Assembly (NCBI RefSeq): GCF_023701745.1
Contig: NZ_JAJOZB010000001.1
Span: 1,550,001-1,614,000 of the forward strand
Direction: 5' to 3'
DNA from: Streptomyces sp. RKAG293
GTDB lineage: Bacteria; Actinomycetota; Actinomycetes; Streptomycetales; Streptomycetaceae
Length of the DNA stretch: 64,000 nt
Shown in pieces: positions 1 to 64,000 of this stretch. The translations under genes were made by a program, and so were the position numbers. A model generated the notes under the pieces. It did not search any database. It was not told the origin of the DNA and was given only the letters and a program-made list of their open reading frames with translations. Each line of letters opens with the position of its first letter. The first letter of the stretch is position 1.

Positions 1-586
1 TCGAACAAAATTCAACAGGATTAACCGGGACCTCGCTCGCAGGGGTAGTTCTACGCCCCCTTACCCAGGGGCGTCAACGCTCCACCCCGTTGGTGTTGTG
101 GGACCGTGATGTAGCAGTACGAGCCGCTCCGGACTGCGGAAATCGACATCGGGTGCTCCCCGGAGCGGTCACGGGGGACGGGAACGGGGGCCAGGACACG
201 CCCTGACCAGTCAAACAAGTTCACATACGTTGCTTCAAGATGCACCATAGATCGCGCTTGCCATCCCCGGGCATCCGGGCCGGCCGGGGCGCGCGGCCGA
301 CGAGCCCAGGCCGGGCCTGCCCTCCGCCGACGCTTCGGAAGGGCGGTCCGGCCTTCTGCCGGGCGGGCACCGTTGCGTTCGCACATGGCTCGAGGGCGTC
401 ACGCCGAGGAGGATCGTCGACAGGAGCCGGCCGCCGGGGCTCGACGCCCCGGAGGGCACGCCGACCGCACGACGGCCCCGCTCCGTGCCGCGACCTCCCC
501 TGGAGGGCCGCACCGGGTCGGGTCCACCGGCCTGAGCCCTCGGTGCCATCCCGTTGAGTTCCGCCGTATTTTGTTGGAACATGCGA
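1..586. other. Left-edge non-coding stretch
   Basis: No convincing gene is visible. All open frames here are short, overlap one another on both strands and lack a ribosome binding site. The 64-codon minus-strand frame ending at 51 has no Shine-Dalgarno and a weak third-position G/C bias for this genome. The stretch lies downstream of the ricin-domain gene and its terminator. Confidence 0.5.
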
Positions 587-625
587 GAAGCGCACCCGGT
601 CGGTGGTACCGATCGGGTGCGCTTC
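587..625 (-). terminator. Terminator after ricin-lectin gene
   Basis: A 12-bp perfect inverted repeat (GAAGCGCACCCG / CGGGTGCGCTTC) flanks a 15-nt loop. It lies 45 bp beyond the stop codon of the minus-strand lectin gene. There is no long U-run, as is usual for Streptomyces terminators. Confidence 0.7.
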
Positions 626-669
626 CCTGACTCAGTGCGATGTCGGCCGATGCCTGACCCGGTGCGGTG

Positions 670-2892
670 TCAGGCGATGGTCCAGTGCTGCCGCGGCAGA
701 TCGGTGTCCGTCTGCTGGGTGACCGTGCCACCGTCGGAGGTCGACGAGGTCGTCAGCAGGAGTCCGCTGTGGACGTTGGTGATCGTGTAGGCGCCGGAGG
801 CCAGCTTCGCCACCCGCCATTTCTGGTTGGCTCCCCCGGTGCAGGTCCACTGGACCACTGCCGTGCCCGGTGCGGTGGCGCCTCCGGCATCGTCGGCGCA
901 CAGGCTGGAGTAGGCGTTGACGAGGGTGTAGGAGCCGTCGGACTGCTGGGTGAAGACCCAGTTCTGGTTCTTTCCACCGTTGAGCGACCAGGTGTCGAGC
1001 TGGACGCCCGGCTCCGTGTGCCAGTCGGGATCATCGAGACCCTTGCCGGACAGGGAGACCGTGTGCGTGCCGTTGAGGTTGCCCGCGGCCGTGCCGGCGG
1101 TCAGGGTCAGGGCCTGCTCGGCAGCGGTGCGTGAGCCGCCGACGGAGTTGCCCGTGCCGTTGGTCCAGGTGCGGGCCGGGGTCGTCTCGGCGGGCCGGCC
1201 GGCGTCGGACGACATGCCGAGAACCAGCCCGCTGTAGCGGTTGACCAGGCGGTATGTGCCGGTTTGCGTACCGGTGGTGGTCACGTTGCTGATGAGGAAC
1301 CACTGCTGGCCGACGGTGGGACCGCCGGACCCCACCGTGGTGGCGGTCGGCTTGGTGGCCCAGGCGCGGTCGGCCGTAGAAGCGGAGTCCACCCCGAGCA
1401 GCTGACCGGTGGCGGCGTTGGTGATGCGGAACGACCCGTCGCCGTTGGCGGCGAAGCTCCAGGACTCCCGGCTCGACCCGGTGGCGGCCGTGACGGAGGT
1501 GGTGGCCGAGCTGCCGGCGGCCTGGGCGAGGACCCGGCCGGACCCGCTGCCGATCGTGTACGTCTTCGCCGGGTCGACCGGCGAGGGTGCCGGGGCGGAC
1601 GAGTCGATCGTGAGGTTGACGTACTCGCCGGAAGCGCCGCCGGAGCATCCGAAGGAGCAGTACGAGCGGAAGTTCTTGCCGACGACGGTGGAGCTGGTCC
1701 TGTTCGCGCTGTCCAGGAACCACCGGTACCAGGAGGCGGTGTGGTGGCTGCCGGTGTCGCCGATCAGCGTCCACTTCTGCGTGGCGAGGTTGTCGGTGGC
1801 GTAGATCTGCTGCGGGGCGTTGCCGCTCTGGTCCACCGCCTGCGGTTCACCGATGTACAGGCCCAGATAGGCGTTGTAGGTGATGTCCATGACGAACAGC
1901 GGTGAGGTCGGCGGCATCGTGCCGGCTGCGACCTGCTGGTCCACGCTGCCGGTGTTGGCCGGGTTGTACTCGGCCGATGCGGGGGTGTATCCGGTGCCGC
2001 CCGAGGAGGTCACCGGCACCTCGTTGCTCTCCAGGCCGCCCTGGCCGGGCTGCGACCAGGAGCCGTTGTACCACTTCTGCCAGGAGCCGGGCGCCATCTT
2101 GGACGAGATGGGAGAGCGGGCCGCGTGGGCGTAGAACGCCTTCCAGCCGCCGCTCTTGTCCACGATGCGCGAGCCGTAGGTGATGTAGAAGTATCCGGAC
2201 GCGGTGTCGACGAAGAGCCGCTGGTCGCCGTCGCCGTAGTCGTACGTCTGGTTCGGGAACGCCGTGGTGTCGCCCCGTGCGGTGCTGTACGGCGACGTGA
2301 TCGCGTGGCCCAGGATGTTCCAGACCTTGCCCTGGTTCGTCGAGCGCGCGTAGTCGATCGCGTCGTAGTGCAGGCCGTCGCCGAACGGCTGCGGGGTGAA
2401 CTCGTTGTGCACCAGGCCGTACCAGTCACCGGTGTCCGGGTCGACCCACACCCCGGTCAGATCGCAGTAGTTCTTGTGCGCGTAGCCCGAGCCCGCGGGC
2501 GCGGCGGTCGCCGTCACCCCGGTCGGGCTGTTGTTGCAGCGCCAGGTCGTGTCGTTGTTCCGGTCGCTGGAGTTCGCCGGGTTCACCGCGTCGCTGATCG
2601 CACTCGACCGCGCGGCGTCATCGAAGTTCGTACCGGTGAAGAAATCCCAGTAGCGGGGGTCACCGGCACCGTACAGGGCGGCGGACTGCTGGAAGTAGAA
2701 CGCGCCGTCCTTGTCGATGTAGGGGACCGCGGAGGTGTCGGTCGGATGGGCGTAGGAGGCCTTCGAGCCGACGGAGACCGTGTACGTGGCGCCGGGCGGG
2801 ACCGCCGACGCCGTTCCCGGTGCGAGCAGGCCGGCTGTCAGCAGCGGGAGGATCACGGCGAGCGCCGCGAGGACTCTTCGGGGACGGGACAC
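670..2892 (-). CDS. Secreted protein with ricin-type beta-trefoil lectin domains
   Basis: This 740-residue protein starts at a GTG with AAAGGA 8 nt upstream. It has a classical Sec signal (basic n-region, Leu/Ala-rich core, cleavage probably after ASA near residue 30), so it should be exported. The central 400 residues are rich in Tyr, Trp, Gly and Asp and contain sialidase- or beta-propeller-like stretches; I cannot assign a catalytic family. The C-terminal ~290 residues carry ricin B lectin repeats with the QxW signatures NQNW, NQKW and RQHW, which usually bind galactose- or xylose-containing polymers. A polysaccharide-binding or degrading exoprotein is the best description. It stands alone, with its own terminator. 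Confidence 0.85.
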   Translation of the reverse strand: MSRPRRVLAALAVILPLLTAGLLAPGTASAVPPGATYTVSVGSKASYAHPTDTSAVPYIDKDGAFYFQQSAALYGAGDPRYWDFFTGTNFDDAARSSAISDAVNPANSSDRNNDTTWRCNNSPTGVTATAAPAGSGYAHKNYCDLTGVWVDPDTGDWYGLVHNEFTPQPFGDGLHYDAIDYARSTNQGKVWNILGHAITSPYSTARGDTTAFPNQTYDYGDGDQRLFVDTASGYFYITYGSRIVDKSGGWKAFYAHAARSPISSKMAPGSWQKWYNGSWSQPGQGGLESNEVPVTSSGGTGYTPASAEYNPANTGSVDQQVAAGTMPPTSPLFVMDITYNAYLGLYIGEPQAVDQSGNAPQQIYATDNLATQKWTLIGDTGSHHTASWYRWFLDSANRTSSTVVGKNFRSYCSFGCSGGASGEYVNLTIDSSAPAPSPVDPAKTYTIGSGSGRVLAQAAGSSATTSVTAATGSSRESWSFAANGDGSFRITNAATGQLLGVDSASTADRAWATKPTATTVGSGGPTVGQQWFLISNVTTTGTQTGTYRLVNRYSGLVLGMSSDAGRPAETTPARTWTNGTGNSVGGSRTAAEQALTLTAGTAAGNLNGTHTVSLSGKGLDDPDWHTEPGVQLDTWSLNGGKNQNWVFTQQSDGSYTLVNAYSSLCADDAGGATAPGTAVVQWTCTGGANQKWRVAKLASGAYTITNVHSGLLLTTSSTSDGGTVTQQTDTDLPRQHWTIA

Positions 2893-2937
2893 AGGCAGTC
2901 CTTTCCGTCCGGGTGTGCTGTTCCGGCGGTGGGGGCC

Positions 2938-2969
2938 GGATCAGGGCAAGCGGGGGGTCGCCCTGATCC
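2938..2969 (-). terminator. Terminator between permease and lectin genes
   Basis: A 10-bp perfect inverted repeat (GGATCAGGGC / GCCCTGATCC) with a 12-nt loop lies about 107 bp past the permease stop and 46 bp before the lectin start. A second, shorter repeat (GTCCCGGTC / GACCGGGAC, 3069-3090) spans the permease stop codon itself. Either could end transcription of the upstream operon. Confidence 0.6.
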
Positions 2970-3075
2970 CACCTCCTGCGCGAGCCGGAGTACATGTGTT
3001 TTCGTTCGCCTCCACTTGGGTTTTCCTCACCAGGTGTGCCCTGTTCAGCAGGGAATGCCCCGTCCCGGGTCCCGG

Positions 3076-4689
3076 TCAGGCGACCGGGACGGGCGGGGCC
3101 GGCTCCGCCCGGAGGTGCGCCGTCCCGGAGCGCACGGCCCAGCCGAACACCGCCAGCGAGACGACGCCGACCACGATCGTGTCGTACGGCGCGGGCAGCC
3201 GGCCCGAGCCTCCGAACGTGCCCAGCCAGGACAGCAGGGTCAGCGCGGCCAGCTGGCAGACCAGCCAGGCGCCGTCCCGCAGCTCCTCGCGCACCGGCCG
3301 CTCGCCGGCGTCGCGGCGCAGCAGCAGGAACAGCGGCACTCCGGCGAGCACCAGCGGCAGCGCGAGGCGCAGATCGTGCCAGCCCGACCAGTAGACGAAT
3401 TCGGAGGCCACCACGAAGCTGATCGGCGCGATCCAGCGCACCCCGGGCACCTGGCCGTCCTTGCGGACCACTCCCTGTTCCCGGTCCCGCGCCCGGAACA
3501 CGGCGACGGCGACCGCGGACGCCGCGTAGATGAGCAGATACATGTCGCCCATCACGCTGACGATGTCCTGCCAGCCGCCGAACGGCAGCATGAACAGGAC
3601 GATGACGACGAGGTTGAGCAGCAGCGCCCGGTGGGCCGTGCCGGAGCGGGCGTCGATCCGCATGAAGAAGCGCGGCAGCAGGCCGTTCTTGGCCAGGGCG
3701 TAGGTGTGCCGGGCGTCGATCGCGACCCCGACGTAGGCCGAGCCGCCCGGCGAGACGACCGCGTCGGCGTAGAGCAGGGTGGCCAGCCAGTGCAGGTTGA
3801 GCACCAGGGCGAGCTGCCCGAACGGTGACTCGAAGTTCACGCCCTGCCATCCGTGGCCGAGCAGCGAGTCCGGCACCGTGTAGAGGAAGGCGAGCTGCAG
3901 TCCCAGGTAGACCAGCACGGCCAGCCCGATGCCGGTGAGTACCGCGCCCGGCACGTTGCGCCGTGGGTTGCGGGCCTCTCCGGAGAAGTCGAGGGGCGCC
4001 TGGAAGCCGTTGACGGAGTACACGATGCCGCCGCTGGCGAGCGCGGTCAGACAGGCCGCGTAGCCGTACGGTGCGAAGCCGCCGTGGTCGGTGAGCCGCC
4101 CGGAGTGCGTTCCGGAGAGGAAGAGCGCCACCACGGTGAGGACGGGCACGACGACCTTGAACAGCGACACCAGGTTGTTCAGCCGGGCGAAGGTGCGGAC
4201 CGCGAACCAGTTGAGCGCGGTCAGCAGGATGCTCAGTCCCGAGGCCACGGCCAGGCCGGACGCGGTCAGCCGGCCGTTGTCGTAGAGACCCGGGAGGTAA
4301 TGCGCGGCGTACTGCATGATCGCGCTGATCTCCGCCGCCGTGCCGCCGACCGACAGCAGCACCGACCAGCCGATCACGGTGCCGACCAGCCGGCCGCTCG
4401 CGTAGAGCGGCCAGCGCACGGTTCCGCCGCCCTCGGGGCGGGTGGCTCCGAGCTCCACCATCACCAGTGCCACCAGGCCGCACAGCAGGCCCGCCGCGAC
4501 CCAGGACAGCAACGAGGCGGGCCCCGCGGTCTGCGCGGCGAACATGGCCGCGAACAGCCAGCCGGAGCCGAGGATGTTGGAGAACCCGATCGCCGCCAGG
4601 CTCCAGAACCCGAGCTCCTTGCGGAGCCGGCGTTCCTCGCTCAGTACCGTGGGGGCCTCCGGAGCCCGCCGTGGCTCGCTCTGCGGCAC
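3076..4689 (-). CDS. APC-family amino acid permease
   Basis: About 537 residues with roughly 12 hydrophobic segments. The N-terminal stretch GFSNILGSGWLFAA matches the unwound first-helix substrate motif (G-S-G) of the APC superfamily. It should import amino acids or amines across the cytoplasmic membrane. Two in-frame GTG starts exist: 4695 has only 3 nt between GGAGG and the start, while 4689 has a 9-nt gap, so 4689 is preferred. It follows the NHLM exporter genes in the same direction after about 100 bp and may be cotranscribed. A link to the peptide system is not proven. Confidence 0.85.
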   Translation of the reverse strand: MPQSEPRRAPEAPTVLSEERRLRKELGFWSLAAIGFSNILGSGWLFAAMFAAQTAGPASLLSWVAAGLLCGLVALVMVELGATRPEGGGTVRWPLYASGRLVGTVIGWSVLLSVGGTAAEISAIMQYAAHYLPGLYDNGRLTASGLAVASGLSILLTALNWFAVRTFARLNNLVSLFKVVVPVLTVVALFLSGTHSGRLTDHGGFAPYGYAACLTALASGGIVYSVNGFQAPLDFSGEARNPRRNVPGAVLTGIGLAVLVYLGLQLAFLYTVPDSLLGHGWQGVNFESPFGQLALVLNLHWLATLLYADAVVSPGGSAYVGVAIDARHTYALAKNGLLPRFFMRIDARSGTAHRALLLNLVVIVLFMLPFGGWQDIVSVMGDMYLLIYAASAVAVAVFRARDREQGVVRKDGQVPGVRWIAPISFVVASEFVYWSGWHDLRLALPLVLAGVPLFLLLRRDAGERPVREELRDGAWLVCQLAALTLLSWLGTFGGSGRLPAPYDTIVVGVVSLAVFGWAVRSGTAHLRAEPAPPVPVA

Positions 4690-4793
4690 GTGCACGCACC
4701 TCCTCGTGGGACGCGGAACGCTGGGTTCCCCAGCGTGTCACGCCGGTCGCCGCGGATCGCAGAGGATCGCTCCCCAGCGGCCGTGTGGCTCGT

Positions 4794-7751
4794 TCACCGC
4801 ATCTGACGGCGCACCAGCTCATGGAACATGCCGCCGGTGTCGGCGAGGAGCTCCGCGGGCGGGCCCTGCTGGAGGACCCGGCCGTCCGACATGACGATCA
4901 CGCGGTCGGCGTCCATGACGGTGGACAGCCGGTGCGCGATGACGACACGCGTCGAGCGCAGCTTGCGGGTGCTCTCGGTCACGACGCGCTGGGTCTCGTT
5001 GTCGAGGGCGCTGGTGGCCTCGTCGAAGAACAGGATGCGCGGGTGGCGGATCAGGGCCTGGGCGATCATCAGACGCTGCCGCTGGCCGCCGGAGACGGTG
5101 CCGCCGCCGTCGGAGAGGACGGTGTGCATGCCCATCGGCATGCCCTTGATGTCCTCGGTCAGCCCCGCCATCGCGGCGGCCTCCCAGGCCTCTTCCAGGG
5201 AGAACGTCTCGGAACCGCAGATGCAGTCCAGGATCGAGCCGGTGAACGGCTGCGCGTTCTGCAGGACGACCCCGCACTGGCGCCGCACGGCCGCCGGGTC
5301 GAGGGCCGTCAGGTCCTGACCGTCGTAGAGCACGCTGCCGGACACCGGCCGGTCGAAGCCGATGAGCAGCCGGAGCAGGGTCGACTTGCCGCAGCCGCTG
5401 GCTCCGACGATGGCGACGAACTCGCCCGGCAGGATCCGGAACGACACGTTGTCGAGCACCAGCGGCGCGTCGTCGGCGTACCGGAACGACAGCTGCTCGA
5501 CCTCGATCTCGCCGGACAGCACGCCCGGCTGTGTGGTGCCGCCGCCGACCTCGGGCACCTCGTCGAGCAGCGGTTTGATCTGCTCGAACAGCGGCAGGAC
5601 GGAGACCGCGGAGATGAGTGCGCCGGTCAGCTGGGTCACCGACGTCAGCAGCATCGTCACCGCGGTGTTGAAGGTGAGGAAGCTGCTGGCCGACAGGGTC
5701 CCGCGGGCCGGTCCTGCGAGCAGCATGAACATGATGAGGGTGCAGAGCGGCAGATAGACCGCGTTGACGACCGTGATCAGGTTCTTGATCCGGCCCACCC
5801 GCTGCTGCAGTTCGCGGCTGCGCGCGAACTCGCGGGCCCAGGAGGCGTAGGCGAAGCTCTCCGCCGCGGCGACGCGCAGTTTGGGCAGTCCGCGCAGCGT
5901 CTGGAACGCCTGGTTGTTGAGCTTGTTGCCGAGCACGATCAGACGGCGCTGCCAGCGCAGTTGCCACAGCCCCAGGGTGAGGAACACCGCGCCGATCACG
6001 GTGAGCATCGCCAGCGCCAGCAGGGCCAGCGTGGGGCTGTACCAGAGCAGCAGGGCGAGGTTCACCACACCGACGGTGCCCGCCTGCACGGCCACCGAGC
6101 TGATGCCGGACAGGACGCGGCGGATGGCGCTGATGCCCATGGCCGCGCTGGCCAGCTCTCCGGTGGAGCGCCCGGCGAAGAACTTCGTCGGCAGGCGCAG
6201 CAGCCGGTCCCAGACGGCCGGTTGGAGCGTGGACTCGATGCGACCTTCCATGCGCAGGATGGAGATGTTCTCCAGCAGCATGAAGGCGGCCGAGACGATG
6301 GTGGTGGCCACGATCGCCAGCGAGGTCTGGACGATGAGGCTGTTCTCGGCGTTCGGTACGTAGACCCCGAGAACCTGACCCGTCGCGATGGGCACCAGCG
6401 CGCCGAGGCCGACCGCGACGAGGCCGCCCAGGATCAGGTTGCGCAGGTCCGCCCGGGTGCCGCGCAGACTGAAGCGGAGCAACCGCCAGACGGCTATGGG
6501 CTGGTCGGGCAGCGGCCGGTAGAACATGACGGCGCGGGGCTGGAACGCGTCCGCGGCCGCGCCCGCACCCCCGCCCCTGCTCCCGATGCGCGTCCGCTCG
6601 CCGGTGACCGGATCCACCGCCTCGTATCCGCCGCGGCGCCACAGCAGCGCTACCGGCGCGCCCGTTCCGGCCCGGTGGCCCAGCAGGGGGCCGGAGTCCT
6701 CCCGCCACCAGCGGCCGTCGAGTCTGACCGTGCGGGTGCGGAAGCCCGAACTCACCGCGATGCGCTCGACCGGGCTCGACCGGCCGTTCGACGAGCCGCC
6801 GTCCACGGGTGCCGAGACGGTGATCCCGGCCGCGTCGGCGACTCTGCGGCAGGCGGCGAGTGTGGCATCGTCGGTGCCGTCGGCCGGGTGGGACGGGGTC
6901 TTCCCTCCCGGCCTGTCGATGGAGGCCAGCAGCGCCTGGTCCGCCTGCGCGCGCACCGTCCGGCCGGCCTTGATGCCGGCCGCCGTCCGGTCCTCATGGG
7001 CGCGCTCGACGCGTTCGATCCAGCGGTCCAGCGCGAACAGCAGCCGGGACTGCTGATTGACCACCCGCTGCCACATCGCACCGTCGATGAGCAGATCGGC
7101 GGCCGCCTCGCTGCTGAACGCGGCGCCGTACCGCACACTTCCGGGGGCCACCGGCATCCACAGGATGTTGTCGTCGGCCGCTTCGTACTCCGCGGCCGGC
7201 TGCGCCGTTCCCGGTCCATGGCCCGGCTGACCGTCGTGGGGGGCCTCGAACAGGACGCGCAGACTGCGCCCGACCCCGCGGGCGAACGCGTCCTCCAGCG
7301 GGCTCAGGGGCGCTTCGTAGCCGCCGTACGACTGCTGGTCCCCGTAGCCGTCGTCACCGCCGTACCCGCCTCCGCCGTACCCACCGGGCTCGCCGTACTC
7401 GCCGTACCCGGGCCCGAACAGTTCCCGCAGCTGGATCCGGCGCAGTTCGCACCCCTGCAGGGGCCGCCCGACGAGGGTGTGGCGCGGGCCTTCCGCCGGT
7501 CCGAGCACCAGGGTTCCCGTTTCGAGCCGGCCGAGGAAGTGCCAGTGCCCCTGGTTTCCGGAGTCGACCGCGAACAGGTCCATCGCCCCGCCCACCACCA
7601 GCCACAGCACATGGGGCCCCTCCAGGCTCATGCTGCGGGTCCCGGCGCAGTCGACGGGCTGTCCCAGGCCGCCGAGGGCTCCCACGACCACATCGCCGGG
7701 CACGGCGCCCGGCACGGCGTCGGTGACCACGGGGTGCTGGACGGATGTCAT
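4794..7751 (-). CDS. NHLM-type peptide export ABC transporter, permease/ATPase without peptidase
   Basis: A 985-residue ABC half-transporter. The first ~400 residues form a soluble accessory region typical of the second NHLM exporter subunit (NHLM family, compare TIGR03797), including a Gly/Tyr-rich low-complexity tract. A six-helix membrane domain follows, then an ATPase domain with Walker A GASGCGKST, signature VSGGQRQRL and Walker B ILFFDEATSALD. It lacks a C39 peptidase, so it probably pairs with the peptidase-bearing subunit encoded next to it. Its ATG lies 1 nt after the stop of that gene, implying translational coupling. It should export a double-glycine-leader peptide such as the one at 10970-11206. 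Confidence 0.92.
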   Translation of the reverse strand: MTSVQHPVVTDAVPGAVPGDVVVGALGGLGQPVDCAGTRSMSLEGPHVLWLVVGGAMDLFAVDSGNQGHWHFLGRLETGTLVLGPAEGPRHTLVGRPLQGCELRRIQLRELFGPGYGEYGEPGGYGGGGYGGDDGYGDQQSYGGYEAPLSPLEDAFARGVGRSLRVLFEAPHDGQPGHGPGTAQPAAEYEAADDNILWMPVAPGSVRYGAAFSSEAAADLLIDGAMWQRVVNQQSRLLFALDRWIERVERAHEDRTAAGIKAGRTVRAQADQALLASIDRPGGKTPSHPADGTDDATLAACRRVADAAGITVSAPVDGGSSNGRSSPVERIAVSSGFRTRTVRLDGRWWREDSGPLLGHRAGTGAPVALLWRRGGYEAVDPVTGERTRIGSRGGGAGAAADAFQPRAVMFYRPLPDQPIAVWRLLRFSLRGTRADLRNLILGGLVAVGLGALVPIATGQVLGVYVPNAENSLIVQTSLAIVATTIVSAAFMLLENISILRMEGRIESTLQPAVWDRLLRLPTKFFAGRSTGELASAAMGISAIRRVLSGISSVAVQAGTVGVVNLALLLWYSPTLALLALAMLTVIGAVFLTLGLWQLRWQRRLIVLGNKLNNQAFQTLRGLPKLRVAAAESFAYASWAREFARSRELQQRVGRIKNLITVVNAVYLPLCTLIMFMLLAGPARGTLSASSFLTFNTAVTMLLTSVTQLTGALISAVSVLPLFEQIKPLLDEVPEVGGGTTQPGVLSGEIEVEQLSFRYADDAPLVLDNVSFRILPGEFVAIVGASGCGKSTLLRLLIGFDRPVSGSVLYDGQDLTALDPAAVRRQCGVVLQNAQPFTGSILDCICGSETFSLEEAWEAAAMAGLTEDIKGMPMGMHTVLSDGGGTVSGGQRQRLMIAQALIRHPRILFFDEATSALDNETQRVVTESTRKLRSTRVVIAHRLSTVMDADRVIVMSDGRVLQQGPPAELLADTGGMFHELVRRQMR

Positions 7752-7752
7752 C

Positions 7753-10017
7753 TCAGTGCTCCCTGACGAGCTCGGCGTACGGCCCGCCGGCCGCCACCAG
7801 GTCCTCGTGCCGCCCGCGTTCCACGACGGTGCCGTGGTCGAGCACGACGATCTCGTCGCTGTCGCGCACCGTGCTGAGCCGGTGCGCGATCACGACGCAG
7901 GCACAGCCCCGCCGCCGCAGATTGTCGATGATCACCTGCTCGGTCTCGGCGTCCAGGGCGCTGGTCACCTCGTCGAGGACCAGGACGCTGGGCCGGCGGA
8001 CCAGCGCTCTGGCGATCTCCAGTCGCTGCCGCTGGCCGCCGGAGAAGTTGCGGCCGTCCTGCTCGACCCGGCTGTGGATGCCGCCGGGACGCCGGGCGAC
8101 CGTGTCATGGATGGCGGCGTCCTTGAGCGCGGCGATGACGTCGTCGTCGGGTATCGACGGATCCCACAGCGCGACGTTGTCCCGGACGGTGCCCTCGAAG
8201 AGGAAGACGTCCTGATCGACGAAGGAGACCGAGGCGGACAGCGCGCTGCGGGAGATCTCGTCGAGCCGCTGCCCGTCGATGCGGATCGAGCCCTCCCACG
8301 GGTTGTAGAGACCCGAGATCAGCCGGGACACCGTGGACTTGCCGCTGCCGGAGCCGCCGACCAGCGCCACCTGCCGGCCGGGGCCGACCGACAGGGAGAA
8401 GCCGGTGAGCAGCGGTCTGTCGAGCGGGCTGTAGCCGAAGGTGACGTTCTCCAGCGTCACGTGGCCCTTGAGCCTGCGGGTGCTCGCGGCCGGCTCGCTG
8501 CGGGAGTACAGCCCGTCCACCGGGAAGCTCTCGACGTCCTTGAGCCGGGCCACGTCGGCCGCGAAGTCCTGGATCCGGCCGGCCACCCCGTTGAGCCGGG
8601 TGACCGGTGCGGTGAAGCTGGTCACCAGCGCCTGGAAGGCGACGAGCAGGCCGATGGAGATATGGCCCTCCACGGCCCGCAGCCCCCCGATCCACAGGAT
8701 CAGCGCGCTGTTGAGAGCCGCGAGGGTGGGGGCGACGACGGCCAGTACCGCACTGGGCACGCCGAGCCGCTGCTGCCCGTCCAGGGTCGTGGCGTGCTGG
8801 CCGGCCCAGCGGCGGAAGTAGCCGTTCTCGGCGCCGGTCGCCTTCATCGTCTCGATGAGCTGGAGCCCGCCGTACGAGGTGTTGGTCAGCCGGGCGCTGT
8901 CGGCCCGCAGCTTCTGCGTACCGGTGGCACGGATCCGTACCACCACGCGCATCGCCGCGACGTTGAGCAGCGCGATCAGCACGCCGACGACCGTCAGTTG
9001 CGGATCGTAGGTCCACAGCAGGACCGCGTAGAGCACCACGACCACGGCATCCACCCCGGCGGCGGCGAGGTCCCTGGCCAGGGTCTCGGCCACCGTGTCG
9101 TTGGACTGCAGGCGCTGGACGAGGTCGGCCGGGTTGCGCTGGGCGAAGAACGTGACGGGCAGCCGGAGCAGATGCCGCATGAACCGGGCGCTGCCGAAGG
9201 TGGACGAGATGATGCGGCCGCGCAGCAGATTCGCCTGCTGCACAGCGGTCAGCACGGCGGTCAGCACGACCATCGCGGCCATCGACCCGAAGAGCACCGG
9301 CAGCAGCGACGTCTGGTTGCCGAAGAGGAACAGATCGATGTACGTCCGGCTGAGGGCCGGCGCCGAAGCGCCGACGACGACGAGCAGGAAGCTGGCGATC
9401 AGTGCTGCCGCCATCGTGCCCGTGGTGCCGCGCAGCCGGGCCGGCAGGGCGCTCATCACCCCGGGCTTGCGGCCGCCGCGGCGGAACCCGCCGCCGGGCT
9501 CGAAGGTCAGCACGACGCCGGTGAAGCTCGAGTCGAACTCCTCCCACGACACGAAACGCCGGCCCCGGGCCGGATCGTTGAGGTGGATCCCCTTGCGGCC
9601 GAAGCGCCGTCCCATCCCGTCGAGGACGACGAAGTGGTTGAACTCCCAGAACAGGACGGCCGGCGCCCGGACCTCCGCGAGGGCGGCGGGCTCCATCTGC
9701 ATGCCCTTGGCGTCCAGACCGTATCTGCGGGCCGCCTTCAGCACGTTGCTGGCCCGGGAGCCGTCGCGGGACACACCGCAGGCGATGCGGAGTTCTTCGA
9801 GGGGGACGTGCCGGCCGTGGTGGCCGAGCACCATCGCGAGCGAGGCGGCACCGCACTCCACGGCTTCCATCTGCAGAACGGTGGGGCTGCGGACGGTCTT
9901 CTGCTTCTTCGCCTTCCCCGGCTTCCTCCGCTTCCGCGGATTCGATGTCGGCGTCTGCGTCGGCGCCGGCGCGTGCCGCCCGCGGCCTGCCGGGGTCGGG
10001 CGGTGCTGCGCGCTCAC
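7753..10017 (-). CDS. NHLM-type C39 peptidase/permease/ATPase exporter
   Basis: A 754-residue fused exporter (NHLM family, compare TIGR03796). The N-terminal C39 cysteine peptidase has its catalytic Cys in QMEAVEC, His in NHFVV and Asp in NDPARG. A membrane domain follows, then an ATPase with Walker A GGSGSGKST, signature FSGGQRQRL and Walker B VLVLDEVTSALD. It should cut double-glycine leaders at the cytoplasmic face and export the core peptide. The GTG start at 10017 overlaps the TGA of the HlyD gene by 4 nt, which decides the start; a longer open frame upstream is only the HlyD gene read out of frame. A basic tail (KRRKPGKAKKQK) precedes the peptidase. Confidence 0.93.
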   Translation of the reverse strand: MSAQHRPTPAGRGRHAPAPTQTPTSNPRKRRKPGKAKKQKTVRSPTVLQMEAVECGAASLAMVLGHHGRHVPLEELRIACGVSRDGSRASNVLKAARRYGLDAKGMQMEPAALAEVRAPAVLFWEFNHFVVLDGMGRRFGRKGIHLNDPARGRRFVSWEEFDSSFTGVVLTFEPGGGFRRGGRKPGVMSALPARLRGTTGTMAAALIASFLLVVVGASAPALSRTYIDLFLFGNQTSLLPVLFGSMAAMVVLTAVLTAVQQANLLRGRIISSTFGSARFMRHLLRLPVTFFAQRNPADLVQRLQSNDTVAETLARDLAAAGVDAVVVVLYAVLLWTYDPQLTVVGVLIALLNVAAMRVVVRIRATGTQKLRADSARLTNTSYGGLQLIETMKATGAENGYFRRWAGQHATTLDGQQRLGVPSAVLAVVAPTLAALNSALILWIGGLRAVEGHISIGLLVAFQALVTSFTAPVTRLNGVAGRIQDFAADVARLKDVESFPVDGLYSRSEPAASTRRLKGHVTLENVTFGYSPLDRPLLTGFSLSVGPGRQVALVGGSGSGKSTVSRLISGLYNPWEGSIRIDGQRLDEISRSALSASVSFVDQDVFLFEGTVRDNVALWDPSIPDDDVIAALKDAAIHDTVARRPGGIHSRVEQDGRNFSGGQRQRLEIARALVRRPSVLVLDEVTSALDAETEQVIIDNLRRRGCACVVIAHRLSTVRDSDEIVVLDHGTVVERGRHEDLVAAGGPYAELVREH

Positions 10018-10820
10018 GGAAGGACCCAATCGATCGGATGCTGTGCGGTCAGGTGGACGGCGCCGCCGACCAGCGTCGTGGAATCGATCGGGTACGGCGG
10101 TCCGTGCGCCGACGACCAGCTGAAGCCGGACGTGGTGCCGGCCGACCGTTCCAGGGAGACCATGACCGCCACCGGCTGGCCCTGCGCCGAGAACTGCTCG
10201 CCCAGCTGACGGTTCCCGAGGAAATCGCTGATCTGCTGCCGGGTCTCGGGATTCCGGCCGATCGCCATGACGCGGCCCCGCAGCACACCGAACCGCTGCG
10301 CCGGCACCGACTGGACGGTCAGCTCCACCGAGGCGCCCACCGGGATCGTCGACGCGCTGCCGCCGGGCGCGTACAACACCGCCACCAGTGGGTCGCCGGG
10401 CTTGTCCATGCGCTCCACCGTCGCCAGGTCCGCGCCGGTGGCGACGACGGCGCCGATCTTGGCCGTGATCGCGGTCACCCGGCCCGCGGCCACCGTGCGA
10501 ACGGTCTCGGCCCTCCGGTCCGTGCGTACGGTCAGCAGCGGAGCGCCCGCGGGCAGCGTGTCGCCCTCTTTGGCGAGGGTCGCGGTGATCTGGCCGGCGA
10601 CCGGACTCTGCAGAAGGTAACTGCCTTCCGCATGCGTCAGGATTCCGGGTGCGTTCAGCTTGGACGACACCGTGCCCGTCACCGCCCAGAAGCATCCGAC
10701 GGCCATGACGACCGCTGTGACGGTCAGCGCGAGCCAGCCCTGCGGCCGGGCGAGAAGCACCGGTACGTCGAGGTCTTCAGGCGATTGCAGCTTGGACAGC
10801 GCCTTTTGGCGGAACTGCAC
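10014..10820 (-). CDS. HlyD-family secretion adaptor of NHLM system
   Basis: A 268-residue membrane fusion protein (compare TIGR03794, NHLM secretion protein). It has a short cytoplasmic N-terminus, one membrane helix near residues 30-52 and a biotinyl/lipoyl-like hairpin region (ILTHAEGSYLLQSPVAGQIT). It should bridge the ABC exporter and the outside. GTG start with AAGGA 8-9 nt upstream. It is the first transport gene after the precursor and is separated from it by a strong hairpin. It is shorter than Gram-negative HlyD proteins, as expected for an actinobacterium. Confidence 0.9.
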   Translation of the reverse strand: MQFRQKALSKLQSPEDLDVPVLLARPQGWLALTVTAVVMAVGCFWAVTGTVSSKLNAPGILTHAEGSYLLQSPVAGQITATLAKEGDTLPAGAPLLTVRTDRRAETVRTVAAGRVTAITAKIGAVVATGADLATVERMDKPGDPLVAVLYAPGGSASTIPVGASVELTVQSVPAQRFGVLRGRVMAIGRNPETRQQISDFLGNRQLGEQFSAQGQPVAVMVSLERSAGTTSGFSWSSAHGPPYPIDSTTLVGGAVHLTAQHPIDWVLP

Positions 10821-10856
10821 GGAAGTATTCCTTCAACTGCATTCGGGTGCGGCATT

Positions 10857-10891
10857 CATAGGCCCCGGAACGAGGGGTTCCGGGGCCTATG
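10857..10891 (-). terminator. Strong hairpin between precursor and export genes (likely attenuator)
   Basis: Two perfectly complementary 15-nt arms (CATAGGCCCCGGAAC / GTTCCGGGGCCTATG) flank a 5-nt loop. The hairpin lies 79 bp after the precursor stop and 37 bp before the HlyD start, within a same-direction gene run. Placement suggests partial termination or RNA stabilisation that keeps precursor mRNA more abundant than exporter mRNA. There is no U-run. Confidence 0.75.
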
Positions 10892-10969
10892 GCCGACCTT
10901 ACGATGCGTCAGAAGCACCGCTGGGCCGGGTCATGCCGACGCTATGGCGTCTCATGCAGAACCTGACGG

Positions 10970-11206
10970 TCAGAGACCGGCGGCCAGACCGTTGACCTGC
11001 GCCGGGAGGAGACCGGTGACCGTCGAGAGCGGCAGCGAGACCGGCAGGGCCGACTCGACGGTGCCCACGATGTCGCCGACCGACAGACCGTCGACGCCGA
11101 CACCGACGCCGACACCGCCGGAGACGTTGTCCAGGTCGCTGTCGGAAATTTCGCGGGTCTCGACCTGGGGGTGAAGTCGTTGCGCATGACTTGCGGTTCC
11201 CTTCAT
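10970..11206 (-). CDS. Double-glycine leader peptide precursor (NHLM exporter substrate)
   Basis: A 78-residue open frame whose leader ends in ISDSDLDNVSGG, the classic acidic Leu-x-x-Val-x-Gly-Gly cleavage site for C39 exporters. The predicted 47-residue core begins VGVGVGV and is hydrophobic, rich in Val, Leu, Gly, Ser and Thr, and has no Cys. It sits directly upstream of HlyD and two NHLM exporter genes. The start is uncertain. ATG 11206 has no ribosome binding site, whereas AAGGGA precedes a second ATG (11187) by 10 nt in another frame. That frame reads MRNDFTP and would join the leader frame if the run of five G at 11167-11171 had one more base. Either a start mis-assignment or a one-base error is possible. 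Confidence 0.8.
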   Translation of the reverse strand: MKGTASHAQRLHPQVETREISDSDLDNVSGGVGVGVGVDGLSVGDIVGTVESALPVSLPLSTVTGLLPAQVNGLAAGL

Positions 11207-11532
11207 AGCTGTGGGGGGTTCATGAATAGCGTCGGCCGGTTCGGCGGAAAGCCGGTACGGCCGGTTCAACGGTCGTCCGATGCCCGAATGATTCGGAAAC
11301 CCGATTCGCAACTCCCGTATGTCGCAAGACACAACCACGTCAACGCGCTGCCGGGCCACCCTGCCCTTCACAGTGTTTCGGTCGGCGTTTCGGTACCGCG
11401 AGACGCTCACCGGCGGCATTGCCCACCGAATGCCGACGAATTCTTCACATGCTGGAAACGGGCCATTCTCACGGGCCGGTCCCTTCGTCGATCCTGATCG
11501 GACATATCCGCGTTTAGGGTTCGGCGCCCGTC
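11207..11532. promoter_or_regulatory. Upstream region of the peptide operon
   Basis: About 330 bp with lower G+C than the neighbours between the LAL gene terminator and the precursor gene. Reading frames here are unsupported. It should hold the promoter of the minus-strand peptide operon; I cannot place -35/-10 boxes with confidence. Confidence 0.4.
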
Positions 11533-11558
11533 CGGCCCGGCGGGATCCCGCCGGGCCG
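11533..11558 (-). terminator. Perfect palindromic terminator after the LAL gene
   Basis: A 26-bp perfect palindrome with 13-nt arms (CGGCCCGGCGGGA / TCCCGCCGGGCCG) and no spacer. It lies about 70 bp downstream of the minus-strand LAL regulator stop, insulating the peptide operon from it. Confidence 0.7.
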
Positions 11559-11628
11559 CTGTGCGTTTTCCGCGTGCGCGATGTGCAGGATCACCGGGGG
11601 CGGCGGGGTGTCACGAATGGTCGCCGGT

Positions 11629-14451
11629 TCACCGGGAATCGGCGAGTGCCGTGGGCATGCCCTGCAGGACCGCGGGAAGCCGGTCGCGTCCGCCGATGCC
11701 GAGTTTCCGGTAGGCGTTGGTGAGGTGGATCTCGACGGTGCGCTGCCCCACCGACAGGACTTCGGCGAGCTCCCGGTTGGACTTGCCTTCGGCGGCGAGC
11801 ATGGCGGTGCGCAGTTCGGCGGCCGTCAGCGCGGCGACTCCGTCCGTGTGCGAGGACTTCGGCGGGCGGCCGCCCGATGCGGACAGCTCGATACGGGAAC
11901 GGGTCGCCAGATCCGCGCAGCCGCACTCCTCCGCCAGGTCGAGCGCGGCGCGCAGCGCCCGCCTGGCCGGCACCGGACGCTTGTCGCGGCTGAGGGCCGT
12001 GCCGTGCTCGGCCAGGGACCGTGCCAGCTCGAACCGGTCGGCGGAGCGCCGCAGAACGGAGACGGACTCCTCCAGCGCGGCCAGCCCCTGGGGTCCGCCG
12101 GCAGCGGCCCCCAGCGTCCGGAGCGCGACGCCCAGCGGGCCCGGCGCACCCCATCGACGGGCCAGTTCGACCGCTTCCGCGGCCTTGCGGCGCGCCCCGG
12201 CGGTCTCACCGAGCGCCAGCAGGGCCGCCGAGCTCTCGGCCTGCCAGGGTGCGACGGCGGGATTCGCCACGTTCCAGGACGGCAGCCGGCGGCCGGCGGC
12301 CAGCAGGTCCCGGAGCCCCTCGGCCGGGTGTCCCGCGGCGGCGCGCAGCCGGCCCCGGGCGAGCAACAGGGCGGTGCCGCCCCAGGTCTTCGGCAGGTCG
12401 CCGCACAGGTCCGACCGTTCGACCAGGCTCTCCGCCTCGTCGTACTCGCCCAGGTCGACCAGGATCTCCACGCACCGGGCCAGGAGTTCCACCGCCGCAC
12501 CCGTCCGCCGTGGTGCCCCGCAGCCGATGAGCATCCCGAACGCGATCCGGGCGTCCTCGGCCGCGGCGGGCATCCGGCCGAGCCGGTGGGCGACGACACC
12601 GCGCAGCGACCGGGCCGCGGCGATGGCCGGCCGGTGCTGCCAGCGTTCGGCATGACCGACCATCGCGTCGCAGAACTCGTGGGCCTCCTCGGCGCGGCCG
12701 GCCTGGGCCAGCACCAGGACGCTGCGCAGGATGGGCCGCATCGCGTCGGGGGTGAGGGGCAGGACCATCAACGCCTGCTGGGCGAGGGCCACGGCGCGGG
12801 ACCTGGACCTGCCCGCCCACCCGGTCCGCAGGGCGAGCAGGCTCAGATAGCGCCCGTCGGCCGCCCCGCCCTGGGGTGCCGGCCTGGGCAGCCGGTGCAG
12901 CTGTCTGGCCGCCGCCTCCGCGGTCGCCTCGCAGTCGAACTGCAACTCCGCCGAGCAGAGCGCCTGGCCGGTGGAGACGGGTCCCGTCCGCGTGCGGACG
13001 AGTTCGACGGCGGTCTCGTGGTGTCCTGTCATGGCGAGCAGCTCCGCCAGCTCCCGCACCACACCAGGCCGCCCCTCCGGCTCCGCAGGATGGGAGGAGA
13101 CCGTGGTCAGATGGCGGATCGCCGCGCCGAAGTCCAGATACCCCTCGGCCCGGCCCAGCGCCCGCAGCAGCGGTATGCGCTCCTCGTCCGGAACCGGCTC
13201 GCCCAGCGCCCTGGTCAGGTAGGCGACGGCCATGTCGGGTTCGCCCCGGCCGAGCGCGGATTCGGCGGCGTCGCGCAGCACGGCGACCACCCATGGGTCG
13301 GCCGGCGCTGGGGTGGCCATGAGCTGTTCGACCACCCGGTCCTGCGGAGCGCCGGTGTCCCGCAGGATCCGGGCCGCCGCGCCGCGCAGGGTCCGCAGTT
13401 CCGCGAACGGCAGGTGCTGGATCATCGTGGCGCGCAGCAGCGGTTGCGCGAAGTTCAGGAACCGGTCCGCCACGCGCAGCAGTCCCGCCCGCCCGAGCGC
13501 CGCCGTCACCTCCATGACCACCGGCGGCTCGACACCGCAGACGGCGGCGACGCGGCCGGGGTCCGCATCGTCGCCGAGGACGGCGACGGCTCGGGCGACG
13601 GCGAGCGCGTACGGCGATATTCGGCGCAGCCGGGCGTGCAGCCGGGAGGCGAGCCGGGGTACGGCGATATCTCCGAGCACGGCGGCCGGGCCGGCGGTGG
13701 GCGTGACCGCCCGGTCCCTCAGCACGGCGGTCAGCTCGGTCACGCACAGCGGGTTGCCGCCTGTTTCCCGCAGGAACGAGGCGACGAACGACGCGTCCGG
13801 CGCGGCGGCGAGGGCGCGTTCGATGAGCGTTGCCGCGGCCGGGGCGGCGAGAGCCGCCGGGTGCAGCTCCACCGTGCTGACGGCCAGCAGCTCGTCGAGG
13901 GCGGCGGCATCCGTGCAGGGCTCACCAGGGCACACCGTCAGCAGCACCGCGATCCGGGCATGTTCGACACGTTGCGGCAGGGTGCTCAGCCAGCGCAGCG
14001 ACTGCGGGTCCAGCCACTGCAGGTCGTCCACCGCCACGAGCACCGGAGCCTGGGACGCCAGATGCGCGAGTCCGCGGTGCAGGGCGTAGAGCTCGGTCAG
14101 CGACGCCTCGCCCGCGGGCCTGGTGACCGGCAGCTCGCGGGCCCGGGACAGGGAGTCGGCGCAGGTGACCAGGCCGGCTTCCACGAGGTCCGGCAGAACG
14201 GGCTCGAACAGCCTGCTCACCAGTCCGAAGGGCAGGTCGCGTTCGGCCGAACTGCCCCGGGCCGTCAGCACGGTGAAGCCGCTTCGCCGGGCGCGGCGGA
14301 CCGCGTCGTCGAGCAGCGCCGTCTTCCCCGTCCCGGCACCGGCGCTGACCACCACTACGCCGCCGGCCTCCGCGGCCGCTCCGGTCAGCATCGCCTCGAC
14401 CTCGGCGATCTCCGTGTCGCGGCCGACCAGACCTGACGTGGCCGTGTTCAT
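11629..14451 (-). CDS. LAL-family LuxR regulator with AAA ATPase domain
   Basis: A 940-residue large ATP-binding LuxR-type regulator. Residues ~1-170 hold an AAA/NACHT-like ATPase: GRDTEIAEVEAML start, Walker A SAGAGTGKTALL and Walker B VLVAVDDLQWLD. A long alpha-helical TPR-like middle follows, then a C-terminal LuxR helix-turn-helix (NRELAEVLSVGQRTVEIHL). Such proteins usually activate adjacent secondary-metabolite operons. Here the obvious candidate is the NHLM peptide operon 0.4 kb downstream in the same orientation, although a terminator separates them. The ATG at 14451 has only a weak AGGAAA sequence upstream. Confidence 0.92.
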   Translation of the reverse strand: MNTATSGLVGRDTEIAEVEAMLTGAAAEAGGVVVVSAGAGTGKTALLDDAVRRARRSGFTVLTARGSSAERDLPFGLVSRLFEPVLPDLVEAGLVTCADSLSRARELPVTRPAGEASLTELYALHRGLAHLASQAPVLVAVDDLQWLDPQSLRWLSTLPQRVEHARIAVLLTVCPGEPCTDAAALDELLAVSTVELHPAALAAPAAATLIERALAAAPDASFVASFLRETGGNPLCVTELTAVLRDRAVTPTAGPAAVLGDIAVPRLASRLHARLRRISPYALAVARAVAVLGDDADPGRVAAVCGVEPPVVMEVTAALGRAGLLRVADRFLNFAQPLLRATMIQHLPFAELRTLRGAAARILRDTGAPQDRVVEQLMATPAPADPWVVAVLRDAAESALGRGEPDMAVAYLTRALGEPVPDEERIPLLRALGRAEGYLDFGAAIRHLTTVSSHPAEPEGRPGVVRELAELLAMTGHHETAVELVRTRTGPVSTGQALCSAELQFDCEATAEAAARQLHRLPRPAPQGGAADGRYLSLLALRTGWAGRSRSRAVALAQQALMVLPLTPDAMRPILRSVLVLAQAGRAEEAHEFCDAMVGHAERWQHRPAIAAARSLRGVVAHRLGRMPAAAEDARIAFGMLIGCGAPRRTGAAVELLARCVEILVDLGEYDEAESLVERSDLCGDLPKTWGGTALLLARGRLRAAAGHPAEGLRDLLAAGRRLPSWNVANPAVAPWQAESSAALLALGETAGARRKAAEAVELARRWGAPGPLGVALRTLGAAAGGPQGLAALEESVSVLRRSADRFELARSLAEHGTALSRDKRPVPARRALRAALDLAEECGCADLATRSRIELSASGGRPPKSSHTDGVAALTAAELRTAMLAAEGKSNRELAEVLSVGQRTVEIHLTNAYRKLGIGGRDRLPAVLQGMPTALADSR

Positions 14452-14990
14452 GGACTACCCATTTCCTGCGGCCGGGCGTCATGACGCGGACGTGCTGACG
14501 AGCGGGCTCAGCAGGGACGGCGTGCCGCGTCGGCGCCTACGCCGTGCGGCTCCCGCCCCGCCGGGGGGCGACTGCCTGCTGCCGTGCCCGGTCGACCACG
14601 CCGTCACCCCGGCCCTGCTCGATTGAGGGACACACCTGGTGCGGACGTTCCTCGTCGGGTCTTCGGCAGTCGAGAGCGAGCACCCCGACCACGGCCGGCC
14701 ATCCATGGGAGCACCACGGACGATCGCCGGGTCGCGCCATGTTCACACACCGCACATCAGAGGGGACGGATCAGTTCGGGCGAGGCCCGGCGGGCCACTG
14801 TAGTGGTCCCGGGAGCCGGGGCCGGAATCGGGCCGTCCGGTTCGGTCGGGCCCCCAGACCGTATCGGCCCTCGTTCGGGTTCGCCATGCCTCAAGTGTTC
14901 GATCGGGACGCCGCGAGCGGCCTCCGGCTCCCCCGCACCCGGCCCACCGCCCCCATCAGGCCACCGGGCGGACCGACTTCGTGGCCGCGC
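14452..14990. other. Intergenic stretch between MFS and LAL genes
   Basis: About 540 bp without a supported gene. Frames on both strands are short, overlap each other and show no ribosome binding site. It should carry the LAL promoter and the end of the MFS transcript. No clear hairpin or repeat was found. Confidence 0.45.
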
Positions 14991-16181
14991 TCATGTCGCC
15001 GCCCGTTCCGGCCGCCGGAGCAGATAGACGGCCGCGGTCGAGACCAGGACGGCCATGCAGGCGATGAACACCAGCCCCGCACCCTCCAGGCCGATCGGAC
15101 CGGTCAACAATCCCACCCCGATCACCGGGACCGAGATCCCCGCGTACGCCACCACGAACAGCGTCGAGATCACCGAAGCGCGCCGGTCGGCGGGAGACGC
15201 CGCGGCCACCGCGGACAGCGCCCCGCGGAACGCCATCCCCTGCCCGGCACCACCCACGATCGCGCTCAGCACGACGAGCGCGAGCAGGTCCCATCGCAAC
15301 GCGCCGGCGAGCAGCGCCAGCCCGGCGAAGAGCCCGGCGCAGCCCAGCGGCAGTGACCGCTCCACCCCGACCCGGCCGACCGCGAGCTGCCCGGCGGTCG
15401 ACGCGAAGAAGGCCAGCGCGACGACCAGCCCGCTGACCGCGCGGTTGTCCACGCCCAGGGACTGCGAGAGGAACGCGGGGCTGACCGAGGTGAACACCCC
15501 GAACAGGGCGAACCCGACGAACGAGGCGATCGCCGCCGGCCCGAACACCGCCCGCACCTGTCTGGGCAGTCCCGGTCGCTGCGGCCGTACCGCGGCCAGT
15601 GGTCGCCGCTCCCGTACGGTCTCGGGAAGGCGCACCAGCGCGACGGCCGAGACCGCCACCAGCGCCATGTGCACGATGAACGGCAGGTACAGCGGCCAGA
15701 CGGCGTACTGCGCGAGCACTCCGGCGAGCAGCGGGCCGCAGCCGAGTCCACCCATGTTGGCGGCCGTCGCCACGAACGTGGCCCGGGAGGTGCCACCGTC
15801 CGGTGCCAGCTCCATCACGTAGGCCGTGGCGGCCCCGGTGAACAGACCGGCGGAGAGCCCCGAGAACAGCCGGCCCGCGTACAGCCAGCCCAGCCCCACG
15901 GCGCACAGGAAGCAGACGGCGCTCGCCAGCGCGAATCCCAGGCCCGCCAGCAGCACCGGCCGCCGGCCCACGACGTCCGAGGCATTGCCCGCGAGCAGCA
16001 GCACACCGATGACACCGAGGGCGTAGACGGCGTAGACGACCGTCACCGTCAGCTCGGAGAACCCGAACTTCTCCTGGTAGAGGCCGTAGAGCGGGGTCGG
16101 CAGCGTGGTGCCGGCCATGCACACGGCGAACACCGCCCCGCCGACCGAACACTGGCGCCACCCTCGGCGATCACCGGTCAT
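14991..16181 (-). CDS. MFS transporter (12-helix type)
   Basis: A 396-residue membrane protein with about 12 hydrophobic segments and the MFS loop motif between helices 2 and 3 (GNASDVVGRRPVLL). A second GR-rich loop lies near the middle (VGRVGVERSLPLG). It probably exports a drug or metabolite. The start MTGDRRGW at 16181 is chosen because everything upstream in this frame is low-hydrophobicity shadow sequence and a G-rich stretch precedes the ATG. It stands alone, divergent from the membrane protein gene at 16639. The substrate cannot be inferred. Confidence 0.85.
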   Translation of the reverse strand: MTGDRRGWRQCSVGGAVFAVCMAGTTLPTPLYGLYQEKFGFSELTVTVVYAVYALGVIGVLLLAGNASDVVGRRPVLLAGLGFALASAVCFLCAVGLGWLYAGRLFSGLSAGLFTGAATAYVMELAPDGGTSRATFVATAANMGGLGCGPLLAGVLAQYAVWPLYLPFIVHMALVAVSAVALVRLPETVRERRPLAAVRPQRPGLPRQVRAVFGPAAIASFVGFALFGVFTSVSPAFLSQSLGVDNRAVSGLVVALAFFASTAGQLAVGRVGVERSLPLGCAGLFAGLALLAGALRWDLLALVVLSAIVGGAGQGMAFRGALSAVAAASPADRRASVISTLFVVAYAGISVPVIGVGLLTGPIGLEGAGLVFIACMAVLVSTAAVYLLRRPERAAT

Positions 16182-16398
16182 GCCCCCGACGGTAACCGCG
16201 CGCCCCGTCCCGGGCCCGCGCGGCAAGCCCGACACGCCGCGCCGCCGTACCGCTCGGCGGTTGTCAAAGAGTGAGTGGTCGTGAGTCCGGTGCGGACCGT
16301 CCGCGTAGGACCACGTAGCAGGCGTCGGCGGTGTCGCGGGAGAACGCGGGACCGGACACCCGTGGGCGCTCTTCGTGATCCAGCTGGAGGTCAGCGAG

Positions 16399-16605
16399 TT
16401 GAGCCACCGACAGGCGAACAAACGGTCAGAGATCATCGCCGGCACCGCGACGGCCGTTCTCGCGGCGACCGTGATCCTGCTCCCCGACGCCGACGCGAGC
16501 ACCGCCCGGCAGCACTCCCCCGTGCCCGCTTCCTCCTCGGCCACTCGCCCGGGAGGCCTAGTCCCAGGTGCGGGGGCGGTGGCCCGCCCTGCCAATGGAA
16601 GGTAG
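16399..16605 (+). CDS. Possible small membrane or secreted peptide
   Basis: A 68-codon frame starting at TTG with GGAGG 8 nt upstream. The first half has about 90% G/C at third positions, as expected for a real gene. It encodes a basic N-terminus (SHRQANKRSE) followed by one hydrophobic helix (IIAGTATAVLAATVILL), then a Ser/Pro/Ala tail. It resembles a signal-anchor peptide. It ends 34 bp before the membrane protein gene at 16639. I do not recognise it, and the C-terminal part looks random, so it may be a remnant. Confidence 0.35.
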   Translation: MSHRQANKRSEIIAGTATAVLAATVILLPDADASTARQHSPVPASSSATRPGGLVPGAGAVARPANGR

Positions 16606-16638
16606 CGGCAGGCTGGCCGCCCCTGCCTTTGGAGCGCT

Positions 16639-17943
16639 ATGAGCACCCCGCCCGCGAAGCCCGCGTCCGATCCGCCCGCCGTGGACCGCACGGGGGGCTC
16701 GCACGCCGGGCGGATCGTGAAGAGCACCCTGTCGATCGTGCTGATCACGCTCACCTGCATTCTCGTGCCGGTCTCCCTGATCGCCGTCTGGGTCCACGAC
16801 ATCGCTCTGGACACCGACCGCTACGTCTCCACCATCGGCCCGCTCGCCAGGAACGCCGCGGTCCAGGACGCCGCCGTGAACCGGATCGGCGAGGCCGCGG
16901 GCGTGCGCGTCGACGGCGACCAGGTCGCCTCCGACCTGGCGGCCTGGCTGGAGTCCCAGGGCCTGCCACCTCGCGTCGGCACCGCCTTCAAGGCCCTGGG
17001 GCCCAAAATCGACGATGCCGCCCAACAGGTCGTCGAGAAGGTGGCGGGCAAGTTCGTGCGGAGCGACCGGTTCGCCACCATCTGGGCCGACACCAACCGG
17101 CGTGCCCACTCCTCGATCGTGCACGCCCTCACCGGCGAGGGGCGCGGCGCGGTGGGCGTCGACGACGGCACCGTCACCCTCGATGTCGGCGCCGCCGTGG
17201 AATCCGTCAAGCAGGAACTCGTCGACGCCGGCCTCGCCCCGGCGGCGCATATCCCCGATGTCGACAAAAAGATGGTGCTCCTGCAGTCCGACAAGCTCTC
17301 CAAGATCCGCGGCGCGGCCCATCTGCTCGACGTCGTCGGCAACTGGCTGCCCGTGCTCACCGTGCTGCTCGGCACCTCCGGAGTGCTGCTCGCCCGCCGG
17401 CGCCGCCGCGCGCTGGTGACCGTCATGCTCGGTGCCGCCGGGGTCTGCCTGATCTTCGCCATCGGCCTCGCCGTCGCCCGGCACTACTACCTCGACCACC
17501 TGCCGGCGCAGGTGCAGTCCCCCGGGGCCGCCGCAGCGATCTTCGACACCCTCCTGCACTTCCTGAAGGTCAGCATCCGCACCGCGCTGGTCCTCGGCGT
17601 GGTCGTGGCGCTCGGCGCCTACCTGTCGGGCGTGGGACGGCTGCCGCGCGCCGTACGGGGCACCGCCGAGCGCGCGGCGGACTCCGCCGCGCGCTGGGGC
17701 GCGGCCCACGGGGTGCACACCGGCCAGGTCGGCACCTGGACGGTGCGCTACCGGAAGTGGCTCACCACCGGCGTGCTGCTGCTCCTCGCGCTGATCTTCG
17801 CCCTCTGGAACCACCCCACGGTGCTCACCGTCCTGCTGCTGGTGCTCATCCTCCTCGCCGTGCTCGCCCTGCTCGCCCTGCTGGCCGCGACCGGCCGCAC
17901 CACCGACGCCCGTGCGGACGGCGCCGGGCACGAGGCGGGCTGA
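16639..17943 (+). CDS. Integral membrane protein of unknown function
   Basis: A 434-residue protein of a type common in Streptomyces. A membrane helix near residues 30-52 is followed by a ~190-residue soluble segment with several small helices, three or four more helices in the middle, and a very Leu-rich helix pair near the C-terminus. The soluble part (roughly residues 55-240) probably faces outside. No catalytic motif is visible. It stands as a single gene, divergent from the MFS pump. I cannot assign a function. Confidence 0.8.
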   Translation: MSTPPAKPASDPPAVDRTGGSHAGRIVKSTLSIVLITLTCILVPVSLIAVWVHDIALDTDRYVSTIGPLARNAAVQDAAVNRIGEAAGVRVDGDQVASDLAAWLESQGLPPRVGTAFKALGPKIDDAAQQVVEKVAGKFVRSDRFATIWADTNRRAHSSIVHALTGEGRGAVGVDDGTVTLDVGAAVESVKQELVDAGLAPAAHIPDVDKKMVLLQSDKLSKIRGAAHLLDVVGNWLPVLTVLLGTSGVLLARRRRRALVTVMLGAAGVCLIFAIGLAVARHYYLDHLPAQVQSPGAAAAIFDTLLHFLKVSIRTALVLGVVVALGAYLSGVGRLPRAVRGTAERAADSAARWGAAHGVHTGQVGTWTVRYRKWLTTGVLLLLALIFALWNHPTVLTVLLLVLILLAVLALLALLAATGRTTDARADGAGHEAG

Positions 17944-18147
17944 GTCCGTCCCACGCCCGGCGGGCCGTCCGGAGGAACGGACAGATCACCTGATTCGCAT
18001 CTGTGGCATTTTTGGTCGATTGGCCAAGCATTTGCCAGCCGGTTTACGAATCTGGCCTCGCGGATGCAGGATGTCGGGTACAGGGATGTGCGAGAACCGC
18101 GGAGGATCACTCCCCCTGTTCCTGCTCACGAGGCCAGGGAAGGACCC

Positions 18148-18939
18148 ATGACCACGGAACCCCTCAACGCCCGCACCCGGGACGGCAGCGCCGGAGACGT
18201 CGACCACGCCGCCATCGGCTCCGGACACTCCTCCTACCGGAGGCCCGACACCCGCATCGCGCAGTCCATCGCCGAGGCCCTGGACGGCGCCCGGACCGTG
18301 CTCAACGTCGGTGCCGGCGCCGGGTCCTACGAGAGCGCCGCCCCCGCCGTGACCGCCGTCGAGCCCTCCGAGTCGATGCGCGCCCGGCGCCCGGCCCGCT
18401 TCGCCCGCGCGGTCGACGCCGTCGCCGAGGACCTCCCGTTCGCCGACGGGGAGTTCGACGGCGCCATGACCCTCTTCAGCGTCCACCAGTGGAGCGATGT
18501 CACGGCCGGCCTGAGCGAGATGCGGCGCGTCACCCGCGGCCCGGTCGTCGTCCTGACCTGCGACCCGGAACGCGTCCGCGACTTCTGGCTCCACGAGTAC
18601 GCCCCGGAGGTCCTCGACACCGAGGCCCGCCGCTACCCGCCGATCGACGAGATGGCCGCCGCCCTGGGCGGCCGCGCCACGATCGGCACCGTCCCGATCC
18701 CCCTCGACTGCACGGACGGCTTCAACGAGGCCTACTACGGCCGCCCCGAGCTGCTCCTCGACCCGGCCGCCCGCCAGGCCTGCTCGGCGTGGAGTTTCGT
18801 CGACGACGGAGTCCGCGAACGCTTCGACACGGCGCTCCGCCGTGATCTGGAGTCCGGGGCCTGGGACGAACGCTTCGGCCACCTGCGGGGCCGGCCGACG
18901 TACGAAGGGTCGCTCGTCATCGTGCGCGCGACTCCGTGA
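18148..18939 (+). CDS. SAM-dependent class I methyltransferase
   Basis: A 263-residue Methyltransf_11-type enzyme. Motif I is TVLNVGAGAGSYE, followed by VTAVEPS (acidic residue binding the SAM ribose), then FDGAMTLFSVHQWSD. The start at 18148 is chosen over an upstream in-frame ATG because AGGGAAGGA lies just before it. It is followed after 20 nt by an M24 peptidase gene, so the two likely form an operon. The substrate is unknown; related enzymes act on small molecules. Confidence 0.85.
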   Translation: MTTEPLNARTRDGSAGDVDHAAIGSGHSSYRRPDTRIAQSIAEALDGARTVLNVGAGAGSYESAAPAVTAVEPSESMRARRPARFARAVDAVAEDLPFADGEFDGAMTLFSVHQWSDVTAGLSEMRRVTRGPVVVLTCDPERVRDFWLHEYAPEVLDTEARRYPPIDEMAAALGGRATIGTVPIPLDCTDGFNEAYYGRPELLLDPAARQACSAWSFVDDGVRERFDTALRRDLESGAWDERFGHLRGRPTYEGSLVIVRATP

Positions 18940-18959
18940 CAAGGAAGAGGAACGGCATC

Positions 18960-19664
18960 ATGGGAGTACCCGACCGCATGGACGAGCAGCTGCGCGCCCT
19001 GGGGCTCGTCGAGGCGCAGCGCAAGGCCGTGCGCCTCTTCGCCGAGGTCGAGGCGCGCGGCCTGGTCGCGCCCGGGGCGGGCGAGCGCGAGGTCAGCGAC
19101 CGGATCCGGGACCTCGCGAACGAGCTGTTCGGCACGACGAAGCACTGGCACAAGCGGATCGTCCGCTCCGGCCCGCACACGCTGTTCCCGTACCAGGAGA
19201 ACCCGCCGGACCGGATCATCGGCGAGGACGACATCGCCTTCGCCGACTTCGGACCGATCTTCGAGGAGTACGAGGCGGACTTCGGCCGCACCTTCGTCTT
19301 CGGCGGCGACCCGGCCAAGCACCGGCTGCGCGAGGACCTGGCGACCGTCTTCGCCGGCGGCCGGAGCGCCTTCCGGGCGGATCCGCGGATCACCGGCCGG
19401 CAGCTGTACGCGGAGGTGGCGCGGCTCGCCGGCGCGGCGGGCTGGACGCTCGGCGGCTGGCATGCGGGCCATCTGGTCGGCGAGTTCCCGCACGAGAGCA
19501 TCGACGGCGCCAGGGCCGAGTCGTACATCACCCCGGACAACGACACCCCGATCCGCCGCACCGACCGCGCGGGCTGGCGCTGTCACTGGATCCTGGAGAT
19601 CCACCTCATCGACGAGGAGCACGGCTTCGGCGGCTTCCACGAGCAGCTGCTCGATCTGGCGTGA
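18960..19664 (+). CDS. M24-family metallopeptidase (Xaa-Pro aminopeptidase-like)
   Basis: A 234-residue pita-bread-fold protein. Five likely metal ligands can be traced: Asp in FADFGP, Asp in EADFGRT, His in AGHLVGEF, Glu in ILEIHL and Glu in GGFHEQ, so the enzyme should be active. It is shorter than classical aminopeptidase P because it lacks the N-terminal domain. AAGGAAGAGG precedes the ATG. It is cotranscribed with the methyltransferase and convergent with the P450 gene 16 bp away. Confidence 0.82.
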   Translation: MGVPDRMDEQLRALGLVEAQRKAVRLFAEVEARGLVAPGAGEREVSDRIRDLANELFGTTKHWHKRIVRSGPHTLFPYQENPPDRIIGEDDIAFADFGPIFEEYEADFGRTFVFGGDPAKHRLREDLATVFAGGRSAFRADPRITGRQLYAEVARLAGAAGWTLGGWHAGHLVGEFPHESIDGARAESYITPDNDTPIRRTDRAGWRCHWILEIHLIDEEHGFGGFHEQLLDLA

Positions 19665-19680
19665 CGCCGCCGGTCGTCCC

Positions 19681-21111
19681 TCATGTGCCGGCCGGGCCCG
19701 CCGGGCCGTCCGCGTCGGTCGATGGGTCGCGGCTCGTGCGGTGCAGGCGCAGCGGAATGGGGGTGGGGCGCAGGGCCAGACCGGGGACCGGGCGGACGGG
19801 GGAGCCGGGCAGGGGGTGCAGGTGCCAGCGGTCGATGACGGTTGCCAGGGTGAGGGTGGCCTCGGTGAGTCCGAAGTCGTTGCCGATGCACTGCCGGGCA
19901 CCGGCGGAGAACGGGATGTACGCCCCGCGCGGCAACCGGCCTGCGGGGGTGGTGAGCCAGCGGTCGGGGTCGAACCGCTCGGGGTCGGGGAACAGGCCGC
20001 CCTGACGGTGCATCTGATACGGGCTGAAGATCACCGTGGTGCCCCGGGGAAGGACGGTGTCGCCGAGCCGGATGTCCTGCGTCACATTGCGGGTGAAGAG
20101 CCAGCCGGGCGGATACAGGCGCAGCGCCTCGGAGATGACGCGGCCGGTGAGTTCCAGCCGGGGCAGGTCGTGCCACCCGGCCGCTCTGCCGCGCAGCACG
20201 GCGTGGACCTCGGCGCGTACCCGCTGCTGGATCCCGGGGTTCCCGGCCAGGAGGTGGCAGGCCCAGGCCATAGTCGATCCGGTGGTGTCGATTCCCGCCA
20301 TGAGGAAGGACATGACCTGGTCGTGGACCTCGGCCGGGGCCAGGCCGTCCGTACCGTCCTCGTCCGAGCCGTCCCCGTCCGAGCCGTCCCTGGCCTCGTC
20401 CCTGGCCTCCAGCAGGAGAGACAGCATGTCCTCGTGGCGCCGGCCGCGGCGGCGGTAGTCGCTGATGATCCCGTCGATCGTCGCGTTCAGTGTGGCCTGG
20501 GCGCGCGCGCAGCGCCGGTTCCACGGGGCCCGCTGCCTGCCCAGCGGTGCGAACATGTTCCAGAACCCGGCTTTGACGATGATGTCGATGCACCGCACCA
20601 TCTCCGCGATCGCCGCTTCGTCCGGCCCGGCGGCGAACAGTGTCGCGGTGGCCACCCGCGCCGAGTTCGCGTGCATGCACGAGAAGGCGTCGATGGTCTG
20701 CCCGTCCGTCCATGCGCGGGTCATGGTGTCGATGTGCCCGGTCATCGTCGCGGCGTAGGCGGGCAGGCGGTCACGGCGGAAGGCGGGCTGCAGCAGCCGT
20801 CGCTGGCGCCGGTGGGCCTGGTGGGGGCAGGTCACCAGGCCCTCTCCCAGGGTGCGCTTGCTCTGTTCGTAGACCGGGCCGTCCTTGTCGAAGGTCCGGT
20901 CGTCCATCAGCACCCGGTGCACCAGGTCCGGATGGCACACGACCAGCCCGTGCCACGGGCCGATGCTGATGCGGACCAGGTCCGCATGGGCGGACAGCGA
21001 GGTCAGGAACGCCAGCGGATCCTTCATGATGCGCGGCGCGTGGCCCAGGAGCCACCACCTGCCGGGCGCGGTGCCCGTCGTGTAGGGGGCGATGCGGTGG
21101 TGCTGGGACAT
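19681..21111 (-). CDS. Cytochrome P450, terpenoid-hydroxylase-like
   Basis: A 476-residue P450. The I-helix reads AGIDTTG, the K-helix ExxR motif is EALR, and the haem Cys lies in FSAGARQCIG. This loop, followed by NDFGLTEA, resembles sesquiterpene oxygenases such as pentalenene oxygenase more than typical bacterial class I P450s. An acidic Asp/Gly/Ser repeat (~residues 240-255) lies just before the I-helix. GAGGAA precedes the ATG by 5 nt. No terpene cyclase sits next to it; the nearest is the 2-methylisoborneol synthase 5 kb away, which does not need a P450. Redox partners are not nearby. Confidence 0.9.
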   Translation of the reverse strand: MSQHHRIAPYTTGTAPGRWWLLGHAPRIMKDPLAFLTSLSAHADLVRISIGPWHGLVVCHPDLVHRVLMDDRTFDKDGPVYEQSKRTLGEGLVTCPHQAHRRQRRLLQPAFRRDRLPAYAATMTGHIDTMTRAWTDGQTIDAFSCMHANSARVATATLFAAGPDEAAIAEMVRCIDIIVKAGFWNMFAPLGRQRAPWNRRCARAQATLNATIDGIISDYRRRGRRHEDMLSLLLEARDEARDGSDGDGSDEDGTDGLAPAEVHDQVMSFLMAGIDTTGSTMAWACHLLAGNPGIQQRVRAEVHAVLRGRAAGWHDLPRLELTGRVISEALRLYPPGWLFTRNVTQDIRLGDTVLPRGTTVIFSPYQMHRQGGLFPDPERFDPDRWLTTPAGRLPRGAYIPFSAGARQCIGNDFGLTEATLTLATVIDRWHLHPLPGSPVRPVPGLALRPTPIPLRLHRTSRDPSTDADGPAGPAGT

Positions 21112-21239
21112 ACGGTTCCTCGCGGCGGGAGCCTTCGGACCGACGGCGGGTCGGTCGGACGAGGTGAGAACTCCCCAAGGAAACCGAAGTTACGTCGCCG
21201 GGGCGCAGAGCACTCGAAGGAGGAGGAGCCCCTGACGGT

Positions 21240-21860
21240 TCACGTGACGAGGGGCAGCAACGGACCGTCGACCGATGAGAGTTCACGCAGCCGTGGGATG
21301 TCCCGCCAGGAGAGGCCGAGAGCGCGCGCCGCGTACCGGAAGGTGACACAGGCCGCTCCCGGCGCGAACTGCCGGAGCGTGTAAAGGACTTGGTTTTTTC
21401 TGGTGGGTACGGGGACCGGTGGCCGCGACGGCGCGGTGGCCCGGAGGCGTTCGGCGGCGTCGCGTTCACGGGCCAGTTCCGAGAAGCCGCAGATCCGCAG
21501 GGCGAGGTGCTCCGCGTCCTCCAGGCTTCCGGGCTGCTCGTCGAACAGGGCGCGGGCCAGCGGGTTGTGGGCGAGTGCCTGCTCCAGGGTGAGCTGGTAG
21601 ACCCGTCCGCTCGCCGGGGTGAGACGCACCTCGGCGCCCACCGTCCGTACGGTGCCGCGCCGTCCGGTGGCCGCCGCGGCGAACAGGGCGGAGGCCTCCG
21701 AGGGATGCCAGGCGAGGGCCGCCGCCGCGGCCCGGACGTCCTGCTCCGTCGGCGTCAGATGTCCGCCGGTGAGCCGCGGAAGAAGAACCCCTTCCGGGAT
21801 CTCGCCGTCCAGACCGGGACCCGCGACATGGACGCTCGCCGTGACGCACAGCGAGTTCAC
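21240..21860 (-). CDS. Hypothetical protein upstream of the P450
   Basis: About 206 residues with strong third-position G/C bias, so I judge it real. It is rich in Ala, Leu, Arg and Glu and probably mostly helical. The segment from TGGHLTPTEQ to QALAHNPLARALF looks like a folded domain; the tail (FRYAARALGLSWRDIPRL) is amphipathic. No signal, membrane segment or catalytic motif is visible. The GTG at 21860 is the best start in frame but has no good ribosome binding site. It precedes the P450 by 128 bp in the same direction. I do not recognise the family. Confidence 0.55.
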   Translation of the reverse strand: MNSLCVTASVHVAGPGLDGEIPEGVLLPRLTGGHLTPTEQDVRAAAAALAWHPSEASALFAAAATGRRGTVRTVGAEVRLTPASGRVYQLTLEQALAHNPLARALFDEQPGSLEDAEHLALRICGFSELARERDAAERLRATAPSRPPVPVPTRKNQVLYTLRQFAPGAACVTFRYAARALGLSWRDIPRLRELSSVDGPLLPLVT

Positions 21861-22002
21861 CGTGCGTCCCGGCGATCCGCTGCGCGCCCCGGTCGACAAC
21901 TCCTGCCGGATCGGCCATGTCATCGCGACGGCCGCGAACCCCGCCCAGGCCGAACTGCTGGCCGACCGGGCGGTATCCCAGACGACTATCGAGGTGGCCT
22001 GA
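21841..22002 (+). pseudogene. C-terminal remnant of an ATP-grasp-like gene
   Basis: A 53-codon frame starting at GTG 21841 and ending 3 nt before the ATP-grasp gene at 22006. The peptide (DNSCRIGHVIATA, then AQAELLADRA) looks like the last strand-helix unit of ATP-grasp ligases, and third-position bias supports this strand. The N-terminal domains are missing, and upstream sequence belongs to the opposite-strand gene. It may be a decayed first ligase of the operon, or a small coupled leader whose end (GAGGTGG) supplies the ribosome binding site for the next gene. Confidence 0.45.
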
Positions 22003-22005
22003 CCC

Positions 22006-23262
22006 GTGCACAAGATCGCGTTCCTGCGCTCCGTCGACATCCAGCGCGCCGACCCCTACATCCAGCGGGCCGTCCGCGAACTGACGGACGACGGCGTCGA
22101 ATCCCGGCTCTTCCACACCCACGGCCACTGCGGCCCGGCCGACTTCCCCGCCGGGGGTGAGCCCCTCGACCCCGCGGTGACACCGCTGGAACTGGCCGAC
22201 GCCGTGAGCGCGTGGGGAGCGGACGCCGCCGTTTCCGTATCGCTGCCGTGCGAGAACGCGCTGCGCGACGCGACCGCCAAAGCGTTCCTCGACGCACGCG
22301 GCATCCCCACCGTGATGACACCGCTGGCGGCCACCTGGCTGCTCTGCGACAAGTGGGAGACGAAGCAGGCCCTCATCACCGCGGGACTGGATGTCGCCAG
22401 GGGGATCCGGGCGGACAGCGATCTGACGGCCGGGCGCGGCCTGCCCGTGCCCGCCTACCGGCAGAGCCTGCTCGTCGCCGCCGGTGAGATCGGCTACCCG
22501 CTGCTGTCCAAACCGCTGTGGGACTCCACCAGCATGGGCATCCGCTTCCTTCCGGACCGCGCCGCGCTCGACGCCTATCTCGCCGACCCGCCCCCCGTCA
22601 GCGCTGTGCTGGAGGAGTGTCTGACCGGTGACCTGTGCTCCGTCGACATCGTCGGGGCGCCAGGGAACTACAGCGTCCTGCCGTTGTGCTGGACCGGACA
22701 GGCCGGCGGCGGAGCCGCGTTCACCTTCGCCGACCTGCGCTGGTGCGGACCGCGCCCGCAGGCGGACGCCGACTTCGCCCCGGTCGCCGAGCGTCTCGTC
22801 GCGCTGTGCGAGAGCCTCGGCGTGTACGGCTCGGTCAACGTCGACATGATCCACGTCAACGGCCGTTACGTCGTCCTGGAGATCAATCCGCGCATCGGCG
22901 GAGCCACCACCCTGTCCTGCGCCGCCTCCGGCACCAACACCTTCGCGACACTCGCCGACATGGCACGCGGCCGGTACCCGGACGCCGCGCGACCCGACAC
23001 CCGGCGCAAGCGCTGGGGGATCGAGTTCCTGGCCGACCGGCCCGTAGGCCAGGCGGCGGCCGAGCTGCGCGACCGCCTCGGTCTGGTCACCGCGCACGAG
23101 CTGGTCATCGACGGCAACAGCCACGGCGACATCGTCACCTTCACCTGTGAGGAAGGTGACGAGCAGCGCACCGTCAAGGAACTCGACACGATCAACGCCC
23201 ACTCGGGCATCCTCGCCCCCGTCATGATGGACAAGGTCCGCGCTCTGCTGTGCGGCCCGTGA
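22006..23262 (+). CDS. ATP-grasp ligase (peptide or amino acid ligase)
   Basis: A 418-residue ATP-grasp protein. The N-terminal pre-ATP-grasp domain spans ~1-110. The ATP-binding lid includes YPLLSKPLWDSTSMGI, and the metal-binding motif VLEINPRIGG lies near residue 290. Such enzymes join a carboxylate and an amine through an acyl-phosphate, for example in dipeptide formation. The start is GTG with GAGGTG upstream inside the preceding short frame. It overlaps the MFS gene by 4 nt. With the exporter and FemAB-like gene it forms a compact three-gene operon that probably makes and exports a small peptide-like metabolite. Confidence 0.87.
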   Translation: MHKIAFLRSVDIQRADPYIQRAVRELTDDGVESRLFHTHGHCGPADFPAGGEPLDPAVTPLELADAVSAWGADAAVSVSLPCENALRDATAKAFLDARGIPTVMTPLAATWLLCDKWETKQALITAGLDVARGIRADSDLTAGRGLPVPAYRQSLLVAAGEIGYPLLSKPLWDSTSMGIRFLPDRAALDAYLADPPPVSAVLEECLTGDLCSVDIVGAPGNYSVLPLCWTGQAGGGAAFTFADLRWCGPRPQADADFAPVAERLVALCESLGVYGSVNVDMIHVNGRYVVLEINPRIGGATTLSCAASGTNTFATLADMARGRYPDAARPDTRRKRWGIEFLADRPVGQAAAELRDRLGLVTAHELVIDGNSHGDIVTFTCEEGDEQRTVKELDTINAHSGILAPVMMDKVRALLCGP

Positions 23263-24524
23263 CCGGAGCGACCGGCCGCCGTCCCGGCCGCGGCCGGGCC
23301 GCCCGGATCGCCGGTCTGCCCGAGTTGCGCGGACGGGGCCGGTTCGTCACCGCCAACGTCATCGACTCCATCGGCAACGGGCTGCTGCTGCCACTGGGGC
23401 TGCTGTTCTTCATCACCGTCCGGCACATCCCGGCATCGACGGCGGGCGCGGCGGCGAGCGCGGGGCAGCTCGCCGCCCTCCCGCTCACCGCGCTCGCGGG
23501 CCGGATCATGGACCGTGCCGGGCCGCAGTACCTCGCCGTCGCCTCCAACCTGGTCTGCGCGGCGGGGTTCTGCGGCTTTCTCGTCGCGGAGGGGCCGTGG
23601 CAGATCGCGGCCGCGTACTTCACGGTGCAGACGGGCATCAACGGCTACTACACCAGCCAGCGTTCGCTGACCCTGCTGGTGGCGGCGGGCGACGAACCGC
23701 GCACCTGGTTCGCGTTCACCTCCTCGCTGCGCAACACCGGTCTCGCCGCCGGAGCCGCCATCGCCACCGCGGCCCTCGCCCTGTGGGGCACCGGGGCGCT
23801 GACCGCCCTGGTGGTCGCCGACGCGGCGAGCTACTGCCTCGCCGCCACCTTGTTCGCGACCCTCAGCGTGGCGCCCGGCCGCCCCAACGCACCTCCTGGG
23901 CGCGCCCCCTGGTCCATCGACCGCCGCTACCTGGCCCTGGTCCTGTGCAATCTGCCCTATGTGTTCGCCCAGGCGATCCTGTCGGTCCTGCTCGCGCTCT
24001 ACGCCACCAGCGCGCTGCGGCTGCCGGCCTGGTCCGCCAGTGTCCTGCTGCTCGTCAACACCGTGGCCGTCGCCCTGACGGCGACAGCGGTGACCGCACA
24101 CCTGGCACCGCGCGCCGCCCGGCACGCGGTCTCCGTCGCCTACGCCGTGCTCGCCCTTGCGATGGCCGCGTTCGCCGCACCGGCCCTGCCGGGCCTGCGC
24201 CCGCTGGCCTGGCCCGCGCTGGCCGTCGGCATCGTGCTGTTCACCGCCGGGGAGATCCTCTGCTCACCCGCGATGGCGGAACTGTCCACGACGCTCGGTC
24301 CGGCGGCCGCCCGGGGATCCCACCAGGCGCTGTTCCAGATGTCGTGGTCCGTCGGCGGCGCGGCGGCTCCCGCCCTCTTCACCGTGCTGCTGCACCGGTC
24401 GTCCCTGCTGCCGTGGGCCTTCGAGGCGATCGTCTGCGTCCTCGCCGCCCTGGCCGTCCTCCCGCTGGTCCCCTCCGGGCCGCTGTCCCCATCCAGCCGC
24501 CCCCGTCGAAAGCGCACCCGGTGA
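23259..24524 (+). CDS. MFS exporter of the ATP-grasp operon
   Basis: About 421 residues with 12 hydrophobic segments, resembling MFS_1 drug/metabolite exporters. The GTG at 23259 overlaps the ATP-grasp stop as GTGA; another GTG at 23250 is in frame but less well placed. Its end overlaps the next gene by 4 nt, again as GTGA. Such tight coupling suggests fixed stoichiometry and that this pump exports the product of the flanking ligase and transferase, giving self-protection. Confidence 0.85.
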   Translation: MTGATGRRPGRGRAARIAGLPELRGRGRFVTANVIDSIGNGLLLPLGLLFFITVRHIPASTAGAAASAGQLAALPLTALAGRIMDRAGPQYLAVASNLVCAAGFCGFLVAEGPWQIAAAYFTVQTGINGYYTSQRSLTLLVAAGDEPRTWFAFTSSLRNTGLAAGAAIATAALALWGTGALTALVVADAASYCLAATLFATLSVAPGRPNAPPGRAPWSIDRRYLALVLCNLPYVFAQAILSVLLALYATSALRLPAWSASVLLLVNTVAVALTATAVTAHLAPRAARHAVSVAYAVLALAMAAFAAPALPGLRPLAWPALAVGIVLFTAGEILCSPAMAELSTTLGPAAARGSHQALFQMSWSVGGAAAPALFTVLLHRSSLLPWAFEAIVCVLAALAVLPLVPSGPLSPSSRPRRKRTR

Positions 24525-25534
24525 ACCTAGAAACCCTCCCCACGCTGGCCGCCGTCCCCGCCGCCGAATGGGACCACCTCGCCCGCGACACGAGCTTCTA
24601 CCTCTCCCACCGCTGGCTGTCGGGTGAGGAGACCGACCCCAGTGCGACCTGCAGCTATCTCCTCGTCCGCGATCCGCACGGCCGGCCGGCCGCCGCCGCA
24701 CCCCTGTACCTGGTGCACGACGAGCCCAACACCAACTACCGGCCGGAGCACCATCTGGACACCGGGCAGGACGAGGCTCCCCGCGTCATCGCCGGAGCCA
24801 GGCGCGGGTACCACAACGCCCCTTTGCTGGCCGCCGGGTTAAGCGGCCCCCAGCGAGCCGGCTGCCTGACGTTGCTGCGCGACGCGGCCCGTGAGCACGC
24901 CGCCCGGCACGGCACCCGGCACTGGTGGCCCTACCTCACCGACCGGGCCGCCACGGAACTGGGCGACGCCTACGGCACCGCGCCGCGCCGGATCGAGGAC
25001 GACGCCACCATCACCCTGCCCGGCACGGGCTTCGACGACTACCTCGCCGCACTCCCGGCCAAGCGGCGCAGCGGCATCCGCGGCGAACGCCGCGCGTTCG
25101 ACGCCCGGGGCCTGACCGTGCGCGCCGGGCCGCTCGCGAACTGTGTGGCGGACGCCGGGCGGCTGCTGGCGATCCTGCAACGCCACCACGGCCACGCCAC
25201 CGACACCGCGGCCATGACCGCCGTCATGCGCCGCCAGGCCCGGGCCATGGGCGAGGACGCCCGGGTCACCGCCGCCTACGACGGCCCCGCCATGGTCGCC
25301 TTCTCCCTCGTCTACCACTTCGGGAACACCGCGTGGCTGCGGGCCGTCGGCCATGATCCCGAGCGCACCGGCGACGCGTTCGAGTACTTCAACCTCGCCT
25401 ACTACCTGCCGATCGAGGACGCGTACCGGCACGGGTGCACCCACCTCCACGCCGGGATGAAGTCCCTCGCCGCCAAGCGCGGCCGCGGAGCGCACACCTC
25501 ACCGCTGTGGGCCCTGGCCGACCCGCCACGCTGA
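24521..25534 (+). CDS. FemAB/GNAT-like transferase
   Basis: A 337-residue protein of the peptidoglycan-recognition FemAB-like / GNAT superfamily (compare PF04339, PF13480). It has the two-lobe acyltransferase look: substrate-binding half to about residue 150, then AALPAKRRSGIRGERR, and a C-terminal half with FEYFNLAYYLPIEDAYRHG and the terminal KSLAAKRGRG motif seen in FemAB-like proteins. Relatives transfer acyl or aminoacyl groups, in some families from aminoacyl-tRNA. The GTG start overlaps the MFS stop. With the ATP-grasp ligase it could acylate or extend a dipeptide. No N-terminal signal is present, so it is cytosolic. Confidence 0.75.
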   Translation: MNLETLPTLAAVPAAEWDHLARDTSFYLSHRWLSGEETDPSATCSYLLVRDPHGRPAAAAPLYLVHDEPNTNYRPEHHLDTGQDEAPRVIAGARRGYHNAPLLAAGLSGPQRAGCLTLLRDAAREHAARHGTRHWWPYLTDRAATELGDAYGTAPRRIEDDATITLPGTGFDDYLAALPAKRRSGIRGERRAFDARGLTVRAGPLANCVADAGRLLAILQRHHGHATDTAAMTAVMRRQARAMGEDARVTAAYDGPAMVAFSLVYHFGNTAWLRAVGHDPERTGDAFEYFNLAYYLPIEDAYRHGCTHLHAGMKSLAAKRGRGAHTSPLWALADPPR

Positions 25535-25571
25535 CCGGGGTGCCACGGACGCACCCGCCCGCGTGGAAGGA

Positions 25572-25607
25572 CCTCTGCCGGACCGCCGCGCGACGGTCCG
25601 GCAGAGG
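25572..25607. terminator. Bidirectional terminator between convergent operons
   Basis: Perfect 14-bp arms (CCTCTGCCGGACCG / CGGTCCGGCAGAGG) with an 8-nt loop, placed between the convergent FemAB-like gene and the GPP methyltransferase gene. Confidence 0.85.
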
Positions 25608-25626
25608 GGTCGGAGGGCCCGAGCGG

Positions 25627-26493
25627 TCAGACCCGGTCGGCGGCGATGAGGAGGTACTGGAAACTGCCGTCCTTGTAGGCGGTGAGGAACGGGTCCTCGA
25701 TGCCGGTGACCAGCGACGACTTGGCGCGCAGCTCCCAGTACGGGATCGTCGCGGCGGTGAGGTCCACGACGCTGATCGGGACGAGCCGGTTGGCTGCCAT
25801 CTCCTTGAAGTAGGTGCTGCGGGGGTGGATGTCGCAGATGTAGTGCGCGTTGATCTGACTCACCGCCCTGGAGGGCAGCCCATAGGTGTCGTTGTAGCAG
25901 CCGGTGATGGTGACGTACCGCCCACCGCGCGCCAGCAGCCGGGAGTGCTCGGCGAACAGCTGGGCCAGGTCGACGTACATGGTGCTCTCGTTGTTCCAGA
26001 TCCCGCGGAAGGAACCCGTGTCGAAGCCGGTGCTCAGCATGTTCTTGAGGTGGAACCGGACCTTGTCGTCCACACCCCGCTTGACGGCCTGGTCGTTGGC
26101 GAAGTCGACCTGGGACTGGGAGATGGACACCCCGTCGACCGAGCACCCGAACCGCTGGTTGGCCACGATGCTGCCCCCGCCGCGGCCCGATCCGGCGTCC
26201 AGCAGCCGGTCCTCGGGGGCGATGGAGCCGAACTGGTCGAGGAGGAACTCGGTCTGGTTGCACTCCAGCCGGTGGAGCTCCTTGGTGACCAGGTTCTCCC
26301 GCAGGTCCTCCGACGCGTCGAGGACCGACCAGTCGACGTCACCGATCCCGTAGTGGTGGTGGTAGATGCCGTCCACGTCGCCCAGGCGGAGGTTGACCGG
26401 GTTCTTCTCAGCGTTCCAGTAGGCGGCCACGGACCGCTGGTAGGGGCTGGTGTTGAGGAGAGGGGCGGGGGCGGTGATGTGGTCGATGGTCAT
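25627..26493 (-). CDS. gdpmt: Geranyl diphosphate 2-C-methyltransferase
   Basis: A 288-residue SAM-dependent C-methyltransferase. It matches the first enzyme of 2-methylisoborneol biosynthesis, which methylates geranyl diphosphate to 2-methyl-GPP. Visible features are the N-terminal YQRSVAAYWNAEKNPVNLRLG block, SAM motif LLDAGSGRGGGS, and the aromatic segment IWNNESTMYVDL, all characteristic of the family. AAAGGAG lies upstream of the ATG. It lies 46 bp behind the terpene cyclase gene in the same direction, completing the two-step pathway to this earthy odorant. Confidence 0.96.
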   Translation of the reverse strand: MTIDHITAPAPLLNTSPYQRSVAAYWNAEKNPVNLRLGDVDGIYHHHYGIGDVDWSVLDASEDLRENLVTKELHRLECNQTEFLLDQFGSIAPEDRLLDAGSGRGGGSIVANQRFGCSVDGVSISQSQVDFANDQAVKRGVDDKVRFHLKNMLSTGFDTGSFRGIWNNESTMYVDLAQLFAEHSRLLARGGRYVTITGCYNDTYGLPSRAVSQINAHYICDIHPRSTYFKEMAANRLVPISVVDLTAATIPYWELRAKSSLVTGIEDPFLTAYKDGSFQYLLIAADRV

Positions 26494-26539
26494 GTGCGGG
26501 CTTACTCCTTTGATCGTCGGGTCACTTCAGGGTTGGAGC

Positions 26540-27772
26540 TCAGGGCGATGTGGCATACCGGCCGCCGACGTGGCCGGCGTGCCATTCGTGGTTCCCGCCC
26601 ATCCAGTTCGCGAGCCCGGTCACGTACCGGGCGGCGACCGGATGGGCGGTGAGCGCGGCGGCCTCGGTCTCGAACGCGCGCACCAGCTCGTTGTGCACCT
26701 CGATGGCCTTCGTGAAGGCGTCGTCGATCGCGCAGTCCTCCTCCTCCGCGATGACGGTCGGCAGGCTGTAGTGGAAGCGGCCCGACGCCTGTTCCTTGCG
26801 CAGGGAGTACAGGTCGTTGAGGACCGTGGAGGCGGTGGAGGCGAGCGCGGTCGCGCGCTGCACGGCCGGCAGGGCGAACAGTTCGGCGGGGAGTTCATAG
26901 CCGCCGATCGCGTCCGTGATCGCCAGGCACGGGCGGAAGGAGTTGAGCTGGCGCTGGACCAGGTACTCCCATACCCGGGGAGTGCGTTCCTCCTGGACGC
27001 AGGCGGCTTCGGCCTCGTAGCCGAGGTACAGGCTGGCGACCTCATGGCGGTACCGGTGGGACTGGGCGGGGGTGGCGAGCTGGGTGAAGGACTCCATGGC
27101 CGAATGCATGGCGCGCAGCGCCGGATGCGCGGCCAGGGCCGCCCGCCAGTCGGCGTCGTAGGGCGCGGGCATGTGGGTGGGGTCGATCGCGGACTGGGCG
27201 ACGGCGAGGCGGGCGCCGAGGCCCTCGGGTGTGCCGCCCAGCTCGGGTTCGCAGAAGTAGTCGTCCACCGCGTTCTCACCGGCCAGGAGTTTGGCGGCGG
27301 TCAGGAGATGGCCGGTGGTGGGGGCGTCGGGGTGGCAGAGCACGACGGAACGGCCCGGGTCGAACTTCAGCAGACCGGCGCGCAGATCCGGCGAACGGAA
27401 CAGGTCGACGTCATCGGCCCATTGCAGGAGTTGCTCGTTGATCAGGTCGGCGAGCGTTCGGTCGTCGCGTACCGCGGGCGGGCAGTGCAGACCCTCGATC
27501 CGCGCGGGCGCCGCGGCCGGGGCCGGGGCCGACGGCCGGGCCGGCGACTGGGCCGACGCAGGTGGCCGTGGCGGCGACGGTGGCTGTGCGGGAGCTGATG
27601 GCTGTGCGGGCGCCGGCGGCTGTGCGGGAGCCGTTGCCGTTGCCGGTGCCGGGCGGGCCGGGAGGTGGGGCGGACGGGCGAAGCGGCTGGCGGCGCTTCC
27701 CAGACCGGTCGGCCCGGCGAGGATTCGTTCCAGCGCTTCGGCCGGGGGCTGGCCTCGGCCGGTGGTGGTCAT
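26540..27772 (-). CDS. tpc: 2-methylisoborneol synthase (class I terpene cyclase)
   Basis: A 410-residue cyclase converting 2-methyl-GPP to 2-methylisoborneol. The metal-binding acidic motif is DDYFCE (from D170) and the NSE motif is NDLYSLRKE (from N319). Residues ~30-105 form a long disordered Pro/Ala repeat (APAQPPAPAQPSAPAQPP-type). In family 2B encapsulin systems this N-terminal region acts as the cargo-loading segment that docks the enzyme inside the shell. The ATG at 27772 is preceded by GGGAGA. The divergent gene at 28217 encodes the matching shell protein. Confidence 0.96.
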   Translation of the reverse strand: MTTTGRGQPPAEALERILAGPTGLGSAASRFARPPHLPARPAPATATAPAQPPAPAQPSAPAQPPSPPRPPASAQSPARPSAPAPAAAPARIEGLHCPPAVRDDRTLADLINEQLLQWADDVDLFRSPDLRAGLLKFDPGRSVVLCHPDAPTTGHLLTAAKLLAGENAVDDYFCEPELGGTPEGLGARLAVAQSAIDPTHMPAPYDADWRAALAAHPALRAMHSAMESFTQLATPAQSHRYRHEVASLYLGYEAEAACVQEERTPRVWEYLVQRQLNSFRPCLAITDAIGGYELPAELFALPAVQRATALASTASTVLNDLYSLRKEQASGRFHYSLPTVIAEEEDCAIDDAFTKAIEVHNELVRAFETEAAALTAHPVAARYVTGLANWMGGNHEWHAGHVGGRYATSP

Positions 27773-28216
27773 GACGTGTGCTCTCCCTGACTGACGTTGG
27801 CCATGTGTTTCGACGCCGTTCACGCGCCACGCCGGAATCCTTCGCGGCAACCCAATGAATATGGTGATTCTGAGCAATGTGGGCGCAGCGCCTGGGCTGA
27901 ATCATTACCGTCATGGCCGCACCTCACACTCACTCGATCGAGTGATGGCGCGGGGGAGGAAGATCAGCAATACTTCAACCGGCGAGTTCCCCTGCGATCA
28001 AGGGAGTTGGACCGAGGGCGGCGCCAGGCCGCCCACCGGCCCGGCGATACCAATTCCTCCGGGTGGAAGCGGCATATCACGCCGGATATCGCTCCTGTTT
28101 CAGGATTTCGCAACCACGTCGTACCACGTCACTCGTTCAGGGAACTGCCGCCGCATTTCGCGTGGGAACAAGTAATCCACGGACATTGAAGAACGCCACG
28201 GCAAAGGACTCCACCC
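27773..28216. promoter_or_regulatory. Divergent promoter region of 2-MIB and encapsulin genes
   Basis: A 444-bp stretch between divergently transcribed starts, noticeably less G+C-rich than its surroundings. It contains a 16-bp perfect palindrome at 27930-27945. No supported gene lies within it. It should hold promoters for both operons. Confidence 0.6.
27930..27945. promoter_or_regulatory. Palindromic operator candidate
   Basis: TCACTCGATCGAGTGA is a perfect 16-bp palindrome about 160 bp upstream of the 2-MIB synthase start and 270 bp upstream of the encapsulin start. Size and symmetry fit a dimeric repressor or activator site. The regulator is not known from this window. Confidence 0.5.
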
Positions 28217-29638
28217 ATGTCGATCGAAGCCCGTCCGGAATCCGCGCCCGCTCAAGGAAACAGCCCGTCCCATACGAGCCTTGATACGGCTGCTGCCCGG
28301 AATCTGGCGACCACCACCAAGTCCGCACCTCAGATGGCGGGAATCTCCTCCCGCTGGCTGCTGCGCATGCTGCCCTGGGTAGAAGTCTCGGCCGGCACCT
28401 ACCGGGTCAACCGCCGGCTGACCTACTCCGTGGGCGACGGCAAGGTGACCTTCGTCAAAACCGGGTCACACGTGCGGGTCGTCCCCGCCGAACTCGGCGA
28501 ACTCGCCCTGCTGCGCTCCTTCGAGGACACCGCGGTCCTCACCGCGCTCGCCGACCGCTTCACCCAGCGCGAGTTCGCCCCCGGCGAGCTCCTGGCCGAA
28601 GCCGGCCAGCCCGTCGACACCCTCTACCTCCTCGCCCACGGCAAGGTCGAAAAGCTCAGCGAGGGCGAATTCGGCGAGCAGAATCGTCTCGGCGTCCTCG
28701 CCGACGGCGCCCACTTCGGCGAACAGGGCCTGCTCGACCCGGAAACACCCTGGGACTTCACCGCCAAAGCCGCCACCACCACCACCGTGCTGGCCCTGTC
28801 CCGGCAGGACTTCCAGACCCTCGCCGACCAGTCCCCCGCCCTGCGCGCCCACATCGAGGCCTACCGCGCCATCCCCCGCCAACGGGTCAACAAGCGCGGC
28901 GAAGCCGCCATCGAACTCGCCTCCGGCCACAAGGGCGAAGCAGACCTGCCGTCCACGTTCGTCGACTACGAAGTCGCCCCCCGCGAATACGAACTGAGCG
29001 TCGCCCAGACCGTCCTGCGCGTCCACAGCCGCGTCGCTGACCTCTACAACGAACCGATGAACCAGATCGAGCAACAGCTCAAACTCACCATCGAAGCCCT
29101 GCGCGAACGCCAGGAACACGAACTCATCAACAACCGTGAGTTCGGACTGCTGCACGCCGCCGACTACGACCAGCGCATCCAGCCGCACGCCGGCCCCCCG
29201 CTCCCCGACGACCTCGACGAACTCATCAGCCGCCGCCGCGGCACCCGCTTCCTGCTCGCCCACCCCCGCACCATCGCCGCCATCGGCCGCGAATGGACCC
29301 GCAAAGGCCTCTATCCGGGCAACGTCGAAGTCGACGGCAGCAGCGTTCTCGCCTGGCGCGGCGTGCCCATCCTCAGTTGCGGAAAGATCCCGATCAGTGA
29401 GGCCCGCACCAGCTCGATCATCGCGGTGCGTACCGGCGAGGACAACCAGGGCGTCATCGGCCTGCGCCAGACCGGCATCCCCGACGAGTACGAGCCCGGA
29501 CTGAACGTGCGGTTCATGGGGCTGAGCGAGAAGGCCATCATCAGCTACCTCGTCAGCGCCTACTACTCCGCCGCCGTACTCGTCCCCGACGCCCTCGGCA
29601 TCCTGGAGAACGTCAACATCGCCAACTGGCGCGACTGA
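28217..29638 (+). CDS. Family 2B encapsulin shell protein with cNMP-binding domain
   Basis: A 473-residue HK97-fold shell protein of the EshA-like family. An N-terminal arm (~1-90) is followed by an inserted cyclic-nucleotide-binding domain (~100-215, with [20 protein letters not shown] and [10 protein letters not shown]), then the HK97 core ([11 protein letters not shown] onward; [37 protein letters not shown]). Published work shows that such shells enclose 2-methylisoborneol synthase. Cargo and shell genes are divergent neighbours here, the same pairing. AAAGGA lies 8 nt before the ATG. Many databases label it a Crp-type regulator, but it has no helix-turn-helix. Confidence 0.93.
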
Positions 29639-29656
29639 GGACGGTCACGGCGGTCG

Positions 29657-29683
29657 CCGGGCCCGCCCGTCCCACGGGCCCGG
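29657..29683. terminator. Bidirectional terminator after encapsulin
   Basis: Nine-bp arms (CCGGGCCCG / CGGGCCCGG) with a 9-nt loop lie between the convergent encapsulin and NTF2-like genes. Confidence 0.6.
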
Positions 29684-29722
29684 TCACGCCTCGGGTACCG
29701 GGACCGTTGAACGGCAGGGGCG

Positions 29723-30160
29723 TCAGGGCGTGGGGGCGCCGCCCCCGGGGGCCAGGCCGTCGGCGACCAGGCCGGCGAGCACCGCCTGGCCCAGGGCCTG
29801 TACGGCGGACTGCGGACGGACCATCACCGTGAACTCCTTGACCCGGCCCGCCTCGTCGAACTGGAGCATGTCGATGCCGTGGATCTCCTTGCCGTCCACG
29901 GTGGCCCGGAAGAGCAGGATCTCCGACGGGGCCTCCGAGCCGTCGGTGCTGGTCTCGGCCGTACCGTCGAACCGTCCGACGTAGCGGAAGTCCTCGAAGG
30001 TGCGCAGCAGCACGCCGAAGAGCCCCAGCACCATGGCCTTGCCCTCGAAGGGCGTGAACTTCACCGGGCTGTAGAAGCGGATGTCGTCGGTGAACAGGTC
30101 GTCCAGTGCGGCGAGATCGCGCTTCTCCACGGCGGTACGGAAGCGTTCAGCGGTCTCCAT
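29723..30160 (-). CDS. NTF2/SnoaL-like protein
   Basis: A 145-residue single-domain cone-fold protein (AVEKRDLAALDDLFTDDIRFYSPV start; IHGIDMLQFDEAGRVKEFTVMVRP end). Families with this fold bind hydrophobic small molecules and include isomerases, epoxide hydrolases and binding proteins; no catalytic diad can be singled out. GGAGGGG precedes the ATG. It is divergent from a PadR regulator, and a near-palindromic operator lies between them, so it is probably the repressor's target. Confidence 0.82.
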   Translation of the reverse strand: METAERFRTAVEKRDLAALDDLFTDDIRFYSPVKFTPFEGKAMVLGLFGVLLRTFEDFRYVGRFDGTAETSTDGSEAPSEILLFRATVDGKEIHGIDMLQFDEAGRVKEFTVMVRPQSAVQALGQAVLAGLVADGLAPGGGAPTP

Positions 30161-30176
30161 GACCCCTCCTGATACT

Positions 30177-30202
30177 CAAGAATATGACTAATCATGTTCT
30201 TG
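30177..30202. promoter_or_regulatory. PadR operator candidate
   Basis: Two 11-bp arms, CAAGAATATGA and TCATGTTCTTG, are inverted repeats with one mismatch and a 4-nt spacer. The site is AT-rich in a G+C-rich genome and lies between the divergent NTF2-like and PadR genes, 17 and 45 bp from their starts. This is the layout expected of an autoregulatory PadR site. Confidence 0.8.
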
Positions 30203-30246
30203 GGTAGGATGCGCTGCAGGACGGGGAAAGGGAAGGGGTCGCTTCG

Positions 30247-30816
30247 ATGGCATTGCGACATGCCGTGCTGGCGGCGCTGCTGGACGGCGAGTACAGCGGG
30301 TACCAGCTGGCGAAGGCGTTCGACATCGGCGTCGGGAACTTCTGGCACGCCCTGCCCCAGCAGCTGTACGCCGAGCTGGCGAAACTGGAGAAGGAAGGGC
30401 TGGTCGCGGGCCGGCAGGTGGTCCAGGAGTCCCGGCCCAACAAGCGCATGTTCCACGTCACCGACGAAGGACTCGCCGAACTGGAGGCCTTCGCCGCGGC
30501 CTCGTCCAAGCCTTCTGTCATCCGCGACGACCTCCTCGTGAAGGTCCAGGCCGTCGACCGCGTCGGCACCGCGCCCGTGCTCGAACAGCTCCAGGAACGC
30601 GCCGCCGCGGCCGAGGCCAAGATCGAGCTGCTCGGCAAACTGCTGCGCCAGCTGCGCGGCGACGCCGACGAGGAGGAGTTCCTGCGCCACGGCGAGCGGA
30701 TCGGGCCCTATCTGACCTGCCTGCGCGGCCTGGCCTTCGAGCAGGACCACCGGGACTGGTGCCTTCGCATCGCCGCCGTGCTGCGGGAAAGGCGGTCGAC
30801 CCATGCCGAACGGTGA
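30247..30816 (+). CDS. PadR-family transcriptional regulator
   Basis: A 189-residue PadR protein with an N-terminal winged helix (LRHAVLAALLDGEYSGYQLAKAF, then LYAELAKLEKEGLV) and the C-terminal Vir_act_alpha_C-like coiled-coil dimerisation region from about residue 90 (EQLQERAAAAEAKIELLGKLLRQL). PadR proteins usually repress a neighbouring gene until a small-molecule inducer binds. The GGGAAGGGG ribosome binding site lies 8 nt upstream. The start of a truncated SGNH hydrolase gene overlaps its end. Confidence 0.92.
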   Translation: MALRHAVLAALLDGEYSGYQLAKAFDIGVGNFWHALPQQLYAELAKLEKEGLVAGRQVVQESRPNKRMFHVTDEGLAELEAFAAASSKPSVIRDDLLVKVQAVDRVGTAPVLEQLQERAAAAEAKIELLGKLLRQLRGDADEEEFLRHGERIGPYLTCLRGLAFEQDHRDWCLRIAAVLRERRSTHAER

Positions 30817-30964
30817 CTACCTGCGCTGCGTCGCCCTGGGCGACAGCCGGACCGAAGGCGACACCGGCCGACGCGAAGCGCCCTCGGACCCGGCCTGGTC
30901 CTCTGGGTTGCGGACCTGCGGGGAAGCGGTCCATTGTGGAAATGCGTGGGGTGTGCTTCTTTGA
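30803..30964 (+). pseudogene. Truncated SGNH/GDSL hydrolase remnant
   Basis: A 53-codon frame overlapping the PadR stop. Its first 20 residues (GDYLRCVALGDSRTEGD) match the N-terminal block I of SGNH hydrolases, which reads ALGDSxTEG in the PadR-linked Streptomyces family. The rest of the ~250-residue enzyme, including the later Gly, Asn and Asp/His blocks, is absent; the frame stops 16 bp before the permease gene. It is a clear deletion remnant. Confidence 0.75.
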
Positions 30965-30979
30965 CCTGAGGCGGCCGTT

Positions 30980-32569
30980 ATGGGTGTGCCTGTTGTCCCT
31001 CCCCCTCCCGCGGCCCGGCCTCCGTCGGGACCTGGATCGACGGAGAAGGGGCTCAAGGACGGCGCGCTGGGGTTGTTCTCCAGCATGGTGATCGGCCTGG
31101 CCTCGACCGCGCCCGCGTACAGTCTCGCGGCGACCCTCGGAGTCATCGTCGCGGTCGTCGGGTTCCAGTCACCGATCGTGATCATCCTGTCCTTCATCCC
31201 GATGTTCCTGATCGCCTACGCGTACAAGCAGCTCAACGAGGCGGACCCGGACTGCGGCACCACCTTCACCTGGGCTTCGAGGGCGTTCGGCCCACGGACC
31301 GGGTGGATGGGCGGCTGGGGCATCATCGCCGCCGACATCATCGTCATGGCGAACCTGGCCCAGATCGCCGGGGCGTACGGCTTCCAGCTCATCGGCGCCG
31401 ACGGGCTGGCCGAGAACACCACGTGGGTCACCGTGGTCGGCGTGGTGTGGATCGCCGTGATGACGCTCATCTGCTACATCGGCATCGAGCTCTCGGCCAA
31501 CCTGCAGAAGGTGCTGCTCACCATCGAGATCGTGGTGCTCTTCCTGCTGGCCGTCACCGCGCTGGTCAAGGTGTACGCGGGTACGGCACCGAGCGTGTCG
31601 ACGGAGGTCTCCTGGTCGTGGTTCAACCCCGCCAAGATCGACTCGCTGGACGCCCTCACCAAGGGCATCCTCGCCGGCATCTTCATCTACTGGGGCTGGG
31701 ACACGGCCGTGTCGGTCAACGAGGAGACCAAGGACCGCGGCCGCACACCGGGCCGGGCCGCGGTCATGTCCACCGTCATTTTGCTGCTCGTCTACGTCGT
31801 GGTCACCGTGTCCGCGCAGGCCTTCGCCGGGGTCGGGGACAAGGGCATCGGGCTCGCCAACCCGGACAACTCCGGGGACGTGCTGTCCAGCCTCGGCAGC
31901 GAGGTCTTCGGTTCCGGGAGCTGGGGCGGGTTCGCCACCAAGCTCCTGATCTTCATGGTGCTCACCTCGGCCGCGGCCTCCACCCAGACCACCATCCTGC
32001 CGACGGCGCGCACCACGCTCTCGATGGCCGCGTTCAAGGCGATCCCGGACCGGTTCGCCCGGATGCACCCCCGGTTCCTCACCCCGACCTGGTCGACCGT
32101 CGGCATGGGACTGGCCTCCATCGCCTTCTACGTCATGCTGACCCGCGTCAGTGAGAACGTGCTGGCCGACTCCATCGGTTCGGTGGGTCTGATGATCGCC
32201 TTCTACTACGGGCTCACCGGGTTCGCCTGTGTCTGGTACTACCGCAAGGTGCTCACCCGGAGCCCCCGCGATCTGTGGGGCAAGGGGATCATGCCGGGGG
32301 TCGGCGGCGCCCTGCTGCTGTACTTCTTCATCAACGCCTGCGTGGTGTACTCCGCCTCGGACTACGGCAGCACCTCGTGGACCCTGCCGTTCCCGCCGCA
32401 CTGGCAGTTCGGCGGCGTCTTCGTCACCGGTATCGGCGCGCTGGTGCTCGGCGGCATCCTGATGCTCGTCTACCGGGTGATCCGCCCCGCGTTCTTCCGC
32501 CAGGAGACGATCGCCGTCTCCGCCCATCAACCCGGCGACGGTCCGCTCCCGGAGCGGGAACCGCGGTAG
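30980..32569 (+). CDS. APC-family amino acid/amine permease
   Basis: A 529-residue transporter with about 12-14 helices. The first helix region reads SSMVIGLASTAPAYSLAAT, an APC-type substrate-binding break, and GTTFTWASRAFGPRTGWMGGWG matches the GABA/amino-acid permease-like subgroup. The N-terminus is Pro-rich and cytosolic. It is preceded by GAGGCGG and begins just after the truncated hydrolase, so it may read from the PadR promoter. The substrate is unknown. Confidence 0.87.
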   Translation: MGVPVVPPPPAARPPSGPGSTEKGLKDGALGLFSSMVIGLASTAPAYSLAATLGVIVAVVGFQSPIVIILSFIPMFLIAYAYKQLNEADPDCGTTFTWASRAFGPRTGWMGGWGIIAADIIVMANLAQIAGAYGFQLIGADGLAENTTWVTVVGVVWIAVMTLICYIGIELSANLQKVLLTIEIVVLFLLAVTALVKVYAGTAPSVSTEVSWSWFNPAKIDSLDALTKGILAGIFIYWGWDTAVSVNEETKDRGRTPGRAAVMSTVILLLVYVVVTVSAQAFAGVGDKGIGLANPDNSGDVLSSLGSEVFGSGSWGGFATKLLIFMVLTSAAASTQTTILPTARTTLSMAAFKAIPDRFARMHPRFLTPTWSTVGMGLASIAFYVMLTRVSENVLADSIGSVGLMIAFYYGLTGFACVWYYRKVLTRSPRDLWGKGIMPGVGGALLLYFFINACVVYSASDYGSTSWTLPFPPHWQFGGVFVTGIGALVLGGILMLVYRVIRPAFFRQETIAVSAHQPGDGPLPEREPR

Positions 32570-32592
32570 GGATTCCGCCGGTCGGCCTCGGC

Positions 32593-32614
32593 CGGCCGGT
32601 CCCCGGTCCGGCCG
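32593..32614 (+). terminator. Terminator after APC permease
   Basis: Seven-bp arms (CGGCCGG / CCGGCCG) with an 8-nt loop, 24 bp beyond the permease stop. It is a modest hairpin in a G+C-rich setting. Confidence 0.45.
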
Positions 32615-33194
32615 TCCAGGAGCCGTGGCCGGGCCTTGTGGAGCACGGTTCATCCCGTGGTCCACCTGCCGCCACACACCGTACGAACGGAATTGGCGGG
32701 AACTCGCCCAACCGTTCGCGGGGGCCTTCGCGCGGCTTTCCGGCACTTTACCTGCGTAAAATTGGCCGCCCTTGAACCGTCCACGGGCGCAGGCTAGTGT
32801 TGCCCTCAAGTACCACTTGAACAGAGCTCGCCTCACGACATGACTCGCGCGAAGTACCTGAGCAGTAGGCGTAAGGAAAACGTTAATTCGTTCTCCTGTC
32901 CGCCCCACCGCCAACCCGCCGAAGCTGTTCACGGGAGGAGCAAGCCTGAGAGATGAGCGGAATTCAATAGTCCGCATAAAGTCCTCCAGCGCCGCCGGTC
33001 ACTCCTCCCGACCTTCACAGACCCTGCACAGGCCCTGCACGGCCCCTGGGGCGCGGGCGGCCCTCCCGGAGAGGGACTCCCCCGGGGACGCGGCGCTCAC
33101 ATGGGGCCGCCTGGCGATGACAGAAGTGCCGGCCCGCCGTCCTTTCCCCTTGCCTTCATCAGTTGCATCAGCACGTATTGACACGCCATCCCAT
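32615..33194. other. Long non-coding stretch before the Hpg cluster
   Basis: About 580 bp with no supported gene. It includes a relatively AT-rich part around 32740-32900, which may hold the promoter of the rightward half-cluster. I cannot place -35/-10 elements reliably. It marks the likely left boundary of the cluster. Confidence 0.5.
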
Positions 33195-33230
33195 ACCGGC
33201 CTACCTGCCGGTTTATCGACCGGTTTACAC
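33195..33230 (+). promoter_or_regulatory. Three tandem 12-bp repeats before the UbiD-like gene
   Basis: Three adjacent 12-mers start at 33195, 33207 and 33219: ACCGGCCTACCT, GCCGGTTTATCG and ACCGGTTTACAC, fitting RCCGGYYTAY. The first two also form an inverted repeat (ACCGGC / GCCGGT). The array ends just before the GAGGTG ribosome binding site. It could be the operator of a cluster-specific regulator. Confidence 0.5.
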
Positions 33231-33246
33231 GAGGTGCCAGCTCCGA

Positions 33247-34731
33247 ATGAAGAAGCACTTGACCAGCCTTCGGGCATATCTTGAGGAACTGCGGGAAATA
33301 GGCGATTTACGCGAGATCGACGACGAGGTGAGTACCGAACTCGAGGCCGGCGCGGTGATCCGCTACGCCGTGGAGAACCAACTGCCCGCGCCCCTGTTCA
33401 ACCGGCTCGCCGGGCACCGGCCCGGCTATCGGATCCTCGGAGCACCCGGGGCCCTGAGCTCACTGCCCGAGGCGCGCTGGGCCCGGGTCGCGCTGTCCCT
33501 GGGGCTGGAGCCCGGGACCCATCCGCTGGCCATCGTGGACGAGCTCGCGGTCGCGCTCGACGCGGAACCCATCCCGCCGGTGGAGATCACCGACGCGCCC
33601 TGCCAGCAGAACGTGCTGCTCGGCGACGAGGCCACGCTGGACGCGTTCCCGGTGCCGCTGGTGCACGTGGGCGACGCCGGGCGCTACCTCAACACCTGGG
33701 GCGTCATCATCGTGCGCAGCCCGGACGGCTCGTGGACCAACTGGGCCATCACGCGGGTGATGGCGGCCGACAGCCGGACGCTGGTCGTCATGATCAACCC
33801 ACCGCAGGACATCGGGAAGATCTACGCGATGTGGAAGGAGCGCGGCGAACCCATGCCCGCCGCGCTGGTCCAGGGCAGCGAGCCGGCGATCCCGTTCGCG
33901 GGCGGGATGGCGCTGCCCTCCGGCCGTGACGAGTCCGGTTACCTGGGCGGCTACTTCGGCGAACCGCTGGAGGTGACGCGCTGCCGCACCGTCGATCTGC
34001 AGGTGCCGGCCTCCGCGGAGATCGTCGTCGAGGGCCATGTCTCGCTCGACGAGACCCTGCCGGAGGGGCCGATGGGCGAGTTCTTCGGCTACATCTCCGG
34101 GCAGCCCCGGCAGCGGCCCGTCTTCCACATCTCCGCGATCACCCACCGGGACGACCCGATCCTGCCGGTGGTCTCGGCGGGCAAGCCGGTCGAGGAGGTC
34201 CACACCGTGGTGGGCCCCACGCACGCCGCCGAGGTGCTGCGCAATCTGCGCGGTGCCGGGCTGCCGGTGACCGCCGCGTGGCTGATCCCCGAAGGCTCCT
34301 GCACGCTGGCCGCGATCACCGTGCCGCGCGAGTGGCGGCAGTGGGGCGGCGGCATCCACACCACGACCCGCATGCTGACCCGGGCCATCGCGAATGTGGT
34401 GCTGCGGCCCAAGGTGGGTTTCTGGATCACCCGGATCCTGGTGCTCGACGACGACCTCGACCCCACCGATCTGCGCGATCTGGCCTGGGGGTTCGCCACC
34501 CGCTGCCATCCGGTGCAGGGGCAGGTCCTCATCGAGGACCAGCTGTTCACACCGCTGCACATCATCTACTCCGCTGCCGAGATGCAGACCCTGAGCGGCC
34601 CGAAGATGGCGTACGACTGCCTGCTCTCCCCGGACGCCGACAAGCGGCCCGTGAGCACCGCCTTCGAGCAGAACTTCCCCGAGCACATCAAGCGGCGGGC
34701 GCGCGCGCTGTGGGACCGGCCGGGCAGCTGA
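33247..34731 (+). CDS. UbiD-family (prenyl-FMN) decarboxylase
   Basis: A 494-residue UbiD-type enzyme, expected to decarboxylate (or carboxylate) aromatic or unsaturated acids using prenylated FMN. The conserved Arg is in NWAITRVM and the ExxxxE pair is in PEGPMGEFFGY, giving the E-R-E catalytic set. No UbiX-type prenyltransferase is in the window, so the cofactor must come from elsewhere. GAGGTG precedes the ATG. It is first in a rightward run with the MenD-like enzyme, an MFS pump and an O-methyltransferase. Its substrate in this pathway is unknown. Confidence 0.9.
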   Translation: MKKHLTSLRAYLEELREIGDLREIDDEVSTELEAGAVIRYAVENQLPAPLFNRLAGHRPGYRILGAPGALSSLPEARWARVALSLGLEPGTHPLAIVDELAVALDAEPIPPVEITDAPCQQNVLLGDEATLDAFPVPLVHVGDAGRYLNTWGVIIVRSPDGSWTNWAITRVMAADSRTLVVMINPPQDIGKIYAMWKERGEPMPAALVQGSEPAIPFAGGMALPSGRDESGYLGGYFGEPLEVTRCRTVDLQVPASAEIVVEGHVSLDETLPEGPMGEFFGYISGQPRQRPVFHISAITHRDDPILPVVSAGKPVEEVHTVVGPTHAAEVLRNLRGAGLPVTAAWLIPEGSCTLAAITVPREWRQWGGGIHTTTRMLTRAIANVVLRPKVGFWITRILVLDDDLDPTDLRDLAWGFATRCHPVQGQVLIEDQLFTPLHIIYSAAEMQTLSGPKMAYDCLLSPDADKRPVSTAFEQNFPEHIKRRARALWDRPGS

Positions 34732-34820
34732 CCCGCCCCGCACCGGAAGCCGGCCAACCGGCCGACCGCTCCCCCGCACCGCCCCTCGCCGTATCGATCC
34801 GATCTGGAGACCGGGACACC

Positions 34821-36500
34821 ATGAACCTTTCCGACCAGCTCACCGCCACCGTGGCCGACGAACTGGCGCAGTGCGGGGTCACGGAGGCGGTGATCTCCCC
34901 CGGACTGCACTCGGGGCTGCTCGCCTCCGCCCTGTACCGGCACCCAGGGCTGCGGCTGCACGTACGGATCGACGAACGCTCCGCCGGATTCCTCGCGCTC
35001 GGCCTCGCCCGGGCCAGTGGTCGTCCGGTCGCGGTCGCCTGCACCTCCGGCACCGCGGCCGCCAACCTGCACCCGGCGGTCCTCGAGGCCCGGCACGCCC
35101 GGGTGCCGCTCATCGTGATCACCACCGACCGCAAGCCGGTCTGGCGCGGCACGGGCGCCAACCAGACGACCGACCAGGTGCGGATGTTCGGCACCTCGAC
35201 CGGGTTCTTCGCCGAGTTGGAGTCCGTCCCCGGTGACGAGGCGACCGCCGGGTACTGGCGCTCGGTGCTCTCCCGTACCGTCGCGGCCGCGGCCGGAGGG
35301 CCCGTCCAGCTCAATCTGATGCTGCCCGATCCGCTGGAGAACACCGCCGGCGCCGAGGCCGGTCAGGCAGGCGTCGCGAACCGGGAACCGCGCCCGAGGA
35401 TACGGGTGGTGCGCAGCCTGCCCGAGCCGCAGGCGCTGGAGGTTCCGGCGCGCGGGGTGGTCGTGGTCGGGGACGCCGCCGCGGACCCGGCCGGCGCCGT
35501 GGCCTTCGCCGAGCAGGCCGGCTGGCCGCTGCTGGCCGAACCCCAGAGCGGTGCCCGCCAGGGCGGCAACGCGATCACGACGTACGGCTATCTGCTGTCG
35601 CACCCCGGGTTCCGCGCGGTGGCGCACCCCGAGGCGGTGGTCGCCGTCGGCCGGGCCGGGGTGAACCTGGCACTGCTCAACTACCTCGGCTCAGTCAAGG
35701 AGTTGATCGTCGTGGATCCGGCGGAGGACTGGGCCGATCCGGCGCGCACCGCGACCAAGGTGATCTCCCGGCTCGGGAAGCCCGTGCAGGAGCGGACGGA
35801 TCCGGACTGGCTGCGTCTGTGGCTGGACGCGGACAAGGCGGCCCTGGAGGCGCTGGACAGCACGCTCGACGCGGGCGGGGTCACCGAGCCCCGGATCGCC
35901 CGTGACCTGGCGGCCGCGCTGCCACCCGGATCGCTGCTCTTCGCCGCGTCGAGCATGCCGGTGCGCGATGTGGAGCGGACCCTGCGGCCGCGCGGCGACC
36001 TGCGCATCCTGGCCAACCGGGGGCTGAGCGGGATCGACGGGGCGGTGTCCAGCGCGATCGGTGCCGCACTGGCCCACGAGGCGGAGACGTCGGGGCGCGC
36101 GTACGCCCTGCTGGGCGATCTGTCCCTGCTGCACGACCAGAACGGGCTGATCACCGGGGCGGCTCCGGCCCGGCCGGACCTGGTGATCGTCGTGGTCAAC
36201 AACAACGGCGGCGGGATCTTCTCGATGACCCCGCAGAGCGAACCCATCGACGGCTTCGAGACGTTCTTCGGCACGCCGCACAACGTGCGGCTCGACGCGG
36301 TCGCCCGCGCCGCCGACTGGCCCTACACCAGAGCCGGTTCGATGACGGAGCTGCTGGACGCGGTGCGCGCGCCGGGCCCCCGGCTCGTCGAGGTCGTCAC
36401 CGACCGGCGCGGCAACGCCGAGTTCCACCGCTTCCTGGCGGGCGCCGTCGGCCAGGCGATCAGTGAGTCGCTGACCGGTCCCGCACCCGAGGCGGAGTGA
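34821..36500 (+). CDS. MenD-like ThDP-dependent enzyme with altered substrate motif
   Basis: A 559-residue protein with full MenD architecture. Catalytic Glu52 lies in IDERSAGF, the mid-domain block is GANQTTDQVRMFG, and the ThDP motif GDLS..NNNGGGIFSM is nearly that of E. coli MenD. Genuine MenD joins isochorismate and 2-oxoglutarate and has a Gly-Ser-Arg-Ser motif near the N-terminus; here it reads GLHS (residues 28-31), losing the Ser-Arg pair that binds isochorismate. No MenF or other men genes are nearby. It probably catalyses a different carboligation or decarboxylation, perhaps on 4-hydroxybenzoylformate made in the same cluster (inference). Confidence 0.87.
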   Translation: MNLSDQLTATVADELAQCGVTEAVISPGLHSGLLASALYRHPGLRLHVRIDERSAGFLALGLARASGRPVAVACTSGTAAANLHPAVLEARHARVPLIVITTDRKPVWRGTGANQTTDQVRMFGTSTGFFAELESVPGDEATAGYWRSVLSRTVAAAAGGPVQLNLMLPDPLENTAGAEAGQAGVANREPRPRIRVVRSLPEPQALEVPARGVVVVGDAAADPAGAVAFAEQAGWPLLAEPQSGARQGGNAITTYGYLLSHPGFRAVAHPEAVVAVGRAGVNLALLNYLGSVKELIVVDPAEDWADPARTATKVISRLGKPVQERTDPDWLRLWLDADKAALEALDSTLDAGGVTEPRIARDLAAALPPGSLLFAASSMPVRDVERTLRPRGDLRILANRGLSGIDGAVSSAIGAALAHEAETSGRAYALLGDLSLLHDQNGLITGAAPARPDLVIVVVNNNGGGIFSMTPQSEPIDGFETFFGTPHNVRLDAVARAADWPYTRAGSMTELLDAVRAPGPRLVEVVTDRRGNAEFHRFLAGAVGQAISESLTGPAPEAE

Positions 36501-36513
36501 AGGCGGGGCTGCC

Positions 36514-38133
36514 ATGAGGAACCTGCGCGGCAACCCGTGGGCCACGCTGATCGTCATCTCGCTCGGCTACTTCATGACGCTGCTCGACCTGACGATCGTC
36601 AACATCGCCATCCCGGACGTGGTCGATGACCTGGGCGCCTCGCTCGATCAGATCCTGTGGGTCATCAACGGCTACACCCTGGTGCTCGCGGCACTGCTGA
36701 TCACCGCGGGACGCATCGGCGACCTGTGGGGCCCGCGCAGCACCTTCGCGGCCGGCGTCGCCCTGTTCACGCTCGCCTCGATGGCCTGCGGGTTCGCCAC
36801 CGATCCGGGTCAGCTGATCGCGTTCCGGGCGGTTCAGGGGCTGGGGGCGGCGATCCTGATGCCGCAGACCCTGACCATCCTCACCCACAGCTTCCCGCCC
36901 GAGCGGCGCGGTACGGCCTTCGGGATCTGGGGCGCGGTGGCGGGCATCGCCGCGATAGCCGGGCCGACGGTGGGCGGTCTGCTCGTCACCGCGTTCGGCT
37001 GGCGGTGGATCTTCTTCATCAATCTGCCGATCGCGATCGTCGTCCTGGCCGGAACGTTCGCCGTCGTCACCGAGGTCCGCGGGAGCGGCTCCCGCCGGCT
37101 CGATCCGCTCGGCGTGCTGCTGATCACGCTGGCGCTGCTGGCGCTCTGCTACGGGCTGGTCGAGGGCCAGCGCTACGACTGGGGAACGGTGGTCCCGTTC
37201 ATCGGCATCCCGCTGGTGCTCGGCATCGGGGTGGTACTCCTCGCCGTCTTCCTCGGGTTGCAGGCCCGCTCGCAGAAACGGGATCCGCTGATCCCGTTCG
37301 CCCTGTTCCGGAACCGCGACTACGCGCTGATGAACGTCGTCGGCGGTGCAGTCAACATCGGGATGCTCGGCTTCCTGCTGCTGTTCAACCTCTATCTGCA
37401 GTCGGTGGCCGGGATGAGCGCGCTGCGGGCGGGGCTCACCCTGGCGCCCGCCGCGATGGTGTCGATGGTCCTGGCGCCGCTGGCGGGACGGCTCACCGAC
37501 CGGATCGACGGCCGCTACATCCTGGTCTCCGGGCTGCTGCTGTTCGCGGCCGGGATGGGATGGATGGCCGCGATCGCCCAACCCGACTCCCGCTGGTACC
37601 ACTTCCTGCCCCCGCTGCTCGTCGCCGGAGCGGGCATGGGCGGGACGTTCGCGCCGATGCCGACCATCGCGATGCGCGAGGTGCGGCCCGAGCTCAGCGG
37701 GGCGGCCTCCGGGGTCTTCAACTCCAACCGGCAGTTCGGCGCGGTCATCGGCACCGCGGCGGTCGGTGCGCTGCTGCAGAACCGGCTCGTCGCGTCGATC
37801 GGCGACCAGGCGGACAGCCGCTCCCTGGCGCTGCCGGAGCAGTACCGCGCCTCCTTCGTGTCGGGGCTGCGCTCCACCGCCGAACGCGGTCTCGAAGTCG
37901 GGTCGGGCAGCGCGTCCGGGCCGCCGGCCGGGGTGCCCGCCGAGGTGGCCGGTCAACTGAGGGAGGCCGGGCGACAGGCCCTGGCCCACGGCTTCATCGA
38001 CGCGATGCACGCGACGATCGCACTGCCCGTGGCCGCGACCGTGCTCGCCGCCCTCACCTGTCTGGCCGTCAAGCGGCCGGCCGCCAGGCCCGCCGTCGAA
38101 AAGGAAGACCGGAAGAAAGCGATGACGCAATGA
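36514..38133 (+). CDS. DHA2-family MFS multidrug exporter
   Basis: A 539-residue, probably 14-helix EmrB/QacA-type pump. The N-terminal block MTLLDLTIVNIAIPDVVDDL and the helix-5 motif GIAAIAGPTVGG are typical of drug:H+ antiporters. It lies 13 bp after the MenD-like gene and overlaps the methyltransferase start by 4 nt (ATGA). It is the likely exporter and resistance determinant for the cluster product. Confidence 0.92.
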   Translation: MRNLRGNPWATLIVISLGYFMTLLDLTIVNIAIPDVVDDLGASLDQILWVINGYTLVLAALLITAGRIGDLWGPRSTFAAGVALFTLASMACGFATDPGQLIAFRAVQGLGAAILMPQTLTILTHSFPPERRGTAFGIWGAVAGIAAIAGPTVGGLLVTAFGWRWIFFINLPIAIVVLAGTFAVVTEVRGSGSRRLDPLGVLLITLALLALCYGLVEGQRYDWGTVVPFIGIPLVLGIGVVLLAVFLGLQARSQKRDPLIPFALFRNRDYALMNVVGGAVNIGMLGFLLLFNLYLQSVAGMSALRAGLTLAPAAMVSMVLAPLAGRLTDRIDGRYILVSGLLLFAAGMGWMAAIAQPDSRWYHFLPPLLVAGAGMGGTFAPMPTIAMREVRPELSGAASGVFNSNRQFGAVIGTAAVGALLQNRLVASIGDQADSRSLALPEQYRASFVSGLRSTAERGLEVGSGSASGPPAGVPAEVAGQLREAGRQALAHGFIDAMHATIALPVAATVLAALTCLAVKRPAARPAVEKEDRKKAMTQ

Positions 38134-39197
38134 GTGGAAATGGCCAGAAGAACGGCCCGGTCGACGAGGAATCGACGCCGGATCAGGAAAGGGCGGCCGC
38201 GAGCCGCACCCTGCTCGGTGCGCTCACCGGATCCTGGGTGGCACAGGCCTGTTATGCCGCCGCGGTGCTCGGGATCTCCGACATCCTGGCCGAAGGCCCC
38301 AAAGCGGCGGCGGAGATAGCCGGGGAATGCGATGCGCAACCGGACGGGGTGCACAGAATTCTGCGGGCACTCGCCTCGGTCGGAATCTTCGCGCAGGACG
38401 AGCAGGACAGGTTCTCGCTCACTCCGGTCTCCGCCCTGCTCCGTTCGGACACACCCCACTCCCTGCGGAACAGCGCGATCATGCTCGGCGAGGAGGTGTT
38501 CCGCTCGTTCGGCGCGCTCGTGCACGCCGTCCGCACCGGAACGCCCGCCTTCGACGAGGTGCACGGCATGCCGATGTACACCTATCTGCAGGAGCACCAG
38601 GAGGTCGCCCGCACCTTCAACGCGGCGCTGGGCAGCCGCGGCGCGGTGCCCGCCGCGTTCGCGCACTGCTCACTCGACGGCGTCCGCACCGTCGTGGACA
38701 TCGGCGGCGGCAACGGGAACCTGCTCGCCGAGGTGCTCACGGACCGACCGGAGCTGCACGGAGTGCTTCTCGAACTGCCCGAGGCGGTGAGCCAGGCCCG
38801 GCAGCGGCTGGAAGCCGCCGGCCTCACCGACCGGACGACGCTGGTGGAGGGCAGCTTCTTCGAGGAGGTCCCCACCGGCGGCGACCTCTATCTGCTCTCC
38901 CGCTGTCTGCACAACTGGACCGACGAGAAGGCCCTGGCCATCCTGCGCACCACCCGCGCTGCCCTGCCACCGGGCGGCCGCCTGGTGATCCTGGAGAAGG
39001 TCATCCCCTCAGGACCCGGCCCCAGCCAGGCCAAGGTGTACGACCTGCTGATGCTGGCGATGGTCGAGGGCCGCAACAGGACGGCACCGGAGTACCGCGC
39101 GCTCGCCGAGAAGGCGGGCTTCGAGGTCACGGCCGTCCATCCGGCACCGGCCACCGACCCCAACGGGGAGGGTGCCATCGAGGTCATCGCCGTCTAG
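38130..39197 (+). CDS. O-methyltransferase (Methyltransf_2 type)
   Basis: A 355-residue enzyme with an N-terminal dimerisation winged helix (~20-110) and a C-terminal SAM domain: motif I VVDIGGGNGNLLAE, VLLELPE, GSFFEEVPTGGDLYLL, and the conserved CLHNWTDEKA with its catalytic-type His. Relatives methylate phenolic hydroxyls of aromatic polyketides and related compounds, so a phenol-derived intermediate is a plausible substrate. Coupled to the MFS gene by ATGA overlap. Confidence 0.93.
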   Translation: MSGNGQKNGPVDEESTPDQERAAASRTLLGALTGSWVAQACYAAAVLGISDILAEGPKAAAEIAGECDAQPDGVHRILRALASVGIFAQDEQDRFSLTPVSALLRSDTPHSLRNSAIMLGEEVFRSFGALVHAVRTGTPAFDEVHGMPMYTYLQEHQEVARTFNAALGSRGAVPAAFAHCSLDGVRTVVDIGGGNGNLLAEVLTDRPELHGVLLELPEAVSQARQRLEAAGLTDRTTLVEGSFFEEVPTGGDLYLLSRCLHNWTDEKALAILRTTRAALPPGGRLVILEKVIPSGPGPSQAKVYDLLMLAMVEGRNRTAPEYRALAEKAGFEVTAVHPAPATDPNGEGAIEVIAV

Positions 39198-39399
39198 CGT
39201 GTCAGGAGTGCTGCCCGTGGTGTCCTGAGAAACCCACCGGAACGCACCGGAATTCATCGCTCGCCGAACCGCCGCCCGCACCGCGGCGGCTTCCGCGTTT
39301 TCCTCCCGGCGAATGGAAGCCAGGACTTCCGGACGGTGACACCGTGAGTTGGAAAAGATATTACCCGCATCCGAACCAAGTACTGAGAGACTGCAACTC

Positions 39400-40515
39400 G
39401 TGACCCAAGAGCGCGCGTTATTGCACGTCAGGGATTTCGAAGAAGAGGCTCACCGGCGCCTTTCCCCGCCGGTGTGGGACTATCTGGCCGGGGGCAGCGG
39501 AGATGAATCCGCCGTCCATGCCAACCAGGCCGTGCTGGACCGGCTGGGACTGCGTCCACGGGTCCTCACCGGCACCGCCGGGCCCGACCTCGGCACCACC
39601 CTGCTGGGCCGCCCGCTGCGGGTGCCGCTCGGAGTGGCGCCGATGGCGCACCACCGGCTCTTCCACCCGGAGGGTGAGGTGGCCACCGCCCAGGGGGCGG
39701 GTTCCGCCGGCGCCCTGTTCATCGCCAGCATCTTCGCCAACCGGACACTGCAGGAGATGGCCGGCGCGGCGTCCGGGCCGCTGTGGCTGCAGCTGTACTG
39801 GCTGCGCCGCCGCGACCAGTTGGAGAAGCTGGTCGCCGGCGCCGAGGAGGCCGGATTCGGCGCGCTGGTGCTCACGGTGGACGCCCCGGTGGTCGCCCGC
39901 AGACCGCGGGACCTGCGCAACGGCTTCTCCGTCCCCGCGGACGTGCGCGCGGTCAATCTGGACTCCGCGGTCATGGCCACCACCCATCGCGCCGTCGCCG
40001 GCACCTCGGCGCTCGCGGCCCACTCCGCCGAGCAGTTCGACGCCTCGGTGGGCTGGGCCGATCTGGCCTGGCTGCGCGGGCGCACCAAGCTGCCGCTGCT
40101 CCTCAAGGGCGTACTGACCGCCCAGGACGCCCGGCTCGCGGTCGAGCACGGCATGGACGGCGTCGTCGTCTCCAACCACGGCGGGCGCCAACTGCCCGGC
40201 GCGGTCACAGCGGTGGCGGCGCTGCCCGAGATCGCCGCCGAGGTGCGCGGACGGTGCGCGGTGCTCGTCGACGGCGCGTTCCGCCACGGCTCCGACGTCC
40301 TCAAGGCGCTGGCGCTGGGCGCCGACACCGTCCTGATCGGACGGCCCGCGCTGTGGGGGCTCACCTGCGGCGGCTCCACCGGGGTGGCGGCGGTACTCGG
40401 CCTGCTGCGCGACGAACTGGCCGAGGCGATGCTGCTCTGCGGCCTGCCGGGACTCGGCCCGGTCGACGGGACCGTGCTCCATCCGCACCGGCCGCCCGGC
40501 AGACGTCCCCTCTAG
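39400..40515 (+). CDS. hmo: 4-hydroxymandelate oxidase
   Basis: A 371-residue FMN-dependent alpha-hydroxy acid oxidase. The FMN and active-site segments are visible: LGVAPMAHHRL, LQLYWLRRRD, LTVDAPVVARRPRDLRNGF, LLLKGVL (flavin Lys) and VSNHGGRQL (catalytic His and substrate Arg). It should oxidise 4-hydroxymandelate to 4-hydroxybenzoylformate, the second Hpg step. GTG 39400 is preferred over a TTG at 39351 lacking a ribosome binding site. It lies on the rightward half while the other Hpg genes are on the leftward half, tying both halves into one cluster. Confidence 0.93.
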   Translation: MTQERALLHVRDFEEEAHRRLSPPVWDYLAGGSGDESAVHANQAVLDRLGLRPRVLTGTAGPDLGTTLLGRPLRVPLGVAPMAHHRLFHPEGEVATAQGAGSAGALFIASIFANRTLQEMAGAASGPLWLQLYWLRRRDQLEKLVAGAEEAGFGALVLTVDAPVVARRPRDLRNGFSVPADVRAVNLDSAVMATTHRAVAGTSALAAHSAEQFDASVGWADLAWLRGRTKLPLLLKGVLTAQDARLAVEHGMDGVVVSNHGGRQLPGAVTAVAALPEIAAEVRGRCAVLVDGAFRHGSDVLKALALGADTVLIGRPALWGLTCGGSTGVAAVLGLLRDELAEAMLLCGLPGLGPVDGTVLHPHRPPGRRPL

Positions 40516-40566
40516 GAACAGCGCCATCCGCCGGCGGACCAGCACTTTCACAACGGGGGATCCATC

Positions 40567-41580
40567 ATGCACATCAGCAGTGACTCGACCGAACTTCTCG
40601 TCCAGCGCAGGGAGGCCATGGGCCTCACTCAGGAGGACCTGGCCCGGCGCACCGGGCTGAGCGTCCGCATGATCAGTGACCTGGAACGCGGAAGGACCCG
40701 CAAACCCCATCCCCGCTCCCTGCAACTCCTCACCACCGCACTGGAGTTAGATCCGAGCGACATGGCGCGGCTCGCCTCCGGCCGGGCCCCCGAAGCCGAC
40801 CCCGCGGCGGTGCCAGGACCGCCCGGCAAGCCCGTCGCCCAGGTGGTGGTCCCGCAGCAGATACCCATGGCGGCCCGGCACTTCGCCGGCCGGGACCGGG
40901 AGCTGCGCTCGCTCACCGCGCTGCTCGAACACCAGGGGCGGCACGCCGGACTGGCCGTGATCGACGGCCCGCTGGGGGTGGGCAAGACCGCCCTCGCTGT
41001 GCGCTGGGCCCATCAGCACGCCGACCGCTTCCCGGACGGCCAGCTCTATGTGAACCTGCGCGGCAGCACGCCCGCCGGGCCGGGGCCCGACGAGGCGATC
41101 GCGGACTTCCTCGACTCGCTCGGAGTGCAGCAGGACCAGGTGCCCGCCGGGCTGCCCGCGCGGTCGGCGCTGCTGCGGAGCCTGCTCGCCGGCAAGCGGA
41201 TGCTGCTGGTGCTGGACGACGCCCGGTCCGCGGAACAGGTGTCGCCGCTGCTGCCGGGCGCCGCGGGGTGTCTGACGCTGGTGACCAGCCGCCGCAAGCT
41301 CGTCAGCCTGGTGGCCCATCACGGGGCGCACCCGGTCAGTGTGGACGTGCTCTCCTTCCAGGACGCCCGCGCCTCGCTGGAGGTGCTGCTCGGCCACAGC
41401 AGAGTGGTGGCCGAGGAGGAGGCGACGGCCGAGTTGATCAACATCTGCCGCCGCTCCCCCCTCGCGCTGAGTACGGCCGGCGCGCACGCCGCCCTGCACC
41501 CCTCCATGCGGATCACCACCCTGGTCGCGCAACTGCCCGTCCAGCCAGGCCCGCACCTTCCCGGCGTGGAGCTCTTCTGA
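40567..41580 (+). CDS. XRE/NB-ARC transcriptional regulator
   Basis: A 337-residue protein. Residues ~8-65 form an XRE-type helix-turn-helix (MGLTQEDLARRTGLSVRMIS). After a Pro-rich linker, an NB-ARC-like ATPase runs from ~100, with Walker A DGPLGVGKTA, Walker B MLLVLDDA and TLVTSRRKL. It stops after the ATPase and lacks the TPR or WD40 tail common in longer relatives. It is the only regulator inside the cluster, so it probably controls it. Confidence 0.88.
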   Translation: MHISSDSTELLVQRREAMGLTQEDLARRTGLSVRMISDLERGRTRKPHPRSLQLLTTALELDPSDMARLASGRAPEADPAAVPGPPGKPVAQVVVPQQIPMAARHFAGRDRELRSLTALLEHQGRHAGLAVIDGPLGVGKTALAVRWAHQHADRFPDGQLYVNLRGSTPAGPGPDEAIADFLDSLGVQQDQVPAGLPARSALLRSLLAGKRMLLVLDDARSAEQVSPLLPGAAGCLTLVTSRRKLVSLVAHHGAHPVSVDVLSFQDARASLEVLLGHSRVVAEEEATAELINICRRSPLALSTAGAHAALHPSMRITTLVAQLPVQPGPHLPGVELF

Positions 41581-41637
41581 ACCGCCCCTCCGACCCCACG
41601 CCACCGATCCCGCGCCGCGCCGCGCCTGGCCGTACGG

Positions 41638-42471
41638 TCAGACGGGGGTGAGCAGCGACCCGAACGCCGAGGCGCGCCAGGGCTTCCGTCCGCCGGCGAC
41701 GATCCGGCCGCGCAGCACCTGGCCCCACTGGCCGACCCTGCCGTAGCCCATCAGCACGAAGGCCGCCGGGTCTGCGGTGATCCGGCAGTCGGCGCGGGCG
41801 CCCGCCGGGGTCACCACGGCCGTCCCGTCGTCCACCGCGAACCGGTATCCCGGGCCGCCGCGGAAGCGCAGCTCGTACGCGATGTGCATCCCGGCCGCCC
41901 GCTTCCGGTCGACGTACTCCGGGGCCATCGCGAGCACGCCCTCGACGATCAGCAGCCCGTCCCTGCGGGCCACCGGCCAGGGCGTCCGCCGGGCGCGGGC
42001 GATGTCCAGGCCGTGGACGACCTGTTCGCCGAGCAGGGTCGCCGCCATCACCGGCACGGTCATGTGCAGACCGTTGGTGGTGAGGACGGGTTCGTCCGGC
42101 CGGCGGCTTCCGGCCGCCGCACCGAAGTCGGCGGCCGCCGACTCCAGCAGGTCGGCGAGGACCTTCGGGTCCCGCTCGGGGAACCCCGCGAGCAGCTGGG
42201 CATTCGCGGCGGCGTTCAGTTCGCCCGGGGTCACCCCCGGCCCGGTGGGCAGGACGTCCAGCACGGTGCGGGCGTCCAGCTCGCCGCCGGCGAAGCCCGC
42301 GTAGTGCTGGAGTTCCACGACGAGATGGGCGGCGGTCTCGCCGATGGTCCACGCCAGGCCCGGCACGGGCGCGCCGGGATCGGGCACGGTCCGCAGCAGT
42401 GCGGCCGTGCGGGCCGCGGCCCGCCGCAGGTCTTCCGGGGTCGTGGTGAAGTCGGGGAACATCCGCGTCAC
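41638..42471 (-). CDS. DinB/MDMPI-family mycothiol-dependent enzyme (copy 1)
   Basis: A 277-residue protein of the maleylpyruvate isomerase N-terminal (DinB-like four-helix) family with an SCP2-like C-terminal domain from about residue 185. Likely metal-binding His residues occur in ETAAHLVVEL and GEQVVHGLDIA. The GTG at 42471 overlaps the TGA of the upstream related gene (GTGA), deciding the start. Family members use mycothiol or metal for isomerisation or thiol transfer; function here is unknown. It is convergent with the regulator gene. Confidence 0.82.
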   Translation of the reverse strand: MTRMFPDFTTTPEDLRRAAARTAALLRTVPDPGAPVPGLAWTIGETAAHLVVELQHYAGFAGGELDARTVLDVLPTGPGVTPGELNAAANAQLLAGFPERDPKVLADLLESAAADFGAAAGSRRPDEPVLTTNGLHMTVPVMAATLLGEQVVHGLDIARARRTPWPVARRDGLLIVEGVLAMAPEYVDRKRAAGMHIAYELRFRGGPGYRFAVDDGTAVVTPAGARADCRITADPAAFVLMGYGRVGQWGQVLRGRIVAGGRKPWRASAFGSLLTPV

Positions 42472-43214
42472 CACACCCGCAGCCGGCGCAGCAGCGCCGC
42501 CTGATCCGGATCGCCGTACGCGGTGACGTCGAGTTCCTCCCAACTGCCGCGCTGGGTGATCCAGCGGACGAACGACGTGGTGTCGCCGGCGACCCGCACG
42601 GTCCGGCCGCCGGCCCCCAGCTTGACGGTGCGGCCGCCTGGCCCGTCGAGCACCAGGTCGGCCGAGCCCGAGAGCCCCGCGAGCAGCTCCCGGTTCTGCT
42701 GCGGCAGGGCCGCCTCGATCCAGTCGATCGCGGCCGTGAGCCGCAGCTCGTCGGAGGGCGGCGGCGTCCCGGTCAGCGGGCCGCGCGGAGCGAACAGGTC
42801 GGCGCGGATGTGGGTGTAGTGGTCGAAGGCGAAGGCGTTGGGCAGCAGCGCCGCCGGATGCGTCCCCAGGTCACCGAGGTCCAGCTGCCGGTCGGCGGCC
42901 GCGAGGCGCTCCAGCGCCCCGATGGCCTCGGTGCTGACCGACGCGTAGTCCCGGACGACCTGGGCGGCCGACCAGGAGCGCCGGAACTCCACATGGACGT
43001 CCTGCGCCCGCTCGGTGGCGAGGCCCGCGGTGTCGGGCAGCGTCCCCGGAGCGACCACCGAGGTGAACAGTGCGCCCATGTGCGCCACGACATCCTGTAC
43101 GGACCAGCCGGGGCAGCCGCTCTCCGTCTTCCAGTCCGCCTCGCACAGCCCCGCGCACAGATCGAGAAGTGCGCTGCGGTCCGCCCGTAATGCCTCTGTC
43201 GCTTGCGTCGGCAC
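42468..43214 (-). CDS. DinB/MDMPI-family mycothiol-dependent enzyme (copy 2)
   Basis: A 248-residue relative of the downstream gene. The N-terminal DinB bundle has His in VQDVVAHMGAL and DHYTHIRADL, followed by a compact C-terminal domain (GRTVRVAGDTTSFVRWITQRG). GTG 43214 has a perfect GGAGG 5 nt upstream, so it is preferred over an ATG at 43247. The pair is translationally coupled. Two diverged copies in tandem suggest either successive steps or a heteromer. Confidence 0.82.
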   Translation of the reverse strand: MPTQATEALRADRSALLDLCAGLCEADWKTESGCPGWSVQDVVAHMGALFTSVVAPGTLPDTAGLATERAQDVHVEFRRSWSAAQVVRDYASVSTEAIGALERLAAADRQLDLGDLGTHPAALLPNAFAFDHYTHIRADLFAPRGPLTGTPPPSDELRLTAAIDWIEAALPQQNRELLAGLSGSADLVLDGPGGRTVKLGAGGRTVRVAGDTTSFVRWITQRGSWEELDVTAYGDPDQAALLRRLRVW

Positions 43215-43297
43215 GTCGTCCTCCTGGTGGGATTCAGCGGGAGTCATGTGAAGTTCCGTCGCTGCTGGCTGAAGTGACGTGACCTCAATGATGGCTG

Positions 43298-44086
43298 TCA
43301 GGCACGGACTTCCGCGAGGATGCCGTCCCACAGCCGGACCCGGGCGTCGAGTGCCCCGTTGATGGCCTCCTCGCACTCGGCCCACTTGTCCTGGTCGTCG
43401 CCGCACAGGTCGGCGAGCATCTGCATGGCCATCGGGGTGTGCTCCTCGCCGTCCACCTCGATGTGCCGTTCCAGATAGTCGACAAAGGAACCGAGCCGGT
43501 TGCCCTGGTCGCGGTTGACGGCGACCACCTTGTCGAACATGTCCGGAATCAGGTCCTCGCGGCCGAAGGCGAAGGCCGCCGCCTGGCAGTGCACCGGAGA
43601 GTTCTCGATGAACTCCCAGGTCTTCGTGGCGAATTCGATGGACGCGGCGGGCGCGCCCGCCTCCTTCAGGGACGGCAGCACCGGCTTGCCCTCGCGCAGC
43701 AGCGCCACCAGGGAGTCGATCGGCCCGGTGTCGGCGCCCGCCTCGGCCATGCCCTGCAGATAGAGCTCGAAGTGGCTGATGAACCCCTCGCCGATCTCGT
43801 CGCTCTCCTCGACCAGCACGATGTCGTTGATGAGCCGCCGGCTCGCGGCCGGGCCGCTCGGGATCCACGGCACGGAGACGCAGGTCAGGGTCCGCTGCAG
43901 CGACTTCAGCAGGGACATGAAGTCCCAGACGGCGAAAACGTGGTGCTCCATGAACGTGACCACCGCGCCCAGGCTGTCCAGGCTGTGGTAGACGGGGTGG
44001 CCGACGACCCGGCTGCGGGCGCCTTCCACGGCCTGCTCGAGGCGGGCGATACCGGGGTTGTCGATTTCCCAGTCGTAGCGTGACAT
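43298..44086 (-). CDS. DUF3050 haem-oxygenase-like diiron protein
   Basis: A 262-residue all-helical protein of the DUF3050 family, in the haem-oxygenase-like diiron oxidase (HDO) superfamily. Carboxylate/His ligands can be traced in [24 protein letters not shown] and [13 protein letters not shown]. Characterised HDO enzymes carry out N-oxygenation, C-C cleavage or desaturation on amino acids and fatty acids, so an oxidative step on an Hpg-derived intermediate is plausible (inference). GGAGG lies 5 nt before the ATG. Confidence 0.85.
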
Positions 44087-44183
44087 CTGTTCCTCCAGAG
44101 TGGGACAACGCGTGAGATCGCCGGGACTCTTGGGTTCCCGGGGCATGTGGGCGCCGGGATCCGGGCTCTTCCGGATCCCGGAT

Positions 44184-45443
44184 TCAGCTGAACAGCGCGC
44201 CGGGCCAGGCGACGTCCGCACCGTGCGTGTACGCCTCGGCCGCCGAGCGCAGGAACCGGTCGGGTCCGCCCTCACCGCGCCGCACCGACTCGATCACCCG
44301 GCCGTCCGGCACCTCGCGCAGCGTGCGCTGCAGTCCCCGCACGAGCACGGGGTGCGGGCTGCTCTCCACGAACCGCAGATGGCCGTCGTCCGCCGCGGCG
44401 CGCACCGCGGACTCGAAGCGCACCGTGCGCCGCAGGTTCCGGAACCAGTAGCCGGCGTCCAGTTCGGTGCCGTCGATACGGCCGGCGGCCACCGAGGAGT
44501 AGTAGGGGATCCGGCCGGGTCGGGGGGCCACGCCGGCGATGCCGGCGAGCAGTTCGTCGCGGATCTCGTCGATCTGCGGCGAGTGGGAGGGGTAGTCGAC
44601 CTTCACCATCCGGGCCCGGACGCCTTCCTCCGCGCACCGCTGGACCAGTTCCTCCAGGGCGGGCACATCGCCGGAGACGACGAGGTTGCCGGGGCCGTTC
44701 TCGGCGGCGAGCGCCAGCCGTGCCGAGTGCTCCGCGACGTAGCGCTCGACCCACTCGTACGGCATCGGCACCGAGAGCATCCCGCCGCGCCCGGTCAGCT
44801 TGCGCAGGACGCGGCCGCGCATCACCACGATGCGTACGGCGTCCTGGAGGCTGAGGATCCCGGCGACGTGCGCGGCGGCGATCTCGCCCTGCGAGTGGCC
44901 GATCACGGCCGTCGGGGCGACCCCGTACGACTCCCACTGCGCGGCCAGCGACACCATCATCGCGAACAGCGCGGGCTGCACCACGTCGACCCGTTCGAAT
45001 CCCGGCGCGCCCTCCGCGCCGGCCATGGCGTCGAGGAGGTTCCAGTCGGTCCACCGGCCCAGTTCGGCGGCCACGGCGTCGATCCGGTCGCGGAAGACGT
45101 CCGACCCCGCGTACAGCTCCGTCGCCATGCCCGGCCACTGGGAGCCCTGGCCGGGGAAGACGAAGGCCGTTCCGGCGCCGGTGACGGCCTGTCCGGTGAC
45201 GAGATGGTCGGCGGGCAGGCCGGCGGCCAGCGCGGCCAGGCCGTCGAGCAGCCCGGCCCGGTCGTCCGCGAGCACCACGGCGCGGTGCGGCCCGGCGGGG
45301 CTGCCGGCGAGGCCGCGCGCCGCCTGGGCCGGGGACACCCCCGGGTCGGCGGTGAGTTTCGCGACGAGCTCGCGGGCCAGTGCGCCGAGCGCGTCGGGCG
45401 ACTGGGCGCCGAGCGGACAGGGAACGGTGCGGGTGGCGTGCAA
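44184..45443 (-). CDS. Discrete acyltransferase (AT) of polyketide type
   Basis: A 419-residue free-standing malonyl/methylmalonyl transacylase. The nucleophile is Ser184 in GHSQGE, with His287 in YPSH. RVDVVQP (151-157) and the YxSH form, rather than HAFH, point to methylmalonyl-CoA or another branched extender. The start is TTG at 45443, supported by GGAGG 5 nt upstream; no ATG or GTG fits. It should load the discrete ACP encoded at 52862-53113. Such single AT genes are unusual outside trans-AT systems. Confidence 0.88.
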
Positions 45444-45531
45444 GGGGTCCTCCCCCGGTCGTCTGCGGTTTCCATGAGCTGCCGTGCCGTGCTCCGGCCT
45501 GACGTGATCCGGCCTGACGCGAACTGCGGTG

Positions 45532-46239
45532 TCAGTGGCCCATGCCGAGGCCGCCGTCCACCGGCAGCAGGGCCCCCGTGATGTAGCCGGCGGCGTCCGA
45601 CGCGAGGAACGTGACGGCCGCCGCGACCTCCTCAGGCCGGCCGTAGCGGCCCGCCGGGATCTGGGCGAGGGCCTCCCGGCGGACCTTCTCCGGCAGGTCG
45701 GCGTTGATGTCGGTGGGGATGAAACCGGGCAGCACCACGTTGGCGGTGATCGCCCGGGAGCCCAGCTCGCGGGCGACCGCACGGGCCAGCCCGCCCAGCC
45801 CGGCCTTGCTCGCCGCGTAGTTGGCCTGCCCGGGCGCCCCGCGCACGGCGGCCACCGAGGAGATGAGGACGATCCGCCCCCAGCCGCCGCGCACCATTCC
45901 GCGCGCGGCCCGCCGGGCGACCCGGTAGGCGCCGGTGAGGTTGGTGTCCACGACCCGGGTGAACTGCTCCTCGCGCATCCGCAGCAGCAGGACGTCGTCG
46001 ATGATCCCGGCGTTGGAGACCAGCACCTCCACCGGTCCGTGGGCGCGCTCGGCCTCGTCGAACGCCGCGTCGATCTGCCCGGACTCGGTCACGTCGCACC
46101 GGACGGCCAGCAGCTTTCCGTCCGGTGGCGGGGATTCCCGGCAGGTCACCGCGACCCGGTCGCCCTGCGCCAGGAAGGCGTTGGCGACCGCCAGGCCGAT
46201 ACCGCGATTGCCTCCGGTGACCAGGACCGACCGGCTCAT
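45532..46239 (-). CDS. FabG-like 3-ketoacyl-ACP reductase (SDR)
   Basis: A 235-residue short-chain dehydrogenase with the NADPH motif TGGNRGIG, SNAG, catalytic Ser in ISSVAA and YAASK. PG with DVNADLP-like Thr/Asn follows (PGFIPTDI). It should reduce a beta-ketoacyl-ACP formed by the cluster's KS. It is one of a minimal set with one each of KS, AT, KR and ACP. Confidence 0.92.
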   Translation of the reverse strand: MSRSVLVTGGNRGIGLAVANAFLAQGDRVAVTCRESPPPDGKLLAVRCDVTESGQIDAAFDEAERAHGPVEVLVSNAGIIDDVLLLRMREEQFTRVVDTNLTGAYRVARRAARGMVRGGWGRIVLISSVAAVRGAPGQANYAASKAGLGGLARAVARELGSRAITANVVLPGFIPTDINADLPEKVRREALAQIPAGRYGRPEEVAAAVTFLASDAAGYITGALLPVDGGLGMGH

Positions 46240-46320
46240 CTGCGGGCTCCTCTCCGCTCGTCGTTCAGGGCTGGGTGCAGGACGGGACGGGGCGTGGGAC
46301 GGACCGGGCGCAGCACGGGG

Positions 46321-47217
46321 CTAGGCGTAGGACGGGACCGTGACCGGTGGCGGCGCGGGGGCCGCGGCCGGCTGGGCCGTCATGATGCGGGCGCGGCCTT
46401 CCCCGCCGCGGTCCAGCAGCCCGGCCAGCACCCGCGGCGGGGATCCGGGCGGAGCGCCCGCGACCGCCCTCAACTGGACGAGCGCGTCGGTGAGTTCGGT
46501 GATCAGCGGCTCCAGTGCCGCCGCCACCGCACTCGCGTTGCTGCCGAGGATGTCGCTCCACAGTCCGGTCTCGCCCGCGGCGATCCTGGTCGCGTCCCGG
46601 ATCCCCGCCCCGCACAGGTCGACCACTTCCTGCGGGGCCGCGCCCACCGCCGAGGCCAGGGCGCTCGCCACCACATGCGGCGCGTGCGAGGTCGTCGCGA
46701 CCGCCCGGTCGTGCTCGGCGCGGCCCATCACCACCAGCCGAGCCCCGCACGCCTCGACCAGCGCGAGGGCCGCGGACAGTGCGGCCGTCCCGGTGTGCCG
46801 GTCCGGGGTGAGCACCCAGGGCCGGCCCGTGAAGAGGCCGGCGCGCGCCGCGTACGGTCCGGGTCGCTCGCTCCCCGCCATGGGGTGGCCGCCGACGAAG
46901 GCGTCCAGCGCACAGCCCGCCGCCGTGGCGGCCCGGTGCACGGACTCCTTGGCGCTGGCCACATCCGTGTAGCAGCGGGCCAGGCCGCTCGACTGCCACT
47001 CGCGCAGCACCGGAGCGACCGCGCCCGGCGGCACCGCGATCACCGCCAGGTCGGCGGGTTCCGGTGGTGCGCCCTCGTACCCCCGGCAGCGTTCGGCGGC
47101 CACCGCCTGGGTCACCGGGTCGCGGTCGATGATGTGCACCCGCACCCCGCATCCGTGCAGGTCCATGCCGATCGAGGTGCCGATCAGCCCGCCGCCCACC
47201 ACCGCCACCGTTCGCAT
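46321..47217 (-). CDS. Prephenate dehydrogenase
   Basis: A 298-residue TyrA-type enzyme. The Rossmann motif is VVGGGLIGTSIG with the acidic NAD contact in HIIDRD; the active-site region is GGHPMAGSERPGP, and the helical C-terminal domain contains HAPHVVASALA and GAGIRDATRIA. It supplies 4-hydroxyphenylpyruvate, the substrate of the 4-hydroxymandelate synthase. Dedicated copies are common in Hpg-using clusters. It ends in an Ala/Pro-rich tail. It follows the PhyH gene by 7 nt. Confidence 0.93.
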   Translation of the reverse strand: MRTVAVVGGGLIGTSIGMDLHGCGVRVHIIDRDPVTQAVAAERCRGYEGAPPEPADLAVIAVPPGAVAPVLREWQSSGLARCYTDVASAKESVHRAATAAGCALDAFVGGHPMAGSERPGPYAARAGLFTGRPWVLTPDRHTGTAALSAALALVEACGARLVVMGRAEHDRAVATTSHAPHVVASALASAVGAAPQEVVDLCGAGIRDATRIAAGETGLWSDILGSNASAVAAALEPLITELTDALVQLRAVAGAPPGSPPRVLAGLLDRGGEGRARIMTAQPAAAPAPPPVTVPSYA

Positions 47218-47224
47218 CGGCGGC

Positions 47225-48148
47225 TCAGCGTCCCGTGCCGGTACGCCAGACGACCGGGCAGAACGCGGGGTCGGAGTAGTCGGGTTCGCCCGCGGGCGTA
47301 CGGCGGACGAGGACGTCGTGGTTGTACTCCACCGGTGTTCCGTCGGACAGCTGGAACGGCCGGTGGCGGTTCGCGCCGTCCTGCAGATGCAGCGAGATCG
47401 CCCGGCGCGGCCGGTCACTGAGGTTGGGTCCGCTGCCGTGGTACGTCCGGCAGTGGTGGAAGCTGACATGGCCCTTGGGGATGTCCATCGGGACCTTCGT
47501 GACCTGGGTGCTGTTGTGCGTGGCGTTCTGGGCCAGCATCCGGTCCAGCTCCGAGCGGTCCCGTTCGGCGAAGTGCCGGGTGGCGCTGTCGACGACGCCG
47601 GCCTCGCGCCAGCGGTGGCTGCCGTCGATCATCGTGATGGTGCCCATCCCGGTTCCGCAGTCGTGGAACGGGATGAAGGCGGTGAGCATGCGCTCCGAGG
47701 TGCAGGTGGCCCAGTAGTGCTTGTCGAAGTGCCAGGGCACCAGGTTGGTGCGCTCGTCGGGCCGCGGCGGCTTGTAGATCATCGTGGCCTGGAAGACCCG
47801 GATCTCGTCGGCCTCGGCCAGCCGGGCCGCGACCGCCCCGAGCAGCGGCTTGCGCAGGATCGCCGCGATCCGGTCGTCCTCGTAGTGGATGTAGTCGTTG
47901 TGCCGCTGGACCGGCCCGTCCTCAGGAGTCCAGTACGCCAGCCTGGCCGGCCGGACCGGCAGGGTGCGGTCCCGGTGGCCCGCGTAGTACCGGTCGCTCG
48001 CCGAGGTCAGTACGTCGATCTCGTCGTCGGTGAACAGCTTGCGCGACAGGTACCAGCCGCGCTCGGCGTACTGCCGCACTTCGTCGTCCGTCGGCAGCAG
48101 TGCCGCTTCCTCGTCGGTGAGCTTGAATTCCGTCTGTCCCGCGTCCAT
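47225..48148 (-). CDS. PhyH-family Fe(II)/2-oxoglutarate dioxygenase
   Basis: A 307-residue phytanoyl-CoA dioxygenase-like protein. The facial triad is His and Asp in WHFDKHYW and His in HHCRTYHGSGPN, with the 2-oxoglutarate-binding Arg in RPRRAI. It is expected to hydroxylate, epoxidise or desaturate a small molecule or carrier-bound intermediate. It lies between prephenate dehydrogenase and hydroxymandelate synthase in the same operon, so it belongs to the pathway; the substrate is unknown. Confidence 0.9.
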   Translation of the reverse strand: MDAGQTEFKLTDEEAALLPTDDEVRQYAERGWYLSRKLFTDDEIDVLTSASDRYYAGHRDRTLPVRPARLAYWTPEDGPVQRHNDYIHYEDDRIAAILRKPLLGAVAARLAEADEIRVFQATMIYKPPRPDERTNLVPWHFDKHYWATCTSERMLTAFIPFHDCGTGMGTITMIDGSHRWREAGVVDSATRHFAERDRSELDRMLAQNATHNSTQVTKVPMDIPKGHVSFHHCRTYHGSGPNLSDRPRRAISLHLQDGANRHRPFQLSDGTPVEYNHDVLVRRTPAGEPDYSDPAFCPVVWRTGTGR

Positions 48149-48196
48149 GAACTGCCTTCCCCGCTGTCCTGTTCCCCGCTCTGACCGCCGCGGCGC

Positions 48197-49267
48197 TCAG
48201 ACCGCCGCGGCGCTCGAACCGTCGCGTTCCACGGCCTCGTAGAGCGCCCTGATGTTTCCGCTGCCGAAGCTGCGCGCCCCGCGCCGCTCGATGACCTCCA
48301 TGAAGTAGGTGCGCCGCACGTGCATGGACTGGGTGAAGATCTGCAGGATCTCGCCCCAGTGGTCCCGGTCGATCAGGACGTTGGTGCGGCGCAGTTCCGC
48401 CGCGTCGACCGTGGTGGCCCCGATCCGTCCCGCGACGCCGTCGTAGTAGCCGTCAGGGGTGGCCAGGAAGCGGGCTCCGCGCTGCTGCAACCGGTCCACG
48501 GCGGTGAAGATGTCGGGCGCCAGGAAGGCCAGGTGCTGCACTCCGGCGCCGCCGTGCCGGCCGATGAAGTCGTCGATCTGGCCGGGCCTGCGGGTGGTGT
48601 CGGGCTCCAGGATCGTGAAGGTGACGCCGCCCGAAGGGGACTGCACCACCTTGGAGTTCATCGCCTGCTCGCCCACCTCGATGTACTCCTCGAAGACCTG
48701 GGCGAACCCGAACGCCTTCTCGTAGTGGGCGACCGTACGGTCCAGTTCCCCGGCCGCCACGCACACCGCCACGTGGTCGATCAGCTCGAAGAGCGACTCC
48801 CCGTCCTCCGGGTCCGGGGCGAGGGTCTGCATCCGGCCCGGCAGGAACGCGTCCGGGTCGCCGTGCCGCTCCACGAAGCGGTGCACGACATCACCGAACC
48901 CGGCGACCTCGGCGATCACCACCCGGGCACCGGCGTCCGCGTACTCGGCCGGCTCCCGCACGGGGGCCGCGCCCTGTTCGACGGCGGCGTGGAACTCGGC
49001 CCTGGCGTCATCGGTGCCGAAGGCGATCACCGCCGCACCGTCGCCGTGCCGGCTGACGTATCCGGCCGCCTCGGCGGTCGCGGTGAGCGCCGAGGTGAGC
49101 ACGAGGCGGACCCCGCCCTGGCGCAGCAGCAGCGAGCGGTGTCCGGTGAGGCCGGTCTCCGGGCCGCCCTCGGCGCACAGCCGGAAGCCGAAGGCACCGC
49201 AGAGGTAGAAGGACGACTGCTGGGCGTCGCCCACGAAGAACTCGACGTGGTCAATACCTGCGATCAT
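48197..49267 (-). CDS. hmaS: 4-hydroxymandelate synthase
   Basis: A 356-residue two-domain VOC dioxygenase. Iron ligands are His in IDHVAVCV, His in GVQHLAF and Glu in YFMEVIER. The closely related HPPD makes homogentisate; the C-terminal helix of HPPD carries a Phe (GNF), whereas this protein has Ile339 (GNIRALYEA), the residue known to favour hydroxymandelate formation. Together with Hmo, HpgT and prephenate dehydrogenase this assigns hydroxymandelate synthase with confidence. It converts 4-hydroxyphenylpyruvate to 4-hydroxymandelate. Confidence 0.95.
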   Translation of the reverse strand: MIAGIDHVEFFVGDAQQSSFYLCGAFGFRLCAEGGPETGLTGHRSLLLRQGGVRLVLTSALTATAEAAGYVSRHGDGAAVIAFGTDDARAEFHAAVEQGAAPVREPAEYADAGARVVIAEVAGFGDVVHRFVERHGDPDAFLPGRMQTLAPDPEDGESLFELIDHVAVCVAAGELDRTVAHYEKAFGFAQVFEEYIEVGEQAMNSKVVQSPSGGVTFTILEPDTTRRPGQIDDFIGRHGGAGVQHLAFLAPDIFTAVDRLQQRGARFLATPDGYYDGVAGRIGATTVDAAELRRTNVLIDRDHWGEILQIFTQSMHVRRTYFMEVIERRGARSFGSGNIRALYEAVERDGSSAAAV

Positions 49268-49322
49268 GAGTGTGGTTCTCCCTTGGACGGGATGTTCCGG
49301 CGGGGCGCGTTCGCGCGCCCGT

Positions 49323-49829
49323 TCAGGCCGGATCCGGGTCGGTGCGACGCACGGTCGCGCGGAAGCGGCAGACCTCCGAGCCGCTGGTCATGCACTCGCT
49401 GCGGCTGTCCTCGACGGTGAGTCCCATGCCCTCGAACCAGCCGGCCCGCATCTCCAGGCAGGGGCACCGGTAACTGTCGAAGGACCGGGCGGCCTTGAGC
49501 ATCTTCAGCGCGAAGTGCTCGGTGACCACGGTCTCGAAGGTGTCGGGACCGACCGCGTGGTGCTGGTAGTTGGTCATGTCCTCGGGCCACATGACCCGGG
49601 GGATCTCCTTGAACCGGTCGACGAACTCGTCCATCGGCAGCTTCTCGAAGTCGACGTCGTGCCGGGCGGTGTACCAGCGGGCGACGCGGCGGGCCACGAA
49701 GAGCATCGCCTCCGCGTTGATCTCGTTGGCCGCCTCCTGCCCGTACCGCTTCAGCACGCCCTGGTACCAGCGGGCGTCGTGCAGCCACCAGAACTTGTGC
49801 AGCGGCAGGTCGCCTGCCCGCTCAGCCAT
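49323..49829 (-). CDS. DUF6125-like small protein with Cys-rich C-terminus
   Basis: A 168-residue protein, mainly helical, beginning with an LPLHKFWWLHDARWYQGVLK-type block. The C-terminal region has four Cys (CPC, SEC, EVC) and ends in a beta-hairpin resembling the last strands of V4R or ATC-hydrolase-like domains (compare DUF6125, PF14196). These could bind metal or perform thiol chemistry. The ATG at 49829 overlaps the KS stop by 8 nt, so it is translated with the KS. Function unknown; the tight coupling suggests it assists or acts on the KS/ACP product. Confidence 0.7.
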   Translation of the reverse strand: MAERAGDLPLHKFWWLHDARWYQGVLKRYGQEAANEINAEAMLFVARRVARWYTARHDVDFEKLPMDEFVDRFKEIPRVMWPEDMTNYQHHAVGPDTFETVVTEHFALKMLKAARSFDSYRCPCLEMRAGWFEGMGLTVEDSRSECMTSGSEVCRFRATVRRTDPDPA

Positions 49830-51111
49830 CGCTGCGCGTTCCGTCGGCGAGGCGCCGGCCCCGGGTGGTGGGGGTGCCGATGGCCAGCGAGATGTTGTGC
49901 CCGCCGAATCCGAAGGAGTTGGAGAGCGCCGCCCGCACCTCGGTCCGGTACGCCTTTCCACGGACGTGGTTGAGCTCGCAGCCCCGGCCGACCTGGTCCA
50001 GGTTGAACGTCGGCGGCAGCGTGCCGTGGGCGACGGCCAGCACGGTGGCGGCGGCCTCGAACGCCCCGGAGGCGCCCATCAGATGGCCGGTGACGGACTT
50101 GGTGGAGCTGACCGGCGGGGTCTCGTCGCCGAACACCGCCCGGATCGCCCGCGCCTCGGCGATGTCGCCGAGACCGGTGCTGGTGGCGTGCGCGTTGACG
50201 TATCCGATGTCCTCGGGCCGCAGCCCGGCCCGCGCGACGGCCTTGCGCATGCAGGCCGCGGCGCCCGAGCCGTCCGGGCGGGGCTTGGTCACGTGGTACC
50301 CGTCGGTGGTCGCGCCCCAGCCGATGACATCGGCGTATCCGGCGGCGCCACGGGCGTCCGCGTGCTCGGCCCGCTCCAGGATGAACATCGCGGCGCCCTC
50401 GCCCAGCACATAGCCGTTGCGGTCCTGGTCGAACGGCCGGCTCGCCTTGGTCGGGTCGTCGTAACCGTTCGCCAGCGAACGGGCGTTGACGAACGCGGCC
50501 GCGACCGTCGGGTGCAGCGGCGCGTCGGAGCCGCCGCAGACCACCACGTCCGCCTCGCCCTCGCGGATCAGCCGGAACGCCTCGGCGACGGCCTGGCCGC
50601 CCCCGGCGCAGGCGGTGGACAGCAGCAGGCTGTAGCCGCGGATGCCGTACTTGATGGCGATCCGGGCGGCCGACATGTTGGGGATCATCCCCGGGCACAG
50701 ATACGGGCTGACCGCGCTGCGGCCGCGCTCGCGGCGCGCCGCGGCCTGCTCCTCGTACGTCCGCAGCGGTCCGCCGGCGGTGGAGGTGATCACCGCGACC
50801 CGCTCCGGGTCCGCGTTCTCGCCGATCCGCAGCCCGGAGTCGGTCATCGCCTGCTCCGCCGCGGCGAGCGCGAGGATCAGGAAGCGGTCGACGCCCGGGT
50901 CGATCGGCGGCTTCAGCACCTCGGCCGGGTCGATGTCGGGCGCCTGGGAGACCACCTCGACCAGGGACTGCTCACCCAGTTCCGGGGTGGGCCGGGAGAG
51001 CTGCGAGCGCCCCTCGCACAGGGCGTCGAAGGTGTCCACGAGGTCCCGCCCCAGGGAACTGACCACACCGATACCGGTGACGACCACACCCGTTTCCGAC
51101 CGTACGCTCAT
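49822..51111 (-). CDS. Discrete beta-ketoacyl-ACP synthase (FabF-type KS)
   Basis: A 429-residue thiolase-fold enzyme with a complete catalytic set: Cys168 in STACAGG, His308 in NAHAT and His343 in GHLMGASG, with Lys338. It is therefore an active condensing enzyme and not a chain-length factor. No partner KS-beta is present. It should carry out one decarboxylative condensation between an AMP-ligase-loaded starter and the extender delivered by the AT. Its ATG overlaps the AMP-ligase stop (ATGA). Confidence 0.93.
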   Translation of the reverse strand: MSVRSETGVVVTGIGVVSSLGRDLVDTFDALCEGRSQLSRPTPELGEQSLVEVVSQAPDIDPAEVLKPPIDPGVDRFLILALAAAEQAMTDSGLRIGENADPERVAVITSTAGGPLRTYEEQAAARRERGRSAVSPYLCPGMIPNMSAARIAIKYGIRGYSLLLSTACAGGGQAVAEAFRLIREGEADVVVCGGSDAPLHPTVAAAFVNARSLANGYDDPTKASRPFDQDRNGYVLGEGAAMFILERAEHADARGAAGYADVIGWGATTDGYHVTKPRPDGSGAAACMRKAVARAGLRPEDIGYVNAHATSTGLGDIAEARAIRAVFGDETPPVSSTKSVTGHLMGASGAFEAAATVLAVAHGTLPPTFNLDQVGRGCELNHVRGKAYRTEVRAALSNSFGFGGHNISLAIGTPTTRGRRLADGTRSDG

Positions 51112-52760
51112 ACCGTCTCAACTCCCTGCTCGATCACGGGCATTGCCTTCGCCTGGCTGTAGCGCTCGCGCAGAATGACCTTGCGGACCTTGCCGGTCGG
51201 CCCGTGCGGGATGTCCTCGTCGTCGACCACCACGACGCTCCGCACGGTGGCCGCGACATGCTCGTCGAGGGCGCCGCGCACCTGCTCGTCGAGGTCCGCC
51301 GGGGCCTTCGCGCCGGGGAGGATGCTCACCAGCACCTCGGTGGTCACCGCACCGTCCGGGCCCGGCACCGCGATGACGGTGCAGTCGGACACCTCCGGGC
51401 AGCGGGCCAGGATCTGTTCCTCCGACTGCGCGGTGTGCAGATAGCGCCCGCCGGACAGCGCGACCGTGTCCACGACCCGGTCGACGTGGTAGTAGTAGCC
51501 GGCCTCGTCCCGGTAGACGAGGTCCCCGGTGAGGAAGTAGCCGGCCCTGCGGGTGCGGTAGGTGGTGGCCGAGTCGTTCCAGTACCCGGGGGACACGGTG
51601 GGCGCGTTCACGCCCAGCTCACCGATCCGGCCGGGCGGCAGCGGCTCGCCCAGCTCGTCGAGGACGGCCACCTCGGCGAACGCGTGCGGCTTGCCGATGC
51701 ACCGGTTGTAGCGGTCGGTCTCGGCGGTGTGCGTGATGAAGAACATCGAGTGGCCCATCTCGCTGGAGCCCAGGCCGTCCATGAAGGTGGCGCCCTCCTT
51801 GCGGGCGATCCCGCCGCCGCGCTGGGCGACCAGCCGGTGGCCGACCGCGACCAGCTTCCTGATGTGCGCCTCGTGCGCGGCGTCCCCGGTGTTCCACCAC
51901 ATCTGCACGCTGTCCAGGTCGTACGCGCTCAGGTCCCGGTTGACCAGCTGCGGCCAGGTGGCCGCGAAACCGAAGACGCACGACGGCTTCCAGCGGTCCA
52001 CCGCCTCCAGGACCTTCAGGCCGTCCTGCTCCGACACGAGCATCAGCTCGGTGCCGCTGCACAGTGCCAGCGTCACCGCGATCACCATCGCCGCGTGGTT
52101 GGCCGGCAGGGCGCTGAGCATCCGGTCGATGGTGCGCGGCTTGGGCAGCGAGAGCCGGTGCCGGGAGGCGGCGAACAGACTGGCGTGGGTGGCGATCACG
52201 GGCTTGGGCAGCCCGGTGGTCCCGGAGGAGTGGGTGATGACGGCGGCGTCGGTGGGGTGGAAGCGGTACTGGCCGGGTGCCAGGGCCGGGTCGCCGGTGC
52301 CGGTCTCGGCGATGTCACCGAGCAGCAGGCCGGGGAACTCCCCGTCACCGAGCCGTGCGCGGTGCGCGGCGTCGGTGAGCAGCGCGCGGGGCGCCACCTT
52401 CCCGATGTAGGCGCGGGCCGTGGTCCCGTCCATGTTCGCGTTGAGCAGCGCCGGGATGGCCCCGATCCTGGCCAGCGCGAGATAGGCGAGCACGTGGTCG
52501 GCCGCGGTGGAGACGAACACCGCGACCGCGTCGCGTGGCTGCACCCCCCACGTGTGCAGCCACGCCGCGCGGGCGGTGACGGCACGCTCCAGGTCGGGCA
52601 GCGTCAGCCGCTGCCAGGCCGGGTGCCCGTCGACCTCGGAGTCGAACGTCAGCGCCGACTCGGCGGACTCCCCGGCGCGGGCGACCAGGGTGCTGAGCAC
52701 ATTGCCGACGCCCAGCTCCTGGTCGGCCGCGAGTTGGGCTCGCAATTGTCGGACGGTCAT
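51108..52760 (-). CDS. Class I acyl/aryl-AMP ligase (copy 1)
   Basis: A 550-residue adenylate-forming enzyme. The P-loop-like A3 motif is THSSGTTGLPKP, the A5 region is MDGLGSSEMGHS, A7 is YFLTGDLVYRD and the catalytic Lys is in GPTGKVRK. There is no carrier protein domain, so it must load a separate ACP or CoA. It is coupled to the KS gene by ATGA overlap. An aryl or hydroxyphenyl acid is a plausible substrate from context only. Confidence 0.9.
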   Translation of the reverse strand: MTVRQLRAQLAADQELGVGNVLSTLVARAGESAESALTFDSEVDGHPAWQRLTLPDLERAVTARAAWLHTWGVQPRDAVAVFVSTAADHVLAYLALARIGAIPALLNANMDGTTARAYIGKVAPRALLTDAAHRARLGDGEFPGLLLGDIAETGTGDPALAPGQYRFHPTDAAVITHSSGTTGLPKPVIATHASLFAASRHRLSLPKPRTIDRMLSALPANHAAMVIAVTLALCSGTELMLVSEQDGLKVLEAVDRWKPSCVFGFAATWPQLVNRDLSAYDLDSVQMWWNTGDAAHEAHIRKLVAVGHRLVAQRGGGIARKEGATFMDGLGSSEMGHSMFFITHTAETDRYNRCIGKPHAFAEVAVLDELGEPLPPGRIGELGVNAPTVSPGYWNDSATTYRTRRAGYFLTGDLVYRDEAGYYYHVDRVVDTVALSGGRYLHTAQSEEQILARCPEVSDCTVIAVPGPDGAVTTEVLVSILPGAKAPADLDEQVRGALDEHVAATVRSVVVVDDEDIPHGPTGKVRKVILRERYSQAKAMPVIEQGVETV

Positions 52761-52861
52761 GTGGCTTTCTCCCTGTGAGGGTCGAACAGGAGGGGCTGGA
52801 CAGGGTGACGGGGGCTCTCCGGGGAGCGCCGGCGGGCCGTTCGTGATCGGCCGGACAGGCG

Positions 52862-53113
52862 TCAGGCGGCCTGGAGGCGGCTCGCCGACTCCGCCGCGAT
52901 CTGATCGATCGTCATCATCGCGAAGCGCTCGGACTCGTCCTCGTCGATCTGCACCCCGAAGCGGTCCTCCAGCTGCATCACGAGGTCGGCCACGCCCAGG
53001 GAGTCGAGGTCGATGCCGGCGGGCCCCAGCGAGCTCGACCCGCTGACCGTCTCCGGGTCGTACTTCATCTTGATCAGGGCCGAGATGAGGAACTGGCTAA
53101 TGTCGTCCTTCAC
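52862..53113 (-). CDS. Acyl carrier protein
   Basis: An 83-residue free-standing carrier protein. The phosphopantetheine Ser is Ser38 in GIDLDSLGVADL; helix III follows and the acidic LEDRFGVQIDEDE segment is typical. GTG 53113 has AGAGG upstream; an in-frame ATG at 53131 is the alternative and would overlap the divergent PPTase start by 2 nt. It is the only carrier in the cluster and must shuttle intermediates between the two AMP-ligases, KS, AT and KR. Confidence 0.93.
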   Translation of the reverse strand: MKDDISQFLISALIKMKYDPETVSGSSSLGPAGIDLDSLGVADLVMQLEDRFGVQIDEDESERFAMMTIDQIAAESASRLQAA

Positions 53114-53129
53114 TGGTGTACTGCCTCTC

Positions 53130-53786
53130 ATGTCTGCGCGCCCGGCGATGGATCCGAACGCGGTCACTGTGGTGCTGGCCCCGGCCTGCGGGGACCGGCG
53201 GGACGCCGCCCGGCGACTACTGGTGCGGGTCGCGGACGAGCTGCTCGGGGCGCCGGCTGCGGCGCGCATCGAGCGCGACGGACTGGGCCGCCCGTATCTC
53301 ACCCGGGCGGACGGGGCGGAACTTCAGGTGAGCATCAGCCACTGCGACGATGTGGTCGCCGTGGCCCTCACCCGGTCCGGACGAGTGGGTGTGGATCTGG
53401 AGTTGGTGCGCACGCTGCCCGCGCTGCGGCTGGCCGGGCGCTACTTCGACCGTGCCGAGGCACAGTGGCTGGCGGACCGCCCCGCGGCCGGCCGCACCCC
53501 GGACTTCCTTCGTCTGTGGACGGCGAAGGAGGCGCTGGGCAAGGCACTCGGCGTGGGACTGCGGGGCGGCGGACTGCGGCGGCGGGTGCCGCCGGAGCTG
53601 CTGGCGGACGCGGACGAGCTGTCGCCGCTGCCGGGCGGTCCTGACCTCTCACTGGCCCTGCCGCCGGCGCCGTACGGCCTGGTCGTGGCAGTGGCGGCGC
53701 AGGGGTCCCCCGCCGGACTGCCGCTGCGGCTCTACGGATCGGGATACGCGGGGTGCAGGCCCTGGCCCCTTGCGGGCGGCTCATGA
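53130..53786 (+). CDS. Sfp-type phosphopantetheinyl transferase
   Basis: A 218-residue PPTase with the signature motifs VGVDLELV (metal-binding Asp/Glu) and WTAKEALGKALG. It should install phosphopantetheine on the ACP encoded divergently only 16 bp away. ATG 53130 and ATG 53148 are both possible starts; neither has a good ribosome binding site, so leaderless or coupled translation is possible. It is the only rightward gene in the leftward half of the cluster. Confidence 0.92.
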   Translation: MSARPAMDPNAVTVVLAPACGDRRDAARRLLVRVADELLGAPAAARIERDGLGRPYLTRADGAELQVSISHCDDVVAVALTRSGRVGVDLELVRTLPALRLAGRYFDRAEAQWLADRPAAGRTPDFLRLWTAKEALGKALGVGLRGGGLRRRVPPELLADADELSPLPGGPDLSLALPPAPYGLVVAVAAQGSPAGLPLRLYGSGYAGCRPWPLAGGS

Positions 53787-55190
53787 CGGGGCCGCCGCGC
53801 CGGGCCGGGAGGCGTTGAGCGCCTCGGCGTTGCGGATCGGCTTGCCGCTGCTGGTCCGCGGGAGCGCCGGCAGGACGTAGACGGCGCGGGGCCGTTTGTA
53901 GCCCGCGAGCCGCTGTCTCAGATAGGCCTCGATCTCGGGCGCACCGGTGCCTCCGCCGTCCAGTGCCACGAACGCCTGGATCGCACCGTCGTGGACGACC
54001 ACCGCCTCGGTCACGCCCGGCGCACCGGCCAGTGTCTGTTCGACCTCGTTCAGATCGACCTTGAGCCCGCCGACCGACACCTGGGAGTCGAGTCTACCGA
54101 GGACGGTCACCCGTCCCGTGGAGGCGTCGACCGTCCCGGCGTCCCGGGTGTGCAGCCAGCCGTCCGACCACCGGCTCGGGTCGGGGTCGCCGAGATAGGG
54201 CGACGCCGGCTGCCGCAGCATCAGTTCGCCGTTCTCCAACCGGAGTTCATGGCCGGGTGCGGGCAGCAGGGCCGGCCGGTGCTCACCGAGTACGTCGACG
54301 GCCATCACCCCGGCCTCGGTCATCCCGTACATCGTGCCGATGCGTACCCCGTACCGCTGCGCGAAGGAGTTCCACAGCGCGTCGCGGACCAGCTCACCGC
54401 CGGTGATGACCCGTCGGAACAGCGGCAGCGCGGGCGGGTCGGCCACCCGGGCCAGCAGGTCGACCTGGGAGGGCACCCCGATGAGCACGGTGGGTGCGGT
54501 CGCCTCGACGAGGGTGCGCAGGATGCCGTCCTTGCCGGTGTGCCGGGGTATGACCATCTCGGCGCCGGTGTGCAGGCTGTTGAGGAGGCCACCGACCAGG
54601 CCGAGCACATTGGTCATCGACGCGAGCATCACCACCTGGTGGCCGGCGCCCGGGAAGCCGTCGATCCGGGTGTAGCGCTCGACCTCGGCCACCAGGTCCG
54701 CGGCCGTGCGGCCGATGACCTTGGAGGGGCCGGTGGAACCCGAGCTGAACTGGATGAGGGCGTGCCCGGTCCCGGGCGCGCGGCCGCCGTCCAGCGGCCT
54801 GATGACGCTTCCGGTGTCCCGGAAGCCGCGCATCATGCCGGTGGCCGGTTCGGCCGGCTCCACGATGAACTGCGGAGCCAGCCGCTCGACACAGGAATTC
54901 ACTTCGAATGCGGTGAAGCGGTGGTCCACCAGAATGGCCTGCGCACCGGATTTCCAGACCGCCAGCACATGGGCGATGAATTCGAGCGAAGGAGGCAGAT
55001 GAACGGCGACGGAACCCCCGGTGTGCAGCCCGGCGTCCCGCAATTGCTTCTGCCGTTCCGACACCAGCTTCCGCAGCCGGCCACGTTCGATGGATTCTCC
55101 GAGCCGGAGTACCGGCTCATCGGCCGGACCGGCGAGAAACAGCTCGTCAACGTCCACGCGGACTTCCCATTCACCTGACTGGACAGCCAC
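53781..55190 (-). CDS. Class I acyl/aminoacyl-AMP ligase (copy 2)
   Basis: A 469-residue adenylate-forming enzyme, shorter than copy 1. The A3 motif is QFSSGSTGPSKV, the A5 region is GTMYGMTEAG, A7 is LHTRDAG and the catalytic Lys lies in RTSSGKPIRN. It differs strongly from copy 1, so each probably activates a different acid, for example Hpg versus a second building block (inference). Its end overlaps the convergent PPTase end by 6 bp. Confidence 0.9.
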   Translation of the reverse strand: MAVQSGEWEVRVDVDELFLAGPADEPVLRLGESIERGRLRKLVSERQKQLRDAGLHTGGSVAVHLPPSLEFIAHVLAVWKSGAQAILVDHRFTAFEVNSCVERLAPQFIVEPAEPATGMMRGFRDTGSVIRPLDGGRAPGTGHALIQFSSGSTGPSKVIGRTAADLVAEVERYTRIDGFPGAGHQVVMLASMTNVLGLVGGLLNSLHTGAEMVIPRHTGKDGILRTLVEATAPTVLIGVPSQVDLLARVADPPALPLFRRVITGGELVRDALWNSFAQRYGVRIGTMYGMTEAGVMAVDVLGEHRPALLPAPGHELRLENGELMLRQPASPYLGDPDPSRWSDGWLHTRDAGTVDASTGRVTVLGRLDSQVSVGGLKVDLNEVEQTLAGAPGVTEAVVVHDGAIQAFVALDGGGTGAPEIEAYLRQRLAGYKRPRAVYVLPALPRTSSGKPIRNAEALNASRPGAAAPS

Positions 55191-55291
55191 CTGATGCGGT
55201 CGCCTCAGGACGCTTCAAGCTTCGCTCAAGCGGTTCCGGCAGTCCATGCGTTACAGCTGCGGTTGCCGGCGCAGTACCGGCAGAATTTACG

Positions 55292-56659
55292 TCAGCCGAC
55301 GGCGGAAATGCTGGTCGCCACCGGGTGGTGAACAGCCGGGGATTCCGACTCCGCGACGAATTCAGCGAATCGCCGGACGCCCTCGTCCACGAGTTCGGGC
55401 GGCACCGCGCTGCAGGACAGCCGCAGCCTGCGCACGCCGCCACCGCCGATGTAGAACGGGCTCATGGGCGTCCACAGGACCTGGTGCCGCCCGGCGGACC
55501 GCTCAAGGGCCCGCTCGTCCGCGTCGAAGGGCACGGACAGCACCACGAAGAAGCCACCCTCGGGCCGGTTCCAGTCGATGCCCCGTGCGGTGCGCTCCGG
55601 TTCGGGGAAGTGCCGGTCGAGTGCGTCGAGCAGCCGGGCCATGTTCTCCCGGTAGAAGGCGGCCGCGGCCAGCGACGCGGTCCGCATCCGGAACCCGTGC
55701 CGCACCAGGAGCCCGCCGATCACGGCCTGGCTGAGCGCCGGGGTGTTGACGGTCGTCATGCTCTTGACCTTCGCGAGCTGGTCGGCGAGCAGTGTGCTCC
55801 CGCCGGGCCCCTCGACGCGCTGGTCGGCGACGACATAGCCGATCCTGGCTCCCGGGAACCCGGTCTTGGCCAGCGAACCGAGGTAGATCACCCGGCGGTC
55901 GGTGTCCAGCGCCTTGAGGGTGGGCCGGGTGCTCTCCGCGTCGGCCCGGAACATCCCGTACGGGTTGTCCTCCAGGATCAGCAGCCCCTCCTCCCCCGCC
56001 GCCGCCAGGAGTTCCCGGCGGGCCGGCACGGTCATGCAGACGCCGGACGGGTTGGCGAAGTCGGGCACGAGGTACAGGGCGCGCGGCCGCAGCCCCTGCG
56101 CGCGGGCCCGGCGGGCGGCGGCCGCGACGTCGGCGGCGTCGATCCCGTGCTCGCCCTCCGGGACCGGGAAGAGCGGGATGTCGAGCAGCCGGGCCGCGCC
56201 GCTGATGCCGACGTAGCAGGGCGAGGGCGCGAGGAGGACGTCGTCGGGCCCGGCACACAGGGCCCGCAGCACCAGCAGCATGCCTTCCTGGGCGCCGACG
56301 GTCACCACGATCGCCTCGGGCGGGACGTCGATGCCCTCGTCCTCGGCGAGCGAGCGCGCGATCGGCTCGCGGATGATGCCGGCGGTGGGGCCGTACTGCA
56401 TGAGCAGGGTGCTGATCTGCGGCTCGCCGAGTCCCCCGTCCCGTCGCAGATGGTCGGTATAGGCGGTGAGGCAGTCGGTGATGACGGCGGGGTCGAGCAG
56501 CGGGTCGTAGGGGCGGCCCGGCGCGAACGAGATGGCTTCGGGGTAGCGGGAGACCACCTCGTTGAGGAAGTTCATCGCGTCGAGCACCGGGTCGCGGAGC
56601 GAACCGTGCAGGTCCTCGATCCGCAGCACGGCGTCTCCGGCGGGGGTCGGCGAGGTCAT
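55292..56659 (-). CDS. hpgT: 4-hydroxyphenylglycine aminotransferase
   Basis: A 455-residue class I/II PLP enzyme. The N-terminal block DAMNFLNEVVSRYPEAISFAPGRP is the HpgT hallmark, and the PLP Lys is in LGSLAKTGFPG. It transfers an amino group, usually from tyrosine, to 4-hydroxybenzoylformate to give L-Hpg and regenerate 4-hydroxyphenylpyruvate. This closes the four-gene Hpg cycle of the cluster. Its ATG overlaps the hydrolase stop (ATGA). Confidence 0.93.
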   Translation of the reverse strand: MTSPTPAGDAVLRIEDLHGSLRDPVLDAMNFLNEVVSRYPEAISFAPGRPYDPLLDPAVITDCLTAYTDHLRRDGGLGEPQISTLLMQYGPTAGIIREPIARSLAEDEGIDVPPEAIVVTVGAQEGMLLVLRALCAGPDDVLLAPSPCYVGISGAARLLDIPLFPVPEGEHGIDAADVAAAARRARAQGLRPRALYLVPDFANPSGVCMTVPARRELLAAAGEEGLLILEDNPYGMFRADAESTRPTLKALDTDRRVIYLGSLAKTGFPGARIGYVVADQRVEGPGGSTLLADQLAKVKSMTTVNTPALSQAVIGGLLVRHGFRMRTASLAAAAFYRENMARLLDALDRHFPEPERTARGIDWNRPEGGFFVVLSVPFDADERALERSAGRHQVLWTPMSPFYIGGGGVRRLRLSCSAVPPELVDEGVRRFAEFVAESESPAVHHPVATSISAVG

Positions 56660-57603
56660 ACGCGCACCTCCGCGAGCCGTTCGGCCAGGAACGCGGCCGC
56701 CTCGTCCTGGGCGGTGGCGGCGGCGTCCAACTCCCCCGGCATCGCGAAGAATCCATGGATCATGCCGTCGTACCGGCTCAGCGTCACCGGCACCCCGGCG
56801 GCGGCGAGGCACTCGGCGTACTGCTCGCCCTCGTCCCGCAGCGGGTCGTACTCCGCGGTGATCACCAGCGCGGGTGGCAGCCCGCCGAGGTCTCCGGCGC
56901 GCAGGGGTGACGCGTACGGGTCGGCGCCGTGCGCCGGGTCGGCCAGGTAGTGCCGCCAGTACCAGTCCACCGAACGGTGGTTGAAGAACACCGGGTCCTG
57001 GTTCTCGCGCCTCGACGCGGTGTCGGCGCGATGGTCGGTGTTGGGGTACACCAGCAACTGGGCGGCGATCGGCGGGCCTCCGTGGTCGCGCAGGTGCAGT
57101 GTCAGGGCGGCGGCGAGGTTGGCGCCCGCGCTGTCACCGCCCAGTGCGAGCCGCGAGCCGTCGCCGCCGTGCACGTCGGCGTGCCCGGCGATCCATTCGA
57201 CGGCGGCCCGGCAGTCGTACAGCGCGGCGGGGAACCTGTGCTCCGGGGCGAGCCGGTAGCCCACCGACACCACGACGCAGCCCGCCGCGTTGGCGAGCCT
57301 GCGGCAGATCGCGTCGCAGGTGTCGAGCGTGCCGAGGGTCCAGCCGCCGCCGAAGAAGTAGCAGAGCACGGGGAGCGGGCGGCCGTCGGACTCCGGCCGG
57401 TACACCCGGACGGGCAACAGCCCGCCGGGCCCCGGGATCTCGGCGTCGAGGACGCTCCCGACGGGCTCCGGGACCCCGCCGGCGGACCGGGCGGCGGCCA
57501 GGTCCGCCGCACGCGCCTCGGCGAGATCCAGTGTGTACAGGGGCCGGGTCCCGGCGGCGGCGAGACGCGCGCGCAGGGTCTCCACTTGGGGATGGAGCGA
57601 CAC
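56656..57603 (-). CDS. HSL-type alpha/beta hydrolase
   Basis: A 315-residue hormone-sensitive-lipase-family esterase. The oxyanion motif is FFGGGW in place of the usual HGGG, the nucleophile is in GDSAGAN, the acid is in EYDPLRDEG and the His is in GMIHGFF. It could release an acyl-ACP product, hydrolyse an ester or activate a precursor. GTG 57603 has GGAGG about 5 nt upstream; an upstream ATG is not supported. It is the first gene of the leftward operon and the probable right boundary of the cluster. Confidence 0.9.
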   Translation of the reverse strand: MSLHPQVETLRARLAAAGTRPLYTLDLAEARAADLAAARSAGGVPEPVGSVLDAEIPGPGGLLPVRVYRPESDGRPLPVLCYFFGGGWTLGTLDTCDAICRRLANAAGCVVVSVGYRLAPEHRFPAALYDCRAAVEWIAGHADVHGGDGSRLALGGDSAGANLAAALTLHLRDHGGPPIAAQLLVYPNTDHRADTASRRENQDPVFFNHRSVDWYWRHYLADPAHGADPYASPLRAGDLGGLPPALVITAEYDPLRDEGEQYAECLAAAGVPVTLSRYDGMIHGFFAMPGELDAAATAQDEAAAFLAERLAEVRV

Positions 57604-57843
57604 ATGCCCTCCAGAGGGAGCGGACGAACGGGCGGGCGGCTGGGGGACCCGCGGGAAGCCGCTCTCCAGCACACCCGCTCACCACGGGTGGTGTCCATGT
57701 GTCCGGTCGGCGCTTTGGCAGCAGTTTCGGCCGACACCGCGGCAGGCACCCTGGGTCGGGCGCCTCCGGACCCTCCTGGCCGGAAGGGGTCTGCGCCGGC
57801 CGACGCCCGAACTCGCCGTACTGGGCGGACGGTTGAGCTGAGC

Positions 57844-58263
57844 TCAGCCGCCGTGGCCCGTGTGCCCCGATGCCGCCTGGATCGTTCCGCCGAGTGTCGC
57901 GCGCAGGCCCTTCAGGGCCTCCTGGGACTGGGCCGTGACGACCCAGCGGGTCCCGACGAGGTAGATGCCGCCGTACGCCTGAGCCTCGGTCAGCCAGTCG
58001 CGCTGGCCGGTTTCCGCGGCGAAGGTGAGCATGCGGAACTCGCCCTGGTCGGTACGGCACGAACCCTGTCGCAGTTCCGTCGCGACCACACTGATGTCGG
58101 CCTTGCAGCCGAGAACAGCGGCGATCTGCTGTATCGAGGCGGGGCCGGCGACCACCGGTGCGGTGGTGGGAACTGCTGCCGCCGTGGTTTTCGTGTGCGC
58201 ATTTCCGGCGCAGCCGCTCAGCAGGACCACACACAGCGCCGCGACAACACGTCCCCGTCGCAT
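57844..58263 (-). CDS. Small lipoprotein of unknown function
   Basis: A 139-residue lipoprotein: MRRGRVVAALCVVLLSGC gives a lipobox LSGC with lipidated Cys18. A Thr/Ala linker precedes an ~95-residue folded domain with a likely disulphide pair (LGCKAD, GSCRTD). It should sit on the outer face of the membrane. I chose the ATG at 58263 because upstream codons would bury the signal. The function is unknown. Confidence 0.7.
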   Translation of the reverse strand: MRRGRVVAALCVVLLSGCAGNAHTKTTAAAVPTTAPVVAGPASIQQIAAVLGCKADISVVATELRQGSCRTDQGEFRMLTFAAETGQRDWLTEAQAYGGIYLVGTRWVVTAQSQEALKGLRATLGGTIQAASGHTGHGG

Positions 58264-58332
58264 ATTCGGCACATCAACCCCATTGATTCGGTCGGAATTC
58301 CGGGATTCCGTCGTTCCGGGACTCTGTTTCTT

Positions 58333-58404
58333 CTCCCCGCGCGGGGAGGGTGCCCGCACGGGGAGGCCGGGGCCCGGTGACCGGGCCCGGTCCTCCCCGT
58401 GCGG
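58333..58404 (-). terminator. Long G+C hairpins between two lipoprotein genes
   Basis: A 16-bp palindrome (CTCCCCGCGCGGGGAG, 58333-58348) is followed by a large hairpin (58354-58404) with 13-bp outer arms (CCGCACGGGGAGG / CCTCCCCGTGCGG), a small internal loop and an 8-bp inner stem (GGGCCCGG / CCGGGCCC). It begins 21 bp beyond the stop of the larger lipoprotein gene and should be its terminator. Confidence 0.8.
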
Positions 58405-58424
58405 ATGGGCGCCGGGGGCGGGTG

Positions 58425-59423
58425 TCAGGAACCCGCGCCGGCCTTCTTGCCACCCTGGGTGACCGCGAACCACAGACCCATCTTGCCCTGGCCGTTGATG
58501 TCACCGGGCTTCTCGTCCCCGGTGAACCAGTAGACGGGCCAGCAGTCGATGGCGAGCTGCTTCGTTCCGTCGGGCCGGGTGACGGTGCCGACCAGCTTGG
58601 TCGCCACTCCGCGCACCTTGGTCTTGTCGACGGGCTTGGCGGGCTTCCAGGTGTTCAGGCAGGCGTCGAGGCAGGCGAACTTCATCGGCCAGGCGCTGTC
58701 CTTGTTGAAGCGGTAGAGCGTCCGCATCTTCCCGTCCACGATGATCTTGCCCAGCTCGTCGTTGTCGGTGACCGACAGCGGGACGTCGCTGACCTGGCTC
58801 TGCGTCTGGCTGGGGCTGGGGGCGGGAGCTGCGGCGGCCTGCTGTCCGGCCTTCTTGCCGTCGGGCGCCAGTGCGTTCCACGTCCCGCCGACCCCGTGGC
58901 CCTTGGTGTCACCGGCCTGGGTGTCCATGGCGTAGCGGTACACCGGCCAGCCCGCGAGGGTCAGCTGGCGGCTGCCGTCGGTCCTGATGACCTCGCCCAG
59001 CAGCTCGGGCTTGATGCCCGCGGAGGCGGTCGCGTCGTCGGCCGGTACGGCGGGCCAGGTGATGGCGCAGGCGCCGTCACAGTTGGACTTGGGCGGCTGG
59101 GCGGTGTCCTTGTCGAACCGGTAGAGGGTGAACCCCTTGCTGTCGGTGACGATCGGACCCAGCTTCCCGTCGCTGCGCACCGCCAGTTCCTTGGCCGGCT
59201 CGCCCTTCTTCGCGCCCGCCTGGGCGTCCGTGCCGTATCCGCCCGTACTGCTCGCACCGTAGTCCGAGCCGTATCCAGTCCCTATGTCCTTGCTGTCTCC
59301 AGCGGGCTGGACATTGGCTCCCTGGGCGTTGTTGCCGGTCTTTTCACTGCTGCCGCATCCTGCCGTCAGCAGAAAGACCACGGTGGCCGCTCCAGCGAAT
59401 GCCGCTCGACGCCTGTTTACCAT
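58425..59423 (-). CDS. Lipoprotein with two PF03640-type repeats
   Basis: A 332-residue lipoprotein: lipobox LTAGC with Cys23, a Gly/Tyr-rich linker, then two copies of the secreted repeat LGPIVTDSKGFTLYRFDKD / LGKIIVDGKMRTLYRFNKD, each followed by a paired-Cys motif (CDGAC, CLDAC) and a PVYRY/PVYWF strand. It is anchored outside the membrane. Similar lipoproteins accompany membrane redox genes, and here a NuoF-ferredoxin and ferric-reductase-like pair lies just upstream. AAGGAG precedes the ATG. Confidence 0.9.
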   Translation of the reverse strand: MVNRRRAAFAGAATVVFLLTAGCGSSEKTGNNAQGANVQPAGDSKDIGTGYGSDYGASSTGGYGTDAQAGAKKGEPAKELAVRSDGKLGPIVTDSKGFTLYRFDKDTAQPPKSNCDGACAITWPAVPADDATASAGIKPELLGEVIRTDGSRQLTLAGWPVYRYAMDTQAGDTKGHGVGGTWNALAPDGKKAGQQAAAAPAPSPSQTQSQVSDVPLSVTDNDELGKIIVDGKMRTLYRFNKDSAWPMKFACLDACLNTWKPAKPVDKTKVRGVATKLVGTVTRPDGTKQLAIDCWPVYWFTGDEKPGDINGQGKMGLWFAVTQGGKKAGAGS

Positions 59424-59511
59424 GACTGCTCCTTCGCATTCGGTCCGGCGGCTTCGCTCGCCGTTGCTCATGGATACGGGGGGAACCCTGGTGGGCGTTC
59501 AGCCGATTCAA

Positions 59512-59522
59512 AACTTGTCACA
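59512..59522 (-). promoter_or_regulatory. GTGACAAGTT motif upstream of lipoprotein
   Basis: Read on the minus strand, GTGACAAGTT lies about 90 bp upstream of the lipoprotein start. The same 10-mer occurs on the plus strand at 62285-62294 in the other large intergenic region of this module. It may be a -35 element or regulator half-site; I see no convincing shared -10 element. Confidence 0.4.
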
Positions 59523-59628
59523 TCAGGGCAAGAACCGAGCGATTGAACGCTGCGTGGGAGCACGGCATTTGCACACGTGGGGACGGTGATTGCCGTCGTG
59601 GCACGGACGGTCGAGCCGCCCCGCGCTC

Positions 59629-61110
59629 TCAGTCCTGGATGCGCAGCGCGAGGGCGGGGCAGCGGCGTATCGCGCGCAGCGCCTTCGGGCGCAGCCGTCC
59701 GGGCAGGTCCATGGACGCCTTCTCCGGATAGCCGTCGGCGCCGAGCTGGATGATCTCGGGGAGGACGTCCATGCAGAGGCCGTGCCCCTGGCACCGTGTC
59801 CAGTCCACGAGCAGCCGCTCGGTGGTCTGTTCGGCGGCCGGCGCCACGGCGGTCTCATCGGCGGGCAGCGGGAGGGTGCCGAGCACCGGCCGGCCGCAGC
59901 CGCTGCCGAGCGCGTGGTCGTCGAAGTCGTCAGGGAACATCGCGAGCGCCGACTCCACGAAGCGCGAGGTCCCGTCGGGGTGGCTGCAGGCGCCGCGGCC
60001 CAGGACCGAGCGCAGCCGGGTCCGCACGGCGTCGAGCGCCGCCATGCCGCCGCCGTGGGCGGCCTGTTCGAGGGCGTCGGCGAGCGCCGGCAACCCCAGT
60101 ACACAGGGCCCGCACTGGCCCGCGGACTCGCCGGCCATCCAGCGGGCCACCCGTACGACCTCGCCCACCGGGCAGGTGTCCTCGGGCAGCGGCAGCACCG
60201 CTCCCGCTCCGAGCACCGCGCCGTACGAGACCAGCGACTCCCGGGAGATCTCCGCCGCCTTCGCGGAGTACGGGTCCAGCCATTTCCCGTGATAGCCGCC
60301 GATCAGCACACCCTGGCCGGGGCCGAGCCCGCACAGTTCCAGGATGTACGACAGCGGGACACCGGTCGGTGTCTCCATCACCGTGGCTCCGGCGACGGTC
60401 AGCAGCAGCGTGCCCGGCTCCGTCGGCAGGCCTACGGAGCGGTAGCCCAGTGCGCCGACCCGTGCCGCGAGGGCGAGCTGGGCGTATGTCTCGGTGTTGG
60501 ACAGCAGGGTGGGCAGACCGCCCAGGCCCCGGTCGCTCGTCCGGATGGAACGCCCGGAGGGCAGCGCGGGACCGTTGCTCAGCCCGCTGACGTGCGCGGA
60601 ACTCTCCCCCGTGACGAAGCGCTCGGGCAGCAGGGTCACCCGGAGCTTGAGGCCGACCGGGCCGCGTTCGTAGATGGCGTCCTGAACGGACTGCTCGACG
60701 TCGGTCCTGGTCACCCCGACGACGACCTCCTCGGCGTTCAGTGCCGCGGCGGCCAGCAGCGCTCCGTCGAGCACCAGGTGCGGGGAGTGCAGCAGCAGCG
60801 CCGTGTCCTTGAGGCAGCTGGGCTCGCCCTCGCTGCCGTTGACGACGACGGCCGTGCGGCCGTCCCGGCTCTCGGCCGCCCGGGTCACCGACTTCAGTTT
60901 CCGGGCGAACGGGAAGCCCGCTCCCCCGCGGCCGCGCAGGTCGATGTCCTCGGCGAGCGCCAGCAGTTCCTCCGGCCGCAGCCGCGGCAGCGAGCCGTGC
61001 ACGGCCAGATGCGTGACACGGTCCAGCCGCGGCACCTCGTCCAGTCCGGCGAGCACCCGCGGCGGTCCGACACAACCGATCGCCGGACGGGGGCCGTTCA
61101 CGGCCGCCAT
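59629..61110 (-). CDS. NuoF-like flavoprotein fused to a ferredoxin
   Basis: A 493-residue fusion. Residues ~25-330 form the NuoF/HoxF FMN- and NADH-binding fold (LRGRGGAGFPFARKLKS; VNGSEGEPSCLKD) with an SLBB-like part. The iron-sulfur helical domain holds GESAGQCGPC and GRGACSH. The C-terminus adds a small ferredoxin (DWTRCQGHGLCMDVLPE with the last Cys in RRCPAL). It could pass electrons from NAD(P)H to the ferredoxin and then to the membrane partner. It overlaps the end of the ferric-reductase-like gene by 13 nt, so the two form an operon. Confidence 0.9.
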   Translation of the reverse strand: MAAVNGPRPAIGCVGPPRVLAGLDEVPRLDRVTHLAVHGSLPRLRPEELLALAEDIDLRGRGGAGFPFARKLKSVTRAAESRDGRTAVVVNGSEGEPSCLKDTALLLHSPHLVLDGALLAAAALNAEEVVVGVTRTDVEQSVQDAIYERGPVGLKLRVTLLPERFVTGESSAHVSGLSNGPALPSGRSIRTSDRGLGGLPTLLSNTETYAQLALAARVGALGYRSVGLPTEPGTLLLTVAGATVMETPTGVPLSYILELCGLGPGQGVLIGGYHGKWLDPYSAKAAEISRESLVSYGAVLGAGAVLPLPEDTCPVGEVVRVARWMAGESAGQCGPCVLGLPALADALEQAAHGGGMAALDAVRTRLRSVLGRGACSHPDGTSRFVESALAMFPDDFDDHALGSGCGRPVLGTLPLPADETAVAPAAEQTTERLLVDWTRCQGHGLCMDVLPEIIQLGADGYPEKASMDLPGRLRPKALRAIRRCPALALRIQD

Positions 61111-62009
61111 CCAGCGGTGCTGTCGACCCGCCCGCCGGAGCGGTCCATGGTGCCCGTGTCCTGGCGCGGCACGTAGAGAGCGGCTCGCGGCGGGCGGTCC
61201 GGCTCACGCGGTGGGACGACCCGGTAGCCGGCGGTCGGTGCGGCCTGCGGTCCGACGGCGGTGCGATTCTGCCGGGTTCTGAGTCGCACGGTGAGGACCA
61301 GGACGATGCCGAGCAGGCACAGGACGTAGGACACCGTCACCCAGGTGTTGGCGGGCCGGCCGGCCTTCAGGCCGTGCAGCAGCGACGCGCCCCAGGCCGG
61401 ATAGGCGCCCATGTGCAGGGCCCGCCACCAGCGCGAGCGGGTGCCGGAGGCGAAAGCGCTGCGTACCGCGCCGGTCACCGCCACGGTCAGGAACAGATAC
61501 CCGGCGAGGGTGCCGAGCCCGATCAGCAGCGGTTGGCGGCCGTCCGTGAAGGGCACGGCCGCGGCACCCGCGCTGGTCTCCTGCCGCTGCACCTTCACCC
61601 AGATGTGCAGGGCGAGGAAGCCGAGACCGCTGCTCGCCAGACCCCGGTGCACCCCCTGGGCGAGCAGCCGGTGGCTGGAGTGCAGCAGCAGCCGGTCGGT
61701 GGCGGCCAGGCCCCACAGCACGGTGGCGGTGAGCGACACCAGCGAGAGGACCCCCGCTCCGAAGTCCAGGAAGTCCAGCGGCCTGCTGAACGCGCCCACG
61801 TTGCCCGCGACGGCCAACGCGATGAGGATCACCAGAGCGAGCGTGACGACGGTGACCGGACGCCGGCTGCCGGCGCCGGACAGCAAAGGAGGCCGGCGGA
61901 CGGCTCGCCGTCCGCCGGCGGCCGCTCCGGCGCTCATTCTCCTTCGGTGTGACCGCCCCGACTGGCGCGAGCCGTTCGGGCGGGGGAACTGCGTGGGGGA
62001 CAAGGGCAT
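61098..62009 (-). CDS. Ferric-reductase-like transmembrane protein
   Basis: A 303-residue protein with a ~75-residue basic N-terminus and about six membrane helices. Paired His residues for b-haem are visible (LLLHSSHRLL, VHRGLASSGLGFLALHIW, RALHMGAY, SLLHGLKAG). It lacks the FAD/NAD domain of full ferric reductases, which the NuoF-ferredoxin protein could supply. ATG 62009 has GGGAGG 8 nt upstream and is preferred over ATG 61937, whose AAGGAG is too close. Confidence 0.87.
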   Translation of the reverse strand: MPLSPTQFPRPNGSRQSGRSHRRRMSAGAAAGGRRAVRRPPLLSGAGSRRPVTVVTLALVILIALAVAGNVGAFSRPLDFLDFGAGVLSLVSLTATVLWGLAATDRLLLHSSHRLLAQGVHRGLASSGLGFLALHIWVKVQRQETSAGAAAVPFTDGRQPLLIGLGTLAGYLFLTVAVTGAVRSAFASGTRSRWWRALHMGAYPAWGASLLHGLKAGRPANTWVTVSYVLCLLGIVLVLTVRLRTRQNRTAVGPQAAPTAGYRVVPPREPDRPPRAALYVPRQDTGTMDRSGGRVDSTAGWRP

Positions 62010-62498
62010 AGGGAAAGCCTCCCGAGCGGGGGTACCGAGCACTGCAAGTCGCACCCGGAGCCCAGGGGGTTGATATCGGCGCTGCCTGGCGGCAGCTGGT
62101 GGGACCCGGGGCAGCACAGGCCCGCACGGGGGACAGGAGGAGCCGGAACTCGCCGCTACACGACGGCGGTCGGACCGGCTCCGGTGCGGATTCTCGGAGG
62201 GATCGCCTCCACAGCCGACGAGCAGTGACCGGGGTGCAGCAGCATCGCTCAACTTCCCAGCATCTCCACAAGATTTATCGCATCGTGACAAGTTCCTGCT
62301 TCCCCGTCGTCGTCACGGTGTGCAACTGCGGAAGATGCTCAACCAAGTGCTTCCGGTTCCGGCCGGGCCGGGTCTAAACCGGCACGGCCGCACCCTGGTG
62401 GTAAAGACCCGGTAAAACTCCGGGACCATCGGCGGGAAGCAACCTCTAGGAGGGCGCAGGAGGACCCTCAACTCCTTCGCCGGACAAGGACGACGGCG
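62010..62498. promoter_or_regulatory. Divergent intergenic region of the redox module
   Basis: About 490 bp between the leftward redox operon and the rightward PucR-type gene. It contains a local AT-rich patch (ACAAGATTTATCGCATC, near 62270) next to the GTGACAAGTT motif at 62285-62294, a plausible promoter region. No supported gene is present. Confidence 0.5.
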
Positions 62499-63623
62499 AT
62501 GGAGGCAACCTCCGCAAGACCTGTCCTCCCCCCAGGCAGGTCTTACCCCGGCATGAACGAGGTAGAGATGTGCGAACTTCTTAACCGCATCTGGTCCCTC
62601 CCCCGTGGCGAATGGACTCGCGTTCTGCGCAAGGAACTCCCGTCACTGGCAGATGAGATGGTCGAGGCGCTTCGGCATGAAATTCCCGGCTTCGCCGACC
62701 TTCTCCAGGACATGGGCCGCGAATCGGTCAGGCAGGGGCTCGAAGAAGCCCTGCTGACGGCTCTCGGCTACCGGAAGCCACCGAAGGACGAAGACATCCC
62801 CCAGGAGCTGCCCACCACCGCGGCACCCCTCGACCGGTCACGCCAGGAGCTGTTCAACGCACTGACCGGTGCCACCGAGGTACCGGACGCAGTCCTCCCG
62901 GAACTGGCCCGCAGAGCCGGCTGGCCACTGCCCGACACCGTCCGGGCCGTCGCCGTCAGCTCCCCCGGCGAGGCCCACCAACTGGCGGCGACCCTGGACG
63001 ACTGCCTGGTCGGCATGGGCGGCGACGGACCGTGCCTGCTGATACCGAGCCCCGACCCGGACACCCGCGGCGCACTGGAGGCCGCCCTGCGCGGCCGCTC
63101 CACCGCCGTCGGACACTCCGTCCCGGTACGTGACGCCGCATCGTCACTGCGCTGGGCACGACGCCTGCTGACCCTGACCCCCACCCCCGGAGGACCCGAC
63201 GCCCGGCCCGTCTTCGTCGACGACCACCTCTCCACCCTGCTGCTCCTCCAGGACGAACCCCTGGCCAAGGCGTTGGCGGCCCGCTGGCTGCGGCCGCTCG
63301 CAGGACTGACACCACGCCAGAGCGAACGGCTGGAAGTGACCCTGCTGGCCTGGCTCGAAGGCGGCGGCGCACCGGAGGCGGCGAAAGCCCTGAGTGTGCA
63401 CCCCCAAACGGTGCGCTACCGCATGCGCCAGCTGGAGAAGCTGTTCGGACAGGGACTGCGTGACCCCCGCACCCGCTTCGAACTGGAGATGGCCCTGCGC
63501 AGCCGCCGGCTGATGGCGGAGATAGGACGGCGCAGCTCCCGGGTCACCCGAAGGGCGCGAACCGTCGCGGTGGGCTTCCGTCCACTGGTCGTCGCACGGG
63601 AAGCACGCGTCAACGGCCTCTGA
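62499..63623 (+). CDS. PucR-type helix-turn-helix regulator
   Basis: A 374-residue regulator. The N-terminal ~110 residues are helical and acidic (MCELLNRIWSLPRGEW, LADEMVEALRHEIPGFADLL), the middle resembles a GGDEF-like sensor fold without catalytic residues, and the C-terminal PucR helix-turn-helix reads LLAWLEGGGAPEAAKALSVHPQTVRYRMRQLEKLFG. It probably controls the divergent redox operon or itself. AAGGA lies 9 nt before ATG 62499. Confidence 0.9.
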   Translation: MEATSARPVLPPGRSYPGMNEVEMCELLNRIWSLPRGEWTRVLRKELPSLADEMVEALRHEIPGFADLLQDMGRESVRQGLEEALLTALGYRKPPKDEDIPQELPTTAAPLDRSRQELFNALTGATEVPDAVLPELARRAGWPLPDTVRAVAVSSPGEAHQLAATLDDCLVGMGGDGPCLLIPSPDPDTRGALEAALRGRSTAVGHSVPVRDAASSLRWARRLLTLTPTPGGPDARPVFVDDHLSTLLLLQDEPLAKALAARWLRPLAGLTPRQSERLEVTLLAWLEGGGAPEAAKALSVHPQTVRYRMRQLEKLFGQGLRDPRTRFELEMALRSRRLMAEIGRRSSRVTRRARTVAVGFRPLVVAREARVNGL

Positions 63624-63647
63624 CCCACCCGGGCCGGCCGGCCCGCC

Positions 63648-63681
63648 CCGGCGGATCACGGAGCCATCCGTGATCCGCCGG
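63648..63681. terminator. Bidirectional terminator
   Basis: Perfect 14-bp arms (CCGGCGGATCACGG / CCGTGATCCGCCGG) around a 6-nt loop, between the convergent PucR-type gene and the sigma factor gene. Confidence 0.85.
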
Positions 63682-63688
63682 AGGCGCG

Positions 63689-64000
63689 TCACAACCCGGC
63701 GGGGACCGCCGTGCGCATCGTCGCGTTGAGGTCGAGCAGCTCGGTGTAGGCCCGCGAACAGGAATCGCAGTCCGCCAGATGCCGCGCCAGGTCACGGCTG
63801 CGGACAGCGCCGCTGCGCCGTATCGCCGCACCGATCATGGCACTGAAGTGACGGCACCGTTCGTCGCCCACACTGTCGACATGCGCGTGCAGATAGGCCT
63901 CGCGCAGCCCCTCACGGGCCCGGAACGCCAACGACGTGACACCACTCGGAGTGATGCCCAGCAGCGCGGCGACCTCCGGCAGGGAATCGTTCTCCACGAG
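63689..64000 (-). CDS. ECF-like sigma factor, 3' part, with zinc-finger-type C-terminus (partial)
   Basis: The open frame continues past the right edge, so the N-terminus is missing. The visible part begins with a sigma region 4 helix-turn-helix (LPEVAALLGITPSGVTSLAFRAREGLREAY). A C-terminal extension follows with CRHF, then HLADCDSC, resembling an anti-sigma-type zf-HC2 zinc-binding domain fused to the sigma factor. Such fusions may sense redox or metals, which would fit the adjacent redox operon. Confidence 0.8.
   Translation of the reverse strand, partial: LVENDSLPEVAALLGITPSGVTSLAFRAREGLREAYLHAHVDSVGDERCRHFSAMIGAAIRRSGAVRSRDLARHLADCDSCSRAYTELLDLNATMRTAVPAGL

Follow-up and report, generated by a model that had tools for sequence, protein, structure and literature searches.

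The closest described counterpart of the locus reported here is SCO0753-0756 of Streptomyces coelicolor, which we take to be the 'bacteriocin' cluster of that species. In the passages of PMC6629963 that deal with it, Sco0753 is a 77-residue hydrophobic Cys-free peptide encoded upstream of the type I-like secretion operon sco0754-0756, in a gene order kept in many Streptomyces. The same passages present sco0753 as the top over-expressed gene in a dispersed sco5282-D125G strain (log2 of 6.3, 8.1 by qRT-PCR), one among many changed genes, and its expression as nearly shut off in the null mutant; the authors, who also mention SapB, suggested that hyphal surfaces might be affected. In excerpts of other papers, the S. 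coelicolor cluster is labelled bacteriocin (PMC5733086 and PMC6414726), sco0756 figures among up-regulated predicted efflux genes (PMC5882110), and a 'type A2 lantipeptide' is reported in a RiPP-like region that also contains a Peptidase_C39 gene (PMC13047742). Six leader strings of the family had no match in the literature searched, in which the gene names sco0753 to sco0756 turned up in four papers, and in the portions of it that bear on the family no isolated product was found.

The window analyzed here is a stretch of 64,000 nucleotides from Streptomyces sp. RKAG293 (contig NZ_JAJOZB010000001.1, positions 1,550,001 to 1,614,000), in which a precursor peptide gene and three export genes lie together on the minus strand. 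The precursor open reading frame (ORF), as first drawn, runs from 11206 to 10970 (78 aa). Its translation confirmed what an earlier note made from the letters alone had described, namely, a double-glycine leader (...PQVETREISDSDLDNVSGG, ending DLDNVSGG) followed by a 47-residue core, VGVGVGVDGLSVGDIVGTVESALPVSLPLSTVTGLLPAQVNGLAAGL, which opens with VGVGVGV and holds no Cys; after the predicted C39 cut at Gly-Gly, core and stop codon would occupy 10970 to 11113. The three NHLM export genes that the same note had placed behind the precursor are indeed there, adjacent to each other and each over its curated NCBIfam cut-off: a HlyD-like secretion protein (10014 to 10820; TIGR03794, 175.2 bits against a cut-off of 156.2), a C39 peptidase/ABC exporter whose start codon is uncertain (about 7753 to 10053; TIGR03796, 1011.8 bits against 853, and Pfam Peptidase_C39), and a second ABC exporter subunit (4794 to 7751; TIGR03797, 890.2 bits against 709), in which the Pfam search found no peptidase domain. 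The C39 domain of the window copy carries the Q, C, H, and D that such an active site should have, as do all 69 aligned domains. Upstream of the precursor, a large LuxR-type (AAA-TPR-LuxR) regulator was recognized by Pfam at 11629 to 14451, also on the minus strand. Copies at least 59% identical adjoin five other congeneric precursors (L037, L039, where it is in two pieces, L040, L041, and L043), and the regulator was matched in only 6 other loci among 71; it is a candidate local regulator of the cassette. Weaker LuxR-type matches (28 to 33%) were seen in L007, L153, and L154.

Small Cys-free hydrophobic peptide gene directly before HlyD-like and two ABC genes: in this respect, the window cassette appears to be of the sco0753-sco0756 type, the match being made by published description, gene order, and the syntenic locus L127, not by sequence. 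The next-numbered gene, sco0757, is called exopolyphosphatase, and L127 carries a Ppx/GppA gene downstream of its cassette; Sco0753 is described as 77 aa, whereas L127 reads 71 aa. A frame difference at the 5' end, discussed below, is a feature of the window copy. The exporter belongs to the same families, TIGR03794, TIGR03796, and TIGR03797, as the NHLM/NHLP export systems set out in the consulted part of Haft et al. (2010, PMC2887384), from which the window precursor differs in having neither a nitrile-hydratase-like leader nor a linked modifying enzyme. The database-named 'type A2 lantipeptide' is possibly the same kind of gene, compared here with the excerpt of PMC13047742 by description only. 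With the class II double-glycine bacteriocins, the family shares the leader consensus and the C39 cutting exporter, and it differs from them in having no conserved candidate immunity gene and a core that is Lys-free and almost Arg-free.

The start of the precursor as first drawn is doubtful. At the ATG at 11206, Shine-Dalgarno pairing is almost nil (-0.8 kcal/mol), whereas an ATG 19 nt further inside, at 11187, is preceded by an AAGGGAA ribosome site with a duplex of -9.3 kcal/mol. By DNA alignment, the codon at 11185 to 11187 is homologous to the start of the relatives, whose precursors, that of the nearest one included (L037, in genome G007, 86% identical in the peptide alignment), open with MRNDFTPQVETRE... 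or similar. The first 12 residues as drawn (MKGTASHAQRLH) are not family-like, and from PQVETRE onward, leader and core are. Between the ATG at 11187 and the leader sits a C-run (11167 to 11171, a G-run on the plus strand), which is one base shorter than in L037, by an indel or an assembly error, so that the frame from the family start to leader and core is lost. Hence, 11206 is probably the wrong start and 11187 the true family start, and the first 12 leader residues as drawn are probably an artefact of the frame difference. Within the genes compared between the window and L037, this is the sole frame-breaking indel, the six remaining ones all being multiples of three; two more 1-base gaps lie outside genes as called (4696 and 14611), one of them directly preceding the called start of a permease gene at 4695.

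The 5' end of the window precursor may be disrupted, or there may be a one-base error in the assembly. That the window copy is a pseudogene making nothing in this genome is a real possibility, somewhat short of an even chance, and would be compatible with any function of the family. The family start is out of frame, the ATG at 11206 is without a ribosome site, the only frame-breaking indel among the genes compared falls in the precursor, and core dN exceeds dS against L037, on 6 changes only. However, core, stem-loop, and export genes are all intact, and the frame difference falls within a C-run, where assembly errors are common. Given this 5' frame difference, the window ORF as drawn is unsafe to use as a precursor without resequencing.

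Leader and core statistics were drawn from 69 distinct exporter-linked precursors (72 before duplicates were removed; L118 was dropped because its start was mis-called). A double-glycine leader consensus has a hydrophobic residue at -12, an acidic one at -8, Leu at -7, Val or Ile at -4, and Gly-Gly. The 69 precursors, each linked to a C39 exporter, follow it with I/L at -12, D/E at -8 (Gln in two of them), L at -7, V/I at -4, and G at -2 and -1, and T at -15, E at -13, D at -10, and D at -6 are invariant. The cores are repetitive and vary in length from 39 to 62 aa; their 3444 residues comprise Gly (19.9%), Val (19.6%), Leu (13.2%), Thr (12.5%), Ala (10.6%), and Ser (8.0%), with no Lys, no Cys, 5 Arg, and 10 His. 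For comparison, the proportions in 13 ORFs from the first 26 kb of the window are 1.1% Cys, 1.2% Lys, and 8.6% Arg. Core dN was lower than dS in 10 of 12 close pairs, nearly equal to it in three of those ten, the exceptions being window/L037 (6 changes in all) and L048/L054, a pattern that would fit selection acting on the gene while its core varies.

No Pfam or NCBIfam model exceeded its cut-off on the window peptide, which scored 11.9 bits against 50.9 for the NHLP leader model TIGR03793 (weakly matched by one of 30 relatives), and nothing exceeded its NCBIfam cut-off on the 30 relatives, with a best E of 0.0058. That value belongs to the model for the functional-amyloid chaperone FapA, weakly matched by five of the 30, which is probably a matter of low complexity. 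An AlphaFold model built on 67 sequences (mean pLDDT of 60.7, pTM of 0.21) was rejected as proof of structure.

Precursor and exporter travel together. With the window peptide as the query (E of 0.001), 22 of 35 congeneric genomes matched, and these are exactly the 22 with TIGR03796 over its cut-off. With a 30-row alignment as the query (E of 1e-4), the precursor was found in 232 of 394 genomes of the family, distributed over 8 of 17 genera. A sample taken across the class gave matches in 30 of 394 genomes, all from the window's own family, and none was found outside it in the sampled genomes at the sensitivity used. In the 394 family genomes, precursor and exporter were both present in 229, the precursor only in 3, the exporter only in 18, and neither in 144, exporter presence being scored at a threshold of our own (about E 1e-225, 247 genomes; the curated cut-off gives 245). 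The 18 exporter-only genomes (G035, G038, G053, G063, G069, G077, and 12 others) may hold a diverged precursor.

The search for the same leader beside NHLM genes in other genomes, which the earlier note had proposed as a check, found HlyD directly behind the precursor in 21 of 28 congeneric places (of the other seven, L041 is cut off by a contig edge and six are orphans), and outside the genus, 39 of the 40 loci fetched read precursor-HlyD-C39ABC-ABC2 in order, L102 being an orphan. Nine further loci (L163 to L171) have the usual cassette with a diverged precursor, and contig ends truncate two of the nine. L153 (G033) and L154 (G026) hold a second, divergent NHLM trio with a C39 ABC 58 to 59% identical, beside which the family model detects no precursor.

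The remark that no lanthionine synthetase, cyclodehydratase, or radical SAM gene lies nearby was borne out: when the genome (9.27 Mb, 3 contigs) was searched, the window (1,550,001 to 1,614,000) held no LANC_like, YcaO, or Radical_SAM match. Elsewhere in the genome there are 4 LANC_like matches, none within 1 Mb of the cassette, 5 YcaO matches, and 21 above-cut-off radical-SAM matches. Across the family, the flanks were compared by setting all open frames of eight reference loci against 71 loci (about 9 kb upstream, downstream often only about 3 kb), since a simple ORF caller had missed genes (its HlyD cluster held 32 loci). The exporter genes recurred in about 60 other loci, and frames in the flanks matching up to 61 loci were hits on the cassette ABC genes or antisense frames of the cassette. 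The commonest true neighbor, a trypsin-like protease with an alpha-lytic prodomain, was found in 15 other loci of the 71, no flank gene recurred in the flanks of more than 15, and simpler ORF clustering agrees, its next clusters holding 14 and 13 loci. Thus, the stretches fetched show no conserved gene for modification or immunity linked to the cassette. The reading of the earlier note, a leader peptide with an NHLM exporter and without a linked modifying enzyme, has good support and proves to be a trait of the family, not a peculiarity of this locus. The absence of Cys from all 69 cores rules out lanthionine, sactionine, and thiazole chemistry for the core. A lanthipeptide was rejected, as the 69 distinct cores are without Cys and no lanthionine synthetase or cyclase is linked to the window cassette; the name 'type A2 lantipeptide' would be wrong for this family.

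A further element accompanies the precursor. In the gap between precursor and HlyD gene, a 15-bp stem-loop lies on the minus strand at 10857 to 10891, recognized by folding and by covariation in the family. When 72 cassette loci were folded against 30 shuffles each, z was below -2 in 62, and an unbroken stem of at least 9 bp (G-U allowed) was found in 55 of the 72. A CCGGA-type stem lies behind 61 of 80 loci scanned, of only 6 to 7 bp in four. Of these 61 stems, 52 were aligned (four short ones, one at a contig end, and four near-duplicate or weak ones being dropped): 90.8% of cells are paired, both sides vary in 11 of 16 pairs, and covariation is 0.335, compared with 0.170 in shuffles and no more than 0.117 when the alignment is slid, counts that lean towards structure because the rows were picked for forming stems. 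The stem is also found behind the orphans L048, L053, L054, and L060, so that it accompanies the precursor and not the exporter. That the motif is unique to the peptide family was rejected, since the exact pattern also occurs away from peptides: it has 18 sites in the 35 genomes, 8 just behind a precursor and 10 elsewhere, against 12 sites for a reversed control, and around a second copy in the window's own genome, no leader-like peptide was found in the surrounding 10 kb. In view of these sites, the stem-loop looks terminator-like in general. An Rfam search of window positions 10700 to 11640 returned nothing of note, the best E being 0.92 and all matches below gathering scores. We read the stem-loop as a partial terminator or a 3' end stem, which would probably hold the precursor mRNA above the exporter mRNA.

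Six congeneric precursors, L048, L049, L053, L054, L060, and L063, are orphans with no HlyD gene behind them. As they share the family leader, the exporter of their genome may serve them in trans. Eight other loci (L155 to L162) encode leader-sharing peptides with quite different cores and no NHLM genes nearby; those of L155, L158, and L160 have one Cys each. In the genome of RKAG293 itself, a second double-glycine peptide (L175, 7108 to 7290, at about 7.865 Mb of contig C1) has a core, ISVSSLLSAACPVSSFSSVSN, with one Cys and a second C39 exporter downstream; by eye, the gene between peptide and exporter looks like a cytochrome P450, and upstream lies a very long ORF whose beginning resembles a polyketide synthase. 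Elsewhere in the window, an SrpI-like encapsulin shell protein of the family 2A type, which bears a cyclic-nucleotide-binding domain, is encoded at 28217 to 29638 (plus strand), and a cytochrome P450 (19681 to 21111, minus strand) and an ATP-grasp enzyme (22006 to 23262, plus strand) lie near a transporter and a methyltransferase, in what is possibly another biosynthetic cluster.

We propose, with about half of our belief, that the cassette of four genes makes a C39-cut, NHLM-exported, and probably unmodified surface-active peptide of Streptomyces. The ribosome would make a precursor of about 65 to 85 residues, as the conservation of its frame suggests; the C39 domain would cut it behind Gly-Gly, to which consensus and active site point; and the two NHLM ABC proteins, together with the HlyD-like one, would export the core of 39 to 62 residues, in keeping with the strict linkage and co-occurrence. 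The core would be untouched by Cys-dependent chemistry and most likely left unmodified altogether. Rich in Gly, Val, Leu, Thr, and Ala, without Lys and Cys and nearly without Arg, it would then act at the hyphal surface, the least certain step, where a surface-active or coating core may alter how hyphae stick together. Judged from the sequences, cutting and export are likely, and so is an unmodified core; the surface role, which rests on composition and one published expression study, is our best guess, at about an even chance or less.

The earlier note had offered an unmodified bacteriocin, a surface-active peptide or signal, and a RiPP modified by enzymes encoded elsewhere. Typical bacteriocins are cationic, and a core family whose 3444 residues include only 5 Arg and not a single Lys is unlike them; moreover, no conserved extra gene fit for immunity emerged from the 71 loci, and the cassette is present in over half of the species sampled across the whole family. 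An unmodified class II-type bacteriocin, exported by the NHLM system to disrupt the membranes of competitors, is thus weakened and in our judgment unlikely, while its anatomy, a double-glycine leader with a C39 exporter, remains the classical one. Weak matches to the leader model TIGR01847 in 12 of 30 relatives (best E of 0.026) and the name given to the S. coelicolor cluster in the excerpts of PMC5733086 and PMC6414726 speak for it as well. That the core or a fragment of it serves as a secreted signal which the producer itself senses, perhaps via the adjoining LuxR-type regulator, would accord with the presence of this regulator next to the window copy and at five congeneric loci and with the leader-sharing orphan peptides of several genomes, but the regulator recurs in so few of the 71 loci, and cores of 39 to 62 aa are so long and repetitive, that we consider it improbable.

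A RiPP whose Ser/Thr residues or backbone are modified by an enzyme encoded elsewhere, before export, loses its Cys-dependent variants, as none of the 69 distinct cores has Cys, and the 71 loci reveal no additional gene that accompanies the cassette. Candidate enzymes do exist elsewhere in the genome (the LANC_like, YcaO, and radical-SAM matches given above), Ser and Thr together make up about a fifth of the core residues, and polytheonamide-type cores resemble such low-complexity Gly/Val cores; we rate this reading as rather unlikely, less so than the signal. The reading as a surface-active peptide agrees with the suggestion made by the Sco0753 authors in the relevant passages of PMC6629963, and we retain it as the preferred reading.

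SapB is a lanthipeptide that contains Cys, and chaplins carry Sec signals; to our knowledge, neither uses an NHLM exporter. The likeness of the present family to them, hydrophobicity and a surface role, is proposed by analogy only. A tentative extension, which we think more doubtful than the surface role itself, would be a third morphogenetic surface peptide of Streptomyces beside SapB and the chaplins, unmodified, free of Lys and Cys, loosening or coating vegetative hyphae, and exported by a dedicated double-ABC NHLM system instead of Sec, with the orphans sharing the exporter.

The main point, a cassette of the Sco0753 type, appears to be already in print for S. coelicolor in the excerpts cited above; within the literature searched, what our analysis adds is the census, the rule of cores free of Lys and Cys, the covarying stem-loop, and the leader-sharing orphans. 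A unit of peptide and exporter is thereby documented for over half of the genomes sampled in the family (232 of 394), with no curated family model over its cut-off, and the name 'lantipeptide' would mislead for this peptide family. If the core acts at the hyphal surface, the cassette would bear on pellet versus dispersed growth of Streptomyces.
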